Shown here one piece after another: positions 1 through 32,133 of a stretch of DNA of 32,133 nt (positions are counted from its first letter, which is position 1; every line of letters begins with the position of its first letter). The position numbers and the translations under genes were made by a program. The notes beneath the pieces are model-generated. The model did no database searches. It was not told the origin of the DNA and saw only the letters and a program-made list of their open reading frames with translations. Source of the DNA: Verrucomicrobiota bacterium. Its GTDB lineage: Bacteria > Verrucomicrobiota > Verrucomicrobiia > Opitutales > Opitutaceae. The stretch is from assembly GCA_016871775.1 (NCBI GenBank), contig VHCI01000028.1, positions 1-32,133 on the forward strand. Reading direction: 5' to 3'.

Positions 1-61
1 GGCCGCACAGCTCGCTTGGCTATGAATCGCCGCGACGCTTCGCGGCCAAAAACGTCTTACC

Positions 62-115
62 AATCTCAGGCTCCGGGCCGGACCGCCAAGCCGGTCCGTC
101 CCTCCGCCTGAGATT
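62..115. repeat. Long imperfect inverted repeat (hairpin)
   Basis: The outer arms AATCTCAGGC (62-71) and GCCTGAGATT (106-115) are perfect reverse complements. The inner arms at 75-84 and 93-102 pair with one mismatch, leaving an 8-base loop. A smaller perfect hairpin, GCCGCGA/TCGCGGC, sits just upstream at 29-46. Neither is followed by a clear T-run on either strand, so they are not textbook intrinsic terminators. They lie just beyond the truncated end of the dehydrogenase gene. They could be a REP-like element, a transcription barrier or the scar of a rearrangement, and the sequence does not decide between these. Confidence 0.6.
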
Positions 116-192
116 GCCAACGACCGACAACCCCACCATATCAACCAACGCCTCAGACTGACATCAAAGGTGGAGCAGTTCCGGCGTCCCTC

Positions 193-759
193 TCAGGTGG
201 GCGCGACGGCATTGACGGTGATGCCACGGGCCGCCCACTCCAACGCCATGCTCTTGGTGAGCATGTTGATCGCGGCCTTGGAACAAGAGTACGCCACATG
301 GTTGGCAATGGCGACCGAGGCGGCCTGCGAACTGATATTTACGATCCGGCCAAAACGCTGGGGCAGCATGAGCCGGGCAGCCGCTTGCGAACAGAGAAAG
401 GAACCACGCGCGTTTGCGGTCATGATTCGATCCCACTGCTCCGCGGTCTCGTCCAACGCCGCACAATTCGCCCCGTCACCGGCATTGTTCACAAGAATGT
501 CGAGGCGGGACGATTCCGACCCGACTTTTGCGAACGCACGGGCGATGGAAACCGAATCGGAAACGTCCAGTTGCACGGCGCGGGCACGCGAATCGAACCG
601 CTTCAAGGGTTCGGCAAGCGCCCGGACCTGCTGCTCCAGACGGCACCCGAAGTAAACAATCGCACCGTCAGCAAGCAAGGCCTCGGCAATGCCGAAGCCC
701 AGCCCTGCGGGATCATTTGCTCCGGTGACAAGGGCGATGAGAGGGAGGACTTTGTTCAT
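193..759 (-). CDS. Short-chain dehydrogenase/reductase, C-terminally truncated
   Basis: This is a classical SDR oxidoreductase (NAD(P)-dependent, Rossmann fold) of 188 residues from the ATG at 759. A TTG at 774 is a possible but less likely start. The cofactor loop LVTGAND...GLGFG is at about residues 10-23, LVNNAG at 89-94, the catalytic Ser in VNISS near 143, and the YSCSK motif with Tyr157 and Lys161. The frame stops straight after the VNAVAPT segment, whereas family members run on to about 250 residues with the substrate-binding loop and last helices. In the +1 frame about ten more codons are open before a stop, so even a frameshift would not restore the missing domain. The core is well preserved, so truncation looks recent. 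It lies in a low-GC eroded region beside other remnants. The substrate cannot be told and activity is doubtful. Confidence 0.75.
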   Translation of the reverse strand: MNKVLPLIALVTGANDPAGLGFGIAEALLADGAIVYFGCRLEQQVRALAEPLKRFDSRARAVQLDVSDSVSIARAFAKVGSESSRLDILVNNAGDGANCAALDETAEQWDRIMTANARGSFLCSQAAARLMLPQRFGRIVNISSQAASVAIANHVAYSCSKAAINMLTKSMALEWAARGITVNAVAPT

Positions 760-870
760 GATTGTTGAGGCCAATAAATCGGCATTAGCAGAGCCGCCGC
801 GAAACGAGAGTGACCCATTCGCGGCTCCCGCCTGGCGGCCTCAAAAAAAACGAGGTGCCACCAGGCAGGT

Positions 871-1009
871 TTGGAGGAGTGGAAAGCGTGCAAGACTCTA
901 CACCCGCTGGCCGCAGAGCGTGACGACAAACTTTGTGCGATCTACGACACTTATGCGGAAGCGGCGTTCAGGCGCCCTTTTGACATCAGGTGTGACGGCG
1001 ATTTCAAGG
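871..1009 (+). pseudogene. Possible sulfatase C-terminal remnant
   Basis: One plus-strand frame reads as a stretch with LHPLAAERDDKL followed by IYDTYAEAA and RRPFD. This recalls the end of arylsulfatase-type proteins, where a 'LAAE.P.K...L...Y..WA' helix follows the last strand. There is no start, no sulfatase CxPSR or metal-binding region, and no preserved gene around it. The resemblance is short and judged by eye. If right, it may belong to the same lost gene as the tail at 1097-1290, which has the same direction and lies 90 bases on. The alternative is chance coding-like sequence. Confidence 0.2.
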
Positions 1010-1096
1010 GGACTTCGGGCGACGGGAGGTCAGAATCCCGCCGCGCGTGCGAATCGCAGAACATTTCCGCGGCGTTGGGACCACCACCGACAGTAG

Positions 1097-1290
1097 GTTA
1101 AGGTCGGCAAATTCCGCTGCCAAATCGCGACCGCAACAGACAAGAAATTGCAGACCGCACTTGGCTTTACCAATCCCTAGGCACGCTCACGTTGCCGGCA
1201 GGCTCCACTACCCTCCGCGTCGAGTCGCTCACCATGCCGGGCAAAGCCGTGATGGACCTGAAGTCCGTCCGACTCACGCGCGAACGCTGA
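1097..1290 (+). pseudogene. Frameshifted tail of a sulfatase- or glycosidase-type protein
   Basis: From 1177 to the TGA at 1288-1290 the frame encodes LGTLTLPAG, then TTLRVESL and GKAVMDLKSVRLTRER. This is the closing strand pattern 'lG.v.LpaG.htL.l......vmdLrsv.L' that ends accessory galactose-binding-like domains of alpha-L-fucosidases and sulfatases. The preceding strands (VKVGKFRCQIATATDKK then LQTALGFTNP) lie in another frame, open from 1097 to a TAG at 1178-1180. The join therefore needs a frameshift near 1177. An in-frame TAG at 1094-1096 cuts off the upstream side. This is best read as the decayed 3' end of a polysaccharide-degradation gene. The exact enzyme family is not determined. 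Confidence 0.45.
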
Positions 1291-1693
1291 ATGGGAAATT
1301 CAGGCAATCGCGGGCACCGGAAAAGATGCTCTTGTGGTCACTGACGCCTGCCCCGGAACAGCGTGACGCCAAGGACTGAGTGAATTGCGACAGGGCTCCC
1401 GTGATTGAAACCTTGAACGACAGGCCACGGTAGAGGACCCAAGCAGGAGCCTGTTCAACTCCAGCGAGGCTGCGGGTCGGCCGAAAGATTTCCCGGGCGC
1501 GCCAGACGCGCCGCAGTTGAGGAACGGTCAAACATCGCGGCACGGTGCTCCTTTCCAGCGCAAGACTGCAGGTGTGAATCTGGCGTGCCTGTTTGGGTGA
1601 AGGCAGGTATCGGAGGTCATTTTGTCGGGGTGGAGGTGCGTTTCTCGCACGTTTGCCGTTTGCCTTGGGCGCCGGCGGCGTTTCGGTCGGCGG
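1291..1693. other. Stretch without a recognised gene
   Basis: I see no convincing coding sequence here on either strand. A minus-strand frame is open across it (1274-1942), but its translation has no recognisable domain and it is antisense to the DUF971 gene. A short inverted repeat (GGCGCG/CGCGCC, about 1496-1512) is present without a T-run. The part nearest 1693 should hold the promoter and leader of the DUF971-hisI-decarboxylase genes, but no clear -35/-10 pair stands out. Confidence 0.4.
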
Positions 1694-2008
1694 ATGCGCA
1701 CGCCGGTCAACATCCAGCTCATCGGGGACGAGGTCGCGATCGTCTGGGACGACGGCGGTGAGTCCTACTTCCAGCCGGAGCGCCTGCGGGCGGCCTCCCC
1801 GAGCGCGGCCAACCAGGGGGAACGGGACATTCTGGGCAACCGGTACGGCGGGGACGGGCCGCGGCAATTCCCCGGGGTGAAGGTCACGGGCTGGGAACGC
1901 GTGGGCAATTACGCGCTGCGCTTCGAGTTCAGCGACGGCCACCGCACCGGGTTGTACACCTACGACTACCTGCGTGACCTGCCGCCCGGGGGCCCGGGGC
2001 CCAGCTAA
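1694..2008 (+). CDS. DUF971 domain protein
   Basis: This small 104-residue protein has the DUF971 fold (gamma-butyrobetaine hydroxylase N-terminal-like). Visible features are the early WDDGGES turn, the LR element near residue 31, and the closing [24 protein letters not shown] segment spread over about residues 70-93. Many stand-alone members have a Cys-rich 'LR..CPCA.C' after the LR element, but here it reads [12 protein letters not shown], so no metal-binding cysteines are present. Its role is not established; relatives are often linked to iron-sulfur or Mrp/ApbC contexts. The ATG at 1694 is chosen because the domain starts immediately after it. It is followed 44 bases on by hisI in the same direction, possibly as an operon. 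Confidence 0.75.
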
Positions 2009-2052
2009 GGGTTGCCACCGACGCGCGCGCCCGGCTTGCTCCGTTGTCTCCG

Positions 2053-2517
2053 ATGAGCCAGCACGCCTTCCCTCCCCGCACCACGACGGCCGAGATCGAG
2101 CTCGGCCGGACCCTGCAGCCCAAGTTCGGCCCCGACGGCCTGATCCCTTGCATCACGCAGGACGCGCACAGCGGCGAGGTGCTGATGTTCGCCTTCATGA
2201 ACGCGGAGTCCCTCGTCCACACGCTACGAACACGGAAGGCGACCTACTGGAGCCGCTCCCGCCAGAAGCTCTGGATGAAGGGCGAGGAGTCGGGCAACAC
2301 GCAGGAAGTGCGGGAGCTCCGCACGGACTGCGACCAGGACGTGCTGCTGCTCAAAGTCGAGCAGCGCGGTCCCGCCAACGCAAGCTGTCACAACGGCTAC
2401 CGCTCCTGCTTCTACCGCCGCCTCGCCGACCTCGGCGCCGCGGCGGCGGGCGCGCCCGCGCTCGAGTTCACCGGGGAGCGCCTCTTCGACCCGGCGCTCG
2501 TCTACAAGCGTCCCTGA
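2053..2517 (+). CDS. hisI: Phosphoribosyl-AMP cyclohydrolase
   Basis: HisI opens the purine ring of 1-(5-phosphoribosyl)-AMP in the third step of histidine synthesis, in the cytoplasm as a Zn/Mg-dependent dimer. The protein has 154 residues. The family core is complete: [20 protein letters not shown] at residues 65-84, TDCDQD at 91-96 (Asp92, Asp94, Asp96 for Mg and Cys93 for Zn), and CHNGYRSCF at 112-120 supplying Cys112 and Cys119. No HisE pyrophosphohydrolase domain is fused, so it is the monofunctional type. The ATG at 2053 is preferred to the in-frame TTG nine bases upstream. No other his gene is nearby. The PLP decarboxylase starts only 6 bases after its stop, suggesting translational coupling. 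Confidence 0.95.
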
Positions 2518-2523
2518 CCTGCG

Positions 2524-3942
2524 ATGAGCCCGCTGGAAACGGCGTTCGACCCGGAGCGCTTCCGGCGCGAGGGACACGCGGTGGTGGACCTCCTGGCCGG
2601 CCTGCTCGCGGACGCGCAGGCGCGGCGGGGGCCCGTGCTGCCCCCAGTGGATCCCGCCGGCGAACTCGCGCACTGGCGGCGCAAGATGGCCGAGCCGCCC
2701 GGCGCGCTGGTGGACTTCCTGCGGGAGTTCGCCGCGCGCTCGATCCAGCTCCACCACCCGCGCTACGTGGGCCACCAGGTGTGCGCGCCCGCCCCGGAGG
2801 CGGCGCTGGCCGGGCTCGCCAGCGAGCTCCTCAACAACGCGATGGGGGTCTACGAGATGGGTCCCGCCGCCAACGCCCTCGAACGCTGGGTGGTCGAGGC
2901 CACCGCCGGGCTCCTCGGCTGGCCCGCGGGCGCCGGCTTCCTCACCTCGGGCGGAACCCTCGCCAACCTCACCGCGCTGCTGGCGGCGCGCAACCGGCGC
3001 CTCGGACCCGACGCCCTCGAGCGCGGGACCGCCCCCGACTGGGCCGTGATCGCGTCAGAGGAAAGCCATTACTGCACGGCCCGCGCCGTGCAGGTGATGG
3101 GCGGCGGGCGTGGGGGGCTCGTCACCGTGCCCACCGACGCGCGCTTCAAGCTCCGGCCAGAGCTGCTCCCCGCGGCCCTCGCCGAGGCGCACCGGCGCGG
3201 CCGCCGCCCGTTCGCGGTGGTGGCCTCCGCCTGCTCCACCTCGACCGGCAGCTACGACGACATCGGGGCGATCGCCGACTTCTGCGGGCGGCACGGGCTC
3301 TGGCTGCACGTGGACGGCGCCCACGGGGCGGCCGCGGCCTTCTGCCCGGAGCTGCGCGGGCGCCTCGCGGGGATCGAGCGCGCCGACTCCGCGGTGGTGG
3401 ACTTCCACAAGCTGCTGCTCAACCCCGCCCTCGCCACCGCCGTGCTGTTCCGCCAGCCGGGCGACGCGTGGGCCGCTTTCAACCAGGAGGCTCAGTACCT
3501 GTTCGGCCCCAGCGCGGAAGAGCCCTGGTGGGACAGCGGGCGTCGCACCTTCGAGTGCACCAAGCTCAGCCTCAGCCTGCGCATCGCGGCGCTCTGGCGC
3601 GGCGGCAATTCCGAGCTCTTCGCGGAGCACGTGCGGCGGGCCCACCGCCTCGCTCGCGACTTCGCCGCCCTCATCCGGGAACGGCCCGGCTTCGAGGTCG
3701 CGGTGGAACCCGAGTCCAATATCGTCTGCTTCCGGCGCACGCTCCCCGGCGCGGGACCCGCGGCGGTGGATGCCCTGAACGCGCGCGCGCGCGCGCGAAT
3801 CCTCGCGGACGGGAGCCACTATTTAGTAGAGACCACGATCGGTGGCCGCCGCTGGCTGCGCACCGCGCTGATGAATCCCCTGACGACCCTCGCGGACCTC
3901 GCGGCGCTGCTCGACGCGGTCGAGCGGGAGTCCGCCGCCTAG
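2524..3942 (+). CDS. Group II PLP-dependent amino acid decarboxylase
   Basis: This 472-residue protein belongs to the aromatic-L-amino-acid/glutamate/diaminobutyrate decarboxylase family (fold type I PLP enzymes). The phosphate-binding loop TSGGTLANL is at 141-149, and His182 in SEESHYC should stack on the cofactor. HVDGAHG at 262-268 holds Asp264, which contacts the pyridine nitrogen, and VVDFHKLL puts the Schiff-base Lys at 296. The N-terminal HHPRYVGHQ segment (77-85) is also typical. The substrate cannot be read from sequence; DOPA/tryptophan, glutamate and 2,4-diaminobutyrate branches are all possible. It follows hisI by 6 bases, and histidine is a conceivable but unproven substrate. A (CG)9 tract lies inside the gene, and its stop codon overlaps that of lpxA on the other strand. 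Confidence 0.88.
   Translation: MSPLETAFDPERFRREGHAVVDLLAGLLADAQARRGPVLPPVDPAGELAHWRRKMAEPPGALVDFLREFAARSIQLHHPRYVGHQVCAPAPEAALAGLASELLNNAMGVYEMGPAANALERWVVEATAGLLGWPAGAGFLTSGGTLANLTALLAARNRRLGPDALERGTAPDWAVIASEESHYCTARAVQVMGGGRGGLVTVPTDARFKLRPELLPAALAEAHRRGRRPFAVVASACSTSTGSYDDIGAIADFCGRHGLWLHVDGAHGAAAAFCPELRGRLAGIERADSAVVDFHKLLLNPALATAVLFRQPGDAWAAFNQEAQYLFGPSAEEPWWDSGRRTFECTKLSLSLRIAALWRGGNSELFAEHVRRAHRLARDFAALIRERPGFEVAVEPESNIVCFRRTLPGAGPAAVDALNARARARILADGSHYLVETTIGGRRWLRTALMNPLTTLADLAALLDAVERESAA
3780..3797. repeat. (CG)9 dinucleotide tract inside the decarboxylase gene
   Basis: Eighteen bases of alternating CG occur within the coding sequence and encode alternating Ala and Arg residues near residue 420 of the decarboxylase. 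Slippage by one unit would shift the frame and remove about the last 50 residues. It may simply follow from high GC. Confidence 0.85.
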
Positions 3943-4730
3943 CCCCGCGCGCCGCGCGCAAGCCCGCGCTCGCTGGCCCGGGCGAAATCCAGCATCCGCC
4001 GAAACTCCTCCGAGCCGGCATCGGGATCGGCCGCCAGGCGCTCCAGCGCTTGGGTGCGGTTGAAGCCTTCGCGGTAGAGCATCCGATGAATGCGCTTCAC
4101 GCGCTCCAGCTGCTCCGCCGAGAAGCCGCGCCGCTCCAGACCCACTCGGTTTACCGCCCGCACCTCCGCCGGCGTGCCGTCCGCGAGGCAGTAGGGCGGC
4201 AAGTCGTGGACCAGCTTGGCCGTGGCCGAGAGCATCGCGTGGGCGCCGAGGCGGCAGAACTGGTGGACCCCGCCGTAGCCACCCACCACCACGTGATCCT
4301 CGACCACCACGTGTCCAGCGAGCACCGCTCCGTTGCTCATCACGATGTGGTTCCCGAGCACACAGTCGTGCGCCACGTGGCACGCGGCCAGCAGAACATT
4401 GTCCGAGCCCACCCAAGTCAGGTCCCCGTCGCGCGTGGCGGCGTGAAGCGTCACGTACTCCCGGAAAACATTGCGGTCCCCGACGCGCAGCCCGGGCTTT
4501 CCGCCGGAAAATTTCAGGTCCTGCGTGCGCCCGCCGAGGCAGGCGTAGGGGAAAACCTCGCACGCGGAACCGAGCCACGTGTCCCCCTCGACCGAAGCAT
4601 GATGGTGCAGGCGGGTGCGGTCCCCGAGCACCACCTCGGGTCCGACGAAGGCGTAAGCGCCGATTTCAACCTCCGCGCCGAGGCGGGCACCGGGTTCGAT
4701 GATGGCGGTGGGATGAATTCGGCCCGCCAT
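3939..4730 (-). CDS. lpxA: UDP-N-acetylglucosamine acyltransferase
   Basis: LpxA moves an R-3-hydroxyacyl chain from ACP to UDP-GlcNAc, the first step of lipid A synthesis, as a cytoplasmic left-handed beta-helix trimer. The 263-residue protein starts IHPTAIIEPGARLG and continues through many hexapeptide repeats. It carries the catalytic-His segment CHVAHDCVLGN, equivalent to His125 in E. coli, and a helical C-terminal part. An upstream in-frame start is possible, but the ATG at 4728-4730 sits one base after the lpxC-fabZ stop (TAGCATG), with a GGAG just upstream, so this start and tight coupling are favoured. Its stop overlaps the convergent decarboxylase stop in one CTAG. LpxD and LpxB are not in the window. 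Confidence 0.95.
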   Translation of the reverse strand: MAGRIHPTAIIEPGARLGAEVEIGAYAFVGPEVVLGDRTRLHHHASVEGDTWLGSACEVFPYACLGGRTQDLKFSGGKPGLRVGDRNVFREYVTLHAATRDGDLTWVGSDNVLLAACHVAHDCVLGNHIVMSNGAVLAGHVVVEDHVVVGGYGGVHQFCRLGAHAMLSATAKLVHDLPPYCLADGTPAEVRAVNRVGLERRGFSAEQLERVKRIHRMLYREGFNRTQALERLAADPDAGSEEFRRMLDFARASERGLARGARG

Positions 4731-4731
4731 G

Positions 4732-6057
4732 CTACTCCGCTCCCTCCTCGACCACCGCAAACATCAGCTCCGCGGAGGACACCACTTGGCCGCCGACCGT
4801 GCAGTTGCACTCGGCCGCGGCGAGCTTGTCACCCCGGCACTTGGTGATCTTGGCGTTGATGATGATCTGGTCCCCGGGGCGTACCGGGCGGCGAAACTTC
4901 ACCTTGTCCGCGCTCATGAAGAACGCCGTCTTCCCGCTATTGCCCGTGCGCCGGAGCATCACGATGCCGGCGGCCTGCGCCATCGCCTCGAGCTGCAGCA
5001 CCCCGGGCATCACCGGGTTTGCCGGGAAGTGCCCGGTGAAGTAGGGCTCGTTGATAGTCACGTTCTTGATCGCGACCAGCTCGTCGTTGCCAATGAACTC
5101 CAGCACCCGGTCGATCATCACGAAGGGGTAGCGGTGTGGAATGGTGTCGAGGATGCGCCGGATATCGAGGGAGGTCTCGGTCGGCAGCACGGTCGCGGGC
5201 CGGGCCTTGCGCTTGGGGCCCTTGCGGCGCTCCTCCAGCTTCGCGGCGAGCGCCTTCGTCAGCTCGGCGTTGATCGCGTGGCCCGGTCGGGTCGCGACGA
5301 CGTGCGCCTTCAGCGGCAGGCCGAGCAGCGAGAGGTCCCCGATGATGTCGAGGATCTTGTGCCGCACGAACTCGTCCGCGAAGCGCAGCGGCTCCTTCGA
5401 GATGATCTTGTCGCCCCGGATCACCACCGCGCAGTCGAGCGAGCCGCCCTTGATCTTGCCCAGCTTCAGCAGCGACTCGATGTCCTCGTAGACCGTGAAG
5501 GTGCGCGCGGCCGCCACCTGGGTCATGTAGGCGTCTGGGTCGACGGTCAGGGACAGGTGCTGGGTGTGGATGCCGCGGTCGTCGGCGGAGGTGCAGGACA
5601 CCTTGAACTGGTCGCAGGGTAGCGCGATCACCGAGGAGTTACCGCGGGTGACCGACACCGGGGCGTCGAGCTCGAAGTACTCGCGGTCTGCCTCCTGCTC
5701 CACCGGCTCGCCCTGAAGGATGAGGTTCACGAAGGGCCGCGCCGAGCCGTCGAGGATGGGGGGCTCTGAGGCGTTCATCTCGACCACCGCATTGTCGATC
5801 CCGCAGCCCGCCAGCGCGCTGAGGACGTGCTCCACGGTGTGGATCTTGGCGTGGCCCGACTGGATGGTGGTGGCGCGGACGAGATCCGTGATCAGATCGA
5901 CCCGTGGCCGCAGCTCGGGGTTGCCGCTGAGGTCTACCCGGCGAAACACGATGCCAGAACCCACCGGCGCCGGCCGGAAGGTCAGAGTGACGTTCTCACC
6001 CGTGTGGAGCGCATTGCCTTGAATGGAGACCTCCCGCGCGAGGGTACGTTGCTTCAT
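4732..6057 (-). CDS. lpxC-fabZ: Bifunctional LpxC deacetylase / FabZ dehydratase
   Basis: This natural fusion of 441 residues has two parts. Residues 1 to about 275 are LpxC, which deacetylates UDP-3-O-acyl-GlcNAc, the committed step of lipid A synthesis. [10 protein letters not shown] gives His73, the probable general base Glu76 and Zn ligand His77; [13 protein letters not shown] gives His233 and Asp237; His260 matches the E. coli catalytic His265. A charged linker (about 275-295) leads to FabZ, the 3-hydroxyacyl-ACP dehydratase: [10 protein letters not shown] near 309-318 and [20 protein letters not shown] (342-361) with catalytic His343 and Glu357. Both active sites look intact. The fusion joins the enzyme that uses 3-hydroxyacyl chains for lipid A with the one that sends them to fatty acids. 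lpxA follows one base downstream; efp diverges 141 bases upstream. Confidence 0.97.
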
Positions 6058-6198
6058 GGCTGAAACGTCAGCTTCCGGTCAGCCGCCCGGGCAGCGCAAG
6101 CGCGGAGATGCGCCGCCCGCGGCCTTGACAGCGGCGAAGGGCCGACCCCACCCTCAATCCCTTTAACCCGTTCTCCTCGTCCGCGAGATCCTCCCGTC

Positions 6199-6756
6199 AT
6201 GCCCGCTGCTAACGACATCCGCAAAGGCCAAGTCATCAAGTTCAACGGCGAGCCTCACCTCGTCATGGAGACCCAGCACCGTACCCCCGGCAACCTGCGC
6301 GCTTTTGTACAGATCAAGATGCGGAACCTCAGGTACGGCAAAGCTTTGGATCAGCGCTTCGCCTCGACGGACACCATTGAGGTGCTACCCACCGACCGGA
6401 AGTCGCTTGAATTTAGCTACGCCGACCGCGGCACGTACGCGTTCATGGACAATGACACGTTCGAGCAGATCGAGCTCACGGAGAGCCAGCTTGGGGACGT
6501 GAAGAACTACCTCGCCGCGGGCGGTAAAGTGGACGTGCTCTTCGTGGACGAGCGTCCGCTGTCGGTCGACGTCCCGGCCGCCGTGGCCCTAAAGGTGATC
6601 GAGTCAGCGGACGGCGTGAAGGGGGACACCGCGAGCAACGTCCAGAAGCCGGCCAAGTTGGAGACGGGCCTGGTCGTTCAAGTCCCCCTTTTCATCAAGG
6701 AAGGCGAAGTGATTCGCGTCAGCACGGTCGACGGCAGCTACCTCGGCCGCGTCTGA
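6199..6756 (+). CDS. efp: Elongation factor P
   Basis: EF-P binds the ribosome between the P and E sites and relieves stalling at polyproline. The 185-residue protein has the three usual domains: an N-terminal KOW-like domain (about 1-65), a central OB domain, and a C-terminal OB domain ending in VSTVDGSYLGRV. The tip loop of domain I reads HRTPGNLRAFV. Aligned with the E. coli PGKGQAF loop without gaps, Asn32 stands where E. coli has the beta-lysylated Lys34; an Arg follows at 34. No EpmA/EpmB or EarP gene is visible nearby. It diverges from lpxC-fabZ. The 141-base gap holds a TTGACA at 6125-6130 but no good -10 at the right distance. The leader just before ATG is C/T-rich with no Shine-Dalgarno site. 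Confidence 0.96.
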   Translation: MPAANDIRKGQVIKFNGEPHLVMETQHRTPGNLRAFVQIKMRNLRYGKALDQRFASTDTIEVLPTDRKSLEFSYADRGTYAFMDNDTFEQIELTESQLGDVKNYLAAGGKVDVLFVDERPLSVDVPAAVALKVIESADGVKGDTASNVQKPAKLETGLVVQVPLFIKEGEVIRVSTVDGSYLGRV

Positions 6757-6786
6757 GACGGCCCGTGGCGCCCGGGCCCCGGCGGC

Positions 6787-8010
6787 TCAGACCGCCCGGG
6801 CCCAGAGCACCTTTAGGTAACGGCTCTCCAGGCAATTGGAATACACCGGGTGGTCAGGCCCGGCGCCAGTCCGGTCTAGGAACTGCAGGCGCCGGTCCCG
6901 CCGGTGAGAGGCCTTGATAACGTGCGCCTCAAAGTCCTCGAGGGAAAGCAGCCCGGAGCAAGAGCAGGTGACAAAAATGCCGCCGGGGCGGACTAAAGAC
7001 AGGGCGAGCAGGTTCAGGTCCTCGTACTTCTGCCGTCCCTCCCAGTTGCCGTGGTCCTCGCGGGTGAAAATGAACTTGGGCGGATCTAGCATCACGACGT
7101 CCCACTTCTCCCCGTTGGCCTGCATCTGCCGGGCGTACGCGAAGGCGTCAGCGTGGACGAGCTTGAGGCGGGCTTGGTTGAGGTTCGCATTGCGCCGCGC
7201 CTGGGCGATCGCCACCTCATCGAGGTCCACGCTGGTCACCTCGTCCGCGCCACCGGTCAGCTTGGCGCTGAGGGAGAACCCGCCGGTGTAGCAGCAAAGG
7301 TCGAGCACCCTGGCACCCGAGGTAAACCGAGCCAAGGCGCGCCGGTTGTCCCGCTGGTCGCAGAAGAACCCGGTCTTGTGCCCGCCGGCAAAGTCCACCT
7401 CGTAACGCAGGCCGTGCTCGCGGATACGGACAGCGGCCGGGGCGGCGGCGTTGGTCTCTTTGAACAGGGAGGGCTTGATCCCCTCGAGGCTGCCAAGGTC
7501 GTGGTCCACGTGGACGCGCGCGTGGCGGGTGCCGGCCAGCTCGTGCAGAAGCGGCAGCCAGCCCGGCAGGCGTTGCGCGATGCCTAGGCTATAGACCTCG
7601 CACAGCAGCGTGTCGCCATAGCGGTCGACCGTGAGGCCGCTGAGCCCGTCCCCGTCCGAGTTAATCAGGCGGTAGGCCTCCGTGGTTTCATCGAGCCGGA
7701 AAACGGTGCGGCGCAGCTCCACGGCACGGCGAAGGGCGCCCTCGAAGTAGGCCTCGTTCACCGGCTCCGGAGAATGGCAGACCACGCGCAGGGGGATCTT
7801 GGCGCGGGGGTTATAGAGCCCGGCGCCGGCGGGCCGGCCCTGCTTGTCGAAGACGTTGACCAGATCCCCCGGCCGGGCGTCCGGCGAAACCTGGCCCAGC
7901 AACCGCGGGAAGATCGCCGGCTGGAACGTGAAGTACTTCAATTGGGCCCAGGGACGGGGCCAACTCGAGCGATCGATGGGCGGCGGCGGGTCGGCGGACG
8001 GCTTTTCCAC
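6787..8010 (-). CDS. rlmI: 23S rRNA cytosine-C5 methyltransferase, RlmI-like
   Basis: This class I SAM-dependent methyltransferase of the RlmI/RlmK family is predicted to methylate a 23S rRNA cytosine. A PUA-like N-terminal part covers roughly the first 90 residues. Further motifs are GGHKTGFFCDQRDNR, the SAM-binding VLDLCCYTGGFSLSA (motif I), VTSVDLDEVAIAQA (motif II), MLDPPKF (motif IV) and the Cys-containing VTCSCSG (motif VI), giving a full-length protein of about 400 residues. The frame is open to a TTG at 8046, but that codon lies in the T-run of the deoA terminator. I therefore take the in-frame GTG at 8010; a GTG at 8028 is also possible. The N-terminus is uncertain. The gene converges with efp, the two stops being only 30 bases apart. 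Confidence 0.9.
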   Translation of the reverse strand: MEKPSADPPPPIDRSSWPRPWAQLKYFTFQPAIFPRLLGQVSPDARPGDLVNVFDKQGRPAGAGLYNPRAKIPLRVVCHSPEPVNEAYFEGALRRAVELRRTVFRLDETTEAYRLINSDGDGLSGLTVDRYGDTLLCEVYSLGIAQRLPGWLPLLHELAGTRHARVHVDHDLGSLEGIKPSLFKETNAAAPAAVRIREHGLRYEVDFAGGHKTGFFCDQRDNRRALARFTSGARVLDLCCYTGGFSLSAKLTGGADEVTSVDLDEVAIAQARRNANLNQARLKLVHADAFAYARQMQANGEKWDVVMLDPPKFIFTREDHGNWEGRQKYEDLNLLALSLVRPGGIFVTCSCSGLLSLEDFEAHVIKASHRRDRRLQFLDRTGAGPDHPVYSNCLESRYLKVLWARAV

Positions 8011-8045
8011 CCGCCGAGTGAGGGCCACGGCAGCCCGGGGCGCCA

Positions 8046-8075
8046 AACAAAAAGCCGGGCCTCGCGGCCCGGCTT
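8046..8075 (-). terminator. Intrinsic terminator after deoA
   Basis: On the minus strand AAGCCGGGCC, loop GCGA and GGCCCGGCTT form a perfect 10-bp stem (8052-8075). It is followed at once by TTTTTGTTT. It sits 28 bases after the deoA stop and immediately before rlmI on the same strand, so the two genes are probably separate transcription units. Confidence 0.92.
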
Positions 8076-8103
8076 GACTGGAATCCCGGAGCCAGGAAAG
8101 GCC

Positions 8104-9450
8104 TCAGGCGACGCGCTCGACGATCAGGGGCGGCGGCGTGGGCCGCTTGGGCGCAAGGCGGTAGGCGTTCTTGAAGTACTCCAGCGCCTGCTCGAGCTTC
8201 GACTCGTCGTTGTAATGGATCATCATCAGCGGCTCGCCCTGCTTGACCTGCGTGCCGACCTTCCTGACCTCCGAGACGCCCACCGAGTGGTCCACCTTCG
8301 GGAGATGATCATCCCGGCCCGCACCAAGCAGGTGCACGCCCCGGGCGATCATCGCCGCGTTGATGGTGTGGACATAGCCGCGCTTCGGCGCCGGGAGCTT
8401 CCGGATGTGCCGCGCGGCCGGGAACTTCTCCGGATGATCAATGAAGGCGGTGTCGCCCCCCTGCGCCTTGACCAGCTCCTTGAGCTTCTCGAGGGCGGAG
8501 CCATCGGACAGGTGACGCTGTACCGTCTGCTTGGCCGAAAGCGTAGACCCGGCAACGCCGGCGAGACGCACGATCTCCATCCCGAGCTTGAGCACGAGCT
8601 CCTTCATGTCCTCCGGCCCCTGACCCTTGAGGAGCTGGATCGCCTCCTTGACTTCCAGTGAGGTGCCGACGGTGTCGCCGAGCGGCTGGTTCATATCGGT
8701 GACCAGCGCGACACACCGGCGCTTCATCGAGCGGCCGACGCGGGTCATCGAGCGGGCGAGCTGCTTGGCCTGCTCCAAGTCCTTAATGAAAGAGCCATTG
8801 CCCCATTTCACGTCGATCACGAGCCCTTCGGAGCCCTCGGCAAGCTTCTTAGACAGGACGCTGCCCGTAATGAGGGGCAGGCTGGGGATAGTGCCGGTTT
8901 CCTTGCGCAGCTCGTAAAACTTGGCGTCGGCCGGAGCGAGGTCTGCGGTCTGCGCGATGATGGCACCGCCGATACGGCCGACCTGGGCGGCGAACTGCTC
9001 GGCGGACTGCTGGCCCTTGAAGCCAGGGATAGAGCCCAGCTTGTCGAGCGTGTTAATCACATAATCATGCTCTACGCCGCACATCATCGGGACGACGACG
9101 CCGGAGGCCATGGCGAGGGGCACCAGCACGAGGGAGGTCTTGTCGCCCACGCCGCCGGTGGAGTATTTGTCGATCTTGGGCTTGGCGATGCGGGAAAGGT
9201 CGATCACCTCGCCCGAAAGCATCATCTCCTCGGTCAGGTCGGCCGTCTCCTGAGCGGACATCCCGGAGAAGTAGATGGCCATCGCCAGCGCGGCCAACTG
9301 ATGCTGGGGCATCTCCCCATCGAGAGTGCTGTCGATGATGTAGCGGATCTCCTCCTGCGAGAATTCGCCCCCGTCGCGTTTCTTCTCGATCAGGAAATTG
9401 AAGGAAGGCTTGATGAAGCGGCGGGTGGGAATGTTGCGTTTGCTGCTCAT
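8104..9450 (-). CDS. deoA: Thymidine/pyrimidine-nucleoside phosphorylase, divergent
   Basis: This 448-residue member of the nucleoside phosphorylase family II would cleave thymidine or uridine with phosphate to base and (deoxy)ribose-1-phosphate. Retained features include DKYSTGGVGDKTS (94-106) with phosphate ligands Lys95, Ser97 and Ser106, TLDKL with Thr134, YELR with Arg182, and ITGSVLSKKLAEG with Ser197 and Lys201. Two usually fixed elements differ: the His of DKHSTGG (His85 in E. coli) is Tyr96, and the signature SGRGLGHTGGTLDKLE reads CGVEHDYVINTLDKLG with no gap. The full C-terminal domain is present. Base preference may therefore differ or activity be reduced. The ATG at 9448-9450 begins the conserved N-terminus; an open extension to 9924 is antisense to the receptor gene and is not used. 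A strong terminator follows. Confidence 0.9.
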   Translation of the reverse strand: MSSKRNIPTRRFIKPSFNFLIEKKRDGGEFSQEEIRYIIDSTLDGEMPQHQLAALAMAIYFSGMSAQETADLTEEMMLSGEVIDLSRIAKPKIDKYSTGGVGDKTSLVLVPLAMASGVVVPMMCGVEHDYVINTLDKLGSIPGFKGQQSAEQFAAQVGRIGGAIIAQTADLAPADAKFYELRKETGTIPSLPLITGSVLSKKLAEGSEGLVIDVKWGNGSFIKDLEQAKQLARSMTRVGRSMKRRCVALVTDMNQPLGDTVGTSLEVKEAIQLLKGQGPEDMKELVLKLGMEIVRLAGVAGSTLSAKQTVQRHLSDGSALEKLKELVKAQGGDTAFIDHPEKFPAARHIRKLPAPKRGYVHTINAAMIARGVHLLGAGRDDHLPKVDHSVGVSEVRKVGTQVKQGEPLMMIHYNDESKLEQALEYFKNAYRLAPKRPTPPPLIVERVA

Positions 9451-9706
9451 GAGGGGAAGACGGAGCCTACCTCGTGCCTGCGGCTGACCGCCGACACCAG
9501 AAAACATTGAGGAAAGCAGCTTAAGCCTAAAAGTCGAGCTAAAACTCCCGGGGACAACCCCTTCCCAACCCCGCCGCCTCCGAACCCCGAGGGGCGATGG
9601 TCCCGGATTTGCGCTTGCCTTGGGCCGCGTCCCACGGCCCTCTCCACCAACCTCACCGCGAGGGACTGCCCGCGGCAAAATTCGCAACCACCTGCTCGAG
9701 CCACCT

Positions 9707-12700
9707 ATGATTCCTTGCATCCCGCCCCTCCGAATCCGACCGGCCCGCATTGTCAGACTGGCCTGCCTGCTGACTGCACTCGCCGCAGGCAGCGGCCTCA
9801 CCCTGCCCGCCCCCGCCCTCGCCGCCGAACGCGCGGCCACCCCGGGCGTTGTGAGCGGCATCGTCACCAACAAGGCCACCGGCAACGGCCTGATCGGCGC
9901 CCGCGCCGAGATCCCCGCCCTCAACCTATCCGCTCTTGTCGACCAGACCGGCCGCTACCTGATTAGCGGCGTGCCCGCCGGCACCCACGAGCTGGTCGTC
10001 TCCTACACCGGCCTCGACACCCAGCGGATCTCCCTGACCGTCACCGCGGGCCAGACGGCGGTGCGGGACTTCGAGCTGACCAGCTCCGTGCTGATGCTTG
10101 ACACCTTCAAGGTCACCTCCGACAAGGCCGGCCTGTCCTCCGCGCTCACCCAGCAGCGCAATGCGGACAACCTGAGAAACGTGGCGTCGATGGACGCGTT
10201 GGTCGATCTGCCCAACATGAACGCCACCGAGCTGGCGATCCGCCTCCCTGGCGTCGCCTTCGGCAATCCGGGCGACGAGGTGGTCGAAGTCATCAGCGTG
10301 CGCGGGATGGGCGCCGGAATGAGCTCCATCACCATCGACGGAGGCGGGATGTCCTCCTTCAGCGCTCAGAACCGCAACACCCGGATGACCGCCTTCACCG
10401 GCGCGATGTTCGAGTCTCTCGAGGTAGTCAAAGGCCAGACGCCCGACAAGCCCGTCGACTCGCTGGGCGGCGGCGTGAACTTCAAGACCCGCTCGCCCCT
10501 CTCGATGCGCGAGAAGCGCCGCGTGACCCTAAACTTCACCGCCCGGATGGCCCCGTGGTTCACGGAGCAGGTACCGATCCGTGAACAGCGCCGCACCCAC
10601 GCGCTGATGAACGCTTCTTACATCGAGAAATTTGCCGCCTTCGGCAGCAAATCCGAGAACCTAGCCGTGTCGGTCAATGCCTTCTATTCGGAGAACGCCT
10701 TCGGCTTCTTCCGCTCCCAGCGCGATTATCAGCAGACTAATGCCCAGCCAGCCTTCGTCTGGGATTACCGCACGACCGACAATTATAACAACCGCAAGCA
10801 GCGCAGCCTGAACACGAAGTGGGACTATCGCTTCGACCAAAATAACCTGATCAAGCTGAATCTAATCTATAACGACGCGCCGGAGCCGATGCGCCGCCAG
10901 TACCAGCGGCGCGCCTTTGCCGGCAGCCAGACTACGGTGGCCAACGCCACAAACACGGGCGTGGTCCCGGGCTGGACGGACCGTATCACGACGGTGCGCG
11001 CCGTGCCCACGGCGGCCAACGCGACTTCCTCCACCACCGCGCCGGCCCTTATCGACATCACCTCCACCCTGATCAACCGCGACCAGCGCCTGCGGCATCT
11101 GGACCTCGCGGGTGAGCACATCCTGGGTCGCCTCGACATCGATTGGGCCGCGCTCTGGAGCCGCACCCGCTACCGCACCCTCGGTGCCGAGGCCGGGCTG
11201 GTGAACCGCATCGGCAACGTGCCGTTCACCGGGCCCGACGGCAGCCCCGGAAGCGCCACGAATAACATCCGAGGCCCAAACGGCGAGACCGGCGTGGGCT
11301 GGATTCTCGATCGCACTCAGAATGATCTCTACCCGCGCTTCATCCAGAACGGCGGCTTGGACTTCACCAATCCCGCCAATTACCGACCGTCCGTTAACGG
11401 GCTGAGCTCGAACTCCGGCAACCTTGACATCGACTTGATCAAGGAGGCCCGCGCCCACTTCAAGTACAAGCTGCCCTTCGAGGCCTTCTCTGCCTTCCTC
11501 AAGTCCGGCGGCCAAGTCCGCGACCACACGGTCGAGCTCGAACGCCGTGGCCGCCGCTGGAACTACCTCGGCACCACCGCGCTACCCACTGATCCATCGA
11601 TCCTGCTGTGGGACAGGGTGAAGACGGGCCGGAACCTTCCAACCTGGGACGCCGCCCCATTCATCCAGAACGGCCAGCCGACCAACCCCGCCCTGTGGCG
11701 CGAGGACATTTACTTCCGCGAGCAGAACCGCCTCGCCAACTCGAACAAGGTCAATGAGGTCATCACGGGCTACTACCTGATGACCCAAGGCCGCGCCGGC
11801 CGCACCGGCTTCCTCGCCGGCGTCCGACGCGAGGTCACCGAGACCGAGGGCATCTCCCGCATCCGCGCCCGCGTCCTCAGCACGGCGGCCCAACAGGCGG
11901 CCGACCCGATCGGCTCCGCGCAGCGCGACTACAAGGATGCCTACCTGAACGAGGGCAAGTACGGCCAGAACTTCCCCAGCATCCACCTGTGGCGCGACCT
12001 CACCGCCAACCTGAAGCTGCGTGGCGCCTGGACCACCGGCTTCGGCCGACCCTCGCTCGCCAACGCCCTGCCCAACTTCTCGTTCAACGACACCAACGAG
12101 ACGGTGTCCATCGGCAACCCCGCCCTGCTCCCGCAGCAGGCAAAGAACTGGGACTTCAGCCTCGAGTACTACTTCGAGCCGGCCGGCAGCTTCTCCGTGG
12201 GCTGGTTCCACAAGACCATCAGCGACTTCATCGTGGGCGCCCGCGAGACCGGCACGGTCGGCGTCGGCAACGACAACGGCTTTGAGGGCCAGTTCGAGGG
12301 CTACAAGATCCTCCAGTCGGTCAACGCCGGCACCGCCATCGCGCAGGGCTGGGAATTCGCTTACCAGCAGCAGTTCCGCTTCCTGCCGGGCCTGCTCCGT
12401 ACCCTGCGCCTGAACGCGAATATGACGCTGATCAACGCTCACGGCGACTTTGGCGGCGTCACCTACCTGTCGAACGGCCAGATCAACGGCTTCATCCCGC
12501 GCACCGGCAATGTCTCGGTCTCGTGGGATTACCGTAAGTTCGGCGTTTCTGTGAGCTACAACTACACCAGCAAGAGCATCCGCAACGCGTTCAACGTTGC
12601 GCAGCCCTCGCGCAACCAATACCTCAACGCGCGTGAGCTCGTGAACCTAAACCTACGCTACCAGCTGCGCTCCAACGTCACCGCGACCTTCGGCGTCGCG

Positions 12701-12808
12701 AACCTATTCAACGAGCCGCAGATCTACTACCGCGGCATCCCCGACCAGCTGGAAACCTTCCTGATGCAGGGCACCACCATCACGGCCGGCCTCGAGGGCC
12801 GCTTCTGA
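9707..12808 (+). CDS. TonB-dependent receptor with carboxypeptidase-regulatory-like domain
   Basis: This 1033-residue outer-membrane active transporter is energised by TonB-ExbBD. A signal peptide has a basic start, a hydrophobic core at about 18-33 and likely cleavage after ALA-39. Next comes a carboxypeptidase-D-regulatory-like beta domain (about 46-118, GVVSGIVTNKATGNGLIGA onward), then the plug (about 125-270, with VISVRGMGAGMSSITIDGGG and SLGGGVNFKTRS), then a long beta-barrel ending in LEGRF with a terminal Phe. The domain order matches SusC-like and Opitutaceae receptors, although no SusD gene is present. The ligand is unknown. A secreted Dabb protein follows after 17 bases and then a terminator, so the two form a compact operon. 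Divergent deoA lies 256 bases upstream. Confidence 0.93.
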   Translation: MIPCIPPLRIRPARIVRLACLLTALAAGSGLTLPAPALAAERAATPGVVSGIVTNKATGNGLIGARAEIPALNLSALVDQTGRYLISGVPAGTHELVVSYTGLDTQRISLTVTAGQTAVRDFELTSSVLMLDTFKVTSDKAGLSSALTQQRNADNLRNVASMDALVDLPNMNATELAIRLPGVAFGNPGDEVVEVISVRGMGAGMSSITIDGGGMSSFSAQNRNTRMTAFTGAMFESLEVVKGQTPDKPVDSLGGGVNFKTRSPLSMREKRRVTLNFTARMAPWFTEQVPIREQRRTHALMNASYIEKFAAFGSKSENLAVSVNAFYSENAFGFFRSQRDYQQTNAQPAFVWDYRTTDNYNNRKQRSLNTKWDYRFDQNNLIKLNLIYNDAPEPMRRQYQRRAFAGSQTTVANATNTGVVPGWTDRITTVRAVPTAANATSSTTAPALIDITSTLINRDQRLRHLDLAGEHILGRLDIDWAALWSRTRYRTLGAEAGLVNRIGNVPFTGPDGSPGSATNNIRGPNGETGVGWILDRTQNDLYPRFIQNGGLDFTNPANYRPSVNGLSSNSGNLDIDLIKEARAHFKYKLPFEAFSAFLKSGGQVRDHTVELERRGRRWNYLGTTALPTDPSILLWDRVKTGRNLPTWDAAPFIQNGQPTNPALWREDIYFREQNRLANSNKVNEVITGYYLMTQGRAGRTGFLAGVRREVTETEGISRIRARVLSTAAQQAADPIGSAQRDYKDAYLNEGKYGQNFPSIHLWRDLTANLKLRGAWTTGFGRPSLANALPNFSFNDTNETVSIGNPALLPQQAKNWDFSLEYYFEPAGSFSVGWFHKTISDFIVGARETGTVGVGNDNGFEGQFEGYKILQSVNAGTAIAQGWEFAYQQQFRFLPGLLRTLRLNANMTLINAHGDFGGVTYLSNGQINGFIPRTGNVSVSWDYRKFGVSVSYNYTSKSIRNAFNVAQPSRNQYLNARELVNLNLRYQLRSNVTATFGVANLFNEPQIYYRGIPDQLETFLMQGTTITAGLEGRF

Positions 12809-12825
12809 ACCTGACTCCCCCGACC

Positions 12826-13236
12826 ATGAAAAGACTGCTCCTCCTCTTCGCCGCAGGCGTGCTCCTCCACGGGGCCGCCTTCGCCGCCGATCCTGAAAAG
12901 AAGGCCGCCAAGAAGGGCTCCGCCCCCGCGGCCAAGGCCACCGCCCCCACCTCCGTGATCCACGTGGTCACGGTTTCGTGGAAGGCCGGCACCACCCCGG
13001 AACAGATCAAGGATGCCCTCGACGGCGCCCACCAGTTGCCCGCCGCCTACAAGGGCATCACGCGCGTCTGGACCAAGACCATCAAGGCTCAGGGCGAGCG
13101 CACCCACGCCATCGTGATGGAGTTCGCCAGTGAGCAGGCCCTGAAGGACTACGCCAACAGCGAGGCCCAGAAGGAGTGGTACAAGGCCTACCTGCCCATC
13201 CGCGAGCGCAGCACGACCTTCGACATCACCAACTGA
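12826..13236 (+). CDS. Exported Dabb (stress-responsive alpha/beta barrel) protein
   Basis: The 136-residue protein has a clear signal peptide (MKRLLLLFAAGVLL..., cleavage near AFA-AD at residue 21). A Lys/Ala/Pro-rich linker (about 22-42) leads to a single Dabb domain: VIHVVTVSWKAGTTPEQIKDA, ITRVWTKTIK, HAIVMEFASEQALKDYANS and a closing segment near YLPIRERSTTFDI. Dabb domains are ferredoxin-like dimers found in stress proteins and in some cyclases; the function here is unknown. It lies 17 bases after the TonB-dependent receptor and before a strong terminator, so it probably acts in the periplasm in the same process. Export of a Dabb domain is less common than cytoplasmic placement. Confidence 0.85.
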   Translation: MKRLLLLFAAGVLLHGAAFAADPEKKAAKKGSAPAAKATAPTSVIHVVTVSWKAGTTPEQIKDALDGAHQLPAAYKGITRVWTKTIKAQGERTHAIVMEFASEQALKDYANSEAQKEWYKAYLPIRERSTTFDITN

Positions 13237-13265
13237 CCCGCGCCCGCTCCGGGCGGTCAGATCAC

Positions 13266-13292
13266 AAAGGCGCCCCCCGGGGCGCCTTTTTC
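13266..13292 (+). terminator. Intrinsic terminator of the receptor-Dabb operon
   Basis: AAAGGCGCCCC pairs with GGGGCGCCTTT around a very short C loop, and the T-run continues as TTTTTCTTT. It lies 30 bases after the Dabb stop on the plus strand and closes the 9707-13236 operon. Confidence 0.92.
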
Positions 13293-13418
13293 TTTGCCGA
13301 AGTCACACCGCGGCGTGCCTCCAGTGGGCCTCCAGCCGTGGGCCAAGGGGTGACGCGGGGAAATCGGGCCTGACGCGGCGGCTTTGACCTCGGGTAAGGG
13401 ATCGCCCACGCTGCCGGG

Positions 13419-13898
13419 ATGACCCTGCGCTCGGCTCTCGCGCTCCCGCTCTTCCTCCTTGTGACGTTCCTCGCCAGCGGGATCGGTTCTTGGGCCACGT
13501 TCGAGAACGTGCGCGCGTGGTACCCGACGCTCGTGAAGCCCGCGTGGAATCCCCCCGCGTGGGTCTTCGGGCCGGTCTGGACCTCTCTGTACGTGCTGAT
13601 GTCCATCGCGGTGTGGCGCGCCTGGCGGCGGCGGGAGGGCGCCGCCGCGCTCCGGCTGGCGCTGGCCTACGGCGGTCACCTGGTGCTGAACGCCCTCTGG
13701 TCCGTCCTGTTCTTCGGCCTCCGCAGCCCCGCCCTCGCGCTGGTTGAAGTCCTCGTGCTGTGGGGCGTCCTCGCCGCCTTCCAGCGCCTGCTCTGGCGGG
13801 AGGACCGCCTCGCCGGAGCCCTTTGGGCCCCCTACCTGCTCTGGGTCAGCTTCGCCACGGTGCTGAACGCGACGCTTTGGTGGCTCAACCGGGGCTGA
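13419..13898 (+). CDS. tspO: TspO/MBR family membrane protein
   Basis: The 159-residue protein has five predicted transmembrane helices, as expected for TspO, which binds porphyrins and other tetrapyrroles in the outer or cytoplasmic membrane of bacteria. Diagnostic segments are WYPTLVKPAWNPPAWVFGPV (about residues 34-53), the Trp/Asn-rich NALWSVLFFG near 91-100 and the last helix LLWVSFATVLNATLWWLN. The Trp and Pro residues that line the ligand pocket are present. The ATG at 13419 opens directly into helix 1. It stands alone after the terminator of the receptor operon and before a decayed lyase gene on the other strand. Roles in other bacteria include regulation of tetrapyrrole metabolism and stress response; which applies here is not shown. 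Confidence 0.92.
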   Translation: MTLRSALALPLFLLVTFLASGIGSWATFENVRAWYPTLVKPAWNPPAWVFGPVWTSLYVLMSIAVWRAWRRREGAAALRLALAYGGHLVLNALWSVLFFGLRSPALALVEVLVLWGVLAAFQRLLWREDRLAGALWAPYLLWVSFATVLNATLWWLNRG

Positions 13899-13939
13899 AC
13901 CGGCGGAAAACGGATTGCGACGCGCGACCTGCGGGCCCG

Positions 13940-14230
13940 CTGCCCGCCACCGCGAGCATTGCCCCGGAGTGGTCTTGTCCGCGAACTTGTTGTAATCCAC
14001 CTCGACGTCGGCGCCGCAGAGCGGGAGCATCACCCATCCCCCTTGCAGCGATACTGGTTCCGCGTGATCCGAAGGTGTAGGGCGCCCGCGGCGACCGTGA
14101 AGCGGCCGGCCGCGGGCGAGGGGCGGAGTCCGCGGATCACCACATGCTCGGCCGATTCCCCAATAAAAAAGGTACCTTGGGTGCCAGTCAGCTCAGCGCC
14201 GCCGATGTTCTTAGCCTCGATTTCCCATCG
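13940..14230 (-). pseudogene. PL6-type polysaccharide lyase (chondroitinase B / alginate lyase) remnant
   Basis: Read on the minus strand, one frame gives WEIEAKNIGGAELTG, FFIGESAEHVVIRGLR and LHLRITRNQYRCKGDG, then a TGA at 14032-14030. The neighbouring frame continues WVMLPLCGADVEVDYNKF and ADKTTPGQ. Together they match the parallel beta-helix pattern of PL6 lyases: 'i.i.A..pGgv.ltG.s...i.G...vv.GL', then 'N..itrn.f', then 'W+.l.G....vdhN.F..Kt..GQ'. A frameshift near 14036-14038 is needed to join them, and a second is likely near 13960 before MLAVAG. The N-terminal signal region and most of the C-terminal half are absent. It fills most of the 509-base gap between tspO and the next receptor. 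The family call is by eye. Confidence 0.6.
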
Positions 14231-14407
14231 TCAGGGCCCCGGCGGATGGGAGCACGTGGAACGCGACTCGGGGCCCCCGCCGGGAACGGGAGCCAAGCCC
14301 GCCATCGACCGACTTGTCAACGCGGTCACGCCGCGGGAAATGGGCTTGAGCCACCCAGAAGTTCTGCCCTTGCCTGAAGCCAGCGAGCTGTAACCCCTCC
14401 CCAGACC

Positions 14408-17400
14408 ATGCCCTGCCTTCGCGTACGCATTACCCAGCGTTGCCCGCTACGCCGAATGGTCTCGTGCGTCGCCGGCACGCTGTTGACCCTCATTGGGGCA
14501 GCGGGAGCGCTCGCGCAGGTCGCGCCCGGGGCCATCGAGGGCCGCATCGTGAACGCCCGCACCGGGGAATTTCTGGGCGGCGCGCGCGTGCGGCTCGGTC
14601 CAACCGGCGTGGAGGCCTTTTCCGATTCGGGCGGCTTCTACCAGCTGGCGCCCGTGCCGGCCGGGCCGGCCCAAGTCTCGGTCTTTTACACCGGCCTGCC
14701 GGCGGTGACCCTGCAGGTGCAGGTGACCGCGGGCCAGCCGGCGCGGCTCGACGTCTCCCTCGGGGGCAGCGCGGTGCAGCTGGACGCGTTCCGGGTGGCA
14801 ACCAGCCGGGAGATGGACGCCTCGGCGCTCGCCATCAACGAGCAGCGCTTCGCCTCGAACATCAAGACCGTGCTCTCGACGGAGGAGTTCGGGAACGTCG
14901 CCGAGGGCAACGTGGCCGAGTTCCTGAAGTTCCTGCCCGGCGTGACGATCGATTACACCGGCGGCAACGCCCGCGAGATCTCGATCAACGGCGTGCCCGC
15001 GAACAACGTGCCCGTGACGCTCGACGGCTTCAGCATCGCCTCGGCGCCCGGGGCCGCCACGGGGCGAAGCGTGCAGTCGGATATGATCTCGATCAACAAC
15101 CTCTCCCGCATCGAGGTCGCGTACTCCCCCACCCCCGAGTCCCAGGGCTCGGCGCTCGCCGGCTCGGTGAATATGGTGCCGCGCAGCGCCTTCGAGCGGG
15201 CCCGGCCGGTGCTCAACGCGAGCGTCTACGTGATCCTGCGGGACAATGCCCGTGACTTCCACAAGGTGCCCGGCCCGAAGCCGAGCCCGACGCGCAACGT
15301 GCATCCGGGCTTCGATTTCTCGTACGTCGCACCCGTCAATTCCCGCTTCGGCTACACCCTCTCCGCGGGCACCTCGACCAACTACTCGCCCCAGGACAAC
15401 TCGACGATGACCTGGCGCGGCGTCCAGTCCGCCACCAACGGCACCAACTTCCCCCATACCACGCCGGGCAACCCCTACCTCTCGCAGTACCTGATCCAGG
15501 ACGCCCCCAAGGTCACCACGCGCCGCTCCGTCGGCCTCAGCCTCGACTACAAGTTCACCCCGCGCGACCGCGTCACCCTCGGGTTCCAGTACTCCTCATT
15601 CGACGGGCAGTACATCGTCTCGAACGTGACCTTCAACGTGGGTGCGGTCGCCCCGGGGGCGTTCAGCCTGGACGCCGTGCGCGGCACGCCGGGGGCGGGC
15701 GTGCTCACCTCGGCGCACCAGGAGCGGAACCGGTTCAACCGGACGCGGATGCCGACGATCGTCTGGCGCCACGACGGGCCGGTCTGGCGGGGCGACCTCG
15801 GGTTCGGCTACTCGCTGCAGGACGACGGCAATCCCGACCTGCGCCAAGGCTACTTCCGCAACGTGACCCTGCAGCGCTCGAACGTGACGATCGACTTCAG
15901 CCGCATCTTCTACCTGCGGCCGGGGGAGATCGCGGTGCGGGACGGCGCGACAGGCCAGGCGGTGGACCCGTACGCGCTCGGCACCTACGCCCTCGTCTCG
16001 ACCACGACGCAGGATGACGTGACCATCGACCGCCAGCGCTCGGCCTACGGCAGCCTGCGCCGCGTTTTCGCCACGCGCCGGCCGTTCGTCCTGAAGGCGG
16101 GCTTCGACCTGCGCCAGAGTATGAGGGACCTCCGGGGCGGCACGGGGACCTTCAATTACGTGGGCAGCGACGGCCGCGGCAGCACGGGCCCGGGCGGCGA
16201 CGACTCCCCACTGCCGTTCTTCGACCCGATCTACTCGCAGCGCATTCTGCCCTACGGCTTCCCGCGGCTCGACACGCCGAGCAACCGCAAGGTGTACGAG
16301 CACTGGGTCGCGAACCCCGGCCAATACACCCAAAACGCCAACACGGTCTACCGGAACCAGGTCGCAGCGTCGCGGCGTTCCGAGGAGCTCATCTCCTCCC
16401 TGTACCTTCGCGGCGACCTCGGCCTGCTGGAGAACCGGCTCAAGCTCGTCGGCGGCCTCCGCGCGGAGCAGACCAGCGTGACCGGCGAGGGCCCGCTCAG
16501 CGATCCGACCCTCAATTACCAACAGGACAGCCGGGGCCAGATCCTGCGCGGGGCCAACGGGGCGCCGCTGCTGATCGTGCCCACGAGCAACGCCCTCGGG
16601 GTGTCGCAGCTGACCTACCTCGACCGCGGGGCCCGCGCGGAGAAGGAGTACCTGCGCTACTTCCCGAGCCTCAACGCGAGCTACAACCTCCAGGAGAACC
16701 TGATCGCGCGCGCCTCGTACTACCACTCCGTCGGCCGGCCCAATTTCATCCAGTACTCGGGCGGCTTCACGCTGCCCGACACCAGCAACCCGCCGTCCGC
16801 CGGCAACCGCCTCACCCTCAACAACGCCGCGATCAAGGCGTGGAACGCGCGCACCGTGAACGTCCGCCTCGAGCGCTACTTCGAGGGCGTGGGTCAGATC
16901 TCGCTCGGAGCCTTCCGCCGCACAATCGATGATTTCTTCGGGGCGACCGTCTTCGCCCCGACGCCCGAGTTCCTCGCCCTCTACGGCCTCGATCCCTCGG
17001 AGTACGGACCGTACGACGTCGCGACCCAGTACAACGTGCCCGGCGTTGTGCGCACGGAGGGCCTCGACTTCAGCTACAAGCAGGCCCTGACGTTCCTGCC
17101 GCCGTGGGCGCGCGGGGTGCAGGTGTTCGTCAACGGCAGCGCCCAGCGGGTGCTGGGGGACGAGACCATCTCCTTCGCCGGCTTCGTGCCCCGCAGCGGC
17201 AGCTGGGGGGTCAGCCTCACCCGCCCCCGCTACAATATCCGCGTGAACTGGAATTACCGCGGGCTTGCCCGGAACAACCGCCTGAACGGCGCGAGCATCG
17301 AGCCGGGCACCTTCAATTGGACCTCCAAGCGGCTCTACCTCGACGTGGTCGGCGAGGTCCAGCTGCGCGGCCGGATTTCGCTTTTCTACAATTTCCGCAA

Positions 17401-17521
17401 CATCGGAGACGCGACCGAGGACGTGAAGATCTACGGCCCGAGCACGCCGTCCGTGGCGCGTTTCCGGCAGCGCATCGACTACGCCTCGCTCTGGACCGTC
17501 GGACTCAAGGGCACCTTCTGA
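14408..17521 (+). CDS. TonB-dependent receptor (second)
   Basis: This 1037-residue outer-membrane receptor carries a signal peptide (hydrophobic core about 17-33, likely cleavage after ALA-36). A carboxypeptidase-regulatory-like domain follows (about 41-115, with GAIEGRIVNARTGEFLGGA). The plug spans about 140-265, including EFLKFLPGVTIDYTGGNARE, ISINGVPANNVPVTLDGFSI and SALAGSVNMVPRSAF. A large barrel ends in WTVGLKGTF. The ATG at 14408 is used; Met17 (14456) is possible and would give a shorter signal. It resembles the first receptor in plan but not closely in sequence, so a different ligand is likely. An M20 peptidase starts 56 bases after its stop in the same direction, which suggests a peptide or amino-acid conjugate as a candidate ligand. 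The leader is C/T-rich just before ATG. Confidence 0.93.
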   Translation: MPCLRVRITQRCPLRRMVSCVAGTLLTLIGAAGALAQVAPGAIEGRIVNARTGEFLGGARVRLGPTGVEAFSDSGGFYQLAPVPAGPAQVSVFYTGLPAVTLQVQVTAGQPARLDVSLGGSAVQLDAFRVATSREMDASALAINEQRFASNIKTVLSTEEFGNVAEGNVAEFLKFLPGVTIDYTGGNAREISINGVPANNVPVTLDGFSIASAPGAATGRSVQSDMISINNLSRIEVAYSPTPESQGSALAGSVNMVPRSAFERARPVLNASVYVILRDNARDFHKVPGPKPSPTRNVHPGFDFSYVAPVNSRFGYTLSAGTSTNYSPQDNSTMTWRGVQSATNGTNFPHTTPGNPYLSQYLIQDAPKVTTRRSVGLSLDYKFTPRDRVTLGFQYSSFDGQYIVSNVTFNVGAVAPGAFSLDAVRGTPGAGVLTSAHQERNRFNRTRMPTIVWRHDGPVWRGDLGFGYSLQDDGNPDLRQGYFRNVTLQRSNVTIDFSRIFYLRPGEIAVRDGATGQAVDPYALGTYALVSTTTQDDVTIDRQRSAYGSLRRVFATRRPFVLKAGFDLRQSMRDLRGGTGTFNYVGSDGRGSTGPGGDDSPLPFFDPIYSQRILPYGFPRLDTPSNRKVYEHWVANPGQYTQNANTVYRNQVAASRRSEELISSLYLRGDLGLLENRLKLVGGLRAEQTSVTGEGPLSDPTLNYQQDSRGQILRGANGAPLLIVPTSNALGVSQLTYLDRGARAEKEYLRYFPSLNASYNLQENLIARASYYHSVGRPNFIQYSGGFTLPDTSNPPSAGNRLTLNNAAIKAWNARTVNVRLERYFEGVGQISLGAFRRTIDDFFGATVFAPTPEFLALYGLDPSEYGPYDVATQYNVPGVVRTEGLDFSYKQALTFLPPWARGVQVFVNGSAQRVLGDETISFAGFVPRSGSWGVSLTRPRYNIRVNWNYRGLARNNRLNGASIEPGTFNWTSKRLYLDVVGEVQLRGRISLFYNFRNIGDATEDVKIYGPSTPSVARFRQRIDYASLWTVGLKGTF

Positions 17522-17577
17522 GCCGGTCGGACGCCACCGCGGCTTGCGCCAGTCCGCCCGCGCGCGTAACGACGCGC

Positions 17578-18768
17578 GTGCCCAACTCCGCCCTGCCCGC
17601 CCCGCTCGCCGCCCTCCCCGGCCGCACCCCGGCCCTTGTCGACCAGCTCGAACGCTGGGCGAACGTGAACTCGGGCTCCGGCCACCGCGCCGGGCTCGAC
17701 CGGATGCGCGGGGTGCTCCAGGCCGACTTTACCGCCGCGTTCCCCTCCGCCCTCGCCGACGAGCCGCCCTGCCCCGGCACCGCGGCCGCCCTGCGGCTCC
17801 GGCTGCGCCCGGAAGCGCCGGTCCAGGTGCTGCTCAGCGGCCATTTCGACACGGTCTACGAGGCCGACGACCCGTTCCAGACCTGCACCCGCCCCGACGC
17901 CACGACCCTGCGCGGGCCCGGGGTGATCGATATGAAGGGAGGGATCCTCGTGATGCTCGCCGCGCTCTCCGCGCTGGAAGCCTCCGGTCCCGGCGACCGC
18001 CTCGGCTGGGAGGTGCTGCTCACCCCGGACGAGGAGACTGGTTCCCACGGCAGCCGGGAGCTGTTCACCGCAGCCGCCGCCCGCCACCACCTTGGCCTCG
18101 TCTTCGAGCCGGCGCGCGTCAACGGGGATCTGGTGCGCTCGCGGAAGGGCACCGGCGGGATGCTGGCCACCGCCCACGGCCGCGCCGCCCACGCGGCCAA
18201 GGTCCCGAACGACGGCCGCAACGCGATCCTCGCGCTCGCCGAATTCCTCCTCGCCGCCAGCCGCCTCCCCGCCGAACTGCCCGGGGTGCTGGTCAACGTT
18301 GGTAACATCCGCGGAGGCGGCCCCGCGACCAACGTCGTGCCCGACCAGGCCGCGGCCGAGCTCGACCTGCGCGTCACCACCGCCGCCGACCGCGACGCCC
18401 TCCTGCGGCGCCTCGGCGAGCTCGCGGGCGAGGTCAACCAGCGGGAGGGGCTCCGCCTTGAGCTCAAGGGCGGGTTCAATCGCCCGCCCAAGGAGTGCGG
18501 GCCGCGCGAGGAACGCGCGTTTGCCGCTTGGCGGGATGCCGCCACCACGGTCGGGCTGCCCCCGTTTGACTGGGTGCACACCGGCGGCGCCTCCGATGGC
18601 AACTTCCTGTCCGCCGACGGCCTGCCCAACCTCGATGGCATCGGGCCCATCGGCGACCACCTGCACAGCAGCCGGGAATTCATCCGCACCGACACGATTG
18701 CGCCGCGGGCCCAGGTCGCCGCGCTCTTCCTGCTCCGGCTCTCCCGAGGCGAGATCACCCTGGGTTGA
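17578..18768 (+). CDS. M20 family metallopeptidase (carboxypeptidase G2-like)
   Basis: This 396-residue zinc hydrolase belongs to the M20 family. SGHFDTV (87-93) gives metal ligand His89 and Asp91; GPGVIDMKGG (113-122) gives the bridging Asp118; TPDEETGS (149-156) gives catalytic Glu152 and ligand Glu153; FEPAR holds the next acidic ligand, Glu177. The dimerisation domain includes AHGRAAHAA and NVGNIRGGGPATNVVPDQ. The C-terminal HTGGASDGN and GDHLHSS segments carry the last His ligand. The pattern is nearest glutamate carboxypeptidase or CPG2-like enzymes, which remove C-terminal Glu or cleave dipeptides. No signal peptide is visible, so it should be cytoplasmic. The start is the first usable codon, GTG at 17578. 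Its place after a TonB-dependent receptor suggests use of an imported peptide-like compound. It converges with lnt 21 bases away. Confidence 0.9.
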   Translation: MPNSALPAPLAALPGRTPALVDQLERWANVNSGSGHRAGLDRMRGVLQADFTAAFPSALADEPPCPGTAAALRLRLRPEAPVQVLLSGHFDTVYEADDPFQTCTRPDATTLRGPGVIDMKGGILVMLAALSALEASGPGDRLGWEVLLTPDEETGSHGSRELFTAAAARHHLGLVFEPARVNGDLVRSRKGTGGMLATAHGRAAHAAKVPNDGRNAILALAEFLLAASRLPAELPGVLVNVGNIRGGGPATNVVPDQAAAELDLRVTTAADRDALLRRLGELAGEVNQREGLRLELKGGFNRPPKECGPREERAFAAWRDAATTVGLPPFDWVHTGGASDGNFLSADGLPNLDGIGPIGDHLHSSREFIRTDTIAPRAQVAALFLLRLSRGEITLG

Positions 18769-18789
18769 GCCGGCCGGGAGCCGCCGGGT

Positions 18790-20433
18790 TCAGGCGCCGC
18801 CGGCCGAAGCCGAGCGCGGCGCGGTCCGCAGCAGTAGCCCCGCCCCCGCCGCTAGGGCCGCGCTGAGCAGGACGAACCAGTCGCCCCGCGCGACATAGGG
18901 CGTGGCGCGGCCGATCCAGCGCGGATCACGCGTGATCTCGAGAGTCCGAAAACCGCGGAAGTAAAGGCTGCCGGCGTCGTCCGAGAGCCGGGCGCGGATG
19001 ACCCCGAATTCGTCGATCCATCCGCTCCAGCCGGCGTTGCCGCATCGCAACACAGGCCGCCGGGTTTCGACGGCCCGCAGCACCGCGTGGGCCGCGTGCT
19101 GTTCCGCTGCGCCGCCCTCGCCGAACCAGCCGTTATTGGTGAGCACGACCAGCAGGTCCGAGCCGCCGAGGACGCTGCCCCGCGCCAGCCCCGGATAAAT
19201 ATCCTCGTAGCAGATGAGCGGACCGGCGGCCAACGCGCTCCCGGCCACTGGCGTGAGTAGGGGGGAGGAGGTCTCGCCCGGCTCGAAGTCCCCCCCGATG
19301 GGCACGAACTTGCCGATCCAGCCGATCAGCGGGCGCAGCGGCACGTATTCGCCAAACGGCACCAGCCGCCGCTTCACGTAATAGTTTGGCGCCACGCCCT
19401 CGGCGGGGGTCACCAAGAACGCCCCGTTGCGCCAGGATTCCCCGGGCTGGCCGGATTGCTCGATCGCGATCGAGCCGAGCACCAGCGGCGCCCGGGCCTC
19501 GCGCACCAGCCCCTCGACCCACGCCCGCACCGTCTCGTCCCCGCGGACGGCGAGCGGCGTCACCGCCTCCGGCCAGAGGATGAGGTCCGGCCGGCTCGCG
19601 GCGGCCTCAAGCGTGACCCGCCGCAGCACCTCAAGGATGGCGGGCGCGCGCTGCGGGTCCCATTTGATCTCCTGAGCGATCTTCGGCTGCACGATCGCGA
19701 CGCGCCCGACGGGCACGGTCTGGCCGCGGCGGTTGAAGGCCTCGGTCACGTGGAGGGAGACGCAGGTGAGGAGGAGGAACAGGGCGAGGAAGAATTCCTG
19801 GCTCCGCTTGTTGATGCCGGTCGCGCGCTCGCGGAAGAGCCGGTGCGCGTAGGCGGCGAAGCCGAGGTTCATCATCACCAGCACGAAGGAGATGCCGTAG
19901 GCGCCCGTGTACGGCGCCACTTGAAGGATGCTCACCCGCTGCCACTGGCTCGCGGAGAGCGGCAACCACGGGAACCCACCGAGCAGCCAGGATCGGCTCC
20001 ACTCCACGACCACCCAGCCGCCCGCGAGGCCGAGCACCGCCAGCAGGCGCACCGGGGCGGTTTGGCCCGGCAGGCGTGGCATCACCCAGCGGGCCGCCAC
20101 GAACCAGACCCCGACCCACCCCCCGATGAAGGGTCCCAGCAGGAGCAACCCGAGCCAGGTGACGTGGTGCAGCCAGCCGAGCAGCACGGTCCAGGCAATC
20201 GCCTGGGCGGCGAACATCGTACCCAGATAGAGCCGCCACGCCGGGCGCTGGTAGGCCCAGAAGGTAGCCGGGAACAACAGCGCGTAAGCCGCCTCCGGCA
20301 CCCGGAAGGGTGGGAAAGCGAGCACCGCGAGGGAGACCGTAGCGACCAGCACGGCGGCAGCCGCCCAGCCCGCGCGGGGGGGGCGACGGGAGGTCGCGGT
20401 ATCCGGCGGGAGCGGGAACGCGGGCGTGTCCAA
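18790..20433 (-). CDS. lnt: Apolipoprotein N-acyltransferase
   Basis: Lnt adds the third acyl chain to lipoproteins in the inner membrane. The product is about 547 residues. A hydrophobic N-terminal half with several membrane helices (about 22-230) is followed by a nitrilase-like periplasmic domain. The catalytic triad is visible: LILWPEA with Glu289, YYVKRRLVPFGEYVPLR with Lys354, and LICYEDIYPG with Cys408. TNNGWFGEGGAAEQH and a final membrane helix near the C-terminus are also typical. The frame is open far upstream, but Lnt length and the first membrane helix favour a start at the TTG at 20433; a TTG at 20448 is the alternative. It diverges from the PhoD-like gene and converges with the M20 peptidase. 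Confidence 0.93.
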   Translation of the reverse strand: MDTPAFPLPPDTATSRRPPRAGWAAAAVLVATVSLAVLAFPPFRVPEAAYALLFPATFWAYQRPAWRLYLGTMFAAQAIAWTVLLGWLHHVTWLGLLLLGPFIGGWVGVWFVAARWVMPRLPGQTAPVRLLAVLGLAGGWVVVEWSRSWLLGGFPWLPLSASQWQRVSILQVAPYTGAYGISFVLVMMNLGFAAYAHRLFRERATGINKRSQEFFLALFLLLTCVSLHVTEAFNRRGQTVPVGRVAIVQPKIAQEIKWDPQRAPAILEVLRRVTLEAAASRPDLILWPEAVTPLAVRGDETVRAWVEGLVREARAPLVLGSIAIEQSGQPGESWRNGAFLVTPAEGVAPNYYVKRRLVPFGEYVPLRPLIGWIGKFVPIGGDFEPGETSSPLLTPVAGSALAAGPLICYEDIYPGLARGSVLGGSDLLVVLTNNGWFGEGGAAEQHAAHAVLRAVETRRPVLRCGNAGWSGWIDEFGVIRARLSDDAGSLYFRGFRTLEITRDPRWIGRATPYVARGDWFVLLSAALAAGAGLLLRTAPRSASAGGA

Positions 20434-20561
20434 GGTGGCGACGAGCAAGCGGGATCCCCCCGGCGCCGGCAAGCCGCCGCTGACCGCGCGTGCGGCGCGG
20501 TTCGGATTGCACCGTGGCCGCCCGGGAGAAAAGCTCCGCCGCGAACTCCCCCTCGTCCCCG

Positions 20562-21647
20562 ATGCGCGCCCGCCCCCGCCTTGCCCTGTTGCTCCTGAGC
20601 TCCTTCGCCGCCGCGACCGCTGCGACGCCGCCCGTGCCCGCGCCCGACCCCGCCGTGAATCCCCTCGTCTCGCGGATCGCCCTCGGCTCGTGCATGAAGC
20701 AGGACCGCCCCGCACCGGTGCTGCAGATGGTGCGCGAGCTCCAGCCGGAGCTCTTCATCTGGCTCGGCGACAACGTCTACGGGGACACCCAGGATATGGC
20801 CGTCCTGGAGGCCAAGTACCGGCAGGTCGCGGCCAAGCCCACCTTCGCGGCCCTCCGCGCGGAGGTGCCGATGATCGCGACCTGGGACGACCACGATTAC
20901 GGGGTGAACGACGGCGGGCGCGAATACCCGATGAAGGAGGCCTCAAAGGAGGTGTTCCTGCGCTTCTGGCAGGAGCCGGCGGACAGCCCCCGCCGCGCCC
21001 GCCCGGGCATCCACACCAGCTACCGCTTCAAGGACCCGGCCGGGAAGCGCACGCTGCAGGTGATTCTTCTCGACACGCGCACCTTCCGCAGCCCGCTGAC
21101 CCGCAACACGACCTCCTCGTACAAGAACGACTACCGGCCCGACTCCAACCCGGAGAACACCTTTCTCGGCGCGGACCAGTGGGCGTGGCTGCGCGAGCGG
21201 CTGCAGGAACCCGCGGACCTTCGCCTGATCGGCACCAGCATCCAGTTCGGCCACGAGTACAACGGCTGGGAGTCGTGGACCAATTTCCCCACCGAGGTGG
21301 ACCGGATGGTGGACCTGATCGTCAGCACGCGCGCGCAGGGGGTCGTGTTCCTCTCCGGCGACGTGCACTGGGGCGAGATCTCGGTCCTGAAGGCGCCGAA
21401 GTGCTACCCCCTCCACGACCTCACCGCGAGCGGCATCAACTCCGAGTGGGACAACCTCGAACCTAACCGCAACCGCATCGGCCAAGCCTGCATGGACCAC
21501 CACTTCGGCTGGATCGAGATCGACTGGCAGCAGGCGGACCCGCGGGTGGCATTGCAGGTGCGCGACGGCACGGGCCGCGTCCGTGCCAAGGCTTCCGTGC
21601 GCCTCAGCCAGCTCCGGTTCCCGGCCACCGCGGCCGCGACCCGCTAG
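20562..21647 (+). CDS. PhoD-like alkaline phosphatase family protein
   Basis: The 361-residue exported phosphoesterase has a signal peptide (MRARPRLALLLLSSFAAATA). Motifs of the PhoD-like metallophosphatases follow in order: LGSC at about 41-44, FIWLGDNVYGDT (65-76), TWDDHDYGVND (107-117), LLDTRTFRS and FLSGDVHWGE. These supply Asp, Asn and His metal ligands. PhoD enzymes are phospho-mono/diesterases needing Ca and Fe, secreted for phosphate scavenging. The protein is shorter than classical PhoD and lacks its N-terminal domain, like many 'alkaline phosphatase D family' proteins. The ATG at 20562 opens the signal peptide; a GTG at 20490 would add an unlikely 24 residues. The leader is C/T-rich. 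A role in phosphate supply fits the Pit genes 4 kb on, but no shared regulation is visible. Confidence 0.9.
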   Translation: MRARPRLALLLLSSFAAATAATPPVPAPDPAVNPLVSRIALGSCMKQDRPAPVLQMVRELQPELFIWLGDNVYGDTQDMAVLEAKYRQVAAKPTFAALRAEVPMIATWDDHDYGVNDGGREYPMKEASKEVFLRFWQEPADSPRRARPGIHTSYRFKDPAGKRTLQVILLDTRTFRSPLTRNTTSSYKNDYRPDSNPENTFLGADQWAWLRERLQEPADLRLIGTSIQFGHEYNGWESWTNFPTEVDRMVDLIVSTRAQGVVFLSGDVHWGEISVLKAPKCYPLHDLTASGINSEWDNLEPNRNRIGQACMDHHFGWIEIDWQQADPRVALQVRDGTGRVRAKASVRLSQLRFPATAAATR

Positions 21648-21673
21648 GGCTTGCCCGGGACGGGCCGGCACTC

Positions 21674-22275
21674 TCAGCGCTGGAGCATCACGCGCGGGTC
21701 ATCGAGGCGGAAGGGTTTCGCTACGTAGTCGTCCATCCCACCTCGAGGCAGCGCTCGCGCTCGCCCTGCATCGCGTTGCCGGTGATCGCGACCGACCGCG
21801 GACGGCCCGTGGGCTGGGCGGCCCAGCGCTCCCGCACCCGGCGGGCGACATCGTAGCCGTCCAGCTCGGGCATCCGGATATCGAGGAAGATCCGGTCGTA
21901 GACCTTCACCTCGATGGCCCGGAGCACCTCGAGGTCGTTGGCGACCACGTCGGCGGCGTAGCCCATCCGGTTCAACATCATCACCACGACCATCTGGTTA
22001 ACCGTATTGTCGTCCGCCACGAGGACGCGCAGCGGCAACTGGACCGTGAGCGGCCGGAGCGGTCGGCTGGCTGCACCGTCGCCGCCCGCGGGGGTGGACC
22101 GTTCCGCCAGCAGCTGCAGCAGGCTCTCGTTGAGTACAGCGAGGCGCGTCGGACGGACGAGGAACACCTCGCTGCCGCCGGCGTCCGGTCCCCCGGCCCG
22201 GGGATGACGCGCGAGCGAAAGGAGCACGGGCGGGACCGCGGCCGCCCCGGCGTCGATGCGGGCCCGCGGAGCACC
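21674..22275 (-). pseudogene. C-terminal remnant of a hybrid histidine kinase (receiver domain, frameshifted)
   Basis: From 22275 down, the minus strand reads a degenerate receiver tail (FLVRPTRLAVLNESLLQLLA). A full receiver domain follows: LRVLVADDNTVNQMVVVMML, the phospho-acceptor Asp in IFLDIRMPELDGYDVARRVR, and SVAITGNAMQGERERCLEVG. The frame then breaks near 21737-21741. The next frame gives MDDYVAKPFRLDDPRVMLQR and a natural stop at 21674. One missing base therefore disrupts the domain just before its conserved Lys. No histidine kinase core, sensor or start codon region exists upstream, since the ABC permease gene ends at 22276. The order receiver-like tail then receiver is typical of the end of a hybrid sensor kinase. 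The remnant adjoins the permease gene with no gap. Confidence 0.8.
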
Positions 22276-23241
22276 TCAGGCGGCGGCCGCGCGGCCCTGC
22301 CGGAGCCGGTCGACGAAGACGGCGACGATGATGACCAAACCGATGATGATCTCCTGGAAGTAGGTCGGCCACCCCATCTGCTGGGAGCCGTTGCGAAGGA
22401 CGGCCATGATGAGCGCACCGATCATCGAGCCGAGCACCGTGCCGACGCCCCCGCTGAGGCTGGCGCCGCCGATGATCACCGCCGCGATAATGTCCAGCTC
22501 AAGCCCCACGGCCACCGTCGGGTCCCCCTGCCGCAGGCGGGCGAGCTGAAAGACCCCCGCCGCGCCGAAGGTGGCGCCGGCGACGGCGTAGATCGCCACC
22601 TTGAGCCGGGCGGTCTCGACCCCGCAGAGGCGCGCCGCAGCCTCATTCGAGCCCAGCGCGAAGACATGGCGCCCGAAGACCGTGCGCCGGAGCACCGCCG
22701 CCATCACCAGCGCGAGCCCGGCGGCGACCCAGACCCCGGCGGGCAACGCATAGCCGAACGGGTCGGCGGTGGTCATCCAGCCGTTGACCGGGGAAGACTC
22801 GTAATTGACCGTCTGGTTGTCTGCGAGCCACTTGGCGCCCCCCCGCGCCACGCCAAGGGTGCCCAACGTGATGATGAAAGGCACGACCCGCAGCAGGGCG
22901 ATTGAGAGGCCGTTGATGAGACCGAGGCAGGCGCCGGCACCAACGATCGCCAGAACCACGGGCACCGGACCCCAGCCGCGCTGCAGCAGGAGGGCGCCGA
23001 CGACGCTGGTGCACGCGATGCTGGAGCCCACCGAGAGGTCGATGCCCCCGCTGACGATGATGAGCGTCATCCCGAGGGCGCCGATGGCGACGATGACGGT
23101 CTGGGTGAGGACGATCTTGAGGTTCCCGTAGGACAGGAAGTGCTCGCGCGTCTCCGCAGGCAGCGCGAAGAGGGCGGTTACCAGCAGCAGGCCGAGGAAG
23201 GGGCCGACGCGGGCGAGCAGGGCGGGCAGGCGGGGGTTCAT
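22276..23241 (-). CDS. Sugar ABC transporter permease (RbsC-like)
   Basis: The 321-residue inner-membrane protein of the BPD_transp_2 family (ribose/xylose/galactose type) has about eight to ten hydrophobic segments. The family signatures GMTLIIVSGGIDLSVGSSIA (about 57-76), PFIITLGTLGVARG and LDIIAAVIIGGASLSGGVGT are visible; the last marks the loop that contacts the ATPase. It is the last gene of an operon with the binding protein and the ATPase. Its ATG shares one base with the ATPase stop (TGATG), so the genes are translationally coupled. The stop lies directly against the kinase remnant, and no terminator hairpin is evident. The substrate is most likely a pentose or other monosaccharide, but this is inferred from the family only. 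Confidence 0.92.
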   Translation of the reverse strand: MNPRLPALLARVGPFLGLLLVTALFALPAETREHFLSYGNLKIVLTQTVIVAIGALGMTLIIVSGGIDLSVGSSIACTSVVGALLLQRGWGPVPVVLAIVGAGACLGLINGLSIALLRVVPFIITLGTLGVARGGAKWLADNQTVNYESSPVNGWMTTADPFGYALPAGVWVAAGLALVMAAVLRRTVFGRHVFALGSNEAAARLCGVETARLKVAIYAVAGATFGAAGVFQLARLRQGDPTVAVGLELDIIAAVIIGGASLSGGVGTVLGSMIGALIMAVLRNGSQQMGWPTYFQEIIIGLVIIVAVFVDRLRQGRAAAA

Positions 23242-24740
23242 CAGAAGGAGTGGGCGGCGCCGGTCGCCACGCGCAGGAGCTCAGCCTCGGACCACTCCGC
23301 GCGCGGACGTACCGCGACGAGGGAGCCCCGGCACATCACGCCGATGGTGTCGCAAAGGCCGAGGAGCTCGGGCAGATGGCTGCTGGCGACGACCACCGCC
23401 TTGCCGGCCGCGGCGAGCTCGCCAATGAGGGTATAAATTTCAGCCTTGCTCCCCACATCGATCCCGCGAGTGGGTTCATCCAAGAGGAGGATGCGGGCTG
23501 GGTGCTCAAGCAGCCGCGCTAGGGCCACTTTCTGCTGATTGCCGCCGGACAACTGGCCCACGGGCTGGTTGGGGCCGAGGCAGCGGATCCGCAGGGCCGC
23601 GATCCAGCGCGCTGCGGCTGCGTCCTGGCGCCCGGTGTCGATCCAGCCGGCGCGGCTGAAGACGCCTAGCTTGGTGAGCGTAAGGTTGTCGCCGAGGGGC
23701 TGCGAGAGCAGCAGGCCCTCCTCCTTGCGGTCCTCGCTGAGGAAGCCCACCCCCTGCGCCCAGCAGCCGCGCGGACGGGCGGCGGCCTCCTCCCCGCCGA
23801 ACCGCACCCCGCCCGCGCTCCGCGGATCCAGCCCGAAGACCGCGCGCAGCAGCTCGGTGCGGCCGGCGCCGATCAGACCCGCGAGCCCGAAGATCTCCCC
23901 CGCCCGCACGACGCAGTCCGCGTCCCGCAGGCGCGGCCCGGCCGCGAGCGTGCGCACCTCAAGCAGCGACTCCCTCGCCGCCCGCGCGTGGCGGGGGTAA
24001 AGGTCCCGCACCTCGCGCCCGGTCATCCGCGTGACAAGCTCATCCGGCGTGGTCTCCGACATCCGGCCCGCGCCGACCGAGGCGCCGTCCTTGAGCACGG
24101 TGAAGCGGTCGCAGAGGCGCCGGCATTCCTCGAGGAAGTGGGAGATGTAGATGATGCTCACCCCCTGCTCCCGCAGGCGGGCGATGACCGCGAACAGGCG
24201 CTCGGCATCCGCGCCGGTCAGGCTGCTCGTGGGTTCGTCCAGGATCAGCACCCGCGGCCGGCCGACGAGGGCACGGGCGATCTCGATGATCTGGCGCTCG
24301 GCGATGCCGAAGGCGCCGGCGGGGCGCTCCAAGTCGAGCTCCCCGTGGCCCAGCTGGGCGAGCGCGTCCCGGGCCGCCGTGCGTGCGGCGGCGACGTCGA
24401 TCCAGCCAGCGCGGGACGGCTCGAGGCCGAGCAGGATGTTTTCCCGGGCGGACAGGTGCGGCGCGAGGGTGAGTTCCTGGTAGATCATCGCCACGCCGCG
24501 GCGGCGGGCGTCGGGCGGGCCGGCGGGTCGGTAGGGCCGGCCCGCGAGCGCCATTTCCCCAGCGTCCGGCTGGTGGGCGCCGCTGAGCACCTTCATCAGC
24601 GTGCTCTTGCCCGCGCCGTTCTCGCCAATCAGCGCGTGCACCTCCCCGGGTGCGACGGCGAGGGAGACCCCGCGCAGCGCCTCGGTGGCCCCGAAGCGCT
24701 TGCGGATCCCGCGGAGCTCGAGCGCGGGGGCCACGCTCAT
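23241..24740 (-). CDS. Sugar ABC transporter ATP-binding protein (RbsA-like, two ABC domains)
   Basis: The 499-residue protein has tandem nucleotide-binding domains, as in RbsA, XylG and MglA. In the first half, IGENGAGKSTLMK (38-50) is Walker A, FGIAERQIIEIARAL is the degenerate signature of this family, and VLILDEPTSSLTG is Walker B. The second half has a degenerate Walker A, GLIGAGRTELLRAVFG, with a good signature LSGGNQQKVALARLL and LLLDEPTRGID. This asymmetry is normal for carbohydrate importers of the CUT2 class. The ATG used overlaps the binding-protein stop by one base (TGATG); an in-frame GTG just upstream is less likely. It sits between binding protein and permease in a three-gene operon. 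Confidence 0.94.
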   Translation of the reverse strand: MSVAPALELRGIRKRFGATEALRGVSLAVAPGEVHALIGENGAGKSTLMKVLSGAHQPDAGEMALAGRPYRPAGPPDARRRGVAMIYQELTLAPHLSARENILLGLEPSRAGWIDVAAARTAARDALAQLGHGELDLERPAGAFGIAERQIIEIARALVGRPRVLILDEPTSSLTGADAERLFAVIARLREQGVSIIYISHFLEECRRLCDRFTVLKDGASVGAGRMSETTPDELVTRMTGREVRDLYPRHARAARESLLEVRTLAAGPRLRDADCVVRAGEIFGLAGLIGAGRTELLRAVFGLDPRSAGGVRFGGEEAAARPRGCWAQGVGFLSEDRKEEGLLLSQPLGDNLTLTKLGVFSRAGWIDTGRQDAAAARWIAALRIRCLGPNQPVGQLSGGNQQKVALARLLEHPARILLLDEPTRGIDVGSKAEIYTLIGELAAAGKAVVVASSHLPELLGLCDTIGVMCRGSLVAVRPRAEWSEAELLRVATGAAHSF

Positions 24741-25714
24741 CACTTCAAGTACTGGTCGAGTGGCGGGCGCACGAACTCCGCCAGCTCCGGGGCGTCCAGG
24801 TTGGCGCGGGTCACGAAGCCCACGCCGGTGTCGACCCGGGCGGGCACGGGGCGGCCGCGGAGAACGTCGATCATATGCTTCACGCCGAGGTAGCCCATCC
24901 GCATCGGATTCTGGGCCACGAGGCCATCGACGTGCCCGGAGCGGAGGCCCGCAATCAGCGTCTCGCCGGCGTCGAAGGCCACCAGCCGCACCTTGCCAGC
25001 CAGGCCCGCGTCGCGCAGGGCTAGGAGCATCCCGACGCCAGTGGACTCGTTGCAGCAGAAGATGCCGTTCACCTGGCGGCCGAAGCGGTTGAGCAGGTTC
25101 TCGCTGGCCCGCTTGGCGGTGTCGCGCGTCACCCCGCCGTGCTGGTCGGTGGAGAGCAGCTTGATGCCGGGAAAGTCCTTGCGCATCACCTCAAGGAAGC
25201 CCTCCTCGCGCGCCTCGGTGCTGGCGGAGCCGACCTGGAGGCGCAGCATAATGACGTTGCCCTTGCCGCCGAGCATTCGGCCGAGCTCGCGGGCGGCGAT
25301 ACGGCCGCCTTCCCGGTTGTCGGTCGCGACAAAGCTGGCCGGGGCCTTCGAATCCAGATCGGAGTCGATCAGCACCACGGGAATCTTCGCGCGGACGGAG
25401 GTCTCCACTGGAGCCACCAACCCGCGGCGGTCGAGCGGGGCAAGGACAAGGCCGCTAAGGCGCTGGCCGACGAAGTTCTCCACCACCTGGATCTGCTGCT
25501 CGCGGTCGTCCTCGCGCAGCGGCCCCTTCCAGATCACCTGGAGGTTGACGCCCTCGGCCTTGAGCTCCCGCTCGGCCTTGCGCGCGCCGGCGTGGATGGC
25601 GTTCCAGAACTCGTGCGTCGTGCCCTTCGGGATGACGGCGATTTTGTAGGCCTCGGCGGCGGCGAGCGGCGCGGCGGCGAACGCGGCCAAGGCGGTGAGC
25701 AGGGACAGTTTCAT
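24740..25714 (-). CDS. Periplasmic sugar-binding protein of ABC importer
   Basis: The 324-residue type 1 periplasmic binding protein (Peripla_BP_4, RbsB/LacI-like fold) has a signal peptide MKLSLLTALAAFAAAPLAAA. The first lobe starts YKIAVIPKGTTHEFWNAIHA; the LAPLD loop, PVVLIDSDL, FVATDNREGG, RLVAFDAGETLI and GLVAQNPMRMGYLGVKHMID segments are all family hallmarks. It delivers a monosaccharide or related ligand to the downstream ATPase and permease. The ATG at 25714 opens the signal peptide. It is first in its operon, and the 171-base gap to the divergent DUF47 gene should hold its promoter; a 10-bp palindrome at 25819-25828 lies there. No regulator gene is adjacent. The leader CCGTCTTCCCC resembles that of deoA. 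Confidence 0.92.
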   Translation of the reverse strand: MKLSLLTALAAFAAAPLAAAEAYKIAVIPKGTTHEFWNAIHAGARKAERELKAEGVNLQVIWKGPLREDDREQQIQVVENFVGQRLSGLVLAPLDRRGLVAPVETSVRAKIPVVLIDSDLDSKAPASFVATDNREGGRIAARELGRMLGGKGNVIMLRLQVGSASTEAREEGFLEVMRKDFPGIKLLSTDQHGGVTRDTAKRASENLLNRFGRQVNGIFCCNESTGVGMLLALRDAGLAGKVRLVAFDAGETLIAGLRSGHVDGLVAQNPMRMGYLGVKHMIDVLRGRPVPARVDTGVGFVTRANLDAPELAEFVRPPLDQYLK

Positions 25715-25885
25715 TGGCAGGGAGGGGGGGAAGACGGGGTGGCCGGCGCACCCGCAGAGCGGGGCCGGGAGGCCAGGAGGTTGGGCCGCGGGCCGGGCCG
25801 GCGTCAAGGCGTACCCCTGCGATATCGCGGCGCGGGCGAGAAAAAGCTTGGCCCCTGGCAAGGCGACTAGTCATTCACTTGGACG

Positions 25886-26530
25886 ATGCTGTCGCTCAAG
25901 AAACTGATGGGCAAAAACGAGAAGTTTTTCGACCTGCTGGAGGCGGGCGCGGAGGAGGCCAAGGTGAGCGTGACGCTGTTCAGCGTCGCGCTGCGCAAGT
26001 TGTCCGCCGGCAGCAACCCCGCCGATCTGCCGCTGGACGAGTTCATCCACGCCCGGCGCAAGGAGAAGCGGATCCGGGACCAGATGACGGAGGAGCTTAG
26101 CCGGACGTTCGTGACGCCGCTGGAGCGCGAGGACATTGAGGAGCTCTCCTTCGCCTTGTACCGGGTGCCGAAGCAGGTGGAGAAGATCGCTGAACGGCTG
26201 TCGATCTACCCCGGGCGCATCCCGTACACGGCCTTCGAGCGCCAGGCGCAGCTGATGACGCAGGCGGCGGAGGCCCTAGTGTTCATGGTGAAGCAGCTGC
26301 GCGGCGGCACCAACGCGGAGCGCATCCGCGACGCCAATCACCGTCTGCAGCACGCGGAGGGCGAGGCGGACAAGGTGATGCTGGAGCTGCTGCGCGAGCT
26401 CTACCAGGGGCCGTACGACGCCAAGGAGCTGGTGATCCTGCAGAACCTCTTCGAGATGGTGGAGCAGGCGATCGACCGCTGTCGCAACGCCGGCAACATC
26501 GTCGTGCAGATCGTGCTGAAGCACTCCTGA
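25886..26530 (+). CDS. DUF47 family phosphate transport regulator (PhoU-like)
   Basis: The 214-residue all-helical protein belongs to the DUF47/Pit accessory protein family, distantly related to PhoU. It begins MGKNEKFFDLLEAGAEEAKV, has the EKRIRDQMTEELSRTFVTPL and EREDIEELSFALYRVPKQVE segments, and ends in a helix rich in IDRCRNAGNIVVQIVL. PhoU-like acidic residues that may bind metal occur around EREDIEEL. The neighbouring Pit transporter starts 28 bases downstream. DUF47-Pit pairs are common and the DUF47 partner is thought to modulate the transporter. The ATG at 25886 is preceded by a short leader without a Shine-Dalgarno site. A promoter should lie in the 171-base gap shared with the divergent ABC operon. 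Confidence 0.92.
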   Translation: MLSLKKLMGKNEKFFDLLEAGAEEAKVSVTLFSVALRKLSAGSNPADLPLDEFIHARRKEKRIRDQMTEELSRTFVTPLEREDIEELSFALYRVPKQVEKIAERLSIYPGRIPYTAFERQAQLMTQAAEALVFMVKQLRGGTNAERIRDANHRLQHAEGEADKVMLELLRELYQGPYDAKELVILQNLFEMVEQAIDRCRNAGNIVVQIVLKHS

Positions 26531-26558
26531 GCCCGCCCGGACGGCCCACGCCCGTGCC

Positions 26559-27620
26559 ATGACGCTTTTTCTGCTCGTCCTGCTCGCCGCGCTGACGTTC
26601 GAGTACATCAACGGCTTCCACGACACCGCCAACGCAATCGCGACCGTCGTCTCGACCAAAGTGCTGACGCCGCGGGCAGCGGTTCTCTGGGCGGCCTTCT
26701 GGAACCTGATCGGCGCCCTAGTCGGTACCGCGGTGGCCAAGACAATCAGCGGGGGGCTCGTCGACGCCTCGGCGGTGACGATGACAACGGTGCTGGCCGC
26801 CCTCCTCGCGGCGATCATCTGGAACCTTTTCACTTGGTGGCTTGGCCTGCCCTCGAGTTCCAGCCACGCGCTGATCGGGGGCCTGTGCGGCGCCGCCCTC
26901 GCAACCGCGGCCGGCAAGTGGGACGTGCTCATCTGGCACGCGCAGGACGCCACGGGTAAATCGATGGGCCTGTGGCCGAAGGTGGTCCTACCGATGTTCA
27001 CCTCGCCCCTCATCGGTCTGATCGCGGGCGCCCTGCTGATGTGGCTGCTGTTGATCTTGCTTCGGGAGATGACGCCGCGGCTGGTGGGCCTGATCTTCGG
27101 CAAGGCCCAGCTGGTCAGCGCCGGGTTTATGGGCTTTAGCCACGGGTCGAACGACGCGCAGAAGGCGATGGGCATCATCACGCTTGCGCTGTTCACGGGA
27201 ACATCCACGGGCGTGTTCAATGATCTCCCTGACTGGGCGGGCTTCCTGCGAGTGAACGAGTTCAAGGATATCCCGATGTGGGTCGTCATCCTCTGCGCGA
27301 TCACGATGGCCGCCGGCACCGCCGCGGGCGGCTGGCGTATCATCCGCACGATGGGGCACAAGATGGTGAAGATGCAGCCCGTCCACGGCTTCGCCGCCGA
27401 GACCACCGCCGCCGCCATCCTCTACGGCACCGCCACCCTCGGGGTGCCTGTCTCCACCACGCACGTCATCTCGACCTCGATCATGGGCGTCGGCGCGACC
27501 AAGCGCCTCAGCGCGGTCAAATGGGGTGTGGTCCAGCGCATCCTGTGGGCGTGGGTCCTGACAATTCCCGTCACCGCACTGCTCGGCTACCTGCTAGAGC
27601 GCCTGTTCCTCCGCTTTTGA
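26559..27620 (+). CDS. pit: Inorganic phosphate transporter, PiT family
   Basis: The 353-residue membrane protein is a low-affinity phosphate (metal-phosphate) transporter driven by a cation gradient. The two inverted PiT signatures are clear: EYINGFHDTANAIATVVSTK near the N-terminus (about 15-34) and GFMGFSHGSNDAQKAMGIIT in the second half. LPSSSSHALIGGLCG and VPVSTTHVISTSIMGVG complete the repeat pairs. About ten hydrophobic helices are visible, with a long loop between the halves. It is coupled to DUF47 upstream by a 28-base gap. A C-rich leader precedes the ATG. No Pho-box-like repeat was recognised before the pair. Confidence 0.94.
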   Translation: MTLFLLVLLAALTFEYINGFHDTANAIATVVSTKVLTPRAAVLWAAFWNLIGALVGTAVAKTISGGLVDASAVTMTTVLAALLAAIIWNLFTWWLGLPSSSSHALIGGLCGAALATAAGKWDVLIWHAQDATGKSMGLWPKVVLPMFTSPLIGLIAGALLMWLLLILLREMTPRLVGLIFGKAQLVSAGFMGFSHGSNDAQKAMGIITLALFTGTSTGVFNDLPDWAGFLRVNEFKDIPMWVVILCAITMAAGTAAGGWRIIRTMGHKMVKMQPVHGFAAETTAAAILYGTATLGVPVSTTHVISTSIMGVGATKRLSAVKWGVVQRILWAWVLTIPVTALLGYLLERLFLRF

Positions 27621-27680
27621 GCCCGGGTGCGGCCGAGGTTTGCGGTTGTCTCCGCGGCCCGGCCAGCGAGCGTCGCGGCG

Positions 27681-29255
27681 GTGAACCAACCCCCGGGACA
27701 ACCCCCGCGCCGAGCAGCCCCGCCCCGCACGAGGCTGCTGGCCCTGCTGCTCGCGGCCGCGCCTGCCCCGCTCCCGGCGCAGGACGGGGCTGCGGGGGAC
27801 TTCAGCCGCCCGGACCTGGGCTACGTCCAGCGAGCCCCCATCTTCTTCCCCCCCACTCCGCCGCCCTTAGGCCGCGCGCTGCCCCCCACCCCGCTCGCCG
27901 AGGGCCGCCTCGCCGCCTCCGCCGAGATGGCCGCCCACATCAACGAGCCGTTCTACCCGCAGCTGGCCACCCGCCTGGCCACGCGGAAACTGTCCACGCG
28001 CCTGCGCGAGCGCGTCGACGCGTACCGGGAGCGCAAGGCGAAGCTGACTGAGGAAATGCGCGCGGAACTCGGGCGGACGCAGGTGCTCCCGGCCGCGGAA
28101 CGCGCGGCCGCGCTCGGCGGGCTGGCCTTCCGGCAGCGCGAGCCACTCCGCGCCCTCGAGGCGGAGGCGGAGGAGCTGCGCCGCGATCTGCAGGTGGCCG
28201 ACCAGACCTGGGGCGCGCTGCGGCAGTGGCGCCTTGGCAAAAACGAGCGCCGCGGATTCTCCCCGCTGGAGATCGCGCAGGTGATGCGATCCTACGCCTA
28301 CTACCAAAACGGCCTCCTGCCCGCGCAGCGCCGGCTACTCCGCGAGATCGCCCTCGAGCTGCAGGCCGCGGGCGAAACCGCCGAGGCGGCAGCGGTCAAC
28401 CAGCCGCACCTCTTCTTCCCGCCGGAACCGGCGCGCGTCCTGGCCCCCGACGACCTGCCGCCGGAGGTCGCCACCCGCCTCGCGCATTACCAGGCCCGCA
28501 AAGCCGCTCTGAAGAAGGAGCTGTTCGACGCCGTCCACGCGCACGACGGCCAAGCGTTCCCCTGGCTCCAGGGCAACACGATGTCCGCCCTGGCCCGCCG
28601 CCAGGAGGTTCCGCTCGCGGAACTCGAGCGGCTAGCCGAGGAGATCCGGCAGGGGCTGGCCGGCAACCCCGAGCCGGCACCCCTCGCCGAGCGCACCCCG
28701 CTGCCGCCCGTCCTTCAGGAACGCGTGGCCGCGCTACTCCGCGAGGTCGCCGCCGCGCAGCAGTCTGCGGTGACGCGGATCGAGGCCCTGCTCGCCGGCG
28801 CCCGCGACCTGCCGGTGCAGGCCAATTACCGGTTCGACTCCGAGGGCATCCGCTTCGTCGTCGTGCCCCTCCGGAGTGAGCGCGGAGCGAAGCCCGCCGC
28901 CCCGGACACCCCCGTCCGGCTCACCGCCCTGCGGGAGGGGATCAGCGCCGTGGCCGAGGACTACGGCCGCCGCCTCGCCGGCTTCATCAACGAGCGCGAC
29001 GCGATCCGCACCGAGGCTGGCGCGCTGCTCCAGCTGGGCCGCGCCGACCGGCTCGACCAGGCCCTGCAGACCGCGATGCGCGTGGCCAACGCCCGCGAGA
29101 CCCTCGAGGTCTACCGGGACTACCGCACGGCCCTCTTCGCCCCGGGACTTTCCCCCGAGCAGCGCCGCCTTCTCTTTGATCACGTGATCGTGCGCCTCGA
29201 GCTCCCGTTGCCCCGCGGCGAACTGCAGCCGGTGAACCGCGCGGCCACCTGGTAG
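27681..29255 (+). CDS. Exported protein of unknown function with internal duplication
   Basis: I do not recognise the family. From the GTG at 27681 the product is 524 residues; a GTG at 27627 is possible. A basic start and a Leu/Ala-rich core give a likely signal peptide with cleavage after PAQ-34. The mature part is largely charged helix, with coiled-coil character. It is built from two similar halves. Half A has IFFPP (54-58), RVDAYRERKAKL (111-122), RQREPLRALEAEAEELR (151-167) and YYQNGLLPAQRRLL (207-220). Half B has LFFPP (244-248), RLAHYQARKAALKKEL (266-281), RRQEVPLAELERLAEEIR (306-323) and YRTALFAPGLSPEQRRLL (481-498). Half B has an extra segment of about 150 residues (327-476). No catalytic motif is visible. 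It lies 60 bases after pit, probably as a separate unit, and is convergent with the next gene. Confidence 0.75.
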   Translation: MNQPPGQPPRRAAPPRTRLLALLLAAAPAPLPAQDGAAGDFSRPDLGYVQRAPIFFPPTPPPLGRALPPTPLAEGRLAASAEMAAHINEPFYPQLATRLATRKLSTRLRERVDAYRERKAKLTEEMRAELGRTQVLPAAERAAALGGLAFRQREPLRALEAEAEELRRDLQVADQTWGALRQWRLGKNERRGFSPLEIAQVMRSYAYYQNGLLPAQRRLLREIALELQAAGETAEAAAVNQPHLFFPPEPARVLAPDDLPPEVATRLAHYQARKAALKKELFDAVHAHDGQAFPWLQGNTMSALARRQEVPLAELERLAEEIRQGLAGNPEPAPLAERTPLPPVLQERVAALLREVAAAQQSAVTRIEALLAGARDLPVQANYRFDSEGIRFVVVPLRSERGAKPAAPDTPVRLTALREGISAVAEDYGRRLAGFINERDAIRTEAGALLQLGRADRLDQALQTAMRVANARETLEVYRDYRTALFAPGLSPEQRRLLFDHVIVRLELPLPRGELQPVNRAATW

Positions 29256-29300
29256 GCCGAAAGGGATCCTGGAACTCCGCATCCGACCGCGATCCGCAGG

Positions 29301-30692
29301 CTAAAGTCCGAGCACCCGCAACACGCCTTGCGCCGCCCGCTCCCACCACCGGCGGGCCGCGGCGGCCGCGCCGGGGGCACCCGCGGACTCGAGCAAAATG
29401 AGACCTGGCCCCGCGAGCTGATCGTCCCACAACGGATGGCGTCCGCGGTAGTAGCTCCAGAAGGTCTCCGCGCGGACCGGACGACGCGCCACGCCGAGGG
29501 AATGGCCGATGACGAGATCCGCCTGCATCCGGCGGACGCCCCCCGCGAGGGCTTCCGCCCGGACGCCCCGCCGCCCAGCCACCGCGAGCACGCAGGGCCC
29601 GCTCCACACAAAATGGCGGAAGCGCCCGCCCACCCACGCCTGCCACGACGTCAGGTGCCAGCGGGCCCGTAGCCGAACCGGCGCTTCGACGGCCGCCAGT
29701 ACGCCCACGACGTGGCGCGGGCTCAACACCAGAGCCTCCCCCGTGGGCACCTCCACCGCCGCCAGTTCCTGCTGCGGATCCTCGCGGCTCGCCAAGGCGA
29801 CCTCCGCCGCTTGTCCGGCCTCCGGACGGAGTTCCTGCAACTCGTGCCAGCCCGCGGCGAGGCTCGTGAGCGGCGCGCCCGGATCGAGCAGCCAGCGGGT
29901 CCGGCGGCGGAAAACGTCGTCCAACGATTGCAGGTATTCCGGCTTCACCCACAGGTGCTCGTCGGGGCCGACCGGAAACCGTAGAACCACCCCTGCGGCC
30001 CGGATCCGGGGCGAAGCCGGGGCCTCGGGCCCTAGCCGCAACGGGCGCCCCCGCGAGATCCACGGGCCCAGCAAGAAGAACGCGAACAGCGCCCATAGCG
30101 TCGGGCCGGCGAACACGAGGAATAGCGTCGCCGCCACCGGCACGCGGACCGCGGTCCAGGCCGCTTCCAGTCGCCGCCAGAACGGCGACTGTCCGGCCTC
30201 GGCCACCGCCAGTTCCAGCCGCACCCGTCCCAGCGCCTGCTCCGCCTGCCCATCCTCCCCCGTAAGGCTTTCGAGGAGGGCGTCCGTAACCGCGATCCGG
30301 CGGCGCGTCTCCGCCTGCATCTCCTCCATCCGCCGGCGCCGTTCCGCGTTGGTGGCGACCTGAGCGGGATCGCCGAACCAGCGTTCCCACCAGCCAGAGG
30401 CTTCCTCCAGCGCGGCCAGCACCCGCGCGGCGCGGCGCAGCCGCTCCTGCTGCTCCTCGAGGTCACGGCGCGCCCCGGCCAGGCGCCCGGCCAGTTCCGC
30501 CCGCCACAACAGCAACCGCGTCTCCTCCTGTCGTCCCGCTTCCACCCGCGCCCGCCGCTCGCCCTCGCGCAGCGTTTCCTCGCCGGCCAGCGTCCAGATC
30601 AACCTCGCGCCGACCGCCAACGCGATGATCGCGAGGGCCAGCCCCAGCCGGCGGCCGAGGGCGGCCGCGAGCGGGAGCAGGAGAGCGTGCAT
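29301..30692 (-). CDS. Membrane coiled-coil protein with possible AIM24-like domain
   Basis: This is an uncharacterised protein of 463 residues. A transmembrane helix at about 12-34 is followed by a long Arg/Glu-rich coiled coil (about 40-165), then a hydrophobic stretch at 184-212 that could be one or two helices. The C-terminal globular part (about 230-440) is rich in strands. Its segments VEVPTGEALVLSPRHVVGVL, FRHFVWSGPCVLAVAGRRG and LAGPGLILLES resemble by eye the beta-sandwich AIM24 family, whose members end with a 'GpG.v.lqs' strand. That likeness is tentative and no function follows from it. The ATG at 30692 opens just before the first helix. It stands alone on the minus strand, 311 bases from the L,D-transpeptidase gene. 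Confidence 0.7.
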   Translation of the reverse strand: MHALLLPLAAALGRRLGLALAIIALAVGARLIWTLAGEETLREGERRARVEAGRQEETRLLLWRAELAGRLAGARRDLEEQQERLRRAARVLAALEEASGWWERWFGDPAQVATNAERRRRMEEMQAETRRRIAVTDALLESLTGEDGQAEQALGRVRLELAVAEAGQSPFWRRLEAAWTAVRVPVAATLFLVFAGPTLWALFAFFLLGPWISRGRPLRLGPEAPASPRIRAAGVVLRFPVGPDEHLWVKPEYLQSLDDVFRRRTRWLLDPGAPLTSLAAGWHELQELRPEAGQAAEVALASREDPQQELAAVEVPTGEALVLSPRHVVGVLAAVEAPVRLRARWHLTSWQAWVGGRFRHFVWSGPCVLAVAGRRGVRAEALAGGVRRMQADLVIGHSLGVARRPVRAETFWSYYRGRHPLWDDQLAGPGLILLESAGAPGAAAAARRWWERAAQGVLRVLGL

Positions 30693-31003
30693 TCCCCATC
30701 CTCGGCGCGATGGGCGCGGGATTCAACCCCACGGCGGCCTCGCCAAGATGACGTTTGCCACCGCATCCGCCCGTTCCAACCCTCGGACCAGACCCGGCAC
30801 CGTCCAAGGCGATCGCCTCCGCGCTCCACGCTGCGGAAGGCTTCCGGATGGCCTGCCGCCAGTCCGACCAAGCCTCGGACGCGATCCGCGACGGCACCAG
30901 GTACCCGCGCCGCCGTCTCGCCGCGCTCTCACTCGGTATCCAGCGGGCCGCCGACGCCAAGCAGAGCCGGGGGCTTTCCCTCCGAGGCGCCGCGCGCCTC
31001 CGG
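30693..31003. other. Intergenic stretch without a recognised gene
   Basis: The stretch between the L,D-transpeptidase and the membrane coiled-coil gene has open frames on both strands, but none has a recognisable domain, credible start or family length. It should contain the promoter of the 30692 gene. Apart from the hairpin at its right end I see no repeat, operator or RNA gene. Confidence 0.45.
30984..31000 (-). terminator. Stem-loop after the L,D-transpeptidase gene
   Basis: GAGGCGC and GCGCCTC form a perfect 7-bp stem with a CGC loop, starting 3 bases beyond the gene's stop on the minus strand. No T-run follows, so it may act with Rho, or stabilise the 3' end, and is not a classical intrinsic terminator. 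Confidence 0.35.
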
Positions 31004-31633
31004 TCAGACTGCCAGCGAGCGCGGGTTGAACACGGCGAACGCCCCGGGCCGCAGCAGGCGCAGCAGCGCAACCATTTCCTCCCGCGGGAGCGCTAGACAC
31101 CCCGCGGTGCCACCGCTCCGGTCGTCGCGCACGTGGACGAAGATCGCGCTGCCAGCCCCCGGGACCACCGGGTGGCGGTTGTAATCCAGCGCGAGGCCAA
31201 ACTCGTAGAGGGCGTCATCGCGGCGCATCCGCTCGACGCTGCGGGCCGGATGCGGCGCGGTGACCCAGAGGTTGTAATCGGGGGACTCCGGGTCGTCGAC
31301 CCAGAGGTCCGCCGCGGTGCAGCACCGATAGGGCAACGCCGTATCCCCCGCCGGCGCGTAGCCAAAGGCGAGACTGATTCTGAAGCTACCGGAAGGGGAC
31401 TTGCCATCGCCCTCGCGTTTCGCCCCGGGCGCGGCAAAACCCGCCCGCCCCGCGACCGCCTCGCCGCAGGTCCAGATCCGCGCCCAGCCGCTCGGCCCGT
31501 CCGCCCACAGGCTGGCGTGCGCCGCTGGCAGGAAGGCCCCCGGTTCCGCAACCAGCGCCTGCGGCGCGGCGGCGGCGCGCAGACGCGGCCCCCAGCCCGG
31601 CCCTTCGGGCGCCCCGCCTCCAGCGGGGCTCAC
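31004..31633 (-). CDS. L,D-transpeptidase catalytic domain protein (YkuD)
   Basis: The 209-residue protein belongs to the ErfK/YbiS-like (COG3786-type) L,D-transpeptidases, which crosslink peptidoglycan or attach proteins to it through an active-site Cys. GAKREGDGKSPSGSFRI (70-86), LAFGY, LWVDDPESPDYNLWV (110-124), IFVHVRD with His167, and SGGTAGCLALP with catalytic Cys179 follow in the expected order. The GTG start at 31633 overlaps the stop of the upstream gene in GTGA, implying coupled translation. From that start there is no obvious signal peptide (the first 25 residues are Gly/Pro/Ala with Arg18), although the substrate is periplasmic. The true start might be elsewhere or export unusual. 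A stem-loop lies just after the stop. Confidence 0.85.
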   Translation of the reverse strand: MSPAGGGAPEGPGWGPRLRAAAAPQALVAEPGAFLPAAHASLWADGPSGWARIWTCGEAVAGRAGFAAPGAKREGDGKSPSGSFRISLAFGYAPAGDTALPYRCCTAADLWVDDPESPDYNLWVTAPHPARSVERMRRDDALYEFGLALDYNRHPVVPGAGSAIFVHVRDDRSGGTAGCLALPREEMVALLRLLRPGAFAVFNPRSLAV

Positions 31634-32133
31634 GGCGTCACGGCCAAGCGGCCGGGAACCCGGTGCACGGTACCGGCGATCACCCGTACCACCTCGCGGC
31701 CGTCGGCGTCGCGCAGGCGGCAGGTCAACTCGACCACCTGCGCGGGCATGAGCCCGGGGATGACTAAACGCACCACCCGCGGATCCTCCACGGTAACGGC
31801 GGAGGCGACGGGCCACGTGCGCTCGTTCAGGCGGGGGCTCCCGTAGCTCGCGCTCCGCCGCAGGTCCCAGGCCCGCACTGTGAAGTCACCCGCGGCGACC
31901 GCACCAAGCGGGTCGCTGAAGGTCAGGTCCACCCCGTCCGACCGGATGTGCCACCCCACGGGCAGGAGCGCCGGCCGGCCCGTCGGCCAGAGCCGGAAGA
32001 ACCCGCCCTCCTGCAGGGTCTGCGAGGTCGCCCAAGCCGCGAGGCCAGCGAGGTAGAGTTCCCCGGAGCCGGGATGGAAGCGTGCCCGCATTACCCCGGT
32101 CGGGAAATCGGGCACGGGAAGCGCGCACACGGC
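31630..32133 (-). CDS. C-terminal part of a large haem/quinoprotein-type (sorbosone dehydrogenase-like) protein, partial
   Basis: The gene runs off the right edge; 167 residues of its C-terminus are seen. The sequence DFPTGVMRARFHPGSGELYL, AGLAAWATSQTLQEGGFFRL and DGVDLTFSDPLGAVAAGDFT followed by WDLRRSASYGS resembles the last beta-propeller blade and Ig-like tail of large PVC-group proteins. Those combine a glucose/sorbosone-dehydrogenase propeller with cytochrome c or DUF6797 domains. The remaining strands (VVRLVIPGLMPAQVVELTCR) fit an Ig-like C-terminal domain. No haem-binding CxxCH lies in the visible part, so this rests on similarity recalled from such families. The stop overlaps the L,D-transpeptidase start by 4 bases (GTGA), an operon arrangement. 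Confidence 0.55.
   Translation of the reverse strand, partial: AVCALPVPDFPTGVMRARFHPGSGELYLAGLAAWATSQTLQEGGFFRLWPTGRPALLPVGWHIRSDGVDLTFSDPLGAVAAGDFTVRAWDLRRSASYGSPRLNERTWPVASAVTVEDPRVVRLVIPGLMPAQVVELTCRLRDADGREVVRVIAGTVHRVPGRLAVTP

Follow-up and report, generated by a model that had tools for sequence, protein, structure and literature searches.

The window, the 32,133-nt stretch of Opitutaceae DNA analysed here, carries a gene (27681–29255, + strand) whose 524-residue product is an exported-looking helical-repeat protein and whose closest homologues lie recurrently beside phosphate genes. Our preferred reading, in which we place about even confidence, is that it belongs to a family, unnamed and lineage-restricted, of exported proteins with helical repeats that act as accessories in phosphate homeostasis, uptake or sensing. 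The link to phosphate rests on genomic context: since phosphate neighbours are nearly always present in the clade that includes the window protein, the protein is probably part of phosphate acquisition or sensing. The main alternative is that its position is a remnant of an ancestral phosphate cluster and reflects no common function.

The reading frame spans positions 27627–29255 of the + strand, and GTG 27681 is its most likely start according to the ORF list and a home-made gene call. The frame is a real gene, delimited by the ORF, the gene call and a 31-row family alignment; in a relative of 93% identity, it is kept in its entirety, with no stop. The initial annotation described the product as exported. 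According to sequence reading and a simple hydrophobicity rule, residues 1–33 (27681–27779) are signal-peptide-like, comprising basic residues followed by a hydrophobic stretch, with a candidate cut after residue 33. The export-like start was thus seen as described, and we infer export from it. Under a loose, home-made rule, a signal-peptide-like start was assigned to 68 of 92 family rows, some rows of the set being truncated or having doubtful starts; a lipobox-like string occurred in one row of the same set.

The four motifs that had been described as occurring twice, in the same order, in the two halves of the protein were all located twice and in that order. The FFPP motif was found by motif search and in the 31-row alignment at residues 55–58 (27843–27854), where F56, P57 and P58 are invariant or nearly so, and at residues 245–248 (28413–28424). 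The R...Y..RKA.L helix lies at residues 111–122 and 266–277, the RQ..PL..LE..AEE[IL]R helix at residues 151–167 and 307–323, and the QRRLL motif at residues 216–220 and 494–498. A first helical hairpin, predicted from the helices of a module model and the repeat tests, spans residues 106–184 (27996–28232), and a second, predicted from profile tests and the helices of a low-confidence full-length model, spans residues 261–327 (28461–28661). The corresponding QRRLL helices, delineated by motif search, profile comparison and the module or low-confidence model, respectively, occupy residues 205–229 (28293–28367) and 481–505 (29121–29195). All of these features are on the + strand.

The similarity of the two halves exceeded chance, as the proposal of a two-copy module implied: their local alignment scored 85 as compared to a mean of 43 for shuffled sequences, and 1 of 2000 shuffles scored as high. 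When hairpin 1 was compared with hairpin 2, and the first QRRLL segment with the second, in the single sequence, none of 2000 shuffles reached the score in either case. Profile–profile comparison of the same pairs using 31 rows yielded probabilities of 98.8 (E 8.6e-17) and 96.4 (E 1.1e-9), respectively, and using 92 rows, probabilities of 98.8 and 96.9. A column-shuffle control with 31 rows, comprising the best 3 of 30 shuffles per pair, gave probabilities of up to 4.0 and 17.6.

The second half had also been said to contain about 150 extra residues. The extra stretch is present, but it is shorter and is not a plain insert. The interval between the end of the RQ..AEEIR helix and the tyrosine preceding QRRLL measures 41 residues in the first half versus 158 in the second, so the stretch amounts to ∼117 residues. 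At the profile level, and with divergent members only, it includes an eroded third copy of the hairpin (residues ∼340–449; 28698–29027, +). This hairpin matched hairpins 1 and 2 with probabilities of 93.4 and 90.1 using 31-row profiles, and of 97.1 (E 6.3e-11) and 96.7 (E 3.5e-10) using 92-row profiles. In the 92-row column-shuffle control, the best of 40 scores were 12.2 and 15.0, versus 57.5 and 53.6 for the real profiles; with reversed profiles, the probabilities were 13.3 and 2.8. By contrast, the window clade of 30 rows alone gave non-significant probabilities of 9.4 and 1.9, indicating that the third copy has eroded beyond recognition in this clade. Single-sequence comparisons of hairpin 3 with hairpins 1 and 2 were equalled or exceeded by 1275 and 641 of 2000 shuffles, respectively. 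Hairpin 3 is tipped by a predicted β-hairpin (residues 379–396; 28815–28868, +) that derives from the low-confidence full-length model, and this segment is mostly absent from several distant paralogues in the 31-row alignment. The architecture of the family is accordingly FFPP – hairpin – QRRLL helix – FFPP – hairpin – hairpin – QRRLL helix, with the hairpin present three times at the profile level and the FFPP and QRRLL elements twice.

Structure prediction of the full-length protein from six close sequences was poor (pLDDT 53.6). The helices of this model include residues 106–133, 153–184, 214–229, 261–287, 312–327, 343–372, 410–449 and 492–505, and its strands comprise residues 379–386 and 389–396. 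Module 1 alone (residues 81–240) was predicted with fair confidence (pLDDT 80.8, pTM 0.65), its main helices being residues 106–134, 138–184, 195–209 and 214–229. Both models thus agree with the helical character originally ascribed to the protein. A Foldseek search with the module 1 model returned 75 matches up to E 10, none of them at E 0.001 or better. VIA-align with the same model returned 48 chains with Z of 5 or more and none at 8; the top matches, APP-family E2 domains at Z 7.2, are within the range of this tool for models without a clear match. As judged from the predicted model, the fold searches do not show the fold to be new, nor do they identify it with a known one.

The protein had been said to fit no known family. 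Consistent with this, Pfam yielded nothing above cut-off and NCBIfam nothing at E up to 1, and the fold searches gave no significant match. Its matches to SKA2 and a glycosyltransferase (E 0.17 and 0.21) were attributed to chance. A FliG match in a PDB sequence search (E 1e-4, profile positions 292–439) found no other support and was read as helical composition. Matches to YpeB, in 3 of 31 members with NCBIfam (best E 0.005) and 4 of 31 with Pfam (best E 0.014), were dismissed as weak, as was a GDSL lipase match of a single member (E 0.0015).

As judged by record titles, the family is confined almost wholly to Opitutaceae. A single-sequence search detected homologues in 27 of 57 relatives, representing 2 of 31 genera, and a profile search within the same bacterial family detected them in 64 of 200 genomes, representing 23 of 49 genera. 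Across the phylum, 10 of 387 genomes had a match; nine belong to the same family, and the tenth match is weak. The candidate from another family of the phylum (G136), a frame of 145 aa with E-values of 5.1e-6 and 6.6e-5, was too short to count and was not included in the tree. The nearest named relatives are Opitutaceae, Opitutia, Opitutae and Verrucomicrobia bacteria. The window genome has one copy; other genomes have up to five matches, some of which are two pieces of one gene. The sample comprised 103 family genes from 101 stretches, of which 92 were placed in the tree; ten genes matching fewer than 330 profile positions were left out, as was L152, which is split over two frames with no gene call. 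Some paralogues have constant neighbours of another kind: those of L040, L046 and L047 lie between a Suv3-like helicase gene and an RlmN-like gene (the latter identified by eye), and those of L036 and L038 follow RapA.

In the window, the repeat-protein gene is the third of three genes on the + strand. The first gene of this putative operon encodes a DUF47 (PhoU_div) protein (25886–26530; PF01865, E 1.3e-7) and the second a PiT-type phosphate transporter (26559–27620; PF01384, E 4.3e-96), with gaps of 28 and 60 bases. No terminator-like site was found on the + strand between the PiT and repeat-protein genes. In the window clade, the gene would probably share a transcript with the phosphate uptake system that the respective genome employs, or be expressed next to it.

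The window clade comprises 30 rows and has a support of 82 in the 92-row tree. Support rises to 95 for a set of 34 rows, the next larger one, in which L147, L151, L156 and L169 join the 30; none of these four has a phosphate neighbour. A search for homologues and their neighbours, suggested at the outset, revealed a phosphate gene within 1 kb of the repeat-protein gene in 27 of the 30 clade rows: PiT in 15, a PstS/OprP/PhoR-type gene in 9, a Na/Pi cotransporter in 2 (PF02690, E 1.7e-56 and 8.1e-56) and polyphosphate kinase in 1. The exceptions are L119, in which OprP is 6 kb away, L079, which has only a YdcF/ElyC-like gene, and L171, at a contig end. These counts rest on tblastn distances because antisense ORFs of the gene caller hid PiT and DUF47 in L117. 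The Na/Pi cotransporter and polyphosphate kinase were not among the tblastn queries; they were identified by eye and checked with Pfam, only in clade rows with no other phosphate neighbour. Representative PstA, PstB, PhoU and PstS proteins reached the NCBIfam curated cut-offs (TIGR00974, TIGR00972, TIGR02135 and TIGR02136, respectively), and the OprP-like porin matched PF07396; the PhoB and PhoR labels are best matches under the NCBIfam cut-offs. Near the copies of L116, L118, L119, L121–L123 and L167 lies a gene for a voltage-gated chloride channel with CBS domains; the one member scanned matched PF00654.

Among genomes of the same genus, PiT is present in 18 of 27, and the repeat-protein gene is beside it in 16 of these 18. 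Two genomes, G017 and G020, have no PF01384 match at all, and a Na/Pi cotransporter occupies the usual place of DUF47–PiT. In a careful tree of the 30 clade rows and 3 outgroup rows, the type of neighbour underwent at least six changes on the best tree (27 labelled rows), and the PiT label alone underwent 5 to 6 changes across bootstrap trees. The phosphate neighbours may in part be remnants of one ancestral cluster (L048, L073), so the six changes do not represent six independent recruitments. The pst-phoU-phoB-phoR operon of the window genome (L179) has no copy of the repeat-protein gene alongside. The constant feature of the window clade is phosphate uptake by non-homologous transporters, not any single gene.

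These neighbourhoods bear on the competing view that the protein serves Opitutaceae as a scaffold or structural component of the envelope in general, unconnected with phosphate, its gene having been retained from a broken ancestral DUF47–PiT–gene–PhoRB–Pst cluster. Clusters that join most of these genes do exist (L048, L073, L074 and L117), and the neighbours are unrelated in 33 of the 62 rows outside the window clade. Against this view stand the non-homologous Na/Pi cotransporter in the usual place of DUF47–PiT in the two genomes lacking PiT, the copy that adjoins polyphosphate kinase, and the persistence of the phosphate theme through at least six changes of neighbour on the best tree. We consider this view rather unlikely. 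The earlier suggestion of a scaffold or periplasmic adaptor received no specific support, the neighbourhoods pointing to phosphate uptake and sensing. Under the preferred reading of an accessory protein of phosphate homeostasis, the window-clade protein would act outside the inner membrane, helping phosphate uptake or phosphate sensing; proteins of the family would presumably touch the transporter or the kinase and respond to phosphate.

Outside the window clade, the recurrent neighbours are two-component genes. An HKx histidine kinase gene lies within 410 bases of the repeat-protein gene in 24 of the 92 tree rows, all of them among the 62 outside the window clade. The usual order is σ54 response regulator – (barrel) – repeat-protein gene – HKx kinase, several of the barrel labels having been assigned by eye. 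According to Pfam, the regulator contains Response_reg, Sigma54_activat and HTH_8 domains, and the two HKx kinases scanned contain HATPase domains only. The σ54 two-component pair is the commonest feature of the sister clades and is twice found beside phosphate genes. In L048 (G030), a single 15-kb stretch encodes DUF47, PiT, the σ54 regulator, a barrel-like protein, the repeat protein, the kinase, PhoU, PstB and PstA; in L148, the regulator/repeat-protein/kinase trio adjoins PhoR–PhoB-type genes. Overall, phosphate genes are nearby in 7 of the 62 rows outside the clade (L048, L116_3, L122, L123, L144, L148 and L149), and 33 have neither a phosphate nor a two-component neighbour, some of these having short flanks.

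Relatives of the kinase and regulator also occur without the repeat-protein gene, in the window genome (L180), G008 (L181) and G022 (L182), and relatives of the kinase are more widely spread than the repeat family (29 of 57 genomes and 7 of 31 genera). In the window genome, these genes are on contig C29 (L180, 6561–11136), where a barrel-like protein, identified by eye, and a small protein are encoded between the σ54 regulator and the HKx-like kinase, with no repeat protein. The gene order in the sister clades suggests an exported kinase partner: encoded between the regulator and kinase genes, a protein of the same fold would serve as the exported partner of this membrane histidine kinase.

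Sequences resembling σ54 promoters were also found in these clades. We scored a site as σ54-like if it matched at least 10 of 12 positions of a −24/−12 consensus, considering genes with at least 100 bases upstream. Such a site precedes 9 of the 24 repeat-protein genes in the kinase context and is absent at this threshold from the other 15. Among family genes outside this context, it precedes 4 of 71, and among genes of other kinds, 28 of 698. Fisher's test of 9/24 versus 28/698 gave p = 6.8e-7, a value that is only indicative because the genes are related. The enrichment applies to the sister clades, the window gene being outside the kinase context. Among the outer-membrane-barrel genes of one cluster that lie between the regulator and the repeat-protein gene, all five (4 loci) have a site. 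In the sister clades, the repeat protein would be made from a promoter under the adjacent σ54 regulator. DUF3450 genes divergent from the regulator have a σ54-like site upstream in 5 of 7 cases; DUF3450–ExbB genes are divergent from the σ54 regulator in L129, L130, L132–L134 and L150. The same σ54 control may extend to an ExbB-type energising system.

By contrast, the upstream sequences examined here do not support control of the window operon by PhoB. We searched with an 18-position matrix trained on sites upstream of OprP genes, using as threshold the 2% level in controls. No Pho-box-like site reached this threshold upstream of the DUF47, PiT or repeat-protein gene of the window. The matrix matched 7 of 8 OprP and 4 of 4 OprP2 genes, which are training genes, and 4 of 31 PstA/C genes. 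It matched 0 of 14 DUF47 genes and 2 of 95 family genes, which is the background rate (14 of 672 controls). The Pho-box-like repeat TTGTCAC-N4-CGTCAC precedes OprP-type genes in L053, L116, L119–L123, L136, L137 and L160, lying ∼80–95 bases ahead of the start in most of these loci.

The two types of neighbourhood could be joined in a new class of three-component phosphate system, in which the exported repeat protein would monitor or gate phosphate outside the inner membrane and signal to the histidine kinase and σ54 regulator, and the window-clade protein would be a transporter-independent adaptor (of PiT, Pst or Na/Pi). We regard this scheme as tentative and rather unlikely. AioXSR provides a parallel: in this system, an exported protein feeds the kinase, and that protein, AioX, is a solute-binding protein. 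AioXSR is named as a system in PMC4563254. In both cases, the gene of an exported or exported-looking protein accompanies those of a kinase and a regulator; the repeat family differs in being a helical repeat and in having matched no binding-protein family.

PhoU and DUF47 proteins, too, are helical accessories of phosphate transport, with genes that accompany those of Pst or PiT; here a DUF47 gene is two genes upstream. However, PhoU and DUF47 proteins are cytoplasmic whereas the repeat protein has an export-like N-terminus. Neither PF01895 nor PF01865 was matched by the window protein at E up to 1, and a PhoU chain in the PDB was only a non-significant profile match (E 3).

By analogy with the action of CpxP on CpxA, the protein might be a Spy/CpxP-like periplasmic chaperone or stress sensor acting on the histidine kinase. 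Spy/CpxP proteins are exported, helical and sometimes linked to a two-component system, and they form a small four-helix dimer shaped like a cradle. The repeat protein is similarly exported-looking and helical, with a hairpin in the module 1 model and a short repeated L-x-x-x-Q-like helix start (GLSPEQRRLL and GLLPAQRRLL), and a kinase gene is adjacent in 24 of 92 rows; its L(S/L)PxQR helix starts presumably resemble the LTxxQ motif. Nevertheless, no LTXXQ or metal-resistance family was among the best 25 of the 42 Pfam families matched by 31 members (E up to 1), and the window protein itself had no LTXXQ match in Pfam at E up to 1. Moreover, the repeat protein has ∼490 residues, Spy being several times smaller, and three hairpins at the profile level; neighbours of the phosphate kind are unusual for Cpx systems. 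We consider such a function quite improbable. Least probable of all is a periplasmic storage or buffering protein, a putative binder of phosphate or polyphosphate: the three unrelated transporter types and polyphosphate kinase among the neighbours and the invariant Arg, Lys and Gln residues of the 31-row alignment would suit it, but no known phosphate-binding family was matched and Foldseek found no significant fold match.

Work on bacterial phosphate uptake and sensing has centred mostly on PhoBR, PhoU and PstSCAB. To our knowledge, exported accessory proteins accompanying PiT have not been described. A family that goes with three unrelated transporter types and with a σ54 two-component operon is a testable candidate for a component of phosphate sensing or uptake in Opitutaceae. 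In the open-access literature, to which our search was confined (subscription papers and preprints being outside its scope), no paper linking Opitutaceae, a phosphate transporter and PiT was found. Among matches on Opitutaceae with phosphate, PstS or two-component systems, the repeat protein was absent from the titles and opening parts of the abstracts of those listed. The titles of papers on DUF47/PitA and phosphate indicated no exported PiT partner; PMC7326077 concerns PhoU homologues of Staphylococcus aureus. A search on sandwiched accessory proteins found nothing related.

Elsewhere in the window, the repeat-protein gene is convergent with a gene (29301–30692, − strand) encoding a 463-aa membrane-like protein that has no Pfam match at E up to 1 and is kept in L071, L072 and L171. 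An L,D-transpeptidase (YkuD) gene lies at 31004–31816 on the − strand (PF03734, E 2.7e-8). Two ORFs on the + strand (9707–12805 and 14456–17518) encode proteins of 1033 and 1021 aa that have export-like starts and, by eye, resemble TonB-dependent receptors.
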